This document shows, in pieces, positions 1 through 63,292 of a DNA stretch of 63,292 bases. Under the pieces are notes generated by a model. The model ran no database searches, was not told the DNA's origin, and saw nothing but the letters and a program-made list of their open reading frames with translations. Source of the stretch: an uncultured Prevotellaceae bacterium (GTDB taxonomy: Bacteria; Bacteroidota; Bacteroidia; Bacteroidales; Bacteroidaceae); contig CACXQL010000027.1 of the NCBI GenBank assembly GCA_902769805.1, forward strand, positions 1-63,292, written 5' to 3'. How positions within the stretch are numbered: position 1 is the stretch's first letter; every line of letters begins with the position of its first letter. A program made the position numbers and the translations under genes.

Positions 1-1
1 G

Positions 2-802
2 GAAACCATCCACGCACTGCCTCTTGGCGAGACGACCACCGTGCGCATTCCTGGCGGCCCGCAACTCTTCCGCATCAGCCACCTCAGTTTTCCTGACCGT
101 GGTTTCCAGCATCCTTTCTTCCTGATTGAGTCACTGACCTCAGAAATACGTCTTGCCGAGAAAGCCGCCTACGAGCGCGTCATCCGCATGATTGCCCATG
201 AGGTGAACAACAGCGTGGCGGGCATCATGGGCAGTCTTACTGGCGACGAAGCCGAACGGCTCACCGCCCTCTCATCCTTTGTTTCACGCTTTGCCGAAGT
301 AGTGAAAATTCCACAACCGCAACAACAACTCTGCGACCTCAGCGAGGAGGTGGAAGCCTGTCGCCCCTTCCTCGAAAACCTGTGTACGCAGGCGCACGTC
401 CATATTGACTTCCGTTTGACCGACGAAGCCGTACCCGTTCATCTCGATACCGTCCTGTTCCAGCAGGTGCTCATCAACATCGTCAAGAATGCTGTTGAGA
501 GTATCGGAAAGGCTACGGGTAGGCGCGTCAGCGGGAATGCGACACAAGGACTTGTCACCCTTGAAGTCACCACGCCAGCTACGCTCACCATCACCGATAA
601 TGGTCATGGCATCCCGCCGGCTATAGCGAAGAATCTCTTCACTCCGTTTTTCTCTACCAAGCCCCAGGGCCAGGGTCTCGGTCTTCTGCTCATTCGCGAC
701 ATTCTTACTTCTCATCACTGCACCTTCAATCTGCTTACAGACCCAGAAGACCATCTCACTCGCTTTACTATCCAATTTCCCATCCAGAAAACTCAAAAAT
801 GA
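2..802 (+). CDS. Sensor histidine kinase, C-terminal part (5' end outside window)
   Basis: The reading frame is open from the first bases, so the N-terminal sensor part lies upstream of the window. What remains is a kinase core: an H-box with the motif AHEVNN (phosphoacceptor His), an N-box around NIVKNAVES, a G1 box TITDNGHGIP, an F-box FFSTKP and a G2 box GQGLGL. The HEVNN form of the H-box is typical of NtrY-like and related kinases, many of which pair with NtrC-type regulators. By family knowledge it autophosphorylates and passes phosphate to a receiver protein. The partner is not visible here. The kinase assignment is firm; the signal and partner are unknown. Confidence 0.9.
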   Translation, partial: ETIHALPLGETTTVRIPGGPQLFRISHLSFPDRGFQHPFFLIESLTSEIRLAEKAAYERVIRMIAHEVNNSVAGIMGSLTGDEAERLTALSSFVSRFAEVVKIPQPQQQLCDLSEEVEACRPFLENLCTQAHVHIDFRLTDEAVPVHLDTVLFQQVLINIVKNAVESIGKATGRRVSGNATQGLVTLEVTTPATLTITDNGHGIPPAIAKNLFTPFFSTKPQGQGLGLLLIRDILTSHHCTFNLLTDPEDHLTRFTIQFPIQKTQK

Positions 803-837
803 AAGATGCCGAAGTATAAGATTCGTCATAACGGCGT

Positions 838-960
838 ATGTGTCAAGACAGGAAACACCAAGATGTCAGGATGTGGGACATCAGCGGCAGGCGTATCGAT
901 CATCTCTCCAATTACAGGGGAATCGTTGTAACTAAGCATGGGAAATATCTGCGGAAATAG
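838..960 (+). pseudogene. C-terminal scrap of a surface or secreted protein gene
   Basis: A 40-codon open stretch follows an in-frame stop. Its second half reads MWDISGRRIDHLSNYRGIVV and ends in a short basic tail before the stop. The pattern DxxGRRh, then a turn and a GIVV/GLYIV-like strand, then a basic end, is the usual finish of many Bacteroidetes secreted proteins. No signal peptide or upstream body exists, because the kinase gene ends at 802. I infer the eroded 3' end of a lost gene. A chance match remains possible because it is short. Confidence 0.45.
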
Positions 961-989
961 ATACTCACGTTTGAAAAAACACAAATAAA

Positions 990-1021
990 TTTGCTTTTTT
1001 GCTCACTTAATAGTACCTTTG
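990..1021 (+). promoter_or_regulatory. Bacteroidetes-type promoter for thrC
   Basis: TTTG at 990-993, a 20-nt spacer, and TACCTTTG at 1014-1021 match the -33/-7 consensus of the Bacteroidetes primary sigma factor. The upstream sequence from 966 (TCACG, GAAAAAAC, TTTTTTGCTCACTTA) resembles the tandem promoter repeat at 3119-3353. The thrC start codon lies 28 nt after the -7 box. Confidence 0.8.
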
Positions 1022-1048
1022 TACCCCGAAAATAAAAGACATAGGAAT

Positions 1049-2392
1049 ATGAAATACTATAGCACAAATGGGAAGGCACCCATTGCCGACCTGCAGAAAG
1101 CCGTCGTGAAAGGACTGGCAGAAGATCGTGGACTCTACATGCCCGAACGTATCAAACAACTGCCCAAGGAGTTCTTCGACACCATCGAGACGAAGAGTTT
1201 CCAGGAGATAGCCTATACCGTTGCCGATGCTTTCTTCGGTGAGGATGTAGAGGCAGAGGCACTGAAGAAGATTGTCTATGACACACTGTCGTTCGACTGC
1301 CCCGTGGTGAAAGTGAAAGATAATATCTACACGCTGGAACTCTTCCATGGTCCTACCCTCGCCTTCAAGGATGTGGGTGCCAGGTTCATGGCAAGACTTC
1401 TTCAGTATTTTATCAAGAAGTCAGGAGACAGGAGTCAGGAGGACAAAGAGGTCAACGTCCTCGTAGCCACCAGCGGTGATACGGGAAGTGCTGTTGCCAA
1501 CGGTTTCCTCGGTGTGGACGGCATCCACGTCTATGTGCTCTATCCTAAGGGAAAGGTCAGCAAGATTCAGGAGAGCCAGTTTACCACCCTTGGCAAGAAC
1601 ATCACAGCCGTGGAGGTGGACGGTGTCTTTGACGACTGTCAGGCACTGGTGAAGAACGCCTTTATGGACGAGGAACTGAACAAACACATGAGACTCACCT
1701 CTGCCAACAGCATCAATGTCGCCCGTTTCTTGCCTCAGGCATTCTATTATTTCAATGCCTATGCCCGCATGAAGGAAAATGTAAAAACTGGAAAATGTAA
1801 TAATGTAAAAATTGAGGAAGACCTCGTGATGTGTGTGCCATCTGGTAATTTCGGAAATATCTGTTCCGCTCTGTTCGGACATGCCATGGGACTGCCCATC
1901 AAGCGTTTCATTGCTGCCAATAATGCCAACGATATCTTCTATAAGTATCTGCAGACAGGAAAGTACGAGCCGAAACCTTCCGTGCAGACCCTTGCCAATG
2001 CGATGGATGTGGGTGACCCTTCTAACTTCGCCCGTATCTACGACCTCTACGGCAAGAGCCACGAGCGCATCAGCAGCCTGATCAGTGGTGCCACCTATAG
2101 TGACGCACAGATTGAGGAGACCATGCGCCAGTGTTATCAGGAGACGGGTTATACCCTCGACCCGCATGGTGCCTGTGGCTATCGTGCCTTACAGGAAGGA
2201 CTGAAAGATGGTGAGGTCGGAGTGTTCTGCGAGACTGCTCACCCTGCTAAGTTCAAGGAGACTGTAGACCGCATCATCGGTGGTAACGTTGAGATACCTG
2301 AACGCCTTGCCGCTTTCATGAGAGGTCAGAAACAAAGTATTGAACTCAGTAAGAACTTCGAAGACTTCAAGGCGTTCCTCATGAGTCGTTAG
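1049..2392 (+). CDS. thrC: Threonine synthase
   Basis: Makes L-threonine from O-phosphohomoserine using pyridoxal phosphate, in the cytosol. The N-terminal part begins MKYYSTNGKAP, and the PLP lysine (about residue 107) sits in HGPTLAFKDVGARF. The phosphate-binding motif SGDTGSA and the later SGNFGN complete the fold-type II signature. The ATG at 1049 after AGGAAT is preferred to an in-frame TTG at 1019, which lies on the -7 box. At 447 codons it is slightly longer than usual. The excess sits in two low-complexity insertions near residues 124-132 and 243-256, both derived from simple repeats. It stands alone, with convergent overlap of its stop with the next gene. Confidence 0.95.
   Translation: MKYYSTNGKAPIADLQKAVVKGLAEDRGLYMPERIKQLPKEFFDTIETKSFQEIAYTVADAFFGEDVEAEALKKIVYDTLSFDCPVVKVKDNIYTLELFHGPTLAFKDVGARFMARLLQYFIKKSGDRSQEDKEVNVLVATSGDTGSAVANGFLGVDGIHVYVLYPKGKVSKIQESQFTTLGKNITAVEVDGVFDDCQALVKNAFMDEELNKHMRLTSANSINVARFLPQAFYYFNAYARMKENVKTGKCNNVKIEEDLVMCVPSGNFGNICSALFGHAMGLPIKRFIAANNANDIFYKYLQTGKYEPKPSVQTLANAMDVGDPSNFARIYDLYGKSHERISSLISGATYSDAQIEETMRQCYQETGYTLDPHGACGYRALQEGLKDGEVGVFCETAHPAKFKETVDRIIGGNVEIPERLAAFMRGQKQSIELSKNFEDFKAFLMSR
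1419..1443 (+). repeat. Simple GTCAGGAGACAG-type repeat inside thrC
   Basis: About 25 bases of alternating AGTCAGGAG and ACAGGAG words occur within the thrC frame and encode a polar loop (SGDRSQED) just before the conserved strand NVLVATSGDTG. Related family members generally have a shorter loop here. It looks like spacer-type repeat DNA accepted into a coding sequence. Confidence 0.6.
1775..1814 (+). repeat. Simple AAAATGTAA-type repeat inside thrC
   Basis: The words GAAAATGTAA and AATGTAAAA recur three times in 40 bases within thrC, and add a polar loop (ENVKTGKCNNVKIEED) before the conserved VPSGNFGN motif. The composition is clearly more AT-rich than the surrounding gene. Confidence 0.6.
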
Positions 2393-3066
2393 CGGACGGT
2401 CATGTGGAAGCAACCTTGCTTCACCTCATACTTGATATAACAGCGTCCCTGTTCACGCATATCCCTCAGCACCTCGCACAACACCCACTTTAACGTGTCG
2501 TCACGAACAGGGCCGTTTCTTCGGCGTAATTTCTCCACATCGTTTTCCGTACGCAGCACACTGGTAACTATCAACTGGTTGAAGGGGACACCCTTCACAT
2601 ACAGGCTGTCGTAGAATGCCTGACCGATGTCCTGCAATAACACAGCGGCACGAGGCACCAGATACGGAATACTGCTGTACAACGGGTCAATATGATAGTA
2701 TGGACTTGCCCCCACATACACCAGTTCCTTCATACGTTTCTCCGCATCCTCACGGTTCTTGACGGGACGCACCCCCCATTTCTCCGCGGCTACGATCTGC
2801 ACTGCCTGACTGTCAGGAAACGACTCCTTATAACTATGGACACCTAAAATGCGGTGCTTTTTGCCTGTAAAATTAGTATGTCGACTGTTGACAATTGACA
2901 ATGGAGCGTTATCTGTTGACGTTTCTTGGCTGTCAATTTCCGTCTGGTGACCATTATCTGTTGTCTGCTGACTATTATCAACCCCTGGAAATACCGCTCT
3001 AATAATGGCTAAAAGCACCACAGCCACGGCGAATCCAAGCAAATATTTATTCTTCGTTATCTTCAT
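2389..3066 (-). CDS. DUF5715 family membrane-anchored or secreted protein
   Basis: A 225-residue protein with an N-terminal hydrophobic segment (about residues 8-27) that is a signal anchor or signal peptide. Residues 30-65 form a Thr/Gln/Asn-rich linker encoded by repeat-like DNA. The conserved region follows, with LIVTSVLRTENDVEKLR near residue 165. That motif is reminiscent of the active-site region of D-Ala-D-Ala peptidases of the M15 type, so a cell-wall role is possible but not shown. Its stop overlaps the thrC stop by three bases in convergent orientation. Family assignment is from recognition of the conserved C-terminal region. Confidence 0.7.
   Translation of the reverse strand: MKITKNKYLLGFAVAVVLLAIIRAVFPGVDNSQQTTDNGHQTEIDSQETSTDNAPLSIVNSRHTNFTGKKHRILGVHSYKESFPDSQAVQIVAAEKWGVRPVKNREDAEKRMKELVYVGASPYYHIDPLYSSIPYLVPRAAVLLQDIGQAFYDSLYVKGVPFNQLIVTSVLRTENDVEKLRRRNGPVRDDTLKWVLCEVLRDMREQGRCYIKYEVKQGCFHMTVR
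2881..2982 (-). repeat. TGACAATTGACAATGG-type repeat inside the DUF5715 gene
   Basis: On the minus strand, words such as GACAACAGATAATGG, ATTGACAG and TTGTCAATTGTCAACAG follow one another. This is a degenerate simple-sequence repeat that here encodes the linker after the membrane anchor. Similar words are common as gene spacers in this group of bacteria. Confidence 0.6.
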
Positions 3067-3118
3067 TTGGCTGCGAAGTTACAAATTTTCTGTCGAAAAA
3101 CCCCATTTTCTCCCAAAA

Positions 3119-3353
3119 TATTCGTAACTTTGGTTTCACCGAAGTTACTCACGCTCGAAAAAACTCAAGATTCTCTTGGTTTTCTGCTCACTTATTCGTA
3201 TTTTGACTTCGTCGAAGATACTTCCGTTCGAGAAAACCCAAATAAAATTTGGTTTTCTTCTCACTTATTCGTATCTTTGGTTTCACCGAAGTTACTCACG
3301 CTCGAAAAAACTCAAGATTCTCTTGGTTTTTTGCTCACTTATTCGTAACTTTG
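3119..3353 (+). repeat. 74-bp tandem repeat carrying promoter elements
   Basis: The word TATTCGTA begins at 3119, 3193, 3266 and 3340, giving a period of 73-74 bases and just over three copies. Each copy contains a CACCGAAGTTACTCACGCTCG or GACTTCGTCGAAG-like stretch, a GAAAA-rich stretch, a TTGGTTTT word and then CTCACTTATTCGTA. Copies 1, 3 and 4 end in a good -7 box (TAACTTTG or TATCTTTG). All copies are in the same orientation. This fills the 316-base gap before phoH. Confidence 0.9.
3323..3353 (+). promoter_or_regulatory. Promoter for phoH (last repeat copy)
   Basis: TTGG at 3323-3326, a 19-nt spacer and TAACTTTG at 3346-3353. It is the copy nearest phoH and the best candidate for driving phoH, purC and the genes after them. 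The earlier copies may add further start sites. Confidence 0.7.
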
Positions 3354-3368
3354 CATCCATATTTTTCT

Positions 3369-3384
3369 AAAATAGCGCTATTTT
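3369..3384. promoter_or_regulatory. Perfect 16-bp palindrome overlapping the phoH start
   Basis: AAAATAGCGCTATTTT reads the same on both strands. It lies 15 bases after the -7 box and covers the first two bases of the TTG start codon. It could be an operator or a short RNA hairpin over the start. Both roles are inference. Confidence 0.6.
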
Positions 3385-4333
3385 GATAGAGAAACATATT
3401 GTATTAGAGGATATTGACCCTGTCGTGTTCTACGGGACAGGGAACGGGCATTTGCAGATGTTGCGGGCTCTGTATCCAAAGCTGCGCATCGTGGCACGAG
3501 ACAATGTCATCCGCATCCTGGGTGACGAGGAGCAGATGGCTGCCTTCGAGGAGAGTGCCGAGAAACTGCGCCAGCACGTGTTGCGGTTTAATGCGCTGAA
3601 CGAGGAGGACATCCTGGACATCGTGAAGGGACACCGTACGAAGGACGAGGTGCCAGAGGGTGTCGTATGCTATACCATGTCGGGGCGACCTATCAAGGCA
3701 CGCTCGGAGAACCAGCAGCGGCTCATCGATGCCTACGAGCAGAACGACATGGTGTTTGCCGTAGGACCTGCCGGAACGGGAAAGACCTACCTCTCCATCG
3801 CCCTTGCCGTAAAGGCTCTGAAGGAGAAGACGGCGAAGAAGATCATCCTCTCGCGTCCTGCCGTAGAGGCTGGTGAGAAGCTGGGATTCCTGCCGGGTGA
3901 TATGAAGGATAAGATAGACCCGTATCTGCAACCGCTGTACGACGCACTGGAGGACATGCTGCCACAGATGAAGTTGCAGGAGATGATGGAGAAACACATC
4001 ATCCAGATAGCCCCCCTCGCCTTCATGCGAGGCAGAACGCTGAGTGACGCCGTGGTCATTCTCGACGAGGCTCAGAACACTACTCCGCAGCAGATCAGGA
4101 TGTTCCTGACCCGTATGGGATGGAACACGAAGATGATCATCACGGGTGACATGACGCAGATAGACCTGCCGAAGACTCAGCTCTCAGGACTGGTGGAGGC
4201 GCTGCGCATCCTGAAGGACGTAGAGGGCATCGGTGTGGTGGAACTGGGACGCAAGGACATCGTTCGCCATAAGCTGGTGACACGTATCGTGAATGCCTAC
4301 GAAGCGTTTGATAAATTGAAAGTTGAAAATTGA
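3383..4333 (+). CDS. phoH: PhoH-like ATPase
   Basis: A 316-residue cytosolic P-loop NTPase of the PhoH family, linked to RNA metabolism in other bacteria. The N-terminal part is EKHIVLEDIDPVVFYG. Walker A is GPAGTGKT near residue 129 and Walker B is VVILDEAQN near residue 224, followed by the sensor-like ITGD. The family usually begins M-I-E-K, which here requires a TTG start codon at 3383. No ATG fits. The C-terminus (KLKVEN) and the stop are encoded by the TTGAAAGTTGAAAATTGA spacer repeat. It heads a run of same-strand housekeeping genes. Confidence 0.92.
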   Translation: MIEKHIVLEDIDPVVFYGTGNGHLQMLRALYPKLRIVARDNVIRILGDEEQMAAFEESAEKLRQHVLRFNALNEEDILDIVKGHRTKDEVPEGVVCYTMSGRPIKARSENQQRLIDAYEQNDMVFAVGPAGTGKTYLSIALAVKALKEKTAKKIILSRPAVEAGEKLGFLPGDMKDKIDPYLQPLYDALEDMLPQMKLQEMMEKHIIQIAPLAFMRGRTLSDAVVILDEAQNTTPQQIRMFLTRMGWNTKMIITGDMTQIDLPKTQLSGLVEALRILKDVEGIGVVELGRKDIVRHKLVTRIVNAYEAFDKLKVEN

Positions 4334-4438
4334 AAGTTGAAAATTGAAAATCGCGTTTAAGCGAGTACAGACCAAGCTTGCTTGAAGTCTGTCGAGCGTG
4401 AGCGATTTGGACGAAGTCAAAGTTGAAAATTATATATA
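4317..4438 (+). repeat. GTTGAAAATTGAAA spacer with nested hairpin
   Basis: TTGAAAGTTGAAAATTGAAA words run from the end of phoH to 4350 and return at 4421-4431. Between them is a nested inverted repeat: AAATCGC (4348-4354) with GCGATTT (4402-4408), and ACAGAC (4367-4372) with GTCTGT (4387-4392). The reverse complement of 4389-4420 (GACTTCGTCC..CTCACGCTCGAC) resembles part of the 74-bp promoter repeat, so this is probably a diverged copy in the other orientation. Confidence 0.7.
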
Positions 4439-4441
4439 ACA

Positions 4442-5389
4442 ATGAAAGCATTAACAAAGACTGACTTCAATTTTGAAGGACAAAAGAGTGTGTATCACGG
4501 AAAAGTCCGTGACGTGTATAACATCAACGACGACCTGATGGTGATGGTGGCTACCGACCGCATCTCGGCTTTCGACGTGATTCTGCCGAAGGGTATCCCC
4601 TTCAAGGGACAGGTGCTCAACCAGATTGCCGCTAAGTTCCTGGATGCCACTACGGACATCTGTCCGAACTGGAAGCTCGCCACTCCAGACCCGATGGTGA
4701 CAGTAGGTCTGAAGTGCGAGGGGTTCCGCGTGGAGATGATTATCCGCAGCATCCTGACAGGCTCGGCATGGCGTGAGTACAAGAACGGTTGCCGTGAGCT
4801 GTGCGGTGTGAAACTGCCTGACGGTATGAAGGAGAACGAGCGTTTCCCCGAGCCTATCATCACCCCGACGACCAAGGCTGACGAGGGTCATGACATGAAT
4901 ATCTCGAAAGAGGAGATTATCGCCCAGGGACTCGTATCGGCAGAGGACTATGCCGTGATGGAGGACTATACCCGCAAGATTTTCGCCCGTGGACAGGAGA
5001 TTGCCGCCAAGCGCGGACTCATCCTCGTAGATACAAAATATGAGTTCGGCAAGCGCGATGGTAAGGTGTATCTCATCGACGAGATTCACACCCCGGACTC
5101 CAGTCGTTACTTCTATGCCGACGGTTATGAGGAGAAGCTCGCCAAGGGTGAGCCCCAGAAGCAGCTCTCGAAGGAGTTCGTTCGCCAATGGCTCATCGAG
5201 CATGACTTCATGAACGAGCCCGGACAGGTGATGCCTGAGATTACCGACGAGTATGCAGAGAGCGTCTCAGACCGTTATATCGAGCTCTACGAGCATATCA
5301 TCGGAGAGAAGTTCGAGAAGGCAAGCGACAATGACGATATCGCCGCCCGTATCGAGAAGAATGTCAGCGAGTGGCTGAAGAGGAGATAG
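4442..5389 (+). CDS. purC: SAICAR synthase (phosphoribosylaminoimidazole-succinocarboxamide synthase)
   Basis: Condenses CAIR with aspartate using ATP in purine synthesis, in the cytosol. The 315-residue length matches the family. Recognisable segments are [11 protein letters not shown] (ATP-binding strand-loop), [26 protein letters not shown] and [12 protein letters not shown]. The frame is intact. It follows phoH and precedes menG on the same strand with a 36-nt gap. The gap before it is repeat DNA without a clear promoter, so it is probably read through from phoH. Confidence 0.96.
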
Positions 5390-5425
5390 AGAAGATAGTG
5401 CCTATAGTAACTATAGATTATAGAT

Positions 5426-6160
5426 ATGAGTTACCAGCAAGAGACGATCAAGCCCTATCATGAGGGCAGCAAGGCTACGCAGGTGGAGCAGATGTTTGAT
5501 AACATCGCCCCTACCTACGACACGCTGAACCATCATCTCTCATGGGACATAGACCGTGGGTGGCGCAGGAAGGCTATCCAGCAACTCCAGCCCTACCAGC
5601 CACAGACGATGCTTGATATCGCAACAGGAACGGGTGACTTCGCCATCCTTGCCGCAGAGATGCTCAAGCCCCAACGACTTATCGGAGCGGATATCTCGGA
5701 AGGTATGATGAATATCGGCAGGGAGAAAGTGAGGAGACAGGGCTTGCAGGATGTCATCTCGTTTGAGAAAGAAGACTGTACGGCGCTCTCCTACCCTGAC
5801 AACACCTTCGACGCTGTCACGGCAGCCTTCGGCATCCGCAACTTCGCCGACCTCGACAAAGGGCTGCAGGAGATGTGCAGGGTATTGAGGAAGGGAGGAC
5901 ATTTGAGTATTGTCGAGCTGACATCACCGGTGTCTTTCCCCATGAAACAACTCTTCCACATTTATGCCCACACGGTACTGCCCGTCTATGGCAGACTCAT
6001 CTCCAAGGACACTGCCGCCTATTCGTATCTCACCAAGACCATCGAGGCATTCCCGCAGGGAGAGCAGATGGTGGAGATACTGAGGAAGGCTGGTTTTCAG
6101 ACCGCACAGTTCAAACGACTGACGTTCGGTATCTGCACGATGTATTTCGCAATAAAATAA
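5426..6160 (+). CDS. menG: Demethylmenaquinone methyltransferase
   Basis: A SAM-dependent class I methyltransferase of 244 residues (UbiE/MenG family) that adds the ring methyl group in the last step of menaquinone synthesis. The SAM motif is [12 protein letters not shown] near residue 62, the family signature [16 protein letters not shown] lies near residue 24, and [10 protein letters not shown] near residue 134. In a Bacteroidales host menaquinone is the expected quinone, so menG is preferred to ubiE. The gene is 13 bases upstream of aroE, so the two are probably cotranscribed. Confidence 0.94.
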
Positions 6161-6173
6161 ATGGAAAAGAATT

Positions 6174-6920
6174 ATGGATAAGTACGGACTAATCGGTTAC
6201 CCGTTGGGACACTCGTTCTCCATCAGTTACTTCAACCAGAGGTTTCAGGATGAAGGCATCGATGCCGTGTATGAGAACTATGAGATTCCCAATATCGACG
6301 CACTCCCCGAAGTGCTGGGCTCTAACCCCGAACTGAAAGGGCTCAATGTCACCATCCCCTATAAGGAGAAAGTGATACCCTTCCTGGACAGCATCGCTCC
6401 GGAGGCACGTGCCATCGGAGCCGTCAATGTCATCCGTGTCACCCATCGTGGCAATAAGACGGAGCTGAAGGGCTATAACTCGGATGTCATCGGTTTTACC
6501 AAGAGCATTGAGCCGATGCTTGATAAGAAATGGCACCAAAAAGCGCTTATCCTCGGAACGGGCGGAGCCTCGAAGGCGATAGACTACGGACTGCGCAGTC
6601 TCGGACTGGAGACTGTCTTCGTCAGCCGTTATGAGCGTCCGAATACGATTCAGTATCAGAGTATCACGCCGGAGGTGGTGAAAGAGTATAACGTGATTGT
6701 CAACTGTACCCCTCTGGGTATGTACCCCAAGACCGAGGTATGTCCCGACCTGCCGTATGAGGCAATGGACAGTCACACCATCCTTTACGACCTTATCTAT
6801 AATCCTGACGAGACACTGTTCATGAAACGGGGTGCCGAATATGGAGCCAATGTAAAGAACGGACTGGAGATGCTCTTGTTGCAGGCTTTCGCCTCATGGG
6901 AGTTCTGGCACGAGAAATAA
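6174..6920 (+). CDS. aroE: Shikimate dehydrogenase
   Basis: Reduces 3-dehydroshikimate to shikimate with NADPH in aromatic amino-acid synthesis. The substrate-binding N-terminus is GYPLGHSFS, the catalytic lysine is in NVTIPYKEKV, the nucleotide-binding loop is LGTGGASKA near residue 125, and NCTPLGMYP is conserved. At 248 residues it is a compact AroE typical of Bacteroidetes. It sits between menG and a membrane protein gene with only six bases to the latter. Confidence 0.95.
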   Translation: MDKYGLIGYPLGHSFSISYFNQRFQDEGIDAVYENYEIPNIDALPEVLGSNPELKGLNVTIPYKEKVIPFLDSIAPEARAIGAVNVIRVTHRGNKTELKGYNSDVIGFTKSIEPMLDKKWHQKALILGTGGASKAIDYGLRSLGLETVFVSRYERPNTIQYQSITPEVVKEYNVIVNCTPLGMYPKTEVCPDLPYEAMDSHTILYDLIYNPDETLFMKRGAEYGANVKNGLEMLLLQAFASWEFWHEK

Positions 6921-6926
6921 TCCACT

Positions 6927-8099
6927 ATGACGACGACTTTCTTCTTTTTCCTCGGATTCATCATCCTCCTGTTAGGGGGAGGCTATACGGTCACACGCAA
7001 GTATGACTATACCCCGAAGAATGCCCTGATGAAGAAGTCGTCAGACCTCAACGCCCTCACCTATCAATATAATGACGCTATCGTCGCACTGGAGAATTCC
7101 TATAAGATGGAGAAGAAACAACAGTCTTTCTGGAATGTCTCAAGCATCAGGCGTCAGTATTCCAAACGCTATCAGGCTCTGGAAAGGGAGTATCAGGGCA
7201 AGCGCAGGCAGATGACAAGGGTCTGGGAGCAGATGAACCCAGCATGGTGCAAGGCTCGGAATATATGGGGATGGATCTTCACCATTGGTATGATGGGTGC
7301 GTTCAGCTGTTGTTCCTTCTCCATGCCTTTTGAGGAAGACGAGCCTGCCGTATCAACTGTCAGCAGCAGTACCGAGGAGCGGTATTGGAATGCGGAGAAC
7401 ATCCCCATACCGCATCTGAAGGATGCCAACCAGTATGTGTCGAACCCGGATCATGTGCTGGCACAGAACACGGTAGACCAGATGAACGTGACACTGAAAC
7501 GTCTGGACACAGAACTGGGTATTGAGAGTGTCGTCATCGTCGTCAACCATATCGAGAATGACGATCCTTTCCGCTTTGCACAGGATGTGGGAAACAAATA
7601 CGGAGTGGGAAGAAACGACCGGGGACTGGTCGTTGTTGTGGGTTATCAGGACCACAGCATCAACATGTCACCAGGCAGGAGTCTGGAGGCAGACCTGACG
7701 GATGCGGAGTGCCACCGGTTGCAACAACAATATGTCGTACCAGCCATGCGTGCCGAGATGCCCGACAGTGCGATGTACTATCTGACTGAAGCCATCTATG
7801 CCACCATGCAGAAGAAAGAACTGCCGGAGATGTCGTCACTGACCAGTCAAAGTGATGAGATAGACAATGAGATTATCGCCACGACGGGGCTTTACATGCT
7901 CTTCATGATAGCATGGATAGCCTTCTTCATGCATCTCAACCGTAAGTACCAGTGGCTTGCCGTATTAGGTGTGTCTGGTGGTGGCAGTTGGGGAGGTTCC
8001 AGCGGAGGCGGACACAGTTCGTGGGGAGGTGGAGGCTTCAGTGGAGGCAGTTTCGGAGGAGGCTCCTTCGGTGGCGGAGGTGCTACGTCGAGATGGTAA
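6927..8099 (+). CDS. TPM-domain membrane protein
   Basis: A 390-residue protein with an N-terminal membrane segment (about 4-20), a basic coiled region, a second hydrophobic segment (about 113-131), a TPM domain (about 165-290, including YGVGRNDRGLVVVVG), a third membrane segment (about 318-335) and a C-terminal Gly/Ser-rich tail with several GGGSFGG-type repeats. TPM proteins of the YgcG type are often encoded beside LemA, as here, and act in envelope or photosystem maintenance in other organisms. The exact role is unknown. TPM domain and Gly-rich tail are clear. Confidence 0.85.
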   Translation: MTTTFFFFLGFIILLLGGGYTVTRKYDYTPKNALMKKSSDLNALTYQYNDAIVALENSYKMEKKQQSFWNVSSIRRQYSKRYQALEREYQGKRRQMTRVWEQMNPAWCKARNIWGWIFTIGMMGAFSCCSFSMPFEEDEPAVSTVSSSTEERYWNAENIPIPHLKDANQYVSNPDHVLAQNTVDQMNVTLKRLDTELGIESVVIVVNHIENDDPFRFAQDVGNKYGVGRNDRGLVVVVGYQDHSINMSPGRSLEADLTDAECHRLQQQYVVPAMRAEMPDSAMYYLTEAIYATMQKKELPEMSSLTSQSDEIDNEIIATTGLYMLFMIAWIAFFMHLNRKYQWLAVLGVSGGGSWGGSSGGGHSSWGGGGFSGGSFGGGSFGGGGATSRW

Positions 8100-8131
8100 A
8101 TTGAAAATTGAGAATTGAAAATTAAATAAAT
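8100..8131 (+). repeat. AATTGAAAATTGAGAATTGAAAATT spacer
   Basis: Four ATTGAAAATT/ATTGAGAATT words, followed by AAATAAATAAATG, begin at the stop codon of the TPM gene and fill most of the gap to lemA. It belongs to the same spacer type as 4317-4350. Confidence 0.65.
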
Positions 8132-8141
8132 AAATGGAATT

Positions 8142-8729
8142 ATGAAAATCAGTAAAGGACTTATCGCAATTATCGCAGTAGTCGTCATCCTTGGCGCATG
8201 GGCTGCAAGTGCTTACAACTCAATGGTACAGGTGCAGGAAACCGCAACAACGGCACTGTCTAACGTACAGTCTGCCTATCAGCGTCGTGCCGATCTGATT
8301 CCCAACCTCGTGGAGACCGTGAAGGGCTATGCCGCTCATGAGAAGCAGACTCTGGAGGATGTGGTGGCAGCACGCAGCAAGGCGACACAGATCACCCTCG
8401 ACCCGGAGAACATGACTCCTGAGAAGATGAAGGAGTTCCAGCAGGCTCAGGGAGAACTGGGCAGTGCCCTCGGTCGTCTGATTGCTATTCAGGAGAACTA
8501 TCCTGACCTGAAGGCTAACGAGAACTTCCGTGATTTACAGGTACAACTTGAAGGTACGGAGAACCGCATCAACGAGGCTCGCAACAAGTATAACCAGGCT
8601 GTTCAGGGTTATAATGTCGAGATCCGCTCTTTCCCCAAGAACATCTTCGCCGGTATCTTCGGATTCGCCAAGATGGACAAGTTTGAGGCTGAGGCAGGAG
8701 CAGAGAAAGCACCACAAGTTAAATTCTAA
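8142..8729 (+). CDS. lemA: LemA family protein
   Basis: A 195-residue protein with an N-terminal signal anchor (about residues 6-26) and an extracytoplasmic four-helix bundle. Conserved family segments are TALSNVQSAYQRRADLIPNL, VETVKGYAAHEKQTL and ENRINEARNKYNQAV. LemA proteins are widespread and membrane-bound, and their biochemical role is unsettled. Co-location with the TPM gene is a recurring pairing. Frame and length are normal for the family. Confidence 0.92.
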   Translation: MKISKGLIAIIAVVVILGAWAASAYNSMVQVQETATTALSNVQSAYQRRADLIPNLVETVKGYAAHEKQTLEDVVAARSKATQITLDPENMTPEKMKEFQQAQGELGSALGRLIAIQENYPDLKANENFRDLQVQLEGTENRINEARNKYNQAVQGYNVEIRSFPKNIFAGIFGFAKMDKFEAEAGAEKAPQVKF

Positions 8730-8732
8730 GAT

Positions 8733-9804
8733 ATGACAGACAATCGTTATATGATGCGCGGTGTCAGTGCCGCCAAAGAAGACGTTCATAACGCCATAAA
8801 GAACATCGACAAGGGAATCTTCCCACAGGCTTTCTGTAAGATTATCCCCGATATCCTGGGCGGTGACCCGGAATACTGTAACATCATGCATGCTGACGGA
8901 GCCGGTACGAAGTCGAGCCTTGCCTATATGTACTGGAAGGAGACGGGTGACCTCTCCGTATGGAAGGGTATCGCACAAGATGCCATCGTGATGAACACCG
9001 ATGACCTGCTCTGTGTGGGTGCCGTAGATAATATCCTTGTATCAAGTACCATCGGACGTAACAAGATGCTGATTCCTGGTGAGGTCATCAGCGCCATTAT
9101 CAACGGGACGGACGAGTTGCTTGCTGAACTCCGTGAGATGGGTATCGGTATCTATCCCACAGGTGGTGAGACTGCCGATGTGGGTGACCTGGTACGTACG
9201 ATCATCGTTGACTCTACCGTCACCGCATGAAACGCAGTGATGTCATCGACAATGCCAATATCCGTCCAGGGGATGTTATCGTCGGACTCTCCTCCACCGG
9301 ACAGGCTACCTACGAGAAACGTTACAACGGTGGTATGGGTTCTAACGGACTCACCTCCGCCCGTCATGATGTCTTCGCCAAGTATCTTGCCGAGAAATAT
9401 CCTGAGAGCTTTGACCATGCCGTACCTGATGAGTTAGTGTATAGCGGGAAGTATCAACTGACAGATGCCGTTGAGGGCTCTCCTGTGGATGCAGGTCAAT
9501 TAGTGCTCTCCCCTACCCGCACCTATGCTCCTGTCATCAAGAAACTATTGGACGAGCTGCGCCCAGAGATTCACGGTATGGTGCATTGTACTGGTGGAGC
9601 CCAGACAAAGGTGCTGCATTTCGTCAACGACAACTGTCGTGTCATCAAGGACAACATGTTCCCATATACGTCCGTCCCGAGGTGGCAGAGAAAGTCATCG
9701 CCCTGTCGAAGTCATTCAATATCGACGCACAGGTTATCGGACACATCGAGGAAGGTAAGAAGAGCCTGACCATCCAGAGTGAGTTCGGCACCTTCGAATA
9801 CTAA
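8733..9804 (+). pseudogene. purM: AIR synthase gene with two lesions (phosphoribosylformylglycinamidine cyclo-ligase)
   Basis: The protein makes aminoimidazole ribotide in purine synthesis. Residues 1-165 are in frame 8733-9230, ending at VDSTVTA followed by TGA. The sequence continues in another frame from 9227 (MKRSDVIDNANIRPGDVIVG) to about 9664 (NDNCRVIKDNMFP), then in a third frame from about 9665 (IYVRPEVAEKVIALSKSFN) to the stop at 9802-9804. Family members read VTARMK at the first break, so four bases (CCGC) seem to be missing. At the second, roughly 30 residues and the frame are lost. purC is intact nearby, so loss of purM would be surprising and sequence error is possible. Confidence 0.85.
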
Positions 9805-9838
9805 CCCCATTAACCCATACTGCCCATTAACCCCATAA
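9803..9838 (+). repeat. AACCCCATTAACCCAT-type spacer
   Basis: Three imperfect copies of (C)CCATTAACCC occupy the whole gap between purM and prfA. It is another variety of simple spacer repeat in this window. Confidence 0.6.
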
Positions 9839-9841
9839 ATT

Positions 9842-10951
9842 ATGGACAATAACAGTATATTACAGAAACTTGACGGACTGGAGGCTCGCTTCGAGGAGGT
9901 GTCAACATTGATTACCGACCCTGATGTGATTGCCGACCAAAACCGTTTCGTGAAACTCACGAAGGAATACAAGGACTTGGGGGACATCATGGATGCCCGC
10001 AAGCGTTATATCGCCTGTCTGAACAGTATCAAAGAAGCAAAGGATATTCTTGCCAACGAGGATGATGCAGAAATGAAGGAGATGGCACGCGAGGAACTGG
10101 CTGAGAACGAGGCTCTGCAACCAAAATTGGAAGAGGAGATCAAGATTGCCCTCATCCCCAAAGACCCCGAGGATGCGAAGAACGTACAGATGGAAATCCG
10201 TGCAGGAACAGGTGGTGATGAAGCCTGTCTGTTTGCCGGTGACCTTTTTAAGATGTATAAGAGCTACTGCGACTCTAAAGGATGGAACCTCTCTATCACC
10301 AGTGTATCGGAAGGTGCTGTCGGTGGATATAAGGAAATCGACTTTGCTGTCAGTGGTGCTGATGTCTATGGTACGCTGAAATACGAATCTGGTGTACATC
10401 GTGTACAGCGTGTTCCTGCAACAGAGACACAGGGACGTATGCACACCAGTGCTGCTACTGTTGCCGTACTTCCTGAGGCTGATAAGTTTGAGGTACATAT
10501 CAATGAAGGAGAGATCAAATGGGATACCTTCCGTTCCAGTGGTGCCGGTGGTCAGAATGTCAACAAGGTAGAGTCTGGAGTACGTCTCCGCTATATGTGG
10601 AAGAACCCGAATACTGGAGAGACCGAGGAAATACTTATTGAGTGTACGGAGACGCGCGACCAACCCAAGAACAAGGAACGTGCCCTCTCTCGTCTCTATA
10701 CCTTTATATATGATAAGGAGCACCAGAAATATATGGATGATATCGCTTCCCGTCGTAAGACTCTCGTATCTACGGGTGACCGCTCTGCAAAGATTCGTAC
10801 CTATAACTTCCCTCAGGGACGTGTGACGGATCACCGCATCGGTTATACCACCCATGACCTGCAGGGCTTCCTTGGTGGTGACATCCAACCCATGATCGAT
10901 GCCCTGACAGTTGCGGAGAATGCTGAACGAATGAAAGAAACAGAACTATAA
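9842..10951 (+). CDS. prfA: Peptide chain release factor 1
   Basis: Reads UAA and UAG stop codons and triggers release of the finished peptide. The codon-recognition motif is seen in RVPATETQGRMHTS near residue 190, and the catalytic GGQ is in SGAGGQNVNKVESG near residue 236. At 369 residues the length is normal and the frame is intact. It lies 3 bases upstream of pyrF, so the two are coupled. Confidence 0.96.
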   Translation: MDNNSILQKLDGLEARFEEVSTLITDPDVIADQNRFVKLTKEYKDLGDIMDARKRYIACLNSIKEAKDILANEDDAEMKEMAREELAENEALQPKLEEEIKIALIPKDPEDAKNVQMEIRAGTGGDEACLFAGDLFKMYKSYCDSKGWNLSITSVSEGAVGGYKEIDFAVSGADVYGTLKYESGVHRVQRVPATETQGRMHTSAATVAVLPEADKFEVHINEGEIKWDTFRSSGAGGQNVNKVESGVRLRYMWKNPNTGETEEILIECTETRDQPKNKERALSRLYTFIYDKEHQKYMDDIASRRKTLVSTGDRSAKIRTYNFPQGRVTDHRIGYTTHDLQGFLGGDIQPMIDALTVAENAERMKETEL

Positions 10952-10954
10952 GAT

Positions 10955-11806
10955 ATGAACAGACAAGAATTAATAAACCAAATCAAGGAGAAGCAGAGTT
11001 TCCTTTGCGTAGGACTTGATACTGATATCAACAAAATTCCCCAGTGTATCATCGATGAAGCAAAGGCAAAGGATGGTGAGGATTATATCTTCCGCGCCAT
11101 CTGTGAGTTCAATGCGTTGATTATCGATGCCACAGCACCCTATTGTGTTGCATACAAACCCAACCTTGCCTTCTACGAGGCATACGGTGTGGATGGTATA
11201 TTGGCTTTTGAGGCTACCATCGATTATTTGAAGGAAGAATACCCCAACCACTTTATTATCGCGGATGCCAAGCGTGGGGATATTGGCAACACATCAAAGA
11301 TGTATGCCAAGACATTCTTTGAGGAGTATGACGTGGATGCATTGACAGTGGCTCCCTATATGGGTGAGGACTCAGTGACTCCTTTCCTTGGTTATGACAA
11401 CAAATGGGTTATCCTGCTTGCCCTGACCAGTAATAAGGGTTCACATGATTTCCAACTGACAGAGGATGCAAATGGAGAACGCCTCTTTGAGAAGGTACTG
11501 AAGACTTCCCAGCAATGGGGTAACGACGAGAATATGATGTATGTCGTTGGGGCTACACAAGGAAAGATGTTTGAAGATATCCGTAAGGTGGTTCCCAACC
11601 ATTTCCTGCTTGTACCAGGAGTCGGGGCTCAGGGCGGCAGTCTGCAAGAAGTTTGCAAATACGGAATGATAAAAGACTGTGGTTTGCTTGTCAACTCCTC
11701 TCGTGGTATCATCTATGCCAGCAATGGAGAGGACTTTGCCGAAGTGGCAGCTCAGAAGGCAAAGGAACTGCAAGAGCAGATGGCAGTGGAACTGGCTAAG
11801 CTTTAG
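10955..11806 (+). CDS. pyrF: Orotidine 5'-phosphate decarboxylase
   Basis: Decarboxylates OMP to UMP, the last step of pyrimidine synthesis. The catalytic motif [11 protein letters not shown] is near residue 105, and the N-terminal FLCVGLDTD and C-terminal [10 protein letters not shown] are conserved. At 283 residues it is the longer PyrF type common in Bacteroidetes and Actinobacteria. It ends the forward gene run, overlapping the convergent mtgA stop by four bases. Confidence 0.95.
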
Positions 11807-12501
11807 TCTTTTCTCATCGGTTTGACGAAGCGCATCTCATGAAGGATGCGCTTTTGTCTTTTCAGGACATATGCACTGGGATGTGCAGAGTTATAACGGA
11901 GGGGATTAGGCAATGTAGCAGCTATCAGTGCACATTGCTCTCTTGTCAGTTGGGAAGCCTCCTTTTGAAAGTGATATTCCGCCACTGCACTTGCTCCATA
12001 GATGCCATCTCCCATTTCAATGGAATTGAGATAAACCTCCATGATACGCTCTTTTGACCATAAGAGTTCTATCAAGGTGGTGAAATACACCTCCAATCCT
12101 TTACGCCACCATGAGCGTCCTGGCCACAGGAACACATTCTTTGCCGTCTGCTGTGAGATGGTAGAAGCTCCTATCTTGTTTTTCTCAGGATGTTTCATGT
12201 TACGGATAGCCGCATGTTCTATCGCCTTGTAGTCGAAACCATGATGCTCTAAGAAACGGGCATCTTCACTCGACATAACAGCATGGGATAATGAAGGAGA
12301 TATTTCTTCAAGGGGTACCCAATGATGATGTAATGTCATCGTCTGACCTTCCGATATCTGTTGCCCCAATCGGATGAACATCAGGGGGGTGAAGAATACG
12401 GGAACCCAACGTAACACTATAACAGAAAGGATAGTAGACGCGAAGAACGCGACTACTATCCATAAAATAATTCGTTTAATCTTTTTCCAGAGAGTCTTCA
12501 T
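11803..12501 (-). CDS. mtgA: Monofunctional biosynthetic peptidoglycan transglycosylase
   Basis: A 232-residue GT51 enzyme that polymerises lipid II glycan strands. It has one N-terminal membrane segment (about residues 9-32) and then the GT51 domain: [14 protein letters not shown] (catalytic Glu), [15 protein letters not shown] and [18 protein letters not shown]. No transpeptidase domain follows, which defines the monofunctional type. Its start codon overlaps the stop of the OmpA lipoprotein gene (TAATG), so translation is probably coupled. Confidence 0.93.
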
Positions 12502-13169
12502 TACTGGAGCGTACCTGCCTCAGCCTTCTCAATCATCTCCTTGCTGGCATACATGTAAACCTCCACGCGACGGTTCTGCTGACGACCAGCAGCAGTAGAG
12601 TTATCGGCAACAGGATTCGTTGAGCCCTGACCCTCTACACTCTTGATCTGCTTTGATTGTACGCCACAAGACTTCAGGTAGTTGTTCACACTGTTGGCAC
12701 GGTTAACAGACAGTGGCTGGTTGATAGCATCGCTACCAGTATTGTCGGTGTGTCCGATAATGGCTACGTCACAATCAGTGTTAGAGTTAAGAACACGTGC
12801 GAACTCTGCAAGAGAGTTCTTGGCACTCTGACTCAGATCTGCCTTACCTGTAGCAAAGAGAATACCAGAGTCAAATGTCACCTTGACAGCATCCAGACCG
12901 TTAGTATCCTTCACTGTCTCGACCTGTGCGTTCTGAACCTGCTGAGCCTGCTTCTTTGCCTTGTCCATCTTATTACCAATGATGGCACCTGCACCGGCAC
13001 CAACGGCACCGCCTACTGCCACACCTACTGCCGTGTTACCAGCAATAGCTCCGATAATACCACCTAACAAAGCACCGCCACCGGCACCAATACCTGCACC
13101 CTTCTGGGTGTTGTTACATGCGAAGAGCATGCCTACGCATAGTAACAGAGAAACTAATTTTAATTTCAT
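12501..13169 (-). CDS. OmpA-family peptidoglycan-binding lipoprotein
   Basis: A 222-residue lipoprotein. The signal peptide [18 protein letters not shown] ends in a lipobox with Cys18. A glycine-zipper region (about 24-70, repeated GAxxGxxxGG) follows, then an OmpA C-terminal domain with [11 protein letters not shown] and NRRVEVYM. The latter binds the peptidoglycan meso-diaminopimelate. I chose the ATG at 13169 over an upstream in-frame start because it begins the lipoprotein signal. It is coupled to mtgA, so both act at the cell wall. A -7-like box TATCTTTG lies at 13214-13207 on this strand without a clear -33 element. Confidence 0.9.
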
Positions 13170-13222
13170 AATACTTGAGTTTAATGAAACAATTACTAAT
13201 TTGGGACAAAGATACAAATTAA

Positions 13223-13254
13223 TTTGTAATATTCATATTAATTTCGTAATTTTG
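13223..13254 (+). promoter_or_regulatory. Promoter for proS
   Basis: TTTG at 13223-13226, a 20-nt spacer and TAATTTTG at 13247-13254. The start codon is 29 bases downstream. Confidence 0.8.
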
Positions 13255-13283
13255 CACCAAATTTTGAAAAAATAAAGACTTTT

Positions 13284-14765
13284 ATGGCAAAAGAACTCAA
13301 AGAAATGACAAAAAGAGCTGACAATTACAGTCAGTGGTATAATGATCTGGTGGTAAAGGCTGACCTTGCTGAACAGAGCGCCGTTCGTGGTTGTATGGTT
13401 ATCAAGCCCTATGGCTATGCCATCTGGGAAAAGATGCAGCAGCAACTGGATAAGATGTTCAAGGAGACAGGTGCGCAGAATGCCTATTTCCCTTTACTCA
13501 TCCCAAAATCATTCCTTTCTCGTGAAGCAGAACATGTTGAAGGATTTGCCAAGGAGTGTGCCGTAGTCACCCATTATCGCCTTCGTGCCAAAGAAGACAA
13601 AAGTGGTGTAGAGGTTGATCCTGCTGCCAAGTTAGAAGAAGAATTAATTGTGCGTCCTACTTCCGAGACCATCATCTGGAATACCTATAAAAACTGGATT
13701 CACTCATGGCGCGACCTGCCATTGATGTGCAACCAGTGGTGTAACGTGATGCGTTGGGAGATGCGTACGCGTCCGTTCCTTCGTACTTCTGAGTTCCTGT
13801 GGCAAGAGGGACATACAGCCCATGCCACCAAGGAAGAGGCAGAGGAGGAAGCCAAGAAGATGCTGAAGGTCTATGCACAGTTTGCAGAGGAGTGGATGGC
13901 AGTTCCTGTATTACAGGGTGTAAAAAGTGAGACGGAACGTTTCGCAGGTGCATTGGACACCTACACCATTGAGGCGATGATGCAGGACGGCAAGGCTCTG
14001 CAGAGTGGCACTTCCCATTTCCTCGGTCAGAACTTCGCCAAGGCTTTTGAGGTTACCTATTTAAATAAAGAGAACAAGCCAGAGTATGTCTGGGCTACCT
14101 CATGGGGTGTCTCTACCCGACTGATTGGTGCACTCATCATGACACATTCTGATGACAACGGTTTGGTGTTACCTCCCCGTCTGGCTCCTATTCAAGTGGT
14201 TATCATTCCTATTGCCAACAAACCTGAGCAATTGGAGCAAGTTAACAAAGAGGTTACACCTATCATTGAGAAATTGCGCAAAGCAGGTATCTCTGTCAAA
14301 TTCGATGATGCCGACAATAAACGTCCAGGTTTCAAGTTTGCCGACTATGAGTTGAAGGGTGTTCCCGTTCGTTTGGTATTAGGTGCCCGCGACTTGGAGA
14401 ATGGTACTATTGAGGTCATGCGTCGCGACACTTTAGAGAAAGAGACTCGTAGTATCGAGGGTATCGCCGAATATGTAGAGCAGCTGTTGGAGGATATCCA
14501 GAAGAACATCTTCGAGAAAGCACGTAAATACCGTGACGAACATGTCTATGAGTGTGACAACTACGAGGAATTCAAGGAGCGTGTGAAGGATGGTGGTTTC
14601 TTCCTCTGCCACTGGGATGGTACAGCAGAGACAGAAGCACAGATCAAGGAAGAGACACAGGCAACGATTCGTTGTGTACCCTTTGCTTACGAACAGACTC
14701 CAGGTATTGACATGGTCAGTGGTAAACCTGCCAAATATCGTGTCATCATTGCACGTAGCTATTAG
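13284..14765 (+). CDS. proS: Prolyl-tRNA synthetase
   Basis: Charges tRNA-Pro with proline. The 493-residue length and the motifs [38 protein letters not shown] and TSHFLGQNF identify the short, archaeal/eukaryotic-like class II ProS without the editing insertion, as is normal for Bacteroidetes. An anticodon-binding domain follows (about 280-390), and a C-terminal zinc-binding-like domain completes it. It is monocistronic, with a promoter just upstream and a strong terminator 30 bases after the stop. Confidence 0.96.
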
Positions 14766-14794
14766 TATTTGACGAAAAATCAATCATTTACGGA

Positions 14795-14836
14795 AACTTC
14801 TGGTCAAAACATTTGGTAATGACCAGAAGTTTTTGT
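14795..14836 (+). terminator. proS terminator
   Basis: AACTTCTGGTCA (14795-14806) pairs perfectly with TGACCAGAAGTT (14820-14831), a 12-bp stem with a 13-nt loop, followed by a T run. The -33 box of the rpsA promoter lies in the loop. Confidence 0.9.
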
Positions 14837-14843
14837 AATTTTG
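14812..14843 (+). promoter_or_regulatory. Promoter for rpsA, nested in the proS terminator
   Basis: TTTG at 14812-14815, a 20-nt spacer and TAATTTTG at 14836-14843. The -33 box sits in the terminator loop and the -7 box follows the T run. Confidence 0.85.
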
Positions 14844-14849
14844 CAGCCG

Positions 14850-14984
14850 TTTAGTCCCCAAAGGGACAATAGGTGCCGGGACAGGCGCTGACACCTATCT
14901 ATTATTAACCCTATTAAACACGGTCTGGTAAACGTCTGTTCAGACCATGCCCTGACACTATAGGAAGGGCAACAGATAAAATTT
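14850..14984 (+). promoter_or_regulatory. Structured 5' leader of rpsA
   Basis: About 135 bases of leader contain four inverted repeats in series: GTCCC/GGGAC (14854-14867), AGGTG/CACCT (14871-14896), GGTCTG/CAGACC (14922-14946) and GCCCT/AGGGC (14949-14970). The last ends just before the ribosome binding region. S1 synthesis is autoregulated in other bacteria, so a translational control element is plausible. I cannot assign a named RNA family. Confidence 0.55.
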
Positions 14985-16766
14985 ATGTCAGAATTAACAA
15001 AGAACGTTCAGCCATTGCAGGATTTCGACTGGGAACAGTTTGAGAATGGCATGACCGTAAACGTCAGCAAGGAAGAACTTGACAAGGCTTATGATGAGAC
15101 ACTGAACAAAGTCAGTGAGCATCAGGTTGTCGATGGTACTGTTATCAGTGTTGACAAGAAAGAAGTAGTCGTTAACATTGGCTACAAGAGCGATGGTATC
15201 ATCCCTGCCTCTGAGTTCCGTTACAACCCCGACCTGAAGGTTGGCGACACCGTAGAGGTGTATGTTGAGAACGCTGAGGACAAGAAAGGACAACTTGTAC
15301 TGTCACACAAGAAGGCTCGTCTCTCTAAGAGTTGGGATCGTGTTAATGCCGCTCTTGACAACGAGGAGATTGTTCAGGGTTACATCAAGTGTCGCACGAA
15401 GGGTGGTATGATTGTTGACGTCTTCGGTATTGAGGCATTCCTGCCTGGTAGCCAGATTGACGTTCACCCCATACGCGACTACGATCAGTTCGTAGATACC
15501 ACCATGGATTTCAAGATTGTGAAGATCAATCAGGAGTTCCGCAACGTGGTTGTTTCTCACAAAGCTCTCATTGAGGCTGAGTTGGAAGCACAGAAGAAAG
15601 AAATCATCGGCAAGCTGGAGAAGGGCCAGATTCTCGAGGGTACCGTTAAGAACATCACTTCTTACGGCGTCTTCGTTGACCTCGGCGGTGTTGACGGACT
15701 CATCCATATCACCGATCTCTCTTGGGGTCGCGTAGACGATCCTCATAAGGTAGTAGAGCTTGACCAGAAGATTAATGTCGTTATTCTCGACTTCGATGAC
15801 GAGAAGAAGCGCATTGCCCTTGGTCTGAAGCAGCTCACTCCGCATCCCTGGGATGCTCTGGATGCTAACCTCAAGGTTGGTGACCACGTGAAGGGTAAGG
15901 TTGTCGTTATCGCTGACTACGGTGCATTCGTTGAGATTCAGCCTGGCGTAGAAGGTCTGATTCACGTTTCTGAGATGTCTTGGAGCCAGCACCTGCGTTC
16001 CGCACAGGAGTTCATGAAGGTTGGTGACGATGTAGAGGCAGTTATCCTGACACTCGACCGCGACGAGCGTAAGATGTCTCTCGGCATCAAGCAGTTGAAG
16101 GAAGACCCATGGGAGGCTATCGAGGTGAAGTATCCTGTTGGCAGCAAGCATACTGCAAAGGTTCGTAACTTCACTAACTTCGGTGTATTCGTTGAGCTTG
16201 AGGAAGGTGTTGACGGCCTGATCCACATCAGTGACCTCAGCTGGACCAAGAAGGTTAAGCATCCTTCTGAGTTCACACAGGTAGGTGCAGAGATTGACGT
16301 GATTGTTCTTGATATCGACAAGGAGAACCGTCGTCTGTCTCTCGGACACAAGCAGTTGGAGGACAATCCTTGGGATGTCTTCGAGGCCAAGTACACTGTT
16401 GGTTCTATCCACGAGGGTAAGATCACAGAGCTTCTGGAGAAAGGTGCCGTTGTTTCTCTCGATGAGAACGTTGAGGGCTTTGCTACTCCTAAGCACCTCG
16501 TCAAGGAAGATGGTTCACAGGCTGTTCAGGGCGAGATACTCCCCTTCAAGGTTATTGAGTTCAATAAGGACTCTAAGCGCATCATCCTGTCTCACAGTCG
16601 TACCTTCGAGGATCCTCAGCGTGAAGAGAAGAAGGCTGCTGCCAAGAAGACACGTGCTGCCAAGAAGGAAGAGGCTCCGAAGATTGAGAATGTTGCTGCC
16701 AGCACCACACTGGGTGACATCGACGTACTCGCAGAGTTGAAGGCTAAGATGGAGAAGGGCGAGTAA
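14985..16766 (+). CDS. rpsA: 30S ribosomal protein S1
   Basis: A 593-residue protein of repeated S1 (OB-fold) domains that helps mRNA bind the 30S subunit. Six S1 repeats can be followed. The better-kept ones carry the pattern GVFVDLGGVDGLIH, ADYGAFVEIQPGVEGLIH and TNFGVFVELEEGVDGLIH, and HPWDAL or DPWEAI between domains. The C-terminal end is Lys/Ala/Glu-rich (about 545-575). The frame is intact. It is a single-gene unit with its own promoter, long leader and terminator. S1 matters in this group because genes there generally lack strong Shine-Dalgarno sites. Confidence 0.96.
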   Translation: MSELTKNVQPLQDFDWEQFENGMTVNVSKEELDKAYDETLNKVSEHQVVDGTVISVDKKEVVVNIGYKSDGIIPASEFRYNPDLKVGDTVEVYVENAEDKKGQLVLSHKKARLSKSWDRVNAALDNEEIVQGYIKCRTKGGMIVDVFGIEAFLPGSQIDVHPIRDYDQFVDTTMDFKIVKINQEFRNVVVSHKALIEAELEAQKKEIIGKLEKGQILEGTVKNITSYGVFVDLGGVDGLIHITDLSWGRVDDPHKVVELDQKINVVILDFDDEKKRIALGLKQLTPHPWDALDANLKVGDHVKGKVVVIADYGAFVEIQPGVEGLIHVSEMSWSQHLRSAQEFMKVGDDVEAVILTLDRDERKMSLGIKQLKEDPWEAIEVKYPVGSKHTAKVRNFTNFGVFVELEEGVDGLIHISDLSWTKKVKHPSEFTQVGAEIDVIVLDIDKENRRLSLGHKQLEDNPWDVFEAKYTVGSIHEGKITELLEKGAVVSLDENVEGFATPKHLVKEDGSQAVQGEILPFKVIEFNKDSKRIILSHSRTFEDPQREEKKAAAKKTRAAKKEEAPKIENVAASTTLGDIDVLAELKAKMEKGE

Positions 16767-16791
16767 TCCCCTACTCTTTCCAATACTACAG

Positions 16792-16828
16792 GGCTGCATC
16801 TCCACATGGGGATGCGGCCTTTCATTTT
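16792..16828 (+). terminator. rpsA terminator
   Basis: GGCTGCATC (16792-16800) pairs with GATGCGGCC (16811-16819) with one G-T-type mismatch, followed by a T-rich stretch. Confidence 0.85.
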
Positions 16829-16840
16829 GTCTCTTGAAAA

Positions 16841-16872
16841 TTTGGAAGTTTAATAATAATTCTTTATCTTTG
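16841..16872 (+). promoter_or_regulatory. Promoter for the 16880-17128 RNA
   Basis: TTTG at 16841-16844, a 20-nt spacer and TATCTTTG at 16865-16872. No protein gene begins within 280 bases. Confidence 0.8.
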
Positions 16873-16879
16873 CCATTGA

Positions 16880-17128
16880 AATACAATAATGTCAAACCCT
16901 TTAACTACTGAAATGCCTATGGACTGATATAGAAATAACAGTTAAGGACATATAGGATGAACATCCACTTTTGATTCTTGTTATTCGAAATTCGCCAAAT
17001 TTCAAAATATGTTTCAAGAACTGAGGTAGGAGTTCACGCTGAAAGGCGTGGGCATTACTTGTTTAGGAAACATGGGCGTTTGGCGATGCCTCGAATAACG
17101 TAGACGAAGTAAATTGTCCACGTTTTTT
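16880..17128 (+). ncRNA. Candidate structured non-coding RNA or long regulatory leader
   Basis: The region between the promoter and a terminator holds nested inverted repeats. GTTATTCGA (16980-16988) pairs with TCGAATAAC (17091-17099), TCGCCAAA (16992-16999) with TTTGGCGA (17079-17086) and ATGTTTC (17009-17015) with GAAACAT (17067-17073). Inside them are hairpins GAACT/AGTTC (17018-17035) and ACGC/GCGT (17036-17049). The 5' third holds only tiny open frames (12 codons at 16889). A stand-alone RNA of about 250 nt is likely; a 6S-type RNA was considered but not established. A leader for the gene at 17156 is the alternative. Confidence 0.7.
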
Positions 17129-17130
17129 AT
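17098..17130 (+). terminator. Terminator after the structured RNA
   Basis: ACGTAGAC (17098-17105) pairs with GTCCACGT (17116-17123) apart from one A-C mismatch, then six T. Its 5' arm shares two bases with the closing helix of the RNA, so the two pairings compete slightly. Confidence 0.7.
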
Positions 17131-17155
17131 TTGTAATTGTAAAACCTAAATAATA

Positions 17156-17848
17156 ATGAATATGAAAGATCCGGAGTTTGGCAATATGCTACTATTATTT
17201 TTGATTTGCATCGTTGTAATAGGAATAAGTGTTACTATATTCATCATGCTTATATGGAACACGTTAAAAGGGAAAGTGAGAGCTGATAAAAAGCAAAAAA
17301 GATTCTCGAAGATGTCACTTTCAAATAAATTGTTTATCGGACTTCCGATACTTGCATTCCTTTCTTTCCTGCTCTTTCCTTATTTGGACTTGAATGGGCT
17401 AACCATATCAGGCTTTAGTTTTCTAACTGGAGATCCTTGGTCATATATAGACAGGTCAGTATTTCTTGGAAGAATAGGCTTTGCATTGTTCTTACTTTGT
17501 TGTATTAACGCTATTTGGTCGTATGATGACGAATCGTATCATCACCACATTATCGTAGGAGTACTTATGTTTACTCCAATATTGTATGTCTATGTGAATT
17601 TCGTCTCCAATATCTCAAGTGGATTTATACAGATATTCGTTCAGACGCATTATGGTTTTGGATATTATCTATACGTTCTCTGCGCTATTACTTATATTAT
17701 TGTTGCCTGTTTATCAAAAAAGATAGACGGAACAACTACTATTACAAGAGAAGAACCGCATGAAGGTGGATATTGTGCTCATTGTGGTAAGCCTCTTTCT
17801 GAAGAACAATCATTTTGTCCTTATTGTGGTACGAAAAGAAATGAATGA
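17156..17848 (+). CDS. Membrane protein with C-terminal zinc ribbon
   Basis: A 230-residue protein with about five hydrophobic segments (near 8-34, 60-80, 98-122, 130-152 and 165-190) and a C-terminal zinc ribbon, CAHCGKPLSEEQSFCPYCGT, at about 207-226. The zinc ribbon type (zinc_ribbon_2) is common at the ends of small membrane proteins and gives no function. A second ATG six bases in is an alternative start. The gene is clearly AT-richer than its neighbours, as is the next one, which suggests recent acquisition. The following frame begins at its stop (ATGA). Confidence 0.75.
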   Translation: MNMKDPEFGNMLLLFLICIVVIGISVTIFIMLIWNTLKGKVRADKKQKRFSKMSLSNKLFIGLPILAFLSFLLFPYLDLNGLTISGFSFLTGDPWSYIDRSVFLGRIGFALFLLCCINAIWSYDDESYHHHIIVGVLMFTPILYVYVNFVSNISSGFIQIFVQTHYGFGYYLYVLCAITYIIVACLSKKIDGTTTITREEPHEGGYCAHCGKPLSEEQSFCPYCGTKRNE

Positions 17849-17865
17849 TTAAAGACATAATAATT

Positions 17866-18363
17866 ATGAGGAAGTTAGTATTATCATGCTTGTTGATGTT
17901 CCTGACATTAGGAATGTCCGCACAAAGTTTAGTAGGATCATGGCAACAAGAGTCGAGTAATTCAAATGGAAGGGGTACGTATTCATATTCTTTTGACAAA
18001 CGTGGTGGTATGGCTATCATCATAGATATTGAGCAAGTGAAGAATGGAATGACAATTTCTCTTTCTTTTGTAATGCCAGGTACTTATAAGAGAGCAGGGC
18101 AAGTTCTTTCAATGAACTTTATTAGAGAAGCTGCAACAGTAAGTGTGAATGATATTCATGGAGGCTTATATGACAAATTATCTCCAGAAGACAAGGCTAA
18201 AGCCAAAGCGGCAATGGCTTTACAAACGGATTCATATCGTCAAATAATAGTGTCGTCGTTACCAGAGACTGTGACGCAGAAAATAAAGTCTATTACTGCC
18301 AATCAATTAGTATTAGTTATAGAAGGCAAAGAACAAAAATATAAGCGTGTAGCAAGTCGTTGA
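17866..18363 (+). CDS. Secreted small protein with lipocalin-like start
   Basis: A 165-residue product with a signal peptide (MRKLVLSCLLMFLTLGMSAQ). The mature part opens with SLVGSWQQES, the usual first strand of lipocalin-like or DUF domains in Bacteroidetes, followed by alternating strands, a Lys/Ala-rich helix (about 108-120) and VLVIEGKEQKYKRV at the end. I chose the ATG at 17866, which begins the signal peptide, over an in-frame start at 17845. Its ligand and role are unknown. It is AT-rich like the gene before it and probably cotranscribed. Confidence 0.65.
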   Translation: MRKLVLSCLLMFLTLGMSAQSLVGSWQQESSNSNGRGTYSYSFDKRGGMAIIIDIEQVKNGMTISLSFVMPGTYKRAGQVLSMNFIREAATVSVNDIHGGLYDKLSPEDKAKAKAAMALQTDSYRQIIVSSLPETVTQKIKSITANQLVLVIEGKEQKYKRVASR

Positions 18364-18457
18364 TTTTCCAGCATCTCCTGCACCTAAACCTGCATTGAAC
18401 CAATTATCTGAGGTGAAAACAATTGCTTTTTGGGTCCAAAGTAGTCACTTCTAATTT

Positions 18458-18540
18458 GTTCCAAGCCTTGGGATAAGTGATTCCAGGCTTTGGAACAATG
18501 TGTTCCAGCCTTTGGAACGATGAGTTCCAACGCTTGGAAC
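18458..18540. repeat. 22-bp palindromic tandem repeat, four units (intergenic copy)
   Basis: Units starting at 18458, 18480, 18502 and 18524 each hold a palindrome of the form GTTCCA..G/C..TTGGAAC, for example GTTCCAACGCTTGGAAC. The period is exactly 22. The array ends GGAACGAATCGT, as does the copy at 51291-51373 (GGAACTAATCGT). Confidence 0.85.
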
Positions 18541-18842
18541 GAATCGTGGGCAGAGCATTCATCAGTTTTTGTTAACGGATGAGGGCATCGTGACTTGTGA
18601 CAGTTATGGTAATCGGCAATTGTTAAGCATGCGCATGTTACCTGTTGTGTGTCATCGAAAGAATGCCAAGTTCTTTCAGCAACAATATCAGCAGTGCCTA
18701 AATGCCAATAACAGATTGCTGTTAGTCAGTCCTTGGCAATACCACTATCGAAAAGCGACAGAGCTCTGTTGTTGAATGTAAAGCCATGAACTGTGTGGTT
18801 CAGTCACTATGCCGTATCAATGATGAGTGGTGGAAAAAATGA
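18524..18842 (+). pseudogene. Decayed gene of unknown function
   Basis: The frame from 18524 to 18778 encodes a plausible protein segment (TDEGIVTCDSYGN, FFQQQYQQC, LLLVSPWQYHYRK) and then stops. The next frame continues in like style from about 18753 to the TGA at 18840, with ECKAMNCVVQSLCRINDEWW. The two together read as one C-terminal region broken by a frameshift. The segments look like real protein rather than random translation, but I do not recognise the family. The start is lost and the last unit of the palindromic repeat forms its 5' edge. Confidence 0.45.
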
Positions 18843-18855
18843 TAATACATTATAA

Positions 18856-18896
18856 TATAATAAGGTGGCAACCGATTGGGCTGCCACCTTATTATA
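18856..18896. terminator. Strong AT/GC hairpin, probable bidirectional terminator
   Basis: TATAATAAGGTGGCA (18856-18870) pairs perfectly with TGCCACCTTATTATA (18882-18896), 15 bp with an 11-nt loop. It lies just after the stop of the DUF3127 gene on the minus strand and after the decayed gene on the plus strand. No long T run follows, only an AT-rich stem base. Confidence 0.75.
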
Positions 18897-18917
18897 TATA
18901 GCCTCTAAAAGGCAATC

Positions 18918-19319
18918 CTAAAAGGGAAGGTCGTCAGCACTACCCTCGCCTGCTGGCTCCTGTGCTGGAGGGAAAGGAGAAGTAGCGTCCTGAGGAGCAG
19001 CCTGCGGCGGGAATGGTGTTGCCTGTGGGACTGCCGCTGCAGGAGCAGCACCACGAGTCACATTATAGGCACGGACATCATTATACCAACGTCCATTATA
19101 CTCACGGGCATCAATATCGAATGATACTGTCAATTCTTCACCCATCTGAATATTAAACTGGTTCAGTCGATCCTCTCCAAAAACAGTAAACACACACTTA
19201 CGGGGATACTGTCCAGGAACTTCAATAACGAATTCCTGAGACTTCCATGCGTTACCCGTTCTGTTAGACACACCGCCTCTTGGTTCGAGTACGGCAATAA
19301 TCTTACCTGTTAATTCCAT
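18918..19319 (-). CDS. DUF3127 protein with SSB-like C-terminal tip
   Basis: A 133-residue protein. The N-terminal 85 residues form a DUF3127 domain (MELTGKIIAVLEPRGGVS, EFVIEVPGQYPRKCVFTVFG), predicted as an OB-like fold. It is followed by a Pro/Ala/Gln-rich linker and the acidic end DDLPF. This layout copies single-stranded DNA-binding protein, where the DDxPF tip recruits replication and repair partners. The gene is divergent from the dnaN, exonuclease and recN cluster. I infer a nucleic-acid role, untested. It should not be called ssb without evidence. Confidence 0.85.
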   Translation of the reverse strand: MELTGKIIAVLEPRGGVSNRTGNAWKSQEFVIEVPGQYPRKCVFTVFGEDRLNQFNIQMGEELTVSFDIDAREYNGRWYNDVRAYNVTRGAAPAAAVPQATPFPPQAAPQDATSPFPPAQEPAGEGSADDLPF

Positions 19320-19410
19320 CTTAATTATTCTTTATTAGTTGTTGATTTTACGTTTCAGATTGCGAAATTACGAAAAATACTTTTAATTTGAGAATATTTT
19401 ACGGAATATT

Positions 19411-19442
19411 TTTGTGATTGAGCAAGTTATTTTGTATTTTTG
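19411..19442 (+). promoter_or_regulatory. Promoter for dnaN
   Basis: TTTG at 19411-19414, a 20-nt spacer and TATTTTTG at 19435-19442. The dnaN ATG is 41 bases downstream. Confidence 0.8.
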
Positions 19443-19482
19443 TACTCAATTAGCAAGGCTTAAACAAAAAAACAAAATACTC

Positions 19483-20600
19483 ATGAGATTTACAGTATCA
19501 AGCACTGCGCTTAGCAGCAAACTAAATGCTCTTTCGAGAGTCATCAACAGCAAGAATTCATTGCCCATCTTAGCCGACTTCCTGTTTGACATCCAAGACA
19601 ATGTCCTGCGTCTTCAGACAGTGAGAATGTGATGAACACACAGGTTGAACTGACAGACTGTGACGGTAACGGTCGTTTCGCCATTGGTAATCATGACCTG
19701 TTGGAAGGTGTGAAGGGTTTCTCCGAGCAACCAATCACCTTTGATGTGAACTTACAGGAGAACATCGTAAAGATCAGTTATCAGAACGGAATGTTCTCAC
19801 TGCCCATCGAGAATGCCGACGAATATCCTCAGGCTCAGTTAATCACTGATGGTGCCAATACGATTACTATCTCCAGCGACCTGCTTGCTGAGAATATCAA
19901 CCGCTCTGTGTTCGCTACAGCACAGGATGAATTGCGCCCTGTGATGAACGGTATCTATTTCGACCTCACCCCAGAGTGTCTTGCTATCGTTGCCTCTGAC
20001 GGTCATAAGTTAGTACGCAACAAGGTGTTCTCTATCCAGACAGAACAACCTGCTGCCTTCATACTGCCTAAGAAGCCTGCCACACTGCTGAAGAACCTGC
20101 TGCAGAAAGACGGAGGTGACGTGGAGATCCGCTTCGATGAGCGTAACGCACAGATTAACTATGGTGACGGTCAACTGACCTGTCGGCTCATAGAGGGACG
20201 CTATCCCAACTATAACTCTGTCATTCCACAGGGCAATCCAAATATCCTGACTGTCGACCGTCAAGGGCTTCTTGCTGCCCTCCGTCGTGTACAACCCTTC
20301 GCCAACGACTCCAGCAACCTCATCCGTTTCCGTGTAGAAGGCGGTACGCTGCAGTTGGATGCTGAGGACTTTGACTTCTCGAAGACAGCCACGGAGCGTA
20401 TGTCCTGTGACTATAACGGTCAGCCCATGAGTATCGGTTTCAAGGGATCCTCTTTCATTGAGATTCTGAGCAACTTCGACTGTCAGGAGATTATCATACA
20501 GCTTGCCGACCCCAGCCGCGCAGGACTTGTACTTCCTTCCGAGCAGCCTGAGAATCAAGATGTGCTGATGCTGATGATGCCGATGTTGATTAATGATTGA
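19483..20600 (+). pseudogene. dnaN: DNA polymerase III beta sliding clamp gene, frameshifted
   Basis: The first 44 codons (MRFTVSSTALSSKLNALSRV and on) match the start of DnaN. After VLRL the frame runs into TGA at 19630-19632. The family continues TASDSENV, and DSENV is found in another frame at once, at about 19616, leading into MNTQVELTDCDGNGRFAI and the rest of the protein to 20600. About seven bases therefore appear to be missing around 19615. No slippery sequence for programmed frameshifting is evident. Because the clamp is essential, an assembly or sequencing error, or another copy elsewhere, is likelier than true loss. Confidence 0.85.
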
Positions 20601-20602
20601 TT

Positions 20603-21460
20603 ATGAAGCTGAACTTACAGAAACCACTCGTCATATTTGATTTGGAGACCACGGGCCTTGACCTTGTCAAGGACCGTGTCATTCAAATATCCTATATCAA
20701 AGTATATCCTGATGGTAAGGAGGAAAGGGGAAATCATCTGATTAACCCAGAGAAGCCTATCCCCACAGTAGTCGAGGAACTGACTGGTATCAAGAACGAG
20801 GATGTGAAGGACAAACCCACTTTCAAGCAGCTTGCCCAGACACTGAATCAGATATTCAGTGGCAGTGATATCGCAGGCTATAACTCCAACCATTTCGATG
20901 TACCCTTGCTGGCAGAGGAGTTCCTCCGCGCTGGTATTGACTTTGACTTCTCGAAGTGCCGTCTGATTGACGTACAGACTATCTATCATAAGATGGAACG
21001 CCGTAACCTGGCTGCCGCTTATAAGTTCTATTGCGGCAGAAAGATGGAAGAGGACTTTACGGCACACCGTGCCGATGAGGACACAGAAGCCACCTACCGG
21101 GTCCTGCAGGGACAACTGGATATGTATACTCCAGAGAAGCAGGAAGAACCCGACCGCATCTTGCAGAACGACATACAGTTCCTTGCCGACTTCACGAAGA
21201 CAAACAATAACATCGACTTCGCAGGACGTATCGTCTGGGGAGAGCAAAAAGACCGCATGGGCAACACCATCGTTGACAAGGACGGTAATCCTGTATTGAC
21301 AGAAGTCTTCAACTTCGGAAAATACAAAGGAGAGCCTGTTGCACAGGTACTTCGCCGCGATCCTGGCTATTACAGCTGGATATTAGGAGGAGACTTCACC
21401 TATAACACGAAACAAGTGCTCACCCGTATCCGGTTGCGGGAGAGTCAAATGAACTCATAA
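20603..21460 (+). CDS. DnaQ-like 3'-5' exonuclease
   Basis: A 285-residue DEDD exonuclease. The ExoI motif is FDLETTGLD (Asp, Glu), ExoII is IAGYNSNHFDVPLL and ExoIII is AHRADEDTEATY, which gives the DEDDh set. The C-terminal region (210-285) is a small conserved domain with FNFGKYKGEPVAQVL, seen in Bacteroidetes homologues. It acts as the proofreading or repair-type exonuclease of the epsilon superfamily. Which polymerase it serves is not shown. The ATG at 20603 is chosen over the TTG at 20597. It is translationally close to dnaN and lies one base before coaBC. Confidence 0.9.
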   Translation: MKLNLQKPLVIFDLETTGLDLVKDRVIQISYIKVYPDGKEERGNHLINPEKPIPTVVEELTGIKNEDVKDKPTFKQLAQTLNQIFSGSDIAGYNSNHFDVPLLAEEFLRAGIDFDFSKCRLIDVQTIYHKMERRNLAAAYKFYCGRKMEEDFTAHRADEDTEATYRVLQGQLDMYTPEKQEEPDRILQNDIQFLADFTKTNNNIDFAGRIVWGEQKDRMGNTIVDKDGNPVLTEVFNFGKYKGEPVAQVLRRDPGYYSWILGGDFTYNTKQVLTRIRLRESQMNS

Positions 21461-21461
21461 T

Positions 21462-22655
21462 ATGCTGAAAGGTAAGAAGATAGTCTTGGGTATCACTGGC
21501 TCTATAGCAGCCTATAAGGCTTGCTATATTATCCGTGGACTCATCAAGGCAGGGGCGGAGGTGCAGGTTGTCATCACACCTGCTGGCAAGGAATTTATCA
21601 CTCCCATCACCCTCTCTGCCCTCACCCAGAAACCAGTCATCAGCGACTTCTTCGCACAGCGTGACGGAACGTGGCACTCCCATGTGGCATTAGGTTTGTG
21701 GGCTGATGCCATGCTGATAGCTCCATGTACAGCCTCCACATTAGGAAAGATGGCTAATGGGGTGGCAGACAACATGCTCATCACCACCTACCTGTCGATG
21801 AAGGCACCTGTCTTCATTGCCCCTGCCATGGACCTGGACATGTACCAGCATCCCACGACACAGGAGAATATGAAGAAGTTGCAGTCGTTTGGCAATCATA
21901 TTATCGAACCGCAGAGCGGTTTCCTTGCCTCTGGACTGGAAGGAAAGGGACGCATGGAAGAGCCTGAGAAAATCGTAGAATATCTTGACAAGGCATTGGA
22001 TAATAATGCCCCACTGTGTGGGAAACGCATTATGATTACGGCAGGTCCTACTTATGAAAAGATAGACCCTGTGCGTTTCATCGGCAACTACTCCAGTGGG
22101 AAGATGGGGTTCGCATTGGCAGAGGCATGTGCCCGTCAAGGTGCAGAGGTAGAACTTATTGCCGGTCCTGTGGCATTGACGACCAACCATCCATTGATTC
22201 ATCGCACTAACGTGGAAAGCTGTGAGGAGATGTATCAGACTGCAACACACCTGTTTTCTTCTTGTCATGCCGCTATCCTATGCGCTGCCGTGGCAGACTT
22301 CCGTCCTGAGACGATAGCCACGGAGAAGATTAAACGCGAGGACGACGACCTCGTCATCCGTCTGAAACCTACTCACGATATTGCCGCTGAGTTAGGAAGG
22401 ATGAAACGTGCAGACCAGCGACTGGTAGGCTTTGCCTTGGAGACGAATGACGAGCAACAGAATGCTCAAGGAAAACTGGAACGCAAGAACCTCGACATCA
22501 TCGTCCTTAACTCCCTGCGTAATGAAGGCACCTGCTTCCAGTCAGACGAGAACCAGGTCAGTATCATCTCCTCTCAGGGACAGAAAGACTTTGGACGTAA
22601 ACCCAAAAGCGAAGTAGCGAGAGATATCGTCAATGAATTAGCAGCCATCCTATGA
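21462..22655 (+). CDS. coaBC: Bifunctional phosphopantothenoylcysteine decarboxylase / phosphopantothenate-cysteine ligase
   Basis: Catalyses two consecutive steps of coenzyme A synthesis. The N-terminal CoaC flavoprotein domain (1-180) has GITGSIAAYKA, the catalytic His in TWHSHVALG and ASTLGKMANGVADNM. The C-terminal CoaB domain (185-397) starts at ITAGPTYEKIDPVRFIGNYS and has KIKREDDDLVIRLKPT. The 397-residue length is normal. The stop overlaps the porD start (ATGA). panB, an earlier pathway step, is also in this window but in another unit. Confidence 0.95.
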   Translation: MLKGKKIVLGITGSIAAYKACYIIRGLIKAGAEVQVVITPAGKEFITPITLSALTQKPVISDFFAQRDGTWHSHVALGLWADAMLIAPCTASTLGKMANGVADNMLITTYLSMKAPVFIAPAMDLDMYQHPTTQENMKKLQSFGNHIIEPQSGFLASGLEGKGRMEEPEKIVEYLDKALDNNAPLCGKRIMITAGPTYEKIDPVRFIGNYSSGKMGFALAEACARQGAEVELIAGPVALTTNHPLIHRTNVESCEEMYQTATHLFSSCHAAILCAAVADFRPETIATEKIKREDDDLVIRLKPTHDIAAELGRMKRADQRLVGFALETNDEQQNAQGKLERKNLDIIVLNSLRNEGTCFQSDENQVSIISSQGQKDFGRKPKSEVARDIVNELAAIL

Positions 22656-23551
22656 AGAAGATCCTCTGGCTTGTCATCCTCACACTCTGTCCGTTCAGTC
22701 TTCATGCCCAGGAACTGAACGCTAAAGTGAATATCAATCATGCACAAGTACAAGGGACTGATGCCAGTATCTTCGACAACCTGCAACAGACGTTAGAGCA
22801 GTTTATCAATGAGAGGCAATGGACTGATTATCAGTTTCAAAAGCACGAACGTATCAACTGTAGCTTCAATATCACAGTCACCAAATATGACAGGTCTGCA
22901 GACCGCTTTGAGGCAACAGCTATGATACAGGCAAACCGTCCCATCTACTATTCTACCTATACCTCCACCTTATATAATAATAAGGACGATGACTTCAACT
23001 TTGACTATGCGCAGTTCGACCAGTTGAACTTCCAAGAGGAGATGGTTGACAACCAGTTGACGGCACTCATTGCCTACTATGCCTACCTGATTATAGGACT
23101 CGACCTTGACAGTTTCTCCCCGATGGGAGGTACGGATGTACTGCAACGCTGTCTGAACTTGGTGAACAACACCCAGAACCTTGGTTTTACAGGATGGAAG
23201 GCTTTCGAGACCAGTCGTAACCGATTCGCTATCATCAACGACTACCTCGATGAGGGACTGAAGCCCTTGCGTCAACTGCAGTACGACTACTATCGTACAG
23301 GACTCGACGAGATGGCTAATAATGCGGAGCGTGGCAGGACAAGTATCACGACGGCTCTCAATCTCCTAAAGGAAGCCCATGAGAATAAACCGCTGAGTCT
23401 GTTGCCACAGATATGGACGGACTACAAGCGCGACGAGATTGCCAATATCTATCATGGCAAGGGGACTCAGAAAGAAAAGGAGAATGTCTATAACCTACTC
23501 TACAACATCAATCCCTCACAGAGTAATGCGTGGGAGAAGATCAAGAACTGA
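22652..23551 (+). CDS. porD: Type IX secretion system protein PorD (DUF4835)
   Basis: A 299-residue periplasmic protein with a signal peptide (MKKILWLVILTLCPFSLHAQ). The mature part begins ELNAKVNINHAQVQG, the hallmark of DUF4835, and keeps YYAYLIIGLDLDSFSPMGG and NLGFTGWKAFETSRN. PorD is required for type IX secretion and gliding in Porphyromonas and Flavobacterium. Its presence says the organism uses or once used that system. It is sandwiched between coaBC (4-base overlap) and recN, a position common in Bacteroidales. Confidence 0.92.
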   Translation: MKKILWLVILTLCPFSLHAQELNAKVNINHAQVQGTDASIFDNLQQTLEQFINERQWTDYQFQKHERINCSFNITVTKYDRSADRFEATAMIQANRPIYYSTYTSTLYNNKDDDFNFDYAQFDQLNFQEEMVDNQLTALIAYYAYLIIGLDLDSFSPMGGTDVLQRCLNLVNNTQNLGFTGWKAFETSRNRFAIINDYLDEGLKPLRQLQYDYYRTGLDEMANNAERGRTSITTALNLLKEAHENKPLSLLPQIWTDYKRDEIANIYHGKGTQKEKENVYNLLYNINPSQSNAWEKIKN

Positions 23552-23554
23552 AAC

Positions 23555-25213
23555 ATGCTGAAGCAACTATACATTAAGAACTTCACACTGATAGATGAAC
23601 TCAATATAGAACTGTGTCCTGGATTCTCTGTCATAACAGGTGAGACAGGAGCTGGTAAGAGTATCATCCTTGGTGCCATTGCCCTCCTGTTAGGACAGCG
23701 TGCAGACTCCAAGACCATCAAGCAAGGGGCTGACCGTTGTATCATCGAGGCACATTTCGACCTCACACGCTATCAGTTGAAGTCTTTCTTCGATGAGAAT
23801 GACATCGACTATGACGCCGCCGACTGTATCATCCGACGTGAACTGACAGCAGCGGGCAAGAGTCGTGCGTTCGTCAATGACACACCTGTCGCTCTCTCTC
23901 TCTTGAAGGAGCTAGGAGATATGCTGGTAGATGTTCATTCCCAGCACCAGAACCTGTTGCTGGGTAAACAAGACTTTCAGTTGGAGGTCATTGATACCAT
24001 CGCCCACAACCAAGAGGCACTGGATGACTATCAGCAGACCTATACGGCTTATCATGAGAAGCAGAGGCAGCTGCAGGAACTACAGGAGGAGATGGAACGT
24101 AACCGTCAGAACCTCGACTTCATGCAGTTCCAGTATGAGGAACTTGCCAACGCCCAACTGACAGAGGACGAACAAGAAGAACTGGAACAGCAACGTGATA
24201 CGATGACTCATAGTGAGGATATCAAGACTGCCCTCTATACCATACAGAATCATCTCTCTGCTGACGAGCAAGGCATCCTCTCCCAACTCCGTAAGTCTCT
24301 GTCTGCCATCCATACCATCACGAGCGTCTATCCGACCTCAGAGGAGTGGACTGAACGTATGGAGAGTTGTCAGATAGAACTCAAGGATATCGCACAGGAT
24401 GTAGAAGCACGCTTGGAGGACATCGACTTCGACCCTTCTGAGTTGGAGCGTATCAACCAACGGTTAGATAAACTCTATGACTTGCAGAAGAAATACCATG
24501 TGGAAACTATTGCCGAACTGATTCAACAACGTGATGAACTGAAACGGCAACTCAACCAGATAGAGAACAGCGACGAGGCTTTAGCCACCTTACAAGACGA
24601 TCTGAATGCACTAAGGAAGCAATGTCAGCAACAAGCCGGAAGCCTTACGACGATGCGTCAGCAAGCCGCCAAGGAGATAGAACGACAGATGCGTGAGCGT
24701 CTGGTGCCACTGGGGATGCCTAACGTCCGTTTTGAAGTGAAAGTCAACAAAACCGACCTCAACAAGAACGGACAAGATGATATCGCCTTCCTGTTTAGTG
24801 CCAACACCTCCAGTCCCCTGCAACCTATCTCCCATGTTGCCTCTGGTGGAGAGATTGCCCGCGTGATGCTCTCTTTGAAGGCGATGATCAGTGGAGCCGT
24901 CAAACTCCCCACGATTATCTTCGATGAGATAGACACAGGTGTCAGTGGCAAGATAGCGGAACGCATGGCAGAGATTATGCAGGAGATGGGAGCCAACGAC
25001 CGTCAGGTCATCTCCATCACCCATCTGCCACAGATTGCTGCTCTCGGCACTACCCATTACCGGGTATCGAAAGAAGAGACGGCAACAGGTACGACCAGTC
25101 AGATGCAGATGCTCTCCCCTGACGAGCGCATCCATGAGATAGCCCAGATGCTGAGCGGTAGTGATATCTCCGCTGCTGCTATTCAAAACGCAAAAGAATT
25201 ACTCAAACTATGA
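23555..25213 (+). CDS. recN: DNA repair protein RecN
   Basis: An SMC-like ATPase of 552 residues that acts early in double-strand break repair. The Walker A motif is GETGAGKS near residue 30, a long coiled-coil middle (about 170-380) follows, and the C-terminal ATPase half has the signature ASGGEIARVMLSLKAM near residue 428 and Walker B IIFDEIDTGVSGK near 450. The frame is complete. It lies between porD and a TPR protein gene whose start overlaps its stop by four bases. Confidence 0.95.
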   Translation: MLKQLYIKNFTLIDELNIELCPGFSVITGETGAGKSIILGAIALLLGQRADSKTIKQGADRCIIEAHFDLTRYQLKSFFDENDIDYDAADCIIRRELTAAGKSRAFVNDTPVALSLLKELGDMLVDVHSQHQNLLLGKQDFQLEVIDTIAHNQEALDDYQQTYTAYHEKQRQLQELQEEMERNRQNLDFMQFQYEELANAQLTEDEQEELEQQRDTMTHSEDIKTALYTIQNHLSADEQGILSQLRKSLSAIHTITSVYPTSEEWTERMESCQIELKDIAQDVEARLEDIDFDPSELERINQRLDKLYDLQKKYHVETIAELIQQRDELKRQLNQIENSDEALATLQDDLNALRKQCQQQAGSLTTMRQQAAKEIERQMRERLVPLGMPNVRFEVKVNKTDLNKNGQDDIAFLFSANTSSPLQPISHVASGGEIARVMLSLKAMISGAVKLPTIIFDEIDTGVSGKIAERMAEIMQEMGANDRQVISITHLPQIAALGTTHYRVSKEETATGTTSQMQMLSPDERIHEIAQMLSGSDISAAAIQNAKELLKL

Positions 25214-26880
25214 AACGTATTTTACTCCTTTTACCCCTTTACCTTTTCGCAGTCTTACCATCATCAGCCCAGTCATGGGTTGACAAGGCGGCAAAGTCTG
25301 TATTCACCCTGAAGACCTTTACCGCAGATGGAACGATGATAGCCAGCAGTAACGGCTTCTATATAGGCACCGACGGTGAGGCAGTCAGCAGCTATACTCC
25401 ATTCATCAATGCCCAGCGTGCTGTCATTATTGACGCGCAAGGTAAGGAACAGCCAGTGGAAGAGATACTTGGAGCCAACGAGACATACGATGTCGTGAAG
25501 TTCCGTGTGGCAGCCAGAAAGACTCTGCCCCTGCCCATCGCTTCCACTGCTGCAAACGGCACTGAGGTATGGCTGTTACCTTATGCTGTCAAGAAGACAC
25601 CTGCATGTATCAAAGGAACAGTCACTCAGGCAGAGGTGTTCCAGAATACGTACCAATACTATACACTCCAGTTGACAGCAGAGGAGAACCATATCAGCTG
25701 TCCTGTCCTCAATGGTCAGGGAGAAGTAATCGGTATCATTCAGCCTGCTGCCAGCAATCAGAAAGAGACATCATACGCTGTCAGTGCCCGTTTTGCCGCA
25801 GACTTGAAGATAACAGGCCTGAGCATGAATGAGTCGTCACTGAAGAAAATAACGATGACGAAGGCATTGCCTGACACACAAGACGATGCCCTCCTTGCCC
25901 TCTTCCTTGCCTCTTCCTCGATGACAGACAGTCAATATTCCAATTATGTGGAGCGTTTCATTCAGAAATTCCCGAGACTTGCGGAAGGCTATATCAACCG
26001 TGCCCGTATTCGTACGGCAAGAAAGGACTTCAGTGGTGCGGAAGAGGATATGGAACAAGCCTTGAGCGTAGCAGAGAATAAAGAAGACACCCACTACCAG
26101 TATGCCCAGCTTATCTACCAGAAAGAGGTCTACCAGCATGACCAGCCCTATAGCGGATGGTCTTTTGACAAGGCTTATCAGGAGGCACAGGAAGCCTATA
26201 ACATCAACCCCCAACCCGTCTACCGACAGCAACAGGCACAGATACGCTATGCACAGGGGCAGTATGCAGAGGCATTCAATATCTATGAGGAACTTACCCA
26301 TAGTGACCTGCGTAGTGCTGACATCTTCTATGCTGCCTCTATGTGTAAGGCACAGCTGAAGGATACCGACCAGCAGATAGCCCTTCTCGACAGTGCCGTT
26401 AATATGTTCAGTCGTCCGTATGTGAAGACGGCAGCCCCTTATCTTTTGGCTCGTGCTCAGGCTTTATACAATGCCGGCAGATACCGTCCTGCCGTTAATG
26501 ACTATAATGAGTATGGGGAGCTGATGGCTGCCCAGTTAAATGCTCCCTTCTACTATCAGCGTGAATTGGCTGAAGTCGGTGGTCACTTATATCAGCAAGC
26601 CTTGAACGATATCGACAAAGCGATAGAGCTGTCACCATCCGAACCACTCTACTATGCAGAGAAAGCTTCTCTGCAGGTACGTGTCGGCAAGCATCAGGAT
26701 GCGATAGCCACCGCCCAGCAACTGATCCGTCTGTCGCCTGATTTCTCAGACGGTTACCTCTTCTTAGGATTAGCCCAATGTCTGACAGACCAGAAGGCGG
26801 AAGGTATCCAAAACCTTACCAAGGCAAAGGACCTCGGTAACGAACAGGCACAGGCACTTATCGATAAATATGCGAAATAG
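25210..26880 (+). CDS. Secreted pseudo-protease with TPR repeats
   Basis: A 556-residue protein with a signal peptide (MKRILLLLPLYLFAVLPSSAQ). Residues 22-200 follow the trypsin/HtrA fold (SVFTLKTFTADGTMIASSNG, DVVKFRVAARKTLPLPIA, PVLNGQGEVIGII). The catalytic serine motif GNSGGP is replaced by ISCPVLN, and no His is seen where VTNYHV would fall. It is therefore predicted not to cleave peptides. From about 230 to the end are tetratricopeptide repeats, for example AIELSPSEPLYYAEKASLQV. A scaffold role in the periplasm is inferred. It is coupled to recN by a 4-base overlap, though with no obvious joint function. Confidence 0.8.
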   Translation: MKRILLLLPLYLFAVLPSSAQSWVDKAAKSVFTLKTFTADGTMIASSNGFYIGTDGEAVSSYTPFINAQRAVIIDAQGKEQPVEEILGANETYDVVKFRVAARKTLPLPIASTAANGTEVWLLPYAVKKTPACIKGTVTQAEVFQNTYQYYTLQLTAEENHISCPVLNGQGEVIGIIQPAASNQKETSYAVSARFAADLKITGLSMNESSLKKITMTKALPDTQDDALLALFLASSSMTDSQYSNYVERFIQKFPRLAEGYINRARIRTARKDFSGAEEDMEQALSVAENKEDTHYQYAQLIYQKEVYQHDQPYSGWSFDKAYQEAQEAYNINPQPVYRQQQAQIRYAQGQYAEAFNIYEELTHSDLRSADIFYAASMCKAQLKDTDQQIALLDSAVNMFSRPYVKTAAPYLLARAQALYNAGRYRPAVNDYNEYGELMAAQLNAPFYYQRELAEVGGHLYQQALNDIDKAIELSPSEPLYYAEKASLQVRVGKHQDAIATAQQLIRLSPDFSDGYLFLGLAQCLTDQKAEGIQNLTKAKDLGNEQAQALIDKYAK

Positions 26881-26882
26881 GA

Positions 26883-26916
26883 AGACGCTGGATATCCTAT
26901 GGGATATTCGGTGTCT
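26883..26916. terminator. Hairpin between convergent genes
   Basis: AGACGC (26883-26888) pairs with GTGTCT (26911-26916) and ATATCC (26892-26897) with GGATAT (26902-26907). It lies over the end of the glycosidase gene and just after the TPR gene stop. No clean T run is present, so the terminator role is only likely. Confidence 0.4.
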
Positions 26917-29374
26917 CCCATTTCTTTGTTTGGTTGCAGACAACCTTCACTGTCTGGTTCCCGGATTTCAACACGAAGTCTCCTTCCTCTAATATCCATT
27001 TTCCATCAGCTCCTACGAATGCTAGGTTCTTGGCAGGCAGGCGGAAGGTGACAGTCTTCTGCTCTCCTGGTTGTAGGTCTGTCTTCGTGAAGTCACGCAG
27101 ACGCATGTTATCAGGAACAACAGATGCGATAAGGTCACTACTATAGAGCAACACAGCTTCCTTGCCGGCACGACGACCAGTGTTTTTCACATCCACCGTC
27201 ACTGTCAGCACATCATCAGCAGCAAATGAAGTCTTGTCCACTTGTAGGTTAGTGTATTCATAAGTAGTATAACTCATGCCATAGCCGAAGGGCCATTGCA
27301 GGGAGACCTTCGCATCATAGTTATAGGCACCAACCATCGTTCCTACTTCCTCACTGACTTTATAGTCATAGGTGTTCAGTGAATTAATCTCACGCGGATA
27401 GGTATAGGGCAACTTAGCGGAGAAGTTGGCATCACCAGCCAACAGATTGGCAAGGGCATCGCCACCATAGTTTCCAGGGATGAGGATATCCACGACAGCC
27501 TTGGCGAGTGGTTCGATATCAGCGATGAGTCGTGGGCGTCCTTCGTTAAGTACCATGACGATAGGCTTGCCTGTCTTGGCAAGTGCTTTTACGAGATTAC
27601 GCTGGTTCTCAGAGAGCCAGAGGTCTGTGAGATTACCAGGAGTCTCAGTATAGGAGTTCTCTCCGATACATGCTATGATTACATCAGCGTCGGCGGCAGC
27701 AGCGACGGCTTTGTTGATCTGAGGCTCGTTCTCATCATAGTAGGCACCATTCTCATTATAGGTCACGCCCTGTTCCAGAATAATATTATCCTTCCCATAT
27801 TTATTGCAAAGAGCCTCGTAGATAGTATTGTATTTCTCTGCCAGGTCTTCTGCCCTCGATCCCTGCCATGTATAACTCCATCCGCCATGCAGACAGCGCA
27901 TCTGGTTAGCATTAGGCCCCGTCAACAGAATCTTCTTACCTTTCGCCAAGGGCAGGATGTCACCCTCATTCTTCAGCAGCACCTCACTCTCCTCTGCAGC
28001 CTGCAGTGATTTCTGGGCAAACTCGTCAGAACCGAACTTCTCAAAGCCCTTACCACCAGTGTTAGGCTTCTCGAAGAGTCCCAAGCGGTATTTAGCACGA
28101 AGGATACGACGTACAGCATCATCGATACGACTCATGGGCACCTTATCCTCATTGACAAGTTCCTTCAACAGGATGCAGAACTCCACGCTATAGGGGTCCA
28201 TCGACATATCGATACCTGCATTGATGGCAATACGGATAGCGTCTTTCTTATCCTTCGCTACCTTCTCGCGCGAGAAGAGGTTATTGATATCCGCCCAGTC
28301 AGTTACCAGGAATCCGTCCCATTGCAGGTCTTCCTTCAGCCATTTCGTCAGATACTCATAGCTGGCATGAACAGGCACTCCATTTACACTGCCTGAGTTC
28401 ACCATCATCGTCAATGTACCGGCAAGGGCAGCTGCTTTGAAAGGCTCGAAATACTTCTCACGGATCATCTGGGGAGAGAGGTAGGCAGGTGTACGGTCCT
28501 TTCCTGTCCAGGGGGCACCATAGGCAAAGTAATGCTTAGTACTTGTACCCACATGATACTGGTCGATATGGTTGGGATCATCACCCTGATATCCCTTAAT
28601 CTCAGCTACCACCATCTTAGAGTTCACGATGGCATCCTCTCCGAAGCTCTCATAGACACGTGGCCAGCGAGGGTCACGACTCAGGTCCACAACAGGATTG
28701 TACACCCATGGACAATTGGCTGCGCGACTCTCATACGCTGTAATCTCAGCCCCGATACGAGCCAGTTCAGTATTAAACGTCGCACCTATGTTGATAGGTT
28801 GTGGGAAGAGCGTACCACCTTGTGTGTATGTCACACCGTGATTATGGTCCAGACCATATATGTCAGGAATACCGATATATTCCATTGATTTCTTCTGTAT
28901 CAGCTGTATCCACTGCTGCCACTGAGCAACACTTGGGGCACGTGTACCTGGTGCATTCAGTATTGAGCCGACCTTCCATTTCGACACCAGTGTGTCGAGC
29001 ATTGTCTCATTCAGTCTCCAGATACGCTTAGTCTCCCCCTGGTAGATGTCCACAGGAGATCCTCCCAGCCTGTCGATAATCTGCTGGTCTGTCATTTTCA
29101 ACATATTGTTGATTTCTTCTTCCGACCTGCCGTACTGTTGCATGACCGAGCGTACTTTCTCGCGGTCCACCTTTGCATTCTCAACGGTCATCTTTCCCAT
29201 CACGTCAAGATTCAGTTCCAGCATCTGTCCGATCTTCTCGTCAAGCGTCATCTTGGCAAGTGTCTTCTCCACTTTCGCCTCCAAGGCAGCATCACGGGGA
29301 ATAGCAGGTTTCACATTCTGGGCATAGCCTCCGATTGCAGTCATTAGCCAAACGGCTGTCAATAGCTTCTTCAT
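26897..29374 (-). CDS. Glycoside hydrolase family 3 beta-glucosidase-like enzyme
   Basis: An 825-residue secreted enzyme. The signal peptide is [19 protein letters not shown]. The N-terminal TIM-barrel domain (about 35-400) has the nucleophile Asp in LVTDWAD, plus [18 protein letters not shown] and STKHYFAYG. The alpha/beta sandwich (about 410-650) follows and a C-terminal fibronectin-III-like domain (about 710-820) ends it. GH3 enzymes of this shape remove glucose or related residues from plant glycans. No SusC/SusD pair flanks it, so it is a lone enzyme rather than part of a polysaccharide locus. The ATG at 29374 is preferred to the upstream TTG. Confidence 0.92.
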
Positions 29375-29403
29375 ATCCAAATTGTAGTTTTAAATTCTTG
29401 GGG

Positions 29404-29435
29404 CAAAGGTACGAAAAAACGAGAGAAATGCCAAA
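29404..29435 (-). promoter_or_regulatory. Promoter for the GH3 gene
   Basis: On the minus strand, TTTG at 29435-29432, a 20-nt spacer and TACCTTTG at 29411-29404. The start codon lies 29 bases after. Confidence 0.8.
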
Positions 29436-29469
29436 TTTATTTGAGTATTTCCAAATGCCAAGTAAGTTT

Positions 29470-29565
29470 GCCGCCGCCTATCCTATAGATAGCCGCCACC
29501 TATCGACCCGAAAGGTGCCGCCTATCGAGTCGTTTGCTCGGGGCTATCGATGCGAAAGGACGGCA
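29470..29565 (+). repeat. GCCGCCTATCGA-type degenerate repeat
   Basis: Words GCCGCCTATC, GCCGCCACCTATCGACCCGAA, GTGCCGCCTATCGAGTCG and GGGCTATCGATGCGAAAGG follow one another at intervals of about 20-30 bases, with short inverted parts (CCTATC/GATAG). It is GC-rich in an otherwise AT-rich 364-base gap. The rest of the gap (29566-29738) holds an AT-rich stretch with a -7-like TAATTTTG at 29661-29668 ahead of rpoD, without a clear -33 box. Confidence 0.65.
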
Positions 29566-29738
29566 GTTTCGTAGAAGGGGAATACTGTATGCTGAGAGAA
29601 GATTAAACTTTTTTAAGAAAAATAATGGGTGTAAAGAGAACAACGTATTGCTATTTTTTGTAATTTTGCATCGTTTTACGGTATTAATTAGTACACAAGC
29701 TTGATTTTCAAGCAGTTAAGGAGAAAGAGAGAAATTTA

Positions 29739-30611
29739 ATGAGACAATTAAAGATTCAAAAAAGTATTACGAATCGTTCAAGTGAGGCACTGGATAAGTA
29801 TCTGGTGGAAATTGGACGTGCACCACTGATCAGTATTGACGAGGAAATTGAGCTTGCTCAGAAAATTCGCAAGGGTGGTCCTGAGGGTGAGCGTGCCAAA
29901 GACAAGCTTGTCACAGCCAATCTACGATTCGTGGTATCTGTAGCTAAGCAGTATCAGCATCAGGGATTGACGCTGACTGATTTGATTGATGAGGGTAACA
30001 TTGGCTTGATAAAAGCCGCACAGAAATTTGATGAGACACGTGGATTCAAGTTTATCTCTTATGCAGTATGGTGGATCCGTCAGAGTATCTTACAGGCTAT
30101 TGCCGAGCAGAGTCGTATCGTACGTCTTCCTTTGAACCAGGTGGGAAGTCTGAATAAGATCAATCACGAGATTAATAAGTTTGAGCAGGAGAATCAGCGT
30201 CATCCTTCTGTCTCAGAGTTAAGTGAAGCGACAAACCTTGATGAGGAGAAGATTGGACAGAGTCTGATGGCAGACGGTCATCATGTGTCTATCGACGCTC
30301 CATTCCAGGATGGCGAAGATAACTGTATGCTGGATGTCATGGCAAGTGGTGATGACTCACGAACAGACCGTCAGGTGGATCATGAGTCTATGGCACAGGA
30401 GTTGAACACTGTCCTACAGAAAGTATTGAAGGACCGTGAGATTACCATCATCCGCGAATGCTTTGGCATCGGATGTCACGAGAAAGGATTAGAGGAGATC
30501 GGAGACCGCTTAGGTTTGACCCGTGAGCGTGTGCGTCAGATTCGTGAAAAGAGCATTGCCAAGCTCCGCGAGTCGGGTAATGCACGTATTCTCATGAAAT
30601 ATTTGGGATAA
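29739..30611 (+). CDS. rpoD: RNA polymerase primary sigma factor
   Basis: A 290-residue sigma-70 protein, the short group 1 type of Bacteroidetes (like sigma ABfr) that reads the TTTG/TAnnTTTG promoters seen here. Region 1.2 is EALDKYLVEIGRAPLISIDE, region 2 holds TANLRFVVSVAKQYQHQG, DEGNIGLIKAAQKFD and FISYAVWWIRQSILQAI, region 3 follows, and the region 4 helix-turn-helix is LGLTRERVRQIREKSIAKL. Region 1.1 is absent, as normal for the phylum. A single-gene unit. Confidence 0.96.
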   Translation: MRQLKIQKSITNRSSEALDKYLVEIGRAPLISIDEEIELAQKIRKGGPEGERAKDKLVTANLRFVVSVAKQYQHQGLTLTDLIDEGNIGLIKAAQKFDETRGFKFISYAVWWIRQSILQAIAEQSRIVRLPLNQVGSLNKINHEINKFEQENQRHPSVSELSEATNLDEEKIGQSLMADGHHVSIDAPFQDGEDNCMLDVMASGDDSRTDRQVDHESMAQELNTVLQKVLKDREITIIRECFGIGCHEKGLEEIGDRLGLTRERVRQIREKSIAKLRESGNARILMKYLG

Positions 30612-30614
30612 AAG

Positions 30615-30645
30615 TTTGCTCCTTCAGAATTATTTATTAATTTTG
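30615..30645 (+). promoter_or_regulatory. Promoter for the DUF5686 gene
   Basis: TTTG at 30615-30618, a 19-nt spacer and TAATTTTG at 30638-30645. The expected transcription start is near 30651, exactly where the first possible start codon (GTG) lies. Confidence 0.75.
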
Positions 30646-30650
30646 GAGGC

Positions 30651-32672
30651 GTGAATACAATAAGGCTGAAGATAATGGTGCTGGGCATGTTGATATTCAT
30701 GCCCGGCATTTGTTTTTCAAAGGAAAAGTCTGATTCCATATTACTCAATAAGATATGGAGCTACAGGCGAAACTTCGCCCACAAGATCGGGGGCGAAAAG
30801 CCTAATGTATATATACGCTACACCTTAAATACTGAGCGTCGTAACCCTACCCTATACTTGATTCCCACCTTTTTTTATTATGCACAGGGAAAGAGAGAGT
30901 TCCTGTCAGAGACATACGGAAAGTTACGTCTTCTGGGAGAAAACGATTATCGTATAGACCGACAGATTATCTGCAACACAGAACCTCACGGCAATCAGGT
31001 CACCTCTGCGTTTACTGACTACATAGTACCAGACATCTACGGAATGACATTATATGACGACAGGATATTGTCACCCTTCTATCGAAAGAACCGTATCTAT
31101 TACCGATATACTGTCCATCAAGACAACACCAACATTGCACAGGTATCATTCCGCCCGTTCTTAAGACACACCCAGTTAATCAAAGGTAGTGCAACCGTTG
31201 ATGTGAATACAGGGCGTATCATCTCTGTTGTCTATGACGGAGAATACGATATGATTAAGTTTCATGTTGACATCATGCATGGAACAGATGGCAGTAATTC
31301 CATCCTACCGCAACGATGCCAGTCTAATCTGAGATTCAACTTCTTTGGAAACCGCATCACATCCAACTATCTTGCCATGTATAATTGTCCTGTGACTCTC
31401 CCCGATTCTGTCAGGAATGTCTCCGATAGGGAGATTATGGACTCCTTGCGTCCTGTCGTATTAAGAAAAGACGAAGCAGAGATATACCAACGCTATGATG
31501 AGGAGCGTATGAAGGAGGTACAGCCAAAGACAGACACTGTCATTAAAAAGAAGAGACATTTTAGTAGATTCCTGCAGAAAGTAGGTGACCGGCTGGTAAC
31601 CAGTTCCACTATGGAATCCAAAGATGCCAGTGTCCGTCTGTCTCCTATATTGAATCCCCAGTATATCAGTTACAGCCAGAGTCGTGGATTCTCCTATAGG
31701 ATACAGTTCGGAGCGCGTTATAGTTGGAATCAGAAACGTTATCTGACACTCTCTCCACGAATCGGTTATAATTTCAAGATAAAACAGTTCTTTCATCACA
31801 CATCCCTAAAGATGACCTATAATCCCAAGAGGAATGGTTATGCGGAGATTACAGTGGCTAACGGTAACCGTATCTCCAATGAGAGTGTGATAGAAGCTAT
31901 CAAGAATAATCATAATGACCCACAGGACTATGAAGGAAAAGACTTGGACTACTTCAAGGATAATTATATCAAGGTCCACAATAATATCGTGGCGTTTGAC
32001 TGGCTGGAGATTATGGCTGGTGTTGTATATCATATCCGAAGACCAGTAAATGTGGCTGACATGGAAAAAGAGCACATGCCGACCGTCTATAGGAGCTTTG
32101 CACCCGCCATCACCTTGCATTTGACACCGTGGCGTAAAGGACCTGTCCTTACTTTCAATTATGAGCGAAGCCTTAACAATGTCTTCGGATCAAACCTTCA
32201 GTATGAACGCATAGAGATGGATGCCAGTTATAAATTCAAACTGGACAGGATGCATCTGGTCAATCTGAAAGCTGGAAGCGGACTATATACCAACAGAAAG
32301 ACCAACTATTTCCTGGACTATACCAATTTCCATGACCAGAATCTCCCAGAAGGATGGGACGACGACTGGACAGGACATTTCCAATTGATTGACAGCAGAT
32401 GGTACAACACTTCCAAATATTATGTTCGTGGGCATGCTTCATACGAGTCACCCCTACTCGTCTGCTCTTTCCTCCCCATCATTGGCAGATACATTGAAAC
32501 AGAACGTTTCTATCTGAGTATGCTCTCTATCCAACATACACGCGCCTATTCGGAAATCGGTTATGGGGCATCTACCCGACTGGTGTCCATAGGTGCCTTT
32601 GCCAGTTTTCTCAATACAAAGATTCAAGATATCGGTTTTAAATTCACTTTCGAGCTATTCAGGAAATGGTAG
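30651..32672 (+). CDS. DUF5686 family outer-membrane barrel protein
   Basis: A 673-residue protein with a signal peptide (MNTIRLKIMVLGMLIFMPGICFS). The N-terminal part (about 25-240) is the conserved DUF5686 region (IWSYRRNFAHKIGGEKPNVY, YIVPDIYGMTLYDDRIL). The C-terminal 350 residues alternate hydrophobic and polar strands and end FKFTFELFRKW, with a terminal aromatic residue as in outer-membrane barrels. Its function is unknown. Starting at GTG keeps the basic signal-peptide head but would leave almost no leader; the ATG at 30675 gives a leader but a poorer signal. Its last codons overlap the addA start. Confidence 0.78.
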   Translation: MNTIRLKIMVLGMLIFMPGICFSKEKSDSILLNKIWSYRRNFAHKIGGEKPNVYIRYTLNTERRNPTLYLIPTFFYYAQGKREFLSETYGKLRLLGENDYRIDRQIICNTEPHGNQVTSAFTDYIVPDIYGMTLYDDRILSPFYRKNRIYYRYTVHQDNTNIAQVSFRPFLRHTQLIKGSATVDVNTGRIISVVYDGEYDMIKFHVDIMHGTDGSNSILPQRCQSNLRFNFFGNRITSNYLAMYNCPVTLPDSVRNVSDREIMDSLRPVVLRKDEAEIYQRYDEERMKEVQPKTDTVIKKKRHFSRFLQKVGDRLVTSSTMESKDASVRLSPILNPQYISYSQSRGFSYRIQFGARYSWNQKRYLTLSPRIGYNFKIKQFFHHTSLKMTYNPKRNGYAEITVANGNRISNESVIEAIKNNHNDPQDYEGKDLDYFKDNYIKVHNNIVAFDWLEIMAGVVYHIRRPVNVADMEKEHMPTVYRSFAPAITLHLTPWRKGPVLTFNYERSLNNVFGSNLQYERIEMDASYKFKLDRMHLVNLKAGSGLYTNRKTNYFLDYTNFHDQNLPEGWDDDWTGHFQLIDSRWYNTSKYYVRGHASYESPLLVCSFLPIIGRYIETERFYLSMLSIQHTRAYSEIGYGASTRLVSIGAFASFLNTKIQDIGFKFTFELFRKW

Positions 32673-35600
32673 AAACACAGAAGCCACTTATAGTCTATAA
32701 GGCGAGTGCAGGTAGCGGTAAGACCTTCACCCTTGCCACAGAGTATATCAAGCTCTTGGTACGTGACCCTCTTAACTATCGTGCCATCCTTGCCGTTACT
32801 TTTACCAACAAGGCGACAGAGGAGATGAAGATGCGTATCCTCAGTCAACTCTATGGTATCTGGAAACAACTGCCAGACTCTGACAGTTATGCACAAAAGA
32901 TACAAGAAGAGACGGGGCTTCCCATGGAGACCATCCGACAACGGTCTTATGATGCACTACATCTTTTGCTACACAACTATAACAGTTTCCGTGTACAGAC
33001 AATTGATGCCTTCTTCCAAAGTGTACTCCGCAATCTTGCCCGTGAACTGGAACTGACAGCAAACCTCCGAGTGGGACTCAGTGGTGATCAGATAGAGGAA
33101 CTTGCCGTTGACCAACTTATTGACCAACTCAAGCATACGGACATGATGCTGCAATGGCTGCTCCATTATATCATGGACAGTCTTCAGGATGATAAGGGTT
33201 GGAGTAATAATGACGAGAAAAAGACAAGTTTCATTCACGAGATCAAGCACTTTGGAAAGACTATCTTCCGTGATTACTATAAGGAACACCGGAATGAACT
33301 GAATGAGAAGATGGAGGAAGAGGGATTCTTTGAACAATATACAAAGACTCTCAGACAAATCCGTGATGATGCCAAAGAACGGATGCTCACCATAGCATCA
33401 GCCTATTTTGACACTTTAGAGCAGGAAGGGTTGACGGTGGCAGACATCAAGAGTGGCACCCGTGGGGTTTCAGGATACTTCCAGAAAATCAAGAACGGGC
33501 AGTTTGATCCCACTGTTCTCAATGCCACAGCGTTAAAAGCGATGGATGTTCCAGAGAACTGGTATAAGAAAGACCATCCTCGAGCAGAAGAACTATATGT
33601 CTTGGCAGACCAGGTCTTTATTCCGATGCTTCGCTATACTGAGCAAGAACGAGAGAAGCAATGGAAACTCTTCCAGTCGGCACAACTTACACTCCGTCAT
33701 CTGAACAACCTACGTCTTCTTCATAGTATTGAACAGAAAGTTAAGGACCTCCATGAAGAAGCGAATGTTTTTTTGTTAGGCAACACCCACCACCTGTTAC
33801 ATGCCCTGATACAAGACCAGGACTCACCTTTTATCTTTGAGAAGATCGGGGCGCAACTCCATCATGTGATGATTGATGAGTTTCAGGATACCAGTACTGT
33901 CCAATGGCAGAACTTCAAAGTCCTGATGCGTGAATGTATGAGTCATATTGGATCCGAGAATCTTATTGTGGGTGATGTCAAACAGAGTGTGTACCGTTGG
34001 CGTTCTGGTGACTGGCGTCTGTTGAATAATATCAACCAGCAGTTCTCATCAGAGATGATGGAGATAAGGCCTCTGCAAACAAACTACCGTTCTGAACGGA
34101 ACATCATAACATTCAATAATGCTTTCTTTACTTCTGCCGCTCAGCAGGAACAAGAAGCCTTGAGTGAACGGGATCCGGCTGGTGCACAACAGTTGAAAGA
34201 TGCCTATGCCGATGTTTGCCAACAGATTCCAGAGAATCGTGAGCCTTTGGGTTATGTGGAAGTACGTCTATTGCCTGCCAAGGACTATCGAGAACGGACA
34301 TTGGAACAATTAAGAGATACTGTCAAAATGCTCTTAGGACAAGGTGTATCCGCCAACAACATAGCCATTCTTGTCAGAACCAATGATATCATCACCCTCA
34401 TCGCCAATTATTTTGCGGAACAGATGCCAGAGGTAAGTATTGTAAGTGACGAAGCTTTTCGTCTGGATGCCTCTGTGTCCGTGCGGTTACTGATAGATAG
34501 TCTGCACTTACTTACGCACCCTGCTGATCTTCTGACAAAAGCCCAACTCATCAAAACCTATCATCGGGATGTCTTATGTGAAGATTGTTCTGACTCCGTT
34601 TTGCTATTGCGGAACATCAATCCGGATGACCTATTGCCTGCATCCTATATCGCACATTTTGACGAACTGCTGATGCTTCCCCTTTATGAGTTGGTGGAAC
34701 GTCTCTATGACATCTTCGAACTCCACCGTCTGAAAGACCAGAGTGCGTATATCTGTGCATTTTATGACTGTCTCACAGAATATACGATGGAGAATAGTAC
34801 AGGCATTGACGCATTTATCGAGACCTGGGAGTTAGAGTTACATGAAAAGACTATCCAAAGCGACGAACTGCATGGTATCCGTATCCTCACCATCCATAAG
34901 AGTAAGGGACTGGAGTATGACCATGTGCTATTACCTTTCTGTGATTGGCAGATGGAACGTAGTGAGACCATCTGGTGTGAACCGTCAGAAGAACCATTCT
35001 GTGAATTACCAGTAGCTCCGATTGACTATAGCTCAAAAATGATAGGAACTATTTATGAAGGGGACTATCTGAATGAGCACCTGCAGTTGACGGTAGATAA
35101 CCTGAATCTTCTGTATGTTGCCTTCACCAGAGCCTGTAAGAATCTGTTTGTGATGGGTAAGCGTAAAACAAAGTCCAGTCGTTCTGCTATTATAGAAAAG
35201 GTATTACCAGAACTGAACATGGATGGAACGACACTACAAGGTATGGAAGATGAACAGGAAGATATCTTTTTCTCCTATGGTTCCCTCTATATAGACCAGC
35301 ATAAGCAGCGAAAGGATACCGACAATGTGTTTCTGCAATCATCTCAACCCTTATCGATAGAGATTGAGACCTTTGATAGTAAGACGGAATTCCGGCAGAG
35401 TAATAAAAGCCAACAGTTCGTACAGACAGACGATGAGGAAGAAGACCAACAACAGGGATATGTCAAGATGGGCAGCATCCTGCATCATGTATTCTCCACC
35501 ATTCACACTGTTGCCGATATCGACGATGCCTTGCGACAATTGGAACTGGAAGGTATTCTCTATGACGATGAGATAACCGCAGCAAAGATTTCCTCCATGC

Positions 35601-35899
35601 TTCGTAAACGACTGGAGAGTCCTCGTGTCAAGGAATGGTTCTCTGATAAATGGACATTATATAACGAATGTACCATTTTGTATACGGATGCCAGCGGACA
35701 TGTTTGTGAGCGTCGACCTGACAGGGTGATGAGTGACGGACAACGACTTGTGGTTGTGGATTTCAAGTTTGGTCACTCCCGTCCTGAATATCAGGAACAG
35801 GTACGTGAATATATGTCCCTTTTGAAGCAGATGGGACACTCGCAAGTAGAAGGATATATATGGTATGTTTACAGTAATCAAATTGAATCTGTGAGATGA
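32666..35899 (+). CDS. addA: AddA-type helicase-nuclease
   Basis: A 1077-residue UvrD-family helicase with a C-terminal RecB-type nuclease, one half of the AddAB double-strand break processing enzyme. Motif I is ASAGSGKT (about 11-18), motif II VMIDEFQDTS, motif III VGDVKQSVYRWRSGD, motif IV LQTNYRSE, motif V TIHKSKGLEYDHV and motif VI LLYVAFTRACKN. The nuclease core is RPDRVM...VVVDFKFG with YQEQVREY near the end. The gene overlaps DUF5686 by seven bases and addB by four. Confidence 0.93.
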   Translation: MVETQKPLIVYKASAGSGKTFTLATEYIKLLVRDPLNYRAILAVTFTNKATEEMKMRILSQLYGIWKQLPDSDSYAQKIQEETGLPMETIRQRSYDALHLLLHNYNSFRVQTIDAFFQSVLRNLARELELTANLRVGLSGDQIEELAVDQLIDQLKHTDMMLQWLLHYIMDSLQDDKGWSNNDEKKTSFIHEIKHFGKTIFRDYYKEHRNELNEKMEEEGFFEQYTKTLRQIRDDAKERMLTIASAYFDTLEQEGLTVADIKSGTRGVSGYFQKIKNGQFDPTVLNATALKAMDVPENWYKKDHPRAEELYVLADQVFIPMLRYTEQEREKQWKLFQSAQLTLRHLNNLRLLHSIEQKVKDLHEEANVFLLGNTHHLLHALIQDQDSPFIFEKIGAQLHHVMIDEFQDTSTVQWQNFKVLMRECMSHIGSENLIVGDVKQSVYRWRSGDWRLLNNINQQFSSEMMEIRPLQTNYRSERNIITFNNAFFTSAAQQEQEALSERDPAGAQQLKDAYADVCQQIPENREPLGYVEVRLLPAKDYRERTLEQLRDTVKMLLGQGVSANNIAILVRTNDIITLIANYFAEQMPEVSIVSDEAFRLDASVSVRLLIDSLHLLTHPADLLTKAQLIKTYHRDVLCEDCSDSVLLLRNINPDDLLPASYIAHFDELLMLPLYELVERLYDIFELHRLKDQSAYICAFYDCLTEYTMENSTGIDAFIETWELELHEKTIQSDELHGIRILTIHKSKGLEYDHVLLPFCDWQMERSETIWCEPSEEPFCELPVAPIDYSSKMIGTIYEGDYLNEHLQLTVDNLNLLYVAFTRACKNLFVMGKRKTKSSRSAIIEKVLPELNMDGTTLQGMEDEQEDIFFSYGSLYIDQHKQRKDTDNVFLQSSQPLSIEIETFDSKTEFRQSNKSQQFVQTDDEEEDQQQGYVKMGSILHHVFSTIHTVADIDDALRQLELEGILYDDEITAAKISSMLRKRLESPRVKEWFSDKWTLYNECTILYTDASGHVCERRPDRVMSDGQRLVVVDFKFGHSRPEYQEQVREYMSLLKQMGHSQVEGYIWYVYSNQIESVR

Positions 35900-38670
35900 A
35901 GACGTTTTTAGAATATGTAGCCGAAGATATCATCAACAAGTACGGACATGACTTGTCACGTACTGCTATTGTCTTTTCCAACAAGCGAGCCTCTTTGTTT
36001 ATCAATGAATACCTTGCGCGTATAACAGACCGACCGATATGGAGTCCTGCCTATATGACCATCAGCGACCTCTTCAGAATGTATTCTCCACTGATTGTTG
36101 CTGATTCCATTAAACTAGTATGTGACCTACACCAGTCATTTGTTTCCTGTACAGGTATTGATGAGTCACTTGACCATTTCTATGGATGGGGACAACTCTT
36201 ACTTTCGGATTTCGATGATATCGACAAGAACATGGCGGATGCCGACCGTGTCTTTGCTAATCTGCGTGATATACATGAACTCGATGATGTCAGCTATCTC
36301 ACAGACGAACAGCGTTCTATTATCCGACAGTTCTTCAGTAATTTCTCAGAAGAACATAATAGCGAACTGAAAGAGCGTTTTCTCAAGTTATGGTGTCATT
36401 TTGCAGATATCTATCATGATTTCAACAGACGTCTGACATCTCAAGGATTAGCCTACGAGGGACTTCTCTATCGTAATGTCGTAGAGCGTTTGGAAGAGGT
36501 TACCAACTTTAATTATGACCGTTATCTCTTTGTCGGCTTCAATCTTCTGCATAAGACAGAGCAATGTATCTTCAAGCATATGAGACAGGATGGGAAGGCA
36601 TTCTTCTACTGGGATTTTGACCACTATTACATGCAACAGCATGAGGCTGGTTACTACATCTCGCAATACCTGAGCGATTTTCCCAATGAACTTGATATTC
36701 AAAACGATACAATATACAGGCAGTTTCAATGTCCGAAGGAAATTACCTATATCTCTGCCCCTACCGAAAACATTCAGGCACGTTATGTAAGTACATGGCT
36801 CAGAGAGCGTCAGCGATATGCAGACGGTAAACGAACAGCCATTCTTCTCTGTGATGAACATCTTCTGCCTGTTGCCATCCATAGTCTTCCTGCTGAGGTC
36901 GAGAAAGTGAATGTCACGACAGGTTATCCTTTGTCACAGACACCAGCTGCCTCACTGGTGAATCTCTTGATGGCATTACAGACTGGAGGCAACAGTTATC
37001 GACTGGTGAATGCCCTCCGCCGACATCCTTATGCGAGATATCTGACTGACGAACTCATAAAGAGTTGTGAGGCAGAGGGACTCTTCCAGACAGAAGCCGT
37101 CCTGCAGTGGATAGCACGTATCTTACAGCATGTAGCAGAACAAGCCCATGAGAATACAGAGACTACTGACAATAATACGGCATTGCGTGATGAGTCTTTG
37201 TTCCGTGCCTATACCTTGGTAAACCGTTTGATAGGATTGGTAGGCAACGGTGACCTGAGTGTCAGTCTCTCTACCCTGCAGCATCTTGTCATGCAGTTGA
37301 TACAGTCTACCTCTATTCCATTTCATGGAGAACCAGCGGAAGGTATACAGGTGATGGGTATCTTGGAGTCGCGCAACCTCGATTTCGATCACATCTTGAT
37401 GTTATCCTGTAACGAGGGGAATATGCCTAAGGGTGTCAATGACAGTTCTTTTATTCCACATAGTCTGCGAAAGGCATATGAGTTGACAACCATAGACCAT
37501 AAGACAGCCATCTATGCCTATTATTTCCATCGTCTACTGCAACGTGCTTCGGATATCACATTAGTTTACAATCATGCGACAGATGAGGGGCATACTGGTG
37601 AGATGAGCCGTTTCATGCTTCAGTTATTGGTGGAAAGTGGTCATCCCATCAGACAATTCACTTTGAAGGCAGGACAACAGACCATTACGAGGGATGCAGA
37701 AGCAGTAGAGAAAACACCTCAGGTTCTGGAACTGTTGATGGAACGCTTCGCTAAGAAACCTGATACACAACATGCTTTGTTGACACCTACTGCCATTAAC
37801 ACCTACCGTCGTTGTCCGTTGAGTTTCTTCTATCGTTATGTCGGAGGACTTAAGGAGTCTGATGAGGAGGAAGTGCAGATTGACGACCGTATCTTCGGAC
37901 TGGTGTTTCATGCTGCTTCTCAGTATATCTATGAGCAGATGATGCAACAAGGACATCGAATAGAGAAGACACAGATACAACAGGTGTTGCAATCAAAGAT
38001 AGCGATAGAGATGGCTGTGGATAAGGCTTTCCGTGAACAGATTCCTGACATGAAAGAGTATCACGGATTACAACTCATCAACCGTGAGGTTATCATACAC
38101 TATGTTCGTCAATTACTGGAGATCGATCTACGACTGGCTCCATTCACTATCCATCATCTGGAGTATGAGGTAGTAGACGACTGGATTATTCGGCAGGGTG
38201 ACAAGGAGATTACAACAACTATTGGTGGTAGTATAGACCGTTTGGATGCCGTAGAGACAGAGGGTGTGGAACGTATTCGTGTGATTGACTATAAGACAGG
38301 AGGTGGAAAAGTCACTTACTTACCAGATTTAGAAAGCATCTTTGAGTCTGGCGAAGGACACAACAACTATTATCTCCAGACCTTATTATATAGTAGTATT
38401 GTCAGACAGGACTCGAAACTCAACAAGGAACAACTGCCTGTCAGTCCTGCCCTACTCTTCATCCAGCATTCAGCAGGTGAAGACTATGACCCCACCCTTT
38501 ATTTCGGGAAAGAAAAGATTGTGGATGTAGAACCATATATACAGCCATTTACAGAGATGCTGCATACCACTATTGACGAAATCTTCAATCCTGACGAACC
38601 CTTTAAACCTGTTGAGGACACCAAGCCTTGTCGTTTCTGTCCTTATGCGCAGTTATGTGGAAGGGATTAG
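35896..38670 (+). CDS. addB: AddB-type nuclease subunit with iron-sulfur motif
   Basis: A 924-residue partner of AddA. The N-terminal helicase-like body lacks a clean Walker A motif, as expected for the Bacteroidetes AddB. The C-terminal PD-(D/E)XK nuclease has GGSIDRLDAVETEG and VIDYKTGGGK. Cysteines fit the AddB iron-sulfur staple: one in YRRCPLSFFYRY (about residue 640) and three in PCRFCPYAQLC (C-x2-C-x5-C) at the very end. It starts within addA (ATGA) and its stop overlaps the convergent MFS gene. Confidence 0.88.
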   Translation: MKTFLEYVAEDIINKYGHDLSRTAIVFSNKRASLFINEYLARITDRPIWSPAYMTISDLFRMYSPLIVADSIKLVCDLHQSFVSCTGIDESLDHFYGWGQLLLSDFDDIDKNMADADRVFANLRDIHELDDVSYLTDEQRSIIRQFFSNFSEEHNSELKERFLKLWCHFADIYHDFNRRLTSQGLAYEGLLYRNVVERLEEVTNFNYDRYLFVGFNLLHKTEQCIFKHMRQDGKAFFYWDFDHYYMQQHEAGYYISQYLSDFPNELDIQNDTIYRQFQCPKEITYISAPTENIQARYVSTWLRERQRYADGKRTAILLCDEHLLPVAIHSLPAEVEKVNVTTGYPLSQTPAASLVNLLMALQTGGNSYRLVNALRRHPYARYLTDELIKSCEAEGLFQTEAVLQWIARILQHVAEQAHENTETTDNNTALRDESLFRAYTLVNRLIGLVGNGDLSVSLSTLQHLVMQLIQSTSIPFHGEPAEGIQVMGILESRNLDFDHILMLSCNEGNMPKGVNDSSFIPHSLRKAYELTTIDHKTAIYAYYFHRLLQRASDITLVYNHATDEGHTGEMSRFMLQLLVESGHPIRQFTLKAGQQTITRDAEAVEKTPQVLELLMERFAKKPDTQHALLTPTAINTYRRCPLSFFYRYVGGLKESDEEEVQIDDRIFGLVFHAASQYIYEQMMQQGHRIEKTQIQQVLQSKIAIEMAVDKAFREQIPDMKEYHGLQLINREVIIHYVRQLLEIDLRLAPFTIHHLEYEVVDDWIIRQGDKEITTTIGGSIDRLDAVETEGVERIRVIDYKTGGGKVTYLPDLESIFESGEGHNNYYLQTLLYSSIVRQDSKLNKEQLPVSPALLFIQHSAGEDYDPTLYFGKEKIVDVEPYIQPFTEMLHTTIDEIFNPDEPFKPVEDTKPCRFCPYAQLCGRD

Positions 38671-39842
38671 CGATTCTTATGTTTCATGAACCATGAGTGT
38701 GTCAGCACATTGTACATCAACAAGGCAAATACAGACAATATCAAGGCAAGTAATATCGTACTGAAAGGCAATTGCTCATTCAGTCCATAGGCAATACCGA
38801 TGCCGATGGCAAGACCTGTCTCCCAGGCAAGCATGAAGGTACTCTGTGAAGTACCGCGCTGACAATGACGACTGAGTTTTATGAAGAATAGCAGGAAACG
38901 GGACCCAATGATACCTGTTGCCATTCCCGTAAAGGCTGACGAGATATACGAGGCAACCTCAGTGTGTTGTGTCAGCATGATGAGTTGGGCAGCAATCATC
39001 AAAATGAGTCCAGTGACAACCTCACTTTTAAGTTCCGCATCCCTGAACATAAAACGCTGGGCAAGCAGTGCAAGCAGAAAACCTACCATCAGCATACCAT
39101 AGGCAACGATATCCATTTGCACCAACATCATACCCAAAGCCAAAGTGATAAGTAATAGGTTGATAAACAAAATCCAACCATGCCCCAACATAAAACGGTC
39201 ATTGCTGAAGAGATGGGTATGTTCTTCTGGTGCACGGAAAGGGAATTCCACCAGACTTATCAGGACTAAAGCAAAAGCAGCACAGCCCATTGCCACTATG
39301 ATAACGGTATTGAAGTCCCACAGGCGCATAATGAGAATACCAGCTAAAGGACCAAGTGAAAGAGCAAAGCGGCCAAACCATGAGGCACTGTGATTGGCTT
39401 CTGTGCGCTGATACGATTCACAGGTGTCTATCACCAATGTACTGGAAAGTACCATCTGTGCCAATCCAAAAGAAGCACCTAATACGAAACGCTGTAACAG
39501 GATTAACCAGAACTCAACGAACTCACTCTTCAGTGTGTCAATATACCAAAGGCATCCTAAGCAGGCGATGAGTGCCAAGATGGCCCAATGATATACCATA
39601 TTCCGACGATAACGCTGTACCAAGAAGGAACAGAATGGTCCTAAAAGATAGAGTCCGAAAGCAAAGACCCCCATAGACATACCTGTCTCCACTGGCGAGA
39701 AGTTCTCTTCTTCCATCAGCCATACTGGTAAAACAGGGATGAGCATATAGACTGCCATCGACAAAAACAGATTGGCAACAGCCAACTGCCAGAACTCCCG
39801 ATGCCAGAGTTTTATATGTACAGGTGTGTTTTGACTATTCAA
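38667..39842 (-). CDS. MFS transporter
   Basis: A 391-residue integral membrane protein with about twelve transmembrane helices in two halves joined by a loop near residue 195-215. The first half has FGLYLLGPFCSFLVQRYRR, which resembles the MFS loop 2-3 signature GxxxDRxGRR. It is probably an exporter of drugs or metabolites. The substrate cannot be read from the sequence. It converges with addB, and its start is followed upstream by a spacer repeat and panB, which run on the same strand. Confidence 0.85.
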   Translation of the reverse strand: MNSQNTPVHIKLWHREFWQLAVANLFLSMAVYMLIPVLPVWLMEEENFSPVETGMSMGVFAFGLYLLGPFCSFLVQRYRRNMVYHWAILALIACLGCLWYIDTLKSEFVEFWLILLQRFVLGASFGLAQMVLSSTLVIDTCESYQRTEANHSASWFGRFALSLGPLAGILIMRLWDFNTVIIVAMGCAAFALVLISLVEFPFRAPEEHTHLFSNDRFMLGHGWILFINLLLITLALGMMLVQMDIVAYGMLMVGFLLALLAQRFMFRDAELKSEVVTGLILMIAAQLIMLTQHTEVASYISSAFTGMATGIIGSRFLLFFIKLSRHCQRGTSQSTFMLAWETGLAIGIGIAYGLNEQLPFSTILLALILSVFALLMYNVLTHSWFMKHKNR

Positions 39843-39893
39843 TGCTTAAAAACCTTAAACCTTAGACTTTTGTCCTTTGACCTTAGACCTTAA
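39843..39893 (-). repeat. AAGGTCTAAGGTCAAAGGAC-type spacer
   Basis: Read on the minus strand, AAGGTCTAAGGTCAAAGG, then ACAAAAGTCTAAGGTTTAAGG, fill the gap between panB and the MFS gene. A related plus-strand spacer (AAGGTCAAAGGACTAAGGTC) lies at 49213-49240. Confidence 0.65.
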
Positions 39894-40711
39894 TACGACT
39901 CAGACTCATTAGGAAAATCTCCATTCTTCACGTCTGCGACATAACTACCGATAGCATCTGTCATGACAGTATTTAGGTCGGCATAACGACGGAGGAAACG
40001 TGGTGAGAAACCTTGTGTCATTCCCAGCATATCGGCAATAACGAGGATTTGTCCGTCTGTACCATTACCTGCTCCGATACCAATCGTCGGCACACTGATT
40101 TCCCTCGAAACCTCGGCTGCAAGTTTTGCAGGCACTTTCTCCAATACAATGGAGAAACAACCTATTTCTGCTAACATTTTCGCATCCGAGATAAGTTTAT
40201 CAGCCTCTTCCTGTTCCTTGGCACGAACAGCATACGTTCCGAACTTATTGATACTCTGTGGTGTCAGTCCTAAATGTCCCATAACAGGAATACCTGCTTC
40301 TAAGATACGCTTCACAGTATCAGCAATCTCTACACCACCTTCCAGTTTCAGGGCATCGCATCCGCTCTCCTTCATGATACGGATAGCATTGCTTACACCT
40401 TCTGCGGCATTCACCTGATAACTACCGAAAGGCATGTCACAGACGACCAAAGCACGATTGACAGCCTTCACTACCGAACGGGCATGATATATCATCTGAT
40501 CAATGGTAATAGGCAGTGTTGTCTGGTTACCTGCCATTACATTCGAGGCAGAGTCACCAATCAAGATACCGTCAATACCAGCCCGATCAACAATACCTGC
40601 TGTTGTGAAATCGTATGATGTCAACATAGAGATTTTCTCTCCCTTCTGTTTCATCTCGATAAACCTATGTGTGGTCACCTTACGTGAGTCACTTACCAAA
40701 TATCCTGCCAT
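39890..40711 (-). CDS. panB: 3-methyl-2-oxobutanoate hydroxymethyltransferase
   Basis: First committed step of pantothenate synthesis, moving a hydroxymethyl group onto 2-oxoisovalerate. The 273-residue length and the motifs [47 protein letters not shown] and [16 protein letters not shown] (with the metal-binding Asp and Lys/Glu environment) are those of PanB. It is encoded on the same strand as leuB and the TPR gene, 17 bases after the latter. Its substrate comes from the branched-chain amino-acid pathway, so its position downstream of the leu genes is sensible. Confidence 0.95.
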
Positions 40712-40727
40712 ATTCTTATTCTATATT

Positions 40728-41432
40728 TTAACGTTTAACCTTTAATCTCTTATAATATTCTCGTACTGCTCCCTGATTAACTCCCCTACCCACTAACTTA
40801 TCGAGTTCGCGTCGAGCTGCATCGTTCTTACCCATCCGGATAAGTACATCGATATATGACAGCTGATAGTCAAAGTTTGTTGGGTCCAGTTTTGATACTT
40901 GTTCCCAGTCATAGAGGGCAGCCTCATATCGCTGCATATCAGTTTCCAGTGAGGCACGAGCGACATAGCCTGCAATAGAGTCAGGATGCTGTTCCACAAC
41001 AATATTCAACAAGTCAAGTGCATCATTCCTCTTCCCCATCAACTGATACACATATGACAATCCTAAGCGTGCTTCAAGATGTGTGGGTTTCTCCAACAAT
41101 ATATCATTATAGTCATTCTTCGCCAAGTCATAACGACGCATATGGGTGTAAGCATAGGCACGGTAGAATAAGGCCGTGAGGTTCTTCTCATCATGTTGAA
41201 GAACAGTTTTGTACTCATCTACAGCAAACTCCCACTGCTGCAACTCCAAATTGACTGCCGCCTTTCGCATATGCAAGTCGACACTATAGGGTGACTGAGC
41301 TATCTGCTGATTAAGAAAATTCAGCGAGTCGCGCCATTCTTGGTTGGTTTGAGCTTGTACTGCATGCTGCTGAAAGACAGCAACAGACAGAACAAACAAC
41401 ATCAAGCCTTTTTGATATAATCTACGATCCAT
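40728..41432 (-). CDS. Secreted TPR protein
   Basis: A 234-residue protein: signal peptide ([20 protein letters not shown] with AQA near 27), then about five tetratricopeptide repeats (for example [40 protein letters not shown]). An internal ATG at 41402 overlaps the leuB stop as TGATG and would give coupling, but loses the basic head of the signal peptide. I keep the longer form, which overlaps leuB by 31 bases. Function unknown; TPRs suggest a protein-binding scaffold in the periplasm. Confidence 0.75.
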
Positions 41433-42407
41433 GCACCTACCTCTTTGGTACCATATTTAGCACCGCCTTCAACCTGAATCTCTGGAGTACGCACATTGGC
41501 ATCAAGGGAGGCATTGACAGCCTCACGAATCAAAGTTCCCTCCTTCGTCAAGCCAAAGTGCTCCAGCAACATGGCGGCAGAGAGAATCTCTGCAAGCGGA
41601 TTGGCAAGGTTTTGTCCTGCTGCCTGTGGCCATGAGCCATGAACAGGTTCAAACAATGGAGTATGCATCAGTCAGGATATCACCAAAAGTGTTCTCCGTC
41701 ACAATGACATCAAAGAAGCGAGGCTCTGTCAGTACACGCATGGAGGCATTGTCAATAAACATATAATCTGTGTTCACGTCTGGATACTGCGACTCCATCT
41801 CTTTGGCAATCTGACGCCACAGACGAGAACTTGCCAGTACATTTGCCTTATCCACCACTGTCAAGTGTTTCTTGCGTTTCTGTGCGGTCTCGAAAGCAAC
41901 CTTCAGGATACGCTCAATCTCTGGACGAGTATAGATATCCGTATCATAAGCCTTGTCGTTGTCCTGGTATTTCTCGCCAAAATACATACCACCAGTTAAT
42001 TCACGGATGACGACAAAGTCAGCACCTTTCAACAACTCATCTTTCAGTGGACTCTTATGCAACAGGCAATCGAAAGTAGCCACAGGACGGACGTTAGCAA
42101 ACAAACCAAGTTTCTTACGCATGGCAAGCAATCCCTGCTCAGGGCGTACTTTTGCCGTGGGGTTGTTATCAAAACGAAGGTCACCGACTGCTGCAAACAA
42201 TACGGCATCGGCACGCATACAGACATCATGGGTAGCCTCAGGATATGGATCCCCTACCGCATCAATGGCATGGGCACCACACAGTGCCTCCTCATACTCA
42301 AACTCATGTCCACACTTCTCGGCAATAGCATCCAAGACAGCTACTCCCTGTTTCATAATCTCTGGTCCTATTCCGTCACCAGGAAGAACAGCAATTTTCA
42401 GTTTCAT
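41402..42407 (-). pseudogene. leuB: 3-isopropylmalate dehydrogenase gene with internal deletion
   Basis: Oxidative decarboxylation in leucine synthesis. The first 247 codons (from 42407) match Leu[20 protein letters not shown] at the start and [11 protein letters not shown] at the end. The frame then reads into a stop at 41649. The remaining C-terminus, [20 protein letters not shown] onward, is in another frame and ends at 41402. Family members have about 20 residues more between GDILTD and TP. A deletion of roughly 60 bases near 41664 that also shifts the frame explains it. The rest is well conserved, so the lesion is recent or artefactual. Confidence 0.88.
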
Positions 42408-42415
42408 ACAATACC

Positions 42416-43987
42416 TTATTTGTTATTTAATTCTTTCTCTACAATATTCAGCATCTTGAAGGTTGCCTTGATAGCAGCTTCGGTCTGGTCGGCATCCAAG
42501 CCACGTGTACGAAGAAGTCCGTCGTTATAATGCCATGTAATAACAGTCTGTACCAAAGCATCTGTACGACCACCTGGAGGAATACTGACCTGATAGTTAG
42601 CCAAGATTGGGAATGTGCGGTTGAGGTATTTCTTGTAGATATAGCGCAAGACCTTAACAAAAGCATCATACTGACCATCACCGACAGCACTACCCTCATA
42701 TTGTTTCCCATTAATCTCGACTTTAACATTAGCACCAGGACGAAGACCATAAGCAGTTGAAACGACATAACTTACAAGTCTAACTTTATCTTCTGGCGCA
42801 TCGTGTTTCAAGACATCACTAACGATATACGGTAAGTCCTCTTGTGTCACAATCTCCTTCTTGTCACCTAGTTCTGTGATACGTTGTGTAACGCGACGAG
42901 TTTGTTCTGGAGTCAATTCAAGTCCTAGTTCCTCCAAGTTCTTGGCAATATTCGCCTTACCACTATTCTTGCCCAAAGCATATTCGCGTTTGCGACCAAA
43001 ACGCTCAGGAACAAGATCATTATAATATAGTTTGTCTTTAGAGTCACCATCAGCATGAACACCAGCTACCTGCGTGAAGACATTCTCTCCGACAATAGGC
43101 TGGTTGGGAGCCACTGCTATACCGCTATAGCCCTCCACCATACGACTGATACCATTCAATTGACTCTCGTCGATATTCGTCTTCGCATGAAACTGGTCTT
43201 TTAGGATAGCTTGCACACTCGCCATTGGTGCATTGCCGCAACGCTCACCCAGACCATTGACTGTTACATGCAATCCTTTGGCACCGCTGAGTACTGCAGC
43301 AAGGGAATTTGAGACGGCAAGATCATAATCATTATGGGCATGGAAGTCAAAATGTGCCCCGGGATAACGCTTAATCATCTTGCGAAAATACTCGATGACC
43401 TGTAAGGGATTCATCACACCGAGCGTATCAGGGAGCATAAAGCGGTGTATGGCAGAGGAAGTCAACGTATCCATCAATTGATAGACATAGTCGGGAGAAT
43501 CTTTCATACCATTGCTCCAGTCTTCCAGATAAAGATTAACGGACAGACCTTTCTCCGTTGCATAACGTACAGTATCATGTATGTCAGCAATATGTTCCTC
43601 TGGTGTCTTGTGTAACTGATGGACACAATGTTTCAACGAACCTTTAGCAAGGAGGTTGATGACCTTACAACCACAGTCGGCAATCCAGTCGATAGATTTT
43701 CCGCCATCTACGAAACCAAGCACCTCTACCCTATCCAATTTATCTATCTGACGAGCATAACGACAAATCATCTTCACTGCCTCTTTCTCACCTTCGCTGA
43801 CTCGTGCAGAAGCAATCTCTATACGGTCGACATTGACATCACGTAACAGCATACGTGCCATCATCAATTTCTCATGAGGCAAAAATGACACACCGTTGGT
43901 TTGTTCACCATCACGGAGCGTTGAGTCCATAATCTCAACAAAAGGATGGATACGCTGAGAAGCGTTTATGCGTTCTGCTGTTCCCAT
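42416..43987 (-). CDS. Citramalate/2-isopropylmalate synthase family enzyme
   Basis: A 523-residue acyltransferase of the DRE-TIM family. The signature is [16 protein letters not shown], with HAHNDYDLA as the metal-binding histidines and [13 protein letters not shown]-terminal LeuA regulatory-type domain is present (about 390-515). A genuine leuA sits upstream, so this second copy probably makes (R)-citramalate from pyruvate for isoleucine, using LeuC, LeuD and LeuB for later steps. That assignment is inference from context. It overlaps leuD by 22 bases and precedes leuB by eight. Confidence 0.85.
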
Positions 43988-44562
43988 TGTTCTATCTTAT
44001 CCTTGTTTTGGATAAGGAAGTCGATGTCGTCCAATCCATTAATCAGACAGTGTTTCTTGTAGCCGTTAATCTCAAAATTCTCCTGTCTTCCAGTAGCTTT
44101 GTTAGTGACCGTCTGATTAGGAAGGTCCACTTCCACCTCCATCTTAGGATTCTGCTTGATACTATCGAAAAGTTCTGTGAGGAAGTCCTCGCTGACAACA
44201 ACAGGTAAAACAAAGTTATTCAGTTCGTTGTTCTTGTGAATATCCGCAAAGAAACTACTGATAACCACACGAAAGCCATAGCCAGCTATGGCCCATGCAG
44301 CATGCTCACGACTGGAACCACTACCGAAATTCTTGCCAGCCACGAGGATACAACCGCTATAGGTGGGATCGTTCAGTACGAAGTTCTTATTAATAGTACC
44401 GTCGGCATTGTAACGCCAGTCACGGAAGAGGTTGTCACCAAAGAAACTCTCCTCACGTGTCGTTGCCTTCAGGAAACGGGCGGGAATAATCTGGTCAGTG
44501 TCCACATTTTCCAAAGGAAGGGGCACACAGGTGGATGTAATAACATTGAATTTCTGTTTCAT
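43966..44562 (-). CDS. leuD: 3-isopropylmalate dehydratase small subunit
   Basis: The swivel-domain subunit (198 residues) that pairs with LeuC to isomerise isopropylmalate. Conserved segments: PLPLENVDTDQIIPARFLK, GKNFGSGSSREHAAWAIAGY (substrate-recognition loop) and GFRVVISSFFADI. The frame is intact. A lipoprotein gene, not leuC, precedes it, overlapping by four bases (ATGA). Confidence 0.95.
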   Translation of the reverse strand: MKQKFNVITSTCVPLPLENVDTDQIIPARFLKATTREESFFGDNLFRDWRYNADGTINKNFVLNDPTYSGCILVAGKNFGSGSSREHAAWAIAGYGFRVVISSFFADIHKNNELNNFVLPVVVSEDFLTELFDSIKQNPKMEVEVDLPNQTVTNKATGRQENFEINGYKKHCLINGLDDIDFLIQNKDKIEQWEQQNA

Positions 44563-45077
44563 ATTAACCTTGTTTCGTTTATGAGCGAATCTACTGATTC
44601 GGGTACAACTGCCTTAAAAACCGATGACAAATCTCCATTTCCCACATGAAGCGTTCCAGATTCACCGTCACAATGATACACATAGCCATTAAAGACTATT
44701 TCACTCTGTGAATACTTCAGCAATGTTTCGCTGTAACCACCAGAACAAGCACTCTTCTTCTCTTTTTTGAGTTCTATGTCCATACCATTCAAGGTGGTTT
44801 CTATCTCTGCCAGTTTGTTCTGGCAGTAGGTCTTCCGCAACAACACTTCGTCATAGGTGCTGACGGTGAAGACAGTCGTATCTGCACTGACCTCAATAGA
44901 GTAACTGCGATGATAGTCTGGAGGCACACTCCTGTCGCCATATCGATAGACATATTTCGTGATTTTAACCTTCTTGTCTTGTTGGATATTCCTGCTAACA
45001 TTTGAACAGGCAGCAACAAATACCACTAACAGAAAGGCTAAGAAGAGCAATGTGCTATATAGAAAGAATTTGCTCAT
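44559..45077 (-). CDS. Unrecognised lipoprotein inserted in the leu operon
   Basis: A 172-residue product. An N-terminal hydrophobic segment ends with a lipobox-like VFVAAC, so lipid attachment at Cys24 is likely. The mature part has a basic stretch (QQDKKVKITKYVYRYGD), then charged and polar segments with several Cys (about 97, 119 and 146) and no domain I can name. It sits 12 bases after leuC and overlaps leuD by four bases, so it is cotranscribed with amino-acid genes, which is unusual for an envelope protein. Role unknown. Confidence 0.65.
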   Translation of the reverse strand: MSKFFLYSTLLFLAFLLVVFVAACSNVSRNIQQDKKVKITKYVYRYGDRSVPPDYHRSYSIEVSADTTVFTVSTYDEVLLRKTYCQNKLAEIETTLNGMDIELKKEKKSACSGGYSETLLKYSQSEIVFNGYVYHCDGESGTLHVGNGDLSSVFKAVVPESVDSLINETRLI

Positions 45078-45089
45078 CGTACACTGATT

Positions 45090-46432
45090 TTATAATAAAA
45101 AAACACGTGGATCTGTAATGACTCCTGTGACTGCTGCTGCTGCGGCTACTAAGGGAGAGCAAAGGATGGTACGACTGCCAGGTCCTTGACGTCCCTCGAA
45201 ATTACGATTGGATGTTGACACACAATATTTACCTGCAGGCACCTTGTCATCATTCATGGCAAGACAGGCAGAACAACCTGGTTGACGAATCTCGAAGCCA
45301 GCCTCCTCCAACACCTTGTCAATACCCTCTTCACGAATCTGACGATCGACAGCCCAAGAACCAGGTACCAATAAGGCGATGACGTTTTCAGCTTTCTTAC
45401 GTCCTTTAACAATAGACGCAAAGGCACGAAAATCTTCTATGCGACCATTAGTGCATGCACCAAGGAAAATGTAATCGATAGGTTTACCCAATAGGCACTC
45501 ACCTGCCTTGAAGCCCATATAGTTCAATGCTTTTTCAAAGCCTTGTTCAGGCGATTTAGCCTGAACGGCATTTGCAGGAATTTGTTCTGTAATACCGATA
45601 CCCATACCAGGGTTGGTACCATAAGTGATACGTGGTTCAATATCGTTGGCATCAAATGTCAGTTCCTTGTCAAATACGGCATCATCGCCACTCTTCAAGG
45701 TCTTCCAGTAGGCAACAGCTTTGTCCCAGTCATCACCCTTAGGAGCGAACTCTTTACCTTTTATATAATTAAAGGTCACCTCATCGGGAGCAACGAAACC
45801 GCCACGGGCACCCATCTCAATAGAGAGGTTACAGAGAGTCAAACGTCCTTCCATAGATAATGAGGTAATGACATCACCTGCATACTCGACAAAATAGCCT
45901 GTGGCACCTGAGGTGGTTAACTGACTCATCAGAAAGAGGGCGACATCCTTTGCCGTCACACCCTTCTGCAACTGTCCATTGAGCGTAATACGCCCGAGGT
46001 TCCAATTCCAAAGGCAACGGCACCTATGGCACCGTGTGTAGAAGTGTGTGAATCGCCACAGACAATCGTCATTCCAGGCAAAGACAAGCCTTTCTCAGGA
46101 CCTACAACATGAATGATGCCATTTGACTTATCCATCATGCCATAGTGTGTCAAACCGAAATCCTTGGCATTCTGAGCCAAAGTGCTCACCTGCTTTGCTG
46201 ATACAGGATCCTCGATAGGTTTGTCCTGATCGTGCGTCGGAGTGTTATGGTCGGGCATGCAATAAATATGGTCAGGACGGAAACATTTCAGTCCACGAGC
46301 GCGCATGCCATCGAAAGCCTGTGGTGAAGTCACCTCATGACAGTACAGACGGTCGATATACAACTGGGTGGGACCGTCTTCCACTTTTTGGACGACATGC
46401 TTATCCCAAATTTTATCGAATAATGTGTTCAT
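45090..46432 (-). pseudogene. leuC: 3-isopropylmalate dehydratase large subunit gene with internal deletion
   Basis: LeuC carries the 4Fe-4S centre of isopropylmalate isomerase. Codons 1-146 ([15 protein letters not shown] to AVAFGIGTS) match the family, including [12 protein letters not shown]. The frame then stops at 45956. The rest resumes in another frame at about 45985 ([19 protein letters not shown]) and runs to the stop at 45090, keeping the Cys motifs [11 protein letters not shown] and [11 protein letters not shown]. About 19 residues (the segment starting EVEMV in relatives) are missing, together with the frame. This is roughly a 58-base deletion near 45993. I start at the ATG at 46432. 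Confidence 0.88.
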
Positions 46433-46433
46433 C

Positions 46434-47930
46434 TTATTTCTTAAACTTATTAATACAGTCAATATAAGCCTCCACGGAAGCTGTTACGATATCTGTGTTG
46501 GCACCAAAGCCATAGTAGAGACTACCGTCGTATTCCACCTGCATATGAACCTTACCTACATCGTCAGAGCCTTTGGAGATAGCCTGAATAGTGAATTCCT
46601 TCAGTGTCATCTGCTTCATGATAATCTTCTTCAGCGCCTTGATAGCTGCATCCACAGGACCATTACCAGAAGCGGCAGCCTCGAACTTCTGTCCAGAGAT
46701 ATCCAGTCCGATAGAAGCTACAGACTTCACACCCTTACCAGTAGTAACCTGCAGGAATTCAAGTTTCACGGCATGAGCCTCTGCAGTATCAGCGCCAGCC
46801 AACATCAAAATATCGGCATCGTTAACCTCCTTCTTCTGATCAGCGAGCTGTAAGAACTTCTCATAAACTTTATCCAGTTTCTCTTCTGAGAGATCCACAC
46901 CATTCACACTCAGACGATACTTCAAGGCTGCACGTCCAGAGCGGGCTGTCAGTACGATGCTGTTATCATCGATACCCACATCCTTCGGATTAATAATCTC
47001 ATAGGTCTGTGCATTCTTTAATACGCCATCCTGATGGATACCTGATGAATGTGCAAAGGCATTACGTCCAACGATGGCCTTATTAGGTTGTACGGGCATG
47101 TTCATCAGACTCGATACCATACGGCTTGTCGGGTAGATTTTCGTAGTATTGATATTAGTATCAATGCCCAATCCCTTGTGACATTTCAGAATCATGGCAA
47201 TCTCTTCCAAAGATGTGTTACCAGCACGTTCACCAATACCATTGATTGTTACCTCCACTTGACGAGCACCACCCATCACACCATTAAAGGTATTGGCGGT
47301 AGCCATTCCCAAGTCATTATGGCAGTGAGTAGAAAGTATCGCTTTGTCAACACCGTCTACATGTTCCTTCAAGTACTTGATTTTCTCATAGTACTCCTGT
47401 GGCAGACAATAACCAGTGGTGTCAGGGATGTTTACAACAGTTGCACCTGCCTTGATGACAGCCTCGACGACACGAGCCAGATACTCATTCTCCGTACGAC
47501 CTGCATCCTCGCAATAGAACTCTACATCCTCTACGTATTTCTTAGCATACTTCACAGCAGCAACAGCACGCTCGATAATCTCCTCGCGATTTGAATTGAA
47601 CTTATACTTAATATGTGAGTCAGAAGTTCCTATACCCGTATGAATACGCTTGTGCTTGGCATACTGCAAAGACTCAGCAGCCACGTCAATATCTTTCTGC
47701 ACCGCACGAGTCAAGGCACAAATCGTAGGCCATGTCACAGCCTTTGATATCTCAATGACTGAATTAAAGTCGCCAGGGCTGCTGATAGGGAAGCCAGCCT
47801 CTATGATATCCACGCCCAACTGTTCCAGTGCCTTAGCCACCTGAATCTTTTCTACTGTGTTCAACTGACATCCCGGAACTTGTTCACCGTCTCGAAGTGT
47901 CGTGTCAAAGATAAACAATCTGTCACTCAT
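46434..47930 (-). CDS. leuA: 2-isopropylmalate synthase
   Basis: First committed step of leucine synthesis: acetyl-CoA plus 2-oxoisovalerate. A 498-residue protein with [16 protein letters not shown] at the start, [15 protein letters not shown] (metal ligands) and a C-terminal LeuA dimerisation/feedback domain (about 385-495). The frame is intact. It is the first gene of the operon and is preceded by an attenuator with a Leu/Ile-rich leader peptide. Confidence 0.96.
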
Positions 47931-47970
47931 AATCCTTTTATTTATATTATTCTTCTTTCTTCTTTTAATG

Positions 47971-48008
47971 AAAAGTGCCTTTCACACTATCGGAAGTGAG
48001 AAAGGCAC
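47971..48008 (-). terminator. Attenuator terminator of the leu operon
   Basis: On the minus strand GTGCCTTTC (48008-48000) pairs with GAAAGGCAC (47983-47975), extended inward by CAC/GTG after a T-T mismatch, then TTTT. The stem's loop side includes TCACTTCCGA, which is also the 3' arm of the antiterminator. Confidence 0.88.
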
Positions 48009-48070
48009 CGTTATATCTCCATATCTGAGCTACATACACGTCTTATCACTTCCGACTGTTTTACGCAGTC
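47990..48070 (-). promoter_or_regulatory. Pause hairpin and antiterminator of the leu leader
   Basis: GACTG (48070-48066) pairs with CAGTC (48058-48054) as a pause hairpin within the leader peptide codons. TCGGAAGTGA (48055-48046) pairs perfectly with TCACTTCCGA (47999-47990) as the antiterminator, which would block the terminator stem. The two pairings are mutually exclusive with the terminator in the classical way. Confidence 0.85.
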
Positions 48071-48110
48071 GAAGAATAATAATACCATTCAGTAGGTTCA
48101 GATTTTTCAT
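48030..48110 (-). CDS. Leu/Ile leader peptide
   Basis: A 26-codon open frame beginning MKNLNLLNGIIILRL and ending in TAG at 48032-48030. Of the first 15 residues, five are Leu (CTG, CTA, CTG, CTT, CTG) and three are consecutive Ile (ATT). A Val codon follows. Codon density, position 13 bases after the promoter's expected start site, and the overlapping hairpins fit a ribosome-stalling leader peptide. Charged tRNA-Leu and tRNA-Ile would be sensed. No protein product of lasting function is expected. Confidence 0.9.
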   Translation of the reverse strand: MKNLNLLNGIIILRLRKTVGSDKTCM

Positions 48111-48129
48111 CTATTTTCAAATTTGGTTG

Positions 48130-48161
48130 CAAAATTACACTTTTTCTACGTAATAACCAAA
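48130..48161 (-). promoter_or_regulatory. Promoter of the leu/ile operon
   Basis: On the minus strand TTTG at 48161-48158, a 20-nt spacer and TAATTTTG at 48137-48130. The leader peptide ATG lies about 20 bases downstream. Between this promoter and the next one (48162-48292), I see only a 74-codon minus-strand frame ending at 48169 with no recognisable features. Confidence 0.85.
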
Positions 48162-48292
48162 TAAATCGTCATTTTTTTACTTCTTCACCATGGAAAAAGA
48201 GACTAATGCCTTCTATTACTTGCGCTAATATTTTTGCCGAAATCAAATTTCGAAATGACGCACTGGTGCACAATACTATTTTTATGATTACA

Positions 48293-48358
48293 TTTGGATA
48301 ATTCGGAATGTTTTTGTAATTTTGCATCGATTCGGAATGTTTTTGTAATTTTGCATCG
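48293..48358 (+). promoter_or_regulatory. Promoter with a tandem 29-bp duplication of its -7 part
   Basis: TTTG at 48293-48296, a 20-nt spacer and TAATTTTG at 48317-48324. A 29-base unit (48301-48329) that includes the -7 box is exactly repeated at 48330-48358, giving a second TAATTTTG at 48346-48353. The first -7 box's TTTG (48321-48324) then lies 21 bases upstream of the second and can serve as its -33 element. Drives the DUF3298 gene. Confidence 0.85.
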
Positions 48359-48419
48359 CGCTGTCGATGATCCGCAAAGGAGCACAGCATCACATGAATA
48401 GTGTCGTCTAATTGTATAT

Positions 48420-49214
48420 ATGATGAAGAAATTATACATAATCGGAATCGTTACCATCATACTAACAGCTTGTGGTGGCAGTACAGGAGGAGGTATCTTC
48501 TCCAGCGGAAGCATCGATATTAAAGAGGCGAAGGCAACAAAAACGGTGTCTATCGTCAATGAGGATAATGCCCCCCAGTGTCAGGTTAACTTACAGGTAA
48601 AATACATGAAAGGCGATGACGAGGTTGCCAAGAACATCAACAACGCCATCACAGAACGACTATTCAAGATGACGAACCTGACGGTGCAGCAGGCGGTAGA
48701 TTCGTTTGCTAGCTACTACACCCACGAGTATCAGAAGAACATGGCACCCCTCTATCGCGAAGACCGTGCCGACCAGAAAAAACACGCATGGTACGAATAC
48801 CGCTATACCATCGAGACGGATGCCAAACGAGGCAAAGACAACTGCATCGTGTATATCATCGACCTCGATATGTTTGAAGGTGGTGCCCATCCTATACACC
48901 AACAACTTGTCATGAACTTCGACAAGAAGACGGGTAAGCAACTACAACTTGACGACCTCTTCGTACAGGGTTATCAGTATCCGCTAAACGACCTGTTGAT
49001 GGAGGAACTGCGGAATATTACGAAATGTAAGTCGCTCGATGAACTACACGAGCAGGACTACCTGTTAACGATGGATATCTATGCGCCCCAGAACTTCATT
49101 CTCGGTGACGATGAGATTACTTTTATCTATAATCCCTATGAGATTGCACCCTATTCAAAGGGAAATACGGAGTTGACACTCTCCTACTCGAAATTAGGGA
49201 AACTGATGAGGTGA
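48420..49214 (+). CDS. DUF3298 domain lipoprotein
   Basis: A 264-residue lipoprotein (signal with lipobox LTACGGS, Cys about 19). The N-terminal part has a region of the DUF4163 type and the C-terminal 90 residues a DUF3298 domain (FEGGAHPIHQQLVMNFDKKTGKQ, YNPYEIAPYSKGNTEL). Such proteins resemble the extracellular part of the anti-sigma factor RsiV but lack the anti-sigma domain here. Function not known. A second ATG at 48423 is an alternative start. A spacer repeat separates it from rsmG. Confidence 0.82.
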   Translation: MMKKLYIIGIVTIILTACGGSTGGGIFSSGSIDIKEAKATKTVSIVNEDNAPQCQVNLQVKYMKGDDEVAKNINNAITERLFKMTNLTVQQAVDSFASYYTHEYQKNMAPLYREDRADQKKHAWYEYRYTIETDAKRGKDNCIVYIIDLDMFEGGAHPIHQQLVMNFDKKTGKQLQLDDLFVQGYQYPLNDLLMEELRNITKCKSLDELHEQDYLLTMDIYAPQNFILGDDEITFIYNPYEIAPYSKGNTELTLSYSKLGKLMR

Positions 49215-49240
49215 AGGTCAAAGGACTAAGGTCAAAAGAG
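49213..49240 (+). repeat. GAAGGTCAAAGGACTAAGGTC spacer
   Basis: Two imperfect copies of AAGGTCAAA(A/G)GA fill most of the gap between the DUF3298 gene and rsmG. It matches, in the other orientation, the spacer at 39843-39893. Confidence 0.6.
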
Positions 49241-49248
49241 GACGAATT

Positions 49249-49866
49249 ATGAACTTATTAAAATATTTTCCAAATTTATCAGAGGAGCAGCAACGACAGA
49301 TTGCTGCACTGGAAGATTTGTATCGCGATTGGAATGCGAAAATCAACGTCATTTCTCGCAAGGATATTGATAATCTCTACGAGCACCATGTGTTGCACTC
49401 GATGGCTATCGCAAAGATCATTCAATTCCGTGCAGGAACGAAAATACTCGACTTCGGCACAGGCGGCGGTTTTCCTGGTATTCCCCTTGCCATTCTCTTT
49501 CCTGAATGCACCTTTAAACTCATTGACGGTACTGGCAAGAAGATCCGCGTGGCTCAGGAGGTGTGCAATGCCATCGGACTGAAGAACTGTCATCCGGAAC
49601 ATCTGCGTGGCGAGGAGGAAAAAGGAAAGTATGACTTCATTGTCAGCCGTGCTGTCATGCCTCTTCCTGACCTGATGAAAATCGTCAGGAAGAATATCTC
49701 TAAAGAACAACATAACGCCTTACCCAATGGTGTGATTTGTCTGAAGGGCGGAGACTTACAAGCTGAGACATCTCCATATTGTAACATTGTAGAAATCAGC
49801 GCTATTAGCATGTTTTTCTCAGAGGAATGGTTTAAAGGGAAAAATATCATCTATCTGCCATGCTAA
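49249..49866 (+). CDS. rsmG: 16S rRNA (guanine(527)-N7)-methyltransferase
   Basis: A 205-residue SAM-dependent methyltransferase of the GidB fold that modifies 16S rRNA; loss gives low-level streptomycin resistance in other bacteria. Motif I is ILDFGTGGGFPGIPLAI near residue 65, and the N-terminal helix region has WNAKINVISRKDIDNLYEHH. The stop overlaps the next start by seven bases, so the MBL gene is coupled. Confidence 0.95.
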   Translation: MNLLKYFPNLSEEQQRQIAALEDLYRDWNAKINVISRKDIDNLYEHHVLHSMAIAKIIQFRAGTKILDFGTGGGFPGIPLAILFPECTFKLIDGTGKKIRVAQEVCNAIGLKNCHPEHLRGEEEKGKYDFIVSRAVMPLPDLMKIVRKNISKEQHNALPNGVICLKGGDLQAETSPYCNIVEISAISMFFSEEWFKGKNIIYLPC

Positions 49867-50501
49867 ACATTAAACGATTCATGTGTAACATGTTGCAGGA
49901 AAACTGCTACATTGTGAGCGACGAGACCAAGGAATGTGTCATCATCGACTGTGGAGCGTATTATCCAGAAGAACGCGATGCTATCAGTAACTATATCAAA
50001 GACAATGGACTGAAACCCGTTCATCTGTTGGCTACCCACGGACACCTTGACCACAACTGGGGCAATCATTCCATCTATGAGACGCTTGGCCTGAAAGTAG
50101 AGGCGATGAGTGAGGATGCGTTCCTGATAGAACACCTGAACCAACAAGGCTGTGACCTGTTTGGTATCCATCTGCAAGAAGGGGAAGCCCCTGTGGGACA
50201 TTATTTCACGAAAGACGAACAGATACACTTCGGCAGCCACACCTTTACCCTTCTGCATACACCAGGACATACACCAGGCTCCTGTACTTTTTATTGTGAA
50301 GAGGAGAAAGTAGCTTTCACTGGAGACACGCTTTTCAGAATGAGTATCGGACGAACAGACTTTGATGGTGGTAGTTGGCCTGACATGACAGAGAGTCTCA
50401 GGAAACTTGCCAAACTACCAGCAGAGACCGTTATTTACAGTGGGCACGGTCCGCAAACAACAATCGCGGAAGAGTTGCAGTATAATCCCTATTTAAGATG
50501 A
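49860..50501 (+). CDS. MBL-fold metallo-hydrolase (glyoxalase II-like)
   Basis: A 213-residue metallo-beta-lactamase-fold protein. The metal-binding motif is THGHLDHNWG near residue 59, followed by HTPGHTPGS, FTGDTLFRMSIGRTDF and SGHGPQTT. The layout is that of glyoxalase II-like hydrolases (thioester hydrolysis), though the precise substrate is not determinable. It is translationally coupled to rsmG and converges with the next gene, overlapping by 13 bases. Confidence 0.88.
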   Translation: MLNIKRFMCNMLQENCYIVSDETKECVIIDCGAYYPEERDAISNYIKDNGLKPVHLLATHGHLDHNWGNHSIYETLGLKVEAMSEDAFLIEHLNQQGCDLFGIHLQEGEAPVGHYFTKDEQIHFGSHTFTLLHTPGHTPGSCTFYCEEEKVAFTGDTLFRMSIGRTDFDGGSWPDMTESLRKLAKLPAETVIYSGHGPQTTIAEELQYNPYLR

Positions 50502-51574
50502 AGTTTGCGAATCCTGAGTTTATAACTCCCATTAAAGTCAATGCGCATCACCTTACAAACAGCATCCTCCACAGGAGAGATGGCGAGGGCTACATGTCCC
50601 ATGGTACGACGAAGATTGATTTCCACACATGGATGAAGTAAACAGTTCTCTCCTCTCTCTCCGCTTTTCATCACTATCATCATATCCACGCCAAATGGTC
50701 CACGATAGTTGCCTAACTGTATGGTATTACATATCTTCTCATTGACACAGTCGATTAAATCAATTGACACATAACGACTAAGCAGTTCACGCTTCACATA
50801 TTCTGTGGCAAGAATATTTCCTGTATAAGCCCCATTAGTGGTATGAAACAGAGAAAGACCAAGGTATCGGATGCCATTGTCTGTTGATTCAAACTCCATT
50901 CCGAAATCCTTTATTTTATAGTAATAAGGTTCTGCCATTACCCCACCCTGACTCTTCAGCAGGTTACGAATCCATCCACGATGATAATCATTCAGTTCTC
51001 CGTCGATAAAACGGATGCCACGACCGCTGGAACTCCAAGGAGCTTTCAACACCAACCGATGATATTCCTTTAACCGTTGTTCCACAGCCTCTATTGAATC
51101 GCAGAGAAAAGCCTCTCCTACTGTTCCTTCCATTTGTAAAAATGGTAACAGTTGTGCTGCTGTTCGGCGATGTGACAATTGGCGGATAGTGTCTAAATGT
51201 TCGTCAGAAGGAAGTATCGAAGGAGAAATCCCCTTTCTCACCAATTCTTGTTTGATGGCTTTATCCCACCCCCAAGGGTTGACATGCGTTATTCCAGGCG
51301 TTGGAATAAGTTGTTCCAAGCATTGGAACATGTTGTTCCAAGTCATGGAACAAGTTGTTCCAAGCATTGGAACTAATCGTTGTATTAGTCTTTTCCATGC
51401 TTTAGTGGCATATTCAACATTTTCAACCAATATAATATCTCCCTCTTGCGCCCACAAGGCAGGTAGAAAACCTAAATCAGCACGCAACTGTCGTCCGGCA
51501 TGGGGTGCCGTGAAGTTTGACAGGTTACTTGCCAAGGCAATGTCGTGTTCTGGATTGAAGATGTGCAATGTCAT
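50489..51574 (-). CDS. ATP-grasp-like protein of unknown function
   Basis: A 361-residue protein that begins MTLHIFNPEHDIALASN and has KAPWSSSGRGIRFI (about residue 195), a glycine-rich ATP-grasp-type loop, and EINLRRTMGHVAL near the C-terminus. The N-terminal lobe carries a run of about 30 residues encoded by four 22-bp palindromic repeats (LGTTCSMTWNNMFQCLEQ), which relatives would be expected to lack. The ATG at 51574 is chosen because an upstream in-frame ATG at 51586 lies on the -7 box. Function unknown; a ligase joining a carboxylate to an amine is the family default. Confidence 0.65.
   Translation of the reverse strand: MTLHIFNPEHDIALASNLSNFTAPHAGRQLRADLGFLPALWAQEGDIILVENVEYATKAWKRLIQRLVPMLGTTCSMTWNNMFQCLEQLIPTPGITHVNPWGWDKAIKQELVRKGISPSILPSDEHLDTIRQLSHRRTAAQLLPFLQMEGTVGEAFLCDSIEAVEQRLKEYHRLVLKAPWSSSGRGIRFIDGELNDYHRGWIRNLLKSQGGVMAEPYYYKIKDFGMEFESTDNGIRYLGLSLFHTTNGAYTGNILATEYVKRELLSRYVSIDLIDCVNEKICNTIQLGNYRGPFGVDMMIVMKSGERGENCLLHPCVEINLRRTMGHVALAISPVEDAVCKVMRIDFNGSYKLRIRKLHLK
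51290..51374. repeat. 22-bp palindromic tandem repeat inside the ATP-grasp-like gene
   Basis: Units begin at 51291, 51313, 51335 and 51357, period exactly 22. Each carries a palindrome such as GTTCCAAGCATTGGAAC. The end, GGAACTAATCGT, matches the intergenic copy at 18458-18540. Because 22 is not a multiple of three, successive units are read in different frames. Confidence 0.85.
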
Positions 51575-51583
51575 TTCAAATTG

Positions 51584-51614
51584 CAAAATTACGAAAATAT
51601 TTGCTTATTACAAA
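51584..51614 (-). promoter_or_regulatory. Promoter for the ATP-grasp-like gene
   Basis: On the minus strand TTTG at 51614-51611, a 19-nt spacer and TAATTTTG at 51591-51584. The ATG at 51574 begins about 9 bases after the -7 box, so the mRNA would have almost no leader. Confidence 0.75.
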
Positions 51615-51631
51615 AATAAAATGTAAATTTG
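51600..51631 (+). promoter_or_regulatory. Promoter of the signalling operon
   Basis: TTTG at 51600-51603, a 20-nt spacer and TAAATTTG at 51624-51631, 29 bases before the ATG. It interdigitates with the divergent promoter at 51584-51614. Confidence 0.8.
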
Positions 51632-51660
51632 CAGGCTAGTAACATATTATAATAATAAAA

Positions 51661-52830
51661 ATGAAACCAGTTAAGATTCTCAGCGTCGACGACGAGCAGG
51701 ACCTCGAGTTACTGTTGACACAATATTTCAGAAGGAAAATACGCAAAGGTGAATATGAGTTCTTTTTCGCCCATAACGGATTGGAGGCTTTAACCGTTCT
51801 CTTAAAAGAGAAGGATATAGATATCATTCTTTCTGATATCAATATGCCAGAGATGGATGGTCTGACTCTATTGACGAAAGTCAACGAGATGCGTAACCCT
51901 GCCTTGAAATGTATCATGGTATCCGCTTATGGTGATATGGGTAATATCCGTTCAGCGATGAACAATGGAGCCTTTGACTTTGCCACAAAGCCTATTGACC
52001 TTGATGACTTGAGTGTAACCATCGAGAAAGCCGTTGAGCAGATAGAGTATATCAAAAACAGTCAAAAGGAACATACCCAGTTGGAGTCTATCAAGAGTGA
52101 CCTTGCCGTAGCACGTGAGATACAACATGCCATCCTTCCACGTATCTTCCCTCCTTTCCCAGAGAATGAAGGAGTACTTGACTTGGCAGCACTTATGGAA
52201 CCTGCCAAGGATGTGGGAGGCGACTTCTACGATTTCTTCCGCCTGGATGAGGAACATATCGGACTGGTGATGGCTGATGTGAGTGGGAAAGGTATTCCTG
52301 CCGCTATCTTCATGGCTGTCAGCAGAACTTTGGTACGTACTGTCGGCATGCAAGGCTACAATCCAGAGGAAACACTACGGAAATCGAATGAACTGTTGGC
52401 AAGTGAATCGGTCGACTGTATGTTTGTCACGGTGTTCTACGCCATTTACAACATCAAGACTGGTAACATCCAATATTGTAATGGAGGACACAACTCTCCC
52501 TATATTCTACGAGCCAACGGTACTATAGAGCAGTTACCTGTCAGTCCAAACGGTATCGTTGGAGTCGTTGAGGGATTGGAATTTAAAGGTGCCGAAACTC
52601 ATCTGGACGCTGGAGACACCATTATTATGTATACCGATGGTGTCAACGAAGCCATCAACAGTCAAGAAGAAGAATATGGCGATGCCAGAATGGAAGAGAC
52701 GCTGAAGTCACTCAACGGGAAAACATGTCGTGAGGTGATTGACGGACAGCTGGCCTCTGTCAAGGCTTTTGCAGGTGAGGCAGAACAGAGTGACGATATA
52801 ACAATTATGGCAGTAAGGCGTAAAGCATGA
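51661..52830 (+). CDS. Receiver-SpoIIE (PP2C-type) phosphatase
   Basis: A 389-residue response regulator. The receiver domain (about 1-122) has DD at 10-11, the phosphoacceptor Asp59 in LSDINMPEMDG and the conserved Lys110 in ATKPIDL. A helical linker (125-155) joins it to a SpoIIE/RsbU-type phosphatase (about 160-388) with metal-binding Asp residues in GGDFYDF, MADVSGKG, MYTDGVNE and SDDITIM. By family knowledge, phosphorylation at Asp59 would switch phosphatase activity against a phosphoserine on an anti-sigma antagonist-type protein. No such target is encoded beside it. Its stop overlaps the next start (ATGA). Confidence 0.92.
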   Translation: MKPVKILSVDDEQDLELLLTQYFRRKIRKGEYEFFFAHNGLEALTVLLKEKDIDIILSDINMPEMDGLTLLTKVNEMRNPALKCIMVSAYGDMGNIRSAMNNGAFDFATKPIDLDDLSVTIEKAVEQIEYIKNSQKEHTQLESIKSDLAVAREIQHAILPRIFPPFPENEGVLDLAALMEPAKDVGGDFYDFFRLDEEHIGLVMADVSGKGIPAAIFMAVSRTLVRTVGMQGYNPEETLRKSNELLASESVDCMFVTVFYAIYNIKTGNIQYCNGGHNSPYILRANGTIEQLPVSPNGIVGVVEGLEFKGAETHLDAGDTIIMYTDGVNEAINSQEEEYGDARMEETLKSLNGKTCREVIDGQLASVKAFAGEAEQSDDITIMAVRRKA

Positions 52831-54395
52831 AAAAAGTCACTAAGATAGGAATTGCTGCCCTTGGCTGTTGTGCCCTTGCCCTTGTTGTTGGTATTGTATG
52901 GACAATGCATACAAGATATGAAAAGGAGCAAGTGAAAGTCAAAGAACTGGAGCAACAGCTTACCATCCTTTCCAAGAAAGAAAAGGAGTCTGCTGTTATG
53001 CAGAGCGTCAACGCACAGATGGAGGAGTTGGCAACCCAGCAGCGTATCATCAGTGAGGAACAGCGTGATGAAGCAGAACAACAAGCCCGCATTGCTAATG
53101 ATATGCGTCTGCATGCGGAACAGGAACGACAGAATGCCCAAGAGGCAGAGAAACGTGCCTTGGAAGCCTCAGAGGTGGCAAAAGGACAGCGTGTCATTGC
53201 AGAGAATCAGCGTGTCCAGGCAGAGTACGCAAAACGCGTGGCTGACACCTTGAGCATTCTGACGATGGCACGTAATCTCGGGAATATTGCCCTTACACAA
53301 GAAAGTGCAGGCAACAAAGACCTGGCATCACTTCTTGCCTATGCCTCCTATCTTTTCACCAAACGCTATCAGGGAGATGTCTATCACCCCTCTATCTATG
53401 AGGCTTTGACTAAGATCAGTGGGGGAAACCGCAGATGGGCTGTTGCACATGGTGCTATCATGAAGGCTCTCGGTATTCCTGGTTCAAATAGTTTCATGAC
53501 AATCAGCAAATACGGAGAAATACTGAAACATACCAAAGTAGGTGACAACTTACAGACAAAACCAATCTTCAGTGATAAGAACTACGATATAAGAGACATA
53601 TATATTAATAATGAGAGAACATATTATGCCGTCAGCAATACAGGTCATCTGATTGCCAGCAAGGAAAATGGAAAGACCCATATCGTTCTTATTGACGGTG
53701 CAGTCCGCCCTTTCAGAATCTATTCGTATGGTAATGAACTGGTAGTGACAGCAGAACAAAGTGTTCATGTCATAGACGCTACGACTTTACGTCCCATCAA
53801 GACACTCCCATTACAATTCAAGACCCAGATAGCAGGAAGGAAAGACGGACAGATCGTCCTGTTCGACCTGACAGGGAACATGTATATACTCAATAAAGAC
53901 TTCTCAAAAGTCACCCGTCAGAACCTTCCTTTCAAAGGACGCGTCACATCATATAACCATAATGCAAGTACCAACCAACAGGCTTATGGTATGTATGACG
54001 GCACAATCTATTATTTTGACCCGACGGGTAAGATGCACAAACTGATCGGTCATAACTCCCGTGTCACGAGAATCAATTATAACAAGAACAGACTCTATAC
54101 CTGCAGCTATGATGGTACTGTCAGATACTGGAATGTTATGAATGAGAAAGTTGATCCTATTACCATTCTAAACTTACGACAATGGATAGTCTGTCTTAGT
54201 TTTGACAAATCTAACCATTTTATCTGGACTGGTGACCAGAATGGCAACCTGACAGAGGCACTGATTGACATCCCTGACATGGCAAATAGATTGAAAAATA
54301 GTTTAAAGCGTAACCTTACGCGTGACGAATGGAACTATTATATCGGCAGGAGCATTCCATATGAAACCTTTATAGGAAAGGAGGCTAAACCATGA
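52827..54395 (+). CDS. Membrane-anchored coiled-coil protein with WD40-like propeller
   Basis: A 522-residue protein with one N-terminal membrane segment (about 6-28), a long Gln/Glu/Ala-rich coiled coil (about 30-150), a helical region (TMARNLGNIALTQESAGNKD, as in STAND-type proteins), and a C-terminal beta-propeller (about 205-500) with a WD40-like blade RLYTCSYDGTVRYWNV. The propeller faces the periplasm if the segment is a signal anchor with N-in topology. Its place between the phosphatase and the kinases suggests a scaffold or sensor for the system. Function not known. Its stop overlaps the kinase start by four bases. Confidence 0.72.
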   Translation: MKKVTKIGIAALGCCALALVVGIVWTMHTRYEKEQVKVKELEQQLTILSKKEKESAVMQSVNAQMEELATQQRIISEEQRDEAEQQARIANDMRLHAEQERQNAQEAEKRALEASEVAKGQRVIAENQRVQAEYAKRVADTLSILTMARNLGNIALTQESAGNKDLASLLAYASYLFTKRYQGDVYHPSIYEALTKISGGNRRWAVAHGAIMKALGIPGSNSFMTISKYGEILKHTKVGDNLQTKPIFSDKNYDIRDIYINNERTYYAVSNTGHLIASKENGKTHIVLIDGAVRPFRIYSYGNELVVTAEQSVHVIDATTLRPIKTLPLQFKTQIAGRKDGQIVLFDLTGNMYILNKDFSKVTRQNLPFKGRVTSYNHNASTNQQAYGMYDGTIYYFDPTGKMHKLIGHNSRVTRINYNKNRLYTCSYDGTVRYWNVMNEKVDPITILNLRQWIVCLSFDKSNHFIWTGDQNGNLTEALIDIPDMANRLKNSLKRNLTRDEWNYYIGRSIPYETFIGKEAKP

Positions 54396-57259
54396 GGCGA
54401 CTATTCTTTGCCATCTTCCTGTCTTTGTTTGCCTTGACGGATGTCACAGCTCAGGGCATACCCTTCTTCCAGAACTTCAATATGAAGCAATATGGAGGAC
54501 ATAAATACAATTTTGATATTACTGTTGATAAAGAAGGAGTCGTCTTTGTCGCTAATTTTGAGGGACTTCTCTATTATGACAATGCCGTGTGGCGCATCGT
54601 CCATACGAAAGGCATCTCTCGTATCACGTCTGTCTACCGAGACTCCAAAGGAAAGATATGGACAGGTGGCTATAACTATTTCGGATACGTCAAAGTCAAA
54701 GACGATAACGGAGAACTGGTTCTGAAGGAACAGGATGAACACCATGAGTTCAAAGGGGAAGTACAGCGTATCTGGGAGTCTAAGGGGGATATCTATTTCT
54801 CCTTAAGCAACGGAAATGTATATGTTGCAAGGGAGAACACCATCTACCAGGCAACACAAGCCAAAGAGCCTGCAGAGGACTTGTCCTCTCCCATACCAGG
54901 AATATCTGTCAGTCAGAAACTGGATATCGGTAACGGACTGACGGCTATTGCCACAAACGGAGATGGACTGTATATTGTCAAACAGGGTGGGAACATCATC
55001 TATCACATATCAGAGGATAACGGTCTGTGCTCTAACAACATCTATAACATTGCCTATAACGGACACGGGCATCTATGGGGAGCTACAGATAATGGTATCT
55101 TTGTGATGGCTGTACCGACATCCTATACCCACTATACTCAAGGAGACGGACTGCGCAATGAGGTATTGTCTATTGCCATGCTGAACGGAGTTGTCTATGC
55201 TGGCACTCTGGGTGGTGTCTATCGACAGACAGCACATACCTTTGAACAGATTAGCAAAATGACACATGCCTGTTATCAACTTGTCAACCAAAATGGAAGT
55301 TTGCTTGCTGCTACCTCAAATGGTGTCTACAGAATCAGTCCCAACGGAACAGCCTCCTCATTGTCAACAGCCAACACAATGGCAATCTTACCAGAAGATA
55401 ACGGCGTCTATTGTGGTGAGATGGATGGTGTCTATTTCTATGTTCCAGGAAAGACTCCCACAAAAGTATGCGATGCAGAGAAAGTCACCAAGATCATCAA
55501 AGACAAGAAAGGCATCATCTGGCTTCAGAATATCTATGGAAGAATATGGAATAACGAGAAAGGCTCGTTTAATATCCAGACGGAAAATGCAGAGAAAGAA
55601 GAGATGGCGACACTCGTCATGTATAACGGTCAACCAACTATGATTACCGCCAATACGACAGAGCCTTTCCCCTACCCCTTATTCTCCTATACTGACCAGA
55701 ACGGAATCCTTTGGTTGACAAATAATCAGGGTAAAGGACTATATGCCCTTCAGAATGGATCTAAAGATAATGAATGGAATAAGTTGGTATATCCTCTGAC
55801 TGACTATACCTTCCGCGCTCTGTTGCGTGACGGGAACAAAACATGGTTAGGCGGAACCAATGGCATCTATGTAATAGATACTTCCGTGAAGGACCCGACA
55901 AGGGATATCAAGCAGAAGGTGTTCTTCCGTTCTGTCATCATCAATGACGATAGTCTTGCCTGGGGCGGTTTTAATGAGTTGCCTAATAACCTGGTATTCA
56001 AAAGTGATGAGCGACTGATCAAAATCTGTTATTCAGCAGACTATCCTTCATTATTGATGCCAACCCAATACCGTTATCGTATCAACGGTGGCAGATGGAG
56101 CGGATGGGACTTCGATACGTTCACGGAGTATAACAACCAATCTTATGGCACCTATGTCTTTGAGGTACAGGCACGTGATGCCTTTGGTAATATCTCGGGA
56201 ACCATCAAGATGGTATTTGAGATAGAGGTACCTTTCTATTTAAAATGGTATATGCTGATACTCTATCTCCTTCTGTGTATATTACTTATCTACACTATCG
56301 TCCGATGGCGTCTTAATCGACTTAGGAAGGAGAAGATACGACTGGAGAACATCGTACAGAAGCGTACAGCTGAGGTTGTCAAACAGAAAGACGAGATTGA
56401 GGAGAAATCCAAGAGTCTTGAAAAAGCTCTGAATGACCTGGGCGAGGCTCAGCATGAACTGGTCAGACAAGAGAAAATGGCTACAGTGGGTAAGTTGACA
56501 CAGGGACTTATCGACCGTATCCTGAACCCCCTGAACTATATCAACAACTTCTCTAAGCTTTCGGAAGGACTCGTGAACGATGTCACATCCAATATCGAGG
56601 AAGAGAAGGAACACATGGAACCTGAGAACTACGAGGACACCATTGACGTACTCGGTATGCTGAAAGGTAATCTGGAGAAAGTCAGTGAGCATGGTGCCAA
56701 TACGACTCGGACCCTGAAAGCTATGGAGGAGATGTTGAAAGACCGTTCGGGCGGTATTGTGGACATGGATCTCATCGCATTAATCAGACAGAACGAGGAG
56801 ATGCTGGCTAAATATTTTGAAAAGGATATCTCTGAATACCATATCAAGACTGTATTCAACTACCCCGACACTACTGTTCATATCAACGGTAATGCAGAAC
56901 AACTGAGCAAGACATTTATGAGTCTGCTGGGTAATGCCGTATATGCTACTGTCAAGAAAGCTCAGCGTACACAATATGCCCCAGAGATAGACTTTACCAT
57001 CACTCCTAAAGACGACACTGTGGAGATTCTCATCAAGGATAACGGAATCGGTATCGAGGATACGATTATCAACAAGGTATTCGACCCCTTCTTTACCACC
57101 AAGACTACTGGCGAAGCCTCTGGTGTGGGACTCTATCTCAGTCGTGAAATCATCCAGAACTACGGAGGAGACATCTCCGTGACATCTCAGAAAAACGAAT
57201 ATACAGAATTTTCCATTATATTACCTATAAATAACGGCGGCTATGGAGAAACAAATTGA
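54392..57259 (+). CDS. Propeller-sensor histidine kinase with degenerate phosphoacceptor
   Basis: A 955-residue sensor: signal peptide (MRRLFFAIFLSLFALTDVTAQ), a two-component-regulator propeller (about 25-510), a Y_Y_Y domain (about 525-610), one membrane segment (about 614-637) and a coiled coil. The DHp domain reads GLIDRILNPLN where active kinases read GIAHEIQNPLN, so Asp708 replaces the phosphorylated His. The ATPase domain keeps its N-box (LLGNAVYA), G1 (IKDNGIGIED), F (PFFTTKT) and G2 (GVGLYLSRE) motifs. It can probably bind ATP and phosphorylate a partner's His. It is not the one-protein hybrid form, since no receiver or AraC domain is attached. Confidence 0.9.
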   Translation: MRRLFFAIFLSLFALTDVTAQGIPFFQNFNMKQYGGHKYNFDITVDKEGVVFVANFEGLLYYDNAVWRIVHTKGISRITSVYRDSKGKIWTGGYNYFGYVKVKDDNGELVLKEQDEHHEFKGEVQRIWESKGDIYFSLSNGNVYVARENTIYQATQAKEPAEDLSSPIPGISVSQKLDIGNGLTAIATNGDGLYIVKQGGNIIYHISEDNGLCSNNIYNIAYNGHGHLWGATDNGIFVMAVPTSYTHYTQGDGLRNEVLSIAMLNGVVYAGTLGGVYRQTAHTFEQISKMTHACYQLVNQNGSLLAATSNGVYRISPNGTASSLSTANTMAILPEDNGVYCGEMDGVYFYVPGKTPTKVCDAEKVTKIIKDKKGIIWLQNIYGRIWNNEKGSFNIQTENAEKEEMATLVMYNGQPTMITANTTEPFPYPLFSYTDQNGILWLTNNQGKGLYALQNGSKDNEWNKLVYPLTDYTFRALLRDGNKTWLGGTNGIYVIDTSVKDPTRDIKQKVFFRSVIINDDSLAWGGFNELPNNLVFKSDERLIKICYSADYPSLLMPTQYRYRINGGRWSGWDFDTFTEYNNQSYGTYVFEVQARDAFGNISGTIKMVFEIEVPFYLKWYMLILYLLLCILLIYTIVRWRLNRLRKEKIRLENIVQKRTAEVVKQKDEIEEKSKSLEKALNDLGEAQHELVRQEKMATVGKLTQGLIDRILNPLNYINNFSKLSEGLVNDVTSNIEEEKEHMEPENYEDTIDVLGMLKGNLEKVSEHGANTTRTLKAMEEMLKDRSGGIVDMDLIALIRQNEEMLAKYFEKDISEYHIKTVFNYPDTTVHINGNAEQLSKTFMSLLGNAVYATVKKAQRTQYAPEIDFTITPKDDTVEILIKDNGIGIEDTIINKVFDPFFTTKTTGEASGVGLYLSREIIQNYGGDISVTSQKNEYTEFSIILPINNGGYGETN

Positions 57260-58067
57260 TACATTACAACAGCAACTGAAGCAACAGGAGAAGCTGGCTT
57301 CTTTAGGAATGTTGAGTGCAGGTATTGCACATGAGATACAGAACCCGCTGAACTTCGTCATCAATTTCAGTAAGATGTCTGATAAGCTCTTGAAAGACCT
57401 GACTGAGATCGTGGAGGAAAACGAGGATAGCTTCCCTGAAGAAGACCGCGAGGAAGTAGAAGATATTGTGGCAGACCTGAAGGAGAATATGGCAAAGATC
57501 GTAGAGCATGGCGAGCGTGCCATCAGCATCATACAGGGTATCTTGCTCGTGTCAAGAGGCAAGGATAATGAATTCCTCCCTTCTGATGTTAGTCATATTG
57601 TCAAGGAATATGTATGGTTATCGTATCATGCCATGCGAGCCAACCACAAGAACTTCAACATCAGTATCCATGAAGAGTATCAGGAAGGACTGCCACAAGT
57701 CATGGTCATCCCTCAGGATCTGAGCCGTGCTGTACTGAACCTGATGAACAATGCCTGCTATACAGTATGGAAGAAAGCACAGAGTGCAGGAGAGGAATAC
57801 ACTCCCACTATCAGTGTCAAAGTGACAAGCACAGACGGAGAAATAACCATTGCCATCTCAGATAACGGAGAAGGTATGTCAGAAGAAGTAAAACAGAAGC
57901 TTTACGAGAATTTCTTCACCACCAAGCCTGCAGGACAAGGTACAGGACTGGGAATGGCTATTGTTAAGGATATTGTCGAGAATAAACATCACGGAACACT
58001 GGCTTTTGACTCCAAAGAAGGTCAGGGTACTACTTTTTATATCACCATTCCTATCAAGAAAGCATGA
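57243..58067 (+). CDS. Soluble histidine kinase with intact H-box
   Basis: A 274-residue cytosolic kinase with no membrane segment or sensor domain. A short coiled coil leads to the H-box GIAHEIQNPLN (His30). The ATPase domain has MNNACYTVWKKA, ISDNGEGMSE, FFTTKPAGQG and GTGLGMAIV. The DHp region resembles the preceding kinase over its whole length (for example KLASLGMLSAGI against KMATVGKLTQGL), which points to duplication. It overlaps that gene by 17 bases. I infer that the two kinases form a heterodimer in which the large one senses and this one supplies the His. Confidence 0.92.
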   Translation: MEKQIDTLQQQLKQQEKLASLGMLSAGIAHEIQNPLNFVINFSKMSDKLLKDLTEIVEENEDSFPEEDREEVEDIVADLKENMAKIVEHGERAISIIQGILLVSRGKDNEFLPSDVSHIVKEYVWLSYHAMRANHKNFNISIHEEYQEGLPQVMVIPQDLSRAVLNLMNNACYTVWKKAQSAGEEYTPTISVKVTSTDGEITIAISDNGEGMSEEVKQKLYENFFTTKPAGQGTGLGMAIVKDIVENKHHGTLAFDSKEGQGTTFYITIPIKKA

Positions 58068-60592
58068 GAAAGATATTCTTCACCATATTATTATTAGGAT
58101 GTGTCTATAGCACTTATGCACAGGAAGCCTATGAACAGTACCGCAGTATTTATGATAATGCGGAGGAAAACTATAATGTAGGCAGACTGGATGAGGCAGA
58201 AAAGGAACTGACAGACAACATCAGGAAGTTCCCCAGTAACCTCCGTCAGAGTGCTTACAGACTACTTGCGCTATGTAGTCTTGGTAATGACGATGAGGCA
58301 TTGGCAGAGGCGCGCACCCGTCTCTTGTTACAGGAGAACCCCTACTTCAGTACAAGTGCTAACGACCCCCAGCGGTTTATTGATATGGTGGAACGTATCA
58401 AGAAAGGCATTTCTGCTACCATCACGACGGCATCCAGTCAGGCTGAGAATCTTAACGAGGTGCCTGTGCCTACTACTCTTATTACAGAAGAGATGATTCG
58501 TAACTCCAGTGCCCGTAACTTGCAGGAACTGCTTGCCACCTATGTCCCTGGCATGACGATCGTTGATTGTAATGACGATATCAACATCTCCATGCATGGT
58601 ATCTATAGTAACGGACAGGAGAAGATCCTCATCATGCTTAACGGTCACCGACTGAACAGTTATTGTACGAACACTGCGGCTCCAGACTTCAGTATTGGAC
58701 TGGATAAACTAAAGCAGATTGAAGTACTGCGTGGACCAGCATCCTCACTCTATGGCGGTGTTGCACTGACGGCTGTCGTCAACCTTATTACCAAACAGGG
58801 AGCTGACATCGATGGTGTCAAAATACGTGCCGGTGTAGGAAACTACGGACAATTCCGGGGTGACTTGATGTTCGGAAAACGTTATTTCGACCTTGACATC
58901 CTGCTCTGGGGCAGCTTCCATCTCATTCGTGGTCAGAAGCGCTATCTTAGTAAAGAAGATACAGGACTGAATATCATGGGAGGTGATGTGAATGTCGGTG
59001 GCATCGGACCTAAGCCTTCCTACGATTTCGGAATGTCCATCAAATACAAGAACCTGCAATTTCTCTATAATACGCAGTATTCACAGGTGGAGTCGCCTCT
59101 GACGATGACACACTTGGCATCTACCTACGACGTGGGAAGATATAAAACATTCTATGGAACGCGCCCCAGTCACACTACCATTTCGCACCATGCTGACCTC
59201 AAATACGGACAGCAGTTCGGTAATGTCTATTTCATGGGACAAGTTGCCTATGACAATAGTGACCTCACTCACTATCAGGTTATATCCGATATCCCACTGC
59301 CTGGTTTTAAGGAATTACTTCCCCTACCAGAAACATCCCTTCAGCTATTGACTGATTCCACACAAGGTCTGGCTCGTTATATCAGTGGACAGGAACATAC
59401 CTTCGGTTCCAAGATACAAAGTTACTGGAACTATATTAACAACGGGAGACACAAAGGACTGTTAACCGTTGGTGCAGAATACAGTTTCTTCAAACTCGAC
59501 GACGCACGCTATGTCTTCGTATATGACTACATGAAGACCCTGCCAGAGACTATCAATATCTCAGAATTAGGTAAAGGTCATGAAAGTAATGCCAACATCT
59601 CCGTACAGTTGAAACACCAATGGGGACCTTTCATCCTGAATGCCGGACTGCGTTATGACTACAAGAACCGCTACGACGACACACATATTAGTGAGTTCTC
59701 ACCACGTGTCGCCCTTATCTTCCTGCAACCTAAATGGAATGTCAAACTTAGTTATGCCAAGTCATTCATCGACGCACCATATCTCTATCGAAAGACTAAT
59801 CAGTTCCTGATGGCGTTCCTTGGAGCAGAGGGATCCGACCAACTTTCCATCCCACTGACACCAGAGTCTTTGCACTCCTACCAGTTGACTTTCGGAGCCA
59901 CCCAATGGATTAAGGGTCTGGACTTCGAAGTGAACGCCTTCTATAACCATGCAAAAGACTTGATTATCATGGACCTGATTGCACACTATAATATGGAACA
60001 GTCAGACATCTACGGCATAGAACTCAGTAGCAAGTATGACTATCAACGCTTTTCTGCTCACTTCTCTGCCTGTTGGCAGAAAGCGAAATCGTTTTCCCAT
60101 AACAATATGTCATCATATGTTTATCCGACAGCATTGAACATGCCAGAAATCTCAACTAACCTAACATTTGCCTGGCGTACCACCGATCAACTTAAGTTGC
60201 ACACGCACCTTGCTTTCTGTAGCAAACAGATATCTGAGCATTTCGACATCATTAAATACGCAAAGTATAAAACAGCTATGACAAAACTGTCTGAGTTGTA
60301 CGCTCTCCTCAATACTTTTGAAGTTCCACCAGCTGAATTATTGGAAAAGTATAATGCCCTCAGACATTTTGTCAATGGTGAAGCCACTGGAGACAGATAC
60401 CTTTATAAAGACATCAAAGTAGACCCCTATTTCGTTGTCGATATAGGTGCATCCTATACAATAGGAAAGTTAGAACTGAATCTGAATATCAACAACCTGC
60501 TGAACAATAAATACTCTCTCAGCGGTGCCTGCACAGGACTGGTTCCCCAAAAGGGACGCTGGTTTATGTTCGACATTGCCTATAAGTTTTAA
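58064..60592 (+). CDS. TonB-dependent-receptor-like barrel with TPR-like N-terminus
   Basis: An 842-residue outer-membrane protein with a signal peptide (MRKIFFTILLLGCVYSTYAQ). Residues 20-105 look like a pair of TPR-type helices (EAEKELTDNIRKFPS, RLLALCSLGNDDEALAEART) in place of the usual carboxypeptidase-like domain. A plug domain follows (about 135-240: RNLQELLATYVPGMTI, QIEVLRGPASSLYGG) and then a barrel that ends FDIAYKF. No SusD partner is present. It overlaps the soluble kinase by four bases, which is an unusual mix of receptor and kinase genes. Possibly the receptor for the signal, or a regulated transporter. Confidence 0.85.
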   Translation: MRKIFFTILLLGCVYSTYAQEAYEQYRSIYDNAEENYNVGRLDEAEKELTDNIRKFPSNLRQSAYRLLALCSLGNDDEALAEARTRLLLQENPYFSTSANDPQRFIDMVERIKKGISATITTASSQAENLNEVPVPTTLITEEMIRNSSARNLQELLATYVPGMTIVDCNDDINISMHGIYSNGQEKILIMLNGHRLNSYCTNTAAPDFSIGLDKLKQIEVLRGPASSLYGGVALTAVVNLITKQGADIDGVKIRAGVGNYGQFRGDLMFGKRYFDLDILLWGSFHLIRGQKRYLSKEDTGLNIMGGDVNVGGIGPKPSYDFGMSIKYKNLQFLYNTQYSQVESPLTMTHLASTYDVGRYKTFYGTRPSHTTISHHADLKYGQQFGNVYFMGQVAYDNSDLTHYQVISDIPLPGFKELLPLPETSLQLLTDSTQGLARYISGQEHTFGSKIQSYWNYINNGRHKGLLTVGAEYSFFKLDDARYVFVYDYMKTLPETINISELGKGHESNANISVQLKHQWGPFILNAGLRYDYKNRYDDTHISEFSPRVALIFLQPKWNVKLSYAKSFIDAPYLYRKTNQFLMAFLGAEGSDQLSIPLTPESLHSYQLTFGATQWIKGLDFEVNAFYNHAKDLIIMDLIAHYNMEQSDIYGIELSSKYDYQRFSAHFSACWQKAKSFSHNNMSSYVYPTALNMPEISTNLTFAWRTTDQLKLHTHLAFCSKQISEHFDIIKYAKYKTAMTKLSELYALLNTFEVPPAELLEKYNALRHFVNGEATGDRYLYKDIKVDPYFVVDIGASYTIGKLELNLNINNLLNNKYSLSGACTGLVPQKGRWFMFDIAYKF

Positions 60593-60627
60593 AAAATACT
60601 ATTTTTAAAAGATTTTGCTATCTCTGC

Positions 60628-60658
60628 TTTGCATTCTGCAAAAAACTTAGTACCTTTG
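60628..60658 (+). promoter_or_regulatory. Promoter for the AAA ATPase gene
   Basis: TTTG at 60628-60631, a 19-nt spacer and TACCTTTG at 60651-60658; start codon 27 bases after. A weak AT-rich inverted repeat (AAAATA/TATTTT) at 60595-60608 may end the operon before it. Confidence 0.8.
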
Positions 60659-60685
60659 CATCTGTTTTAAAACATTATTCATATA

Positions 60686-61867
60686 ATGGAAGCTTTTTTC
60701 CGCACGCACCGGTACTTGGTTGAGCATGTCAAAGCCCCTGTTCGTCGCACCCTCATGGATGAGATTAACTGGAGTGACCGTATGATAGGTATCAAGGGTA
60801 CCCGTGGCGTAGGGAAAACGACATTTCTATTACAATATGCAAAAGAGCATTTTGATGTCCAGGACAAGCAGTGCCTCTACATCAACATGAACAATTTCTA
60901 CTTTCAGGAACGCGGTATAGCCGACTTTGCAGGAGAGTTCTACTACAAAGGCGGTCGCGTGTTATTGATTGACCAGGTTTTCAAACAGCCGGACTGGTCA
61001 AAGGAGCTTCGCCGATGTTATGACGAGCATCCAGGACTGAAGATTGTTTTCACTGGTTCCAGTGTGATGCGCCTGAAAGAAGAGAATCCTGAATTGAATG
61101 GTATCGTAAAGAGTTACAACCTGCGTGGCTTCTCTTTCCGTGAGTTTATTAACCTGAAGACAGGATATAACTTACGACCATATTCTCTTGATGAAATACT
61201 CCATGACCATGAGAACATCATTAAGCACATTCTTCCTAAAGTAACCCCCAGCAGATATTTCCAGGATTATATCCATCATGGCTTCTATCCTTTCTTCCAG
61301 GAAGACCGTAATTACAGCGAGAACCTGTTGAAGACGATGAACATGATGACTGAGGTGGATATCCTGTTGATTAAGCAGATAGAACTGAAATATCTCACCA
61401 GGATCAAGAAGTTGTTCTATCAACTGGCAGAAGGAGGTCCCAAGGCTCCTAATGTCAGTAAGCTTGCCAAACAAATCGGAACAAGTCGTGCCACTGTGAT
61501 GAACTATATCAAATACCTCACGGATGCCCGTCTGTTAAATATGATATACCCTGTTGGCGAGGACTTCCCCAAGAAACCTGCCAAGGTGATGCTTCATAAT
61601 TCCAACCTGCTATATGCCATCTATCCTATCCATGTGGAGAAGCAGACAGCCATGGAGACATTCTTTGTCAATTCGTTATGGAAAGACCATAAGGTTAATC
61701 AGGGAGAGCGCAACACCTATATTGTGGACGACAAACTCAGATTCCGTATCTGTGATGCAGATGCCCATAAGATGAGATATACACAGGATACGATATATGC
61801 AAGATACAATACAGAGATTGGTAAGGATAACCAAATCCCGCTATGGTTGCTGGGATTCCTGTACTAA
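60686..61867 (+). CDS. AAA ATPase of the AAA_14/DUF4143 type
   Basis: A 393-residue cytosolic protein. Walker A is GTRGVGKTTFL near residue 37, and Walker B is RVLLIDQVFKQ, where the usual catalytic D-E pair is D-Q. Sensor IVFTGSSVMRL follows, then NLRGFSFREF, typical of the AAA_14 family. A winged-helix-like part (VSKLAKQIGTSRATVMNYIK) and a DUF4143-like C-terminus end it. Such ATPases are common and mostly uncharacterised. It stands alone with its own promoter. Confidence 0.85.
   Translation: MEAFFRTHRYLVEHVKAPVRRTLMDEINWSDRMIGIKGTRGVGKTTFLLQYAKEHFDVQDKQCLYINMNNFYFQERGIADFAGEFYYKGGRVLLIDQVFKQPDWSKELRRCYDEHPGLKIVFTGSSVMRLKEENPELNGIVKSYNLRGFSFREFINLKTGYNLRPYSLDEILHDHENIIKHILPKVTPSRYFQDYIHHGFYPFFQEDRNYSENLLKTMNMMTEVDILLIKQIELKYLTRIKKLFYQLAEGGPKAPNVSKLAKQIGTSRATVMNYIKYLTDARLLNMIYPVGEDFPKKPAKVMLHNSNLLYAIYPIHVEKQTAMETFFVNSLWKDHKVNQGERNTYIVDDKLRFRICDADAHKMRYTQDTIYARYNTEIGKDNQIPLWLLGFLY

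Positions 61868-63292
<1,425 letters not shown>

Follow-up and report, generated by a model that had tools for sequence, protein, structure and literature searches.

In a Prevotella-group gut bacterium, five overlapping genes probably encode a two-component signalling pathway that is coupled to a TonB-dependent receptor (TBDR), ends in a SpoIIE-type partner switch and is served by exchangeable ligand cassettes. The genes occupy positions 51661-60592 of the window, the whole 63,292-nt contig from an uncultured Prevotellaceae bacterium, and the features discussed below are collected in Table 1. All five ORFs lie on the forward strand, with successive overlaps of 4, 4, 17 and 4 bases. A promoter-like site precedes the first ORF, and the next one on the same strand is found only after the last ORF, ahead of the following gene. 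An exact scan of the window for TTTG-N19..21-TAnnTTTG, which we take to be the Bacteroidetes-type promoter consensus, returned 15 matches against 0.48 expected, and none within the operon on either strand. The first-pass annotation had read this stretch as a single overlapping five-gene unit, and the ORF coordinates and promoter positions bear that out. The AAA_14 ATPase gene that follows (60686-61867) was rejected as a sixth member since it has a promoter-like site of its own.

Table 1. Genes and sites of the operon and its borders, in window coordinates.
Feature	Positions	Strand	Basis
Promoter-like site, Bacteroidetes-type, TTTG-N20-TAAATTTG	51600..51631	+	Upstream of operon; consensus match
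Response regulator, 389 aa: receiver (Asp59) and SpoIIE/PP2C-type serine phosphatase	51661..52830	+	ORF, Pfam, alignment
Inner-membrane-anchored long-helix WD40 propeller protein, 522 aa	52827..54395	+	ORF, Pfam, predicted structure
Membrane sensor pseudokinase, 955 aa	54392..57259	+	ORF, Pfam, alignments
Soluble histidine kinase, 274 aa: DHp with His30 and ATP-binding domain	57243..58067	+	ORF, Pfam, alignments
TonB-dependent receptor, 842 aa	58064..60592	+	ORF, Pfam; TPR matches in family members
Approximate exchange point in TBDR gene, TPR-like domain/plug boundary (residues about 113-121)	58400..58426	+	Sliding identity
Promoter-like site of following AAA_14 ATPase gene; marks operon end	60628..60658	+	Consensus match, Pfam

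The response regulator matched the receiver (4.7e-22) and SpoIIE (2.4e-49) families of Pfam. Its Asp59 (GAT, 51835-51837) is kept in 70 of 70 aligned relatives, window included, and each acidic position of the SpoIIE motifs GGD, ADVSGKG, TDG and SDD, presumably the metal site of a PP2C-type phosphatase, is kept in 68-70 of the 70. The output domain is thus of the kind that drives SpoIIE/RsbU partner switches. The soluble kinase matched HisKA (1e-6) and HATPase_c (1.8e-24), with no sensor domain or transmembrane segment found in the chain; its H-E pair, which begins with His30 (CAT, 57330-57332), is kept in 72 of 72 relatives. Both residues of a two-component relay, kinase His30 and receiver Asp59, are therefore present and invariant.

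The membrane sensor consists of a signal peptide, a periplasmic propeller (Reg_prop, 6.1e-7), a Y_Y_Y-like domain (0.0042, sub-threshold), a transmembrane segment, a coil, a DHp domain without its histidine and an intact ATP-binding domain (HATPase_c, 5e-20). Pfam gave no HisKA, receiver or HTH match, and the chain stops after HATPase_c. Residues D708-R709 (56513-56518) stand at the H-E positions of the live kinase, so that His is replaced by Asp and the next Glu by Arg. This D-R signature was present in all 72 pseudokinases that span the site, the window's included, and in four more at loci L184-L186; the protein is a DHp homologue in which loss of the phospho-acceptor is conserved across the family. 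The pseudokinase assignment made in the first-pass annotation is thereby sharpened, and its proposal that both kinases phosphorylate Asp59 is narrowed: the membrane partner, with D-R for H-E, drops out, and only the soluble kinase can hold a His-phosphate. Judged by its residues, the pseudokinase could at most bind ATP and supply the sensing side of a kinase pair. Because its DHp is as conserved as the live one (mean identity 71% and 72%, respectively) and its ATP-site motifs are retained among relatives, it appears to be under selection as a partner.

In pseudo histidine kinases of the DivL type, the DHp domain has no phospho-acceptor His but still acts upon a live kinase. The operon's pseudokinase resembles these, but unlike DivL it carries the Asp-Arg signature, takes periplasmic propeller input and always adjoins a soluble DHp homologue. 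The pair provides a tidy example of a split histidine kinase in which a single signature labels the dead member. A change of His-Glu to Asp-Arg beside an intact ATP site would fit an allosteric brake, and nothing in the sequence fixes the sign of the control. That the pseudokinase merely dephosphorylates or inhibits the soluble kinase, without activating it, is a reading of fairly low probability, although no observation speaks specifically against it.

The remaining two proteins would extend the pathway outwards. The WD40 protein (Pfam, 1.4e-7) has a transmembrane segment and coil ahead of the propeller, as judged by eye, and no enzyme domain was found in its 522 residues. Its predicted structure contains a helix at residues 8-160 and 28 strands (mean pLDDT 71.9, with residues 1-27 below 50), and WD40 folds were the best structural matches of the model. 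At a distant relative, L192, the homologue forms the C-terminal half, following one transmembrane segment, of an nSTAND1 NTPase; the transmembrane segment, coiled coil and WD40 half are homologous to those of nSTAND-WD40 proteins, but the operon's protein lacks the NTPase half. The TBDR comprises a signal peptide, a TPR-like domain (about residues 20-115), a plug (1.6e-15) and a 22-strand-type barrel (2.4e-25). TPR matches were found in members of its family, and a Pfam search to E 0.1 gave only barrel, plug and a weak BTAD match, with no STN domain; structure prediction of the TBDR from two sequences reached a pLDDT of only 29.7.

Across relatives, the TPR-like domain tracks the propellers of the WD40 protein and the pseudokinase (rho 0.75 each) more closely than it does the plug (0.30) or the barrel (0.52) of its own chain, and the co-variation persists at 0.38 and 0.37 after correction for SpoIIE and the kinase, although such a correlation may also arise because the TPR-encoding DNA adjoins the upstream genes. 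The envelope-spanning layout, from outer membrane to phosphatase, that had been drawn for this operon is reasonable on domain content.

For this module we infer the following contacts, phosphate flow, ligand and STAS target. The TBDR would capture a ligand in the outer membrane, and its TPR-like periplasmic domain would relay occupancy to the long-helix WD40 protein of the inner membrane and to the propeller of the pseudokinase. Through its His-less DHp domain the pseudokinase may pair with the soluble kinase, bring it to the membrane and switch it. Phosphate would pass from His30 to Asp59, and the regulator's SpoIIE phosphatase would then dephosphorylate an RsbV-like STAS protein and so flip an RsbW-type partner switch. 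At NRPS-bearing loci, about a third of those examined, the nonribosomal peptide synthetase (NRPS) is predicted to produce the cognate ligand of the TBDR.

In 7 of 73 module loci the stretch retrieved includes RsbW and/or STAS genes; none was found in the stretches of the other 66, nor in the window. This genome has both genes, only in trans to the operon. Among 11 more distant loci with a receiver-SpoIIE regulator, STAS genes were found in 9 and RsbW genes in 7. A receiver fused to a SpoIIE phosphatase is likewise the switching device of RsbU-RsbV-RsbW-type systems and of HsbR (PA3346/PA3347; PMC8256260). As in RsbU-type switching, STAS and RsbW genes lie close by in relatives of the operon. 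Unlike in those systems, the input is an outer-membrane receptor with a pseudokinase/kinase pair, and the partner genes do not adjoin the window's copy.

Co-occurrence in relatives was the main test that the first-pass annotation had set for the five genes, and they passed it. The WD40, kinase and regulator genes pick the identical 11 of 151 family genomes, setting aside one weak WD40 match (1.6e-4, with stops) and two regulator matches of 40-41% identity that cover residues 126-388 only. Within the genus, the kinase was found in 104 of 299 genomes. All five genes stand together in 65 of the 73 loci read (64 by one tally, plus L171, where an overlapping ORF call hid a kinase found by another search), a figure that measures intactness and not how common the set is, since the loci were picked by matches to the module itself. 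The five genes form a genuine module with a patchy distribution. Some loci manage without certain parts: L151 lacks the regulator and WD40 genes, L013 has no adjoining TBDR, and at L034, L185 and L186 the kinase pair and regulator are present without TBDR or WD40 gene. By sequence the module is conserved inside the cell and variable outside it, with a mean identity of 86% for the receiver and 33-38% for the propellers and barrel. A profile search of contigs with the pseudokinase alignment gave, among the matches listed, two true relatives, L037 and L038, the former left out as it and L142 are one contig; the other 78 of 80 retained loci, at 22-31% identity, were excluded. A phylum-level search returned mostly general kinase family matches.

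An NRPS gene lies within the operon in 24 of the 73 loci, including a second module copy of this genome. The window's own copy is among the 46 of 70 scored loci without one, so the cassette idea supplies no ligand for its TBDR. Seven of the 24 ORFs were scanned for domains: adenylation and carrier domains were present in all seven, condensation in five and thioesterase in one, with no tailoring domain in any of them. In two natural allele pairs the TBDR and NRPS are replaced jointly while the other four genes remain in place. Identities between L138 and L141 are 98% (regulator), 95% (WD40), 95% (pseudokinase) and 93% (kinase), against 41% for the TBDR and 29% for the NRPS; the corresponding values for L135 and L137 are 84, 85, 85 and 93% against 50 and 26%, and there the TBDR-NRPS order is also flipped. 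DNA similarity within allele pairs ends at the kinase/TBDR junction and returns right after the cassette. In the converse pairs L137/L149 and L130/L135, TBDR and NRPS are held in common and the WD40 protein and pseudokinase differ. A sliding identity window, applied to the window's copy against L127 and to three other pairs, placed an approximate exchange point inside the TBDR gene; the receptor offers signalling and ligand halves that recombine separately.

Among 20 NRPS loci, barrel identity was at least 56% in 14 of 14 pairs with similar NRPSs and in 0 of 176 other pairs, a split whose cut-offs were picked post hoc and whose pairs are non-independent; the WD40 and pseudokinase propellers do not separate the two groups. 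Over all 190 pairs, rank correlation of NRPS similarity was nil with the barrel (rho 0.05, p 0.28) and 0.10 with the whole TBDR (p 0.12), a result that speaks against the cassette reading; with a cruder measure the value was 0.28 (p 0.004). The TBDR tree accounts for NRPS presence with 5 changes and the kinase tree with 6, and the trees of the WD40 protein, regulator and pseudokinase need 11-13. Joint exchange of receptor and NRPS genes suggests a swappable system of chemical sensing or communication. If the NRPS makes the receptor's ligand, plug-barrel and NRPS would together act as a ligand cassette that can be exchanged while the conserved signalling chassis stays.

Siderophore receptors and synthetases also move together, and the closest counterparts of the plug are colicin I/siderophore, BtuB and haem receptors, in solved structures and also in NCBIfam, where all matches fall far below cut-off. 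The TBDR might accordingly import a chelated nutrient (haem, iron or some other metal, or a cobalamin-like compound), with the NRPS making a simple metallophore as cargo and the kinases merely tuning expression. We consider such regulated uptake unlikely: the signalling genes are constant and the NRPS optional, no siderophore tailoring genes were recognised beside the NRPS among the partly annotated neighbours, and the TPR-like domain follows the sensor propellers. That the kinases and regulator answer a periplasmic ligand of the pseudokinase's own, with TBDR and NRPS as regulated outputs of a common promoter, would suit the three loci lacking TBDR and WD40 genes and the ability of hybrid two-component propeller sensors to bind ligand alone, but is improbable given that WD40 protein and TBDR stand beside kinase and regulator at L192, where there is an nSTAND fusion and no pseudokinase, and that the co-variation of TPR-like domain and both propellers survives the correction.

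TBDR-coupled signalling as preferred here has partial precedents. In FecA-FecR-FecI and FpvA-FpvR-PvdS, cell-surface signalling by a TBDR runs through an STN domain, a FecR-type anti-sigma factor and an ECF sigma factor. As there, an extra N-terminal periplasmic domain of the TBDR would signal occupancy to an inner-membrane protein and, as for pyoverdine and FpvA, the cell would make its own NRPS ligand. Unlike there, the domain is TPR-like and not STN, the propeller pseudokinase and WD40 protein replace the anti-sigma factor, and a response regulator phosphatase replaces the sigma factor; Pfam found no FecR-type anti-sigma or ECF sigma gene in the operon and flanks (eight proteins, 49860-61864). 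Hybrid two-component systems of Bacteroides join Reg_prop, Y_Y_Y, histidine kinase, receiver and AraC domains in a single chain. The operon shares with them a membrane kinase fitted with a periplasmic Reg_prop propeller and a Y_Y_Y-like domain, but its pseudokinase has lost the His and has no receiver or DNA-binding domain, the live kinase and the regulator come as two further chains, and there is no SusC/D pair. Membership of the SusCD/hybrid-kinase class was rejected on this domain content, in keeping with the earlier remark that the design is not the usual one; Pfam gave no SusD-type match in the operon or in the neighbours scanned, and the TBDR stands alone.

No earlier description of the five-gene set was found in the open-access full texts searched. 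Many NRPS clusters of rumen and gut Bacteroidaceae have no assigned product, and the module links a subset of such NRPSs to a candidate receptor and full signal route, making the receptor-product match testable by simple exchange. In rumen genomes, antiSMASH gave 934 NRPS clusters among 8,160, and Prevotella NRPSs were among the clusters differently expressed with feed efficiency (PMC8241843). Tentatively, the Prevotella group may possess a polymorphic recognition system in which matched TBDR and NRPS cassettes recombine into a conserved chassis, lineages switch self-made peptide signals or, like the window's operon, listen only, and the TPR-WD40/pseudokinase route adds a third means, after sigma/anti-sigma signalling and hybrid kinases, of reporting outer-membrane receptor occupancy to the cytoplasm. 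The AAA_14 gene is a fixed neighbour of the module in 22 of the 73 loci, and a divergent 365-aa gene in 24, directly adjoining the regulator in 16; these recurrent neighbours show that part of the genus carries the module at the same chromosomal position.

The open reading frames of the five-gene operon and their overlaps (4, 4, 17 and 4 bases) were as reported in the first-pass annotation, and the TonB-dependent receptor (TBDR) assigned there to the last gene was borne out by its Pfam domains. A scan with the Bacteroidetes-type promoter consensus gave no motif inside the operon. The form TTTG-N19..21-TAnnTTTG occurred 15 times in the window (1-63292), where 0.48 occurrences would be expected; by eye, most of the sites were intergenic. 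A 365-residue protein encoded at 50489-51586 (-) matched no family above the cut-off; in 24 of 73 loci its gene lay divergently beside the module, directly adjoining the regulator in 16 of these.

Features of the operon and of its flanking promoter-like sites
Feature	Coordinates	Content	Basis
Promoter-like site, operon front	51600-51631	Bacteroidetes-type motif	Motif match
Regulator (RR)		Receiver, SpoIIE	Pfam
Propeller protein		WD40; transmembrane segment (TM)	Pfam; TM by eye
Pseudokinase		Reg_prop, HATPase_c; signal peptide	Pfam; signal peptide by eye
Soluble kinase (HK)		HisKA, HATPase_c	Pfam
TBDR		Plug, TonB barrel; signal peptide	Pfam; signal peptide by eye
Promoter-like site, gene after operon	60628-60658	Promoter motif	Motif match

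The signalling operon is real, conserved and patchily distributed. The WD40 protein, the soluble kinase and the regulator each identified one and the same set of 11 genomes among 151 of the family; judged by the kinase, 6 of 30 genera of the family were positive, as were 104 of 299 own-genus genomes. In the ten of these 11 genomes other than the window's, RR, WD40, pseudokinase and HK genes were clustered in all ten, with the TBDR gene in nine. The 73 loci read (L numbers) comprised 60 from 59 own-genus genomes, selected by position on the contig, the ten family loci, L034, L038 and L023, a second module copy in the window's genome; L037 and L142 proved to be one contig, from a genome of the window's genus group. 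Co-occurrence in relatives, proposed earlier as a check, was found, all five genes being present in 65 of the 73 loci. Contig ends accounted for five of the eight incomplete loci (L023, L038, L125, L134 and L170); L013 had no adjacent TBDR, L034 lacked WD40 and TBDR, and L151 lacked RR and WD40. In L022 the genes were split into two divergent blocks. The open-access literature searched in full text has so far yielded no description of the operon, in keeping with the earlier statement that none was known for this exact set.

Joint alignment placed AHEIQNP of the live, soluble kinase against IDRILNP of the membrane kinase, in which the phospho-acceptor His is replaced by Asp and the next Glu by Arg. 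The designation of the latter as a pseudokinase held throughout the family: D-R was kept in 72 of 72 pseudokinases spanning the site, the window's included (that of L023, cut by the contig end, was outside the count). For H-E in the soluble kinases the count was likewise 72 of 72. The N, G1, F and G2 box positions were retained in the pseudokinase (Asn 73/73, G1 Asp 72/72, G1 Asn 70/72). L185:11122-13395, from a distant relative, encodes a tandem pair of pseudokinases, both with the Asp-Arg signature, followed by one live kinase. Mean pairwise identities in the family alignment were 86% for the receiver, 58% for SpoIIE, 72% and 71% for the live and dead phospho-acceptor domains, 52% for the dead ATP domain, 38% and 37% for the pseudokinase and WD40 propellers, and 43%, 64% and 33% for the TPR-like domain, plug with linker, and barrel of the TBDR.

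Of 295 genomes searched across the order, 28 gave regulator matches at E 1e-100 or better; nine were fetched out of 26 regulator-bearing genomes, the window's genome and genome G495 being set apart. L184, from another family, held all five genes with RsbW and STAS. L185, L186 and L034 lacked TBDR and WD40; they held RR, a soluble kinase and propeller-less pseudokinase(s). L187, L188, L189, L191, L035 and L036 held a single full-length kinase with its His retained, adjoining RR-SpoIIE. The distant relative L192 (2904-12069) combines genes for RR-SpoIIE and a STAS protein with those for a TBDR, a fusion of the form nSTAND1-TM-coil-WD40 and a soluble kinase that has its His; this gene set is likely the ancestor-like form. 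It is plausible that one kinase split into dead and live halves and that a TBDR joined them, together with a WD40 protein whose NTPase had been lost. An nSTAND NTPase is cytosolic, and in L192 it lies ahead of the only TM, so the WD40 part is predicted to face the periplasm. In the WD40 protein model, built from three sequences, residues 8-160 formed a helix, and the 28 strands would suffice for seven blades. Mean pLDDT was 71.9, with low values over the first 80 residues; WD40 domains were the best fold matches. By its length, the helix could span much of the periplasm.

RsbW-like and/or STAS genes lay within the fetched stretch at 7 of 73 loci (L015, L016, L034, L133, L162, L168 and, 5.9 kb away, L152), assignments that were Pfam-checked on examples. 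The 11 distant RR-SpoIIE loci included STAS in nine and RsbW in seven. Elsewhere in the window's genome, RsbW-like domains were found in SpoIIE proteins (two on contig C14, one on C7) and STAS genes on both contigs. Given these genes beside the module in some relatives and elsewhere in the window's genome, a STAS partner switch is the most likely output of the operon, and here it would act in trans. On C14 (L182:11825-13228), a STAS gene lies three bases 5' of a RelA/SpoT-domain gene, both downstream of two Cache-HAMP-SpoIIE-RsbW proteins; this pair may represent partner-switch control of an alarmone enzyme.

Within the receptor, pairwise identity of the TPR-like domain over 63 loci correlated at rho 0.75 with the identity of the WD40 propeller and equally with that of the pseudokinase propeller, as against 0.30 for its own plug and 0.52 for its own barrel; plug and barrel correlated at 0.67. 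After correction for SpoIIE and the HK ATP domain, the coefficients were 0.38 and 0.37 with the two propellers and 0.25 with plug and barrel alike, and part of the TPR-propeller correlation could reflect mere linkage to the upstream genes. The TBDRs of the window and L127 were about 80-100% identical from residue 113-121 over most of the plug, and mostly 20-67% N-terminal of it. TPR_2 matched 14 of 39 TBDR N-termini, and the best match among all TPR models was at 1.1e-5. For the window's N-terminus the only match was BTAD (0.0037), a helical-repeat-like domain.

Relatives of the operon reveal an apparent receptor-NRPS exchange. Of the 73 loci, 24 had a nonribosomal peptide synthetase (NRPS) gene within the operon: 3' of the TBDR in 14, in the order HK-NRPS-TBDR in six, and also in L022, L023, L125 and L134. 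In the seven of these 24 that were scanned, adenylation and carrier domains were found in all seven, condensation in five, and thioesterase in one, the copy in the window's genome. This second copy (L023:339-10850, contig C60), cut by the contig end, encodes in this order the truncated pseudokinase, kinase, a 1792-residue NRPS, TBDR and an AAA ATPase. On quick trees, NRPS presence required 5 changes for TBDR, 6 for HK, 11 for WD40, 12 for RR and 13 for pseudokinase, with about 18 in shuffles.

As judged from their sequences, two allele pairs show joint replacement of TBDR and NRPS. In L138 and L141 the first four proteins were 93-98% identical, but the TBDR 41% and the NRPS 29%; DNA similarity dropped at the HK/TBDR junction and returned six bases past the L138 NRPS stop. 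In L135 and L137 the corresponding values were 84-93%, 50% and 26%, with TBDR/NRPS order reversed. Conversely, L137 and L149 shared TBDR (100%) and NRPS (99%) but differed in WD40 (73%) and pseudokinase (72%), as did L130 and L135 (79% and 83%, but 38% and 52%). For the 20 NRPS loci in which every part was present, barrels were at least 56% identical in 14/14 similar-NRPS pairs versus 0/176 other pairs, with cut-offs chosen after the data were seen and pairs that are non-independent. Over all pairs, rank correlation between NRPS and barrel similarity was nil, which counts against NRPS-receptor matching. The window's copy falls in a receptor clade of 31 rows, none of which was scored as carrying an NRPS. 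At L140:10315-about 15250, one operon carries two different TBDR genes, one of each receptor class.
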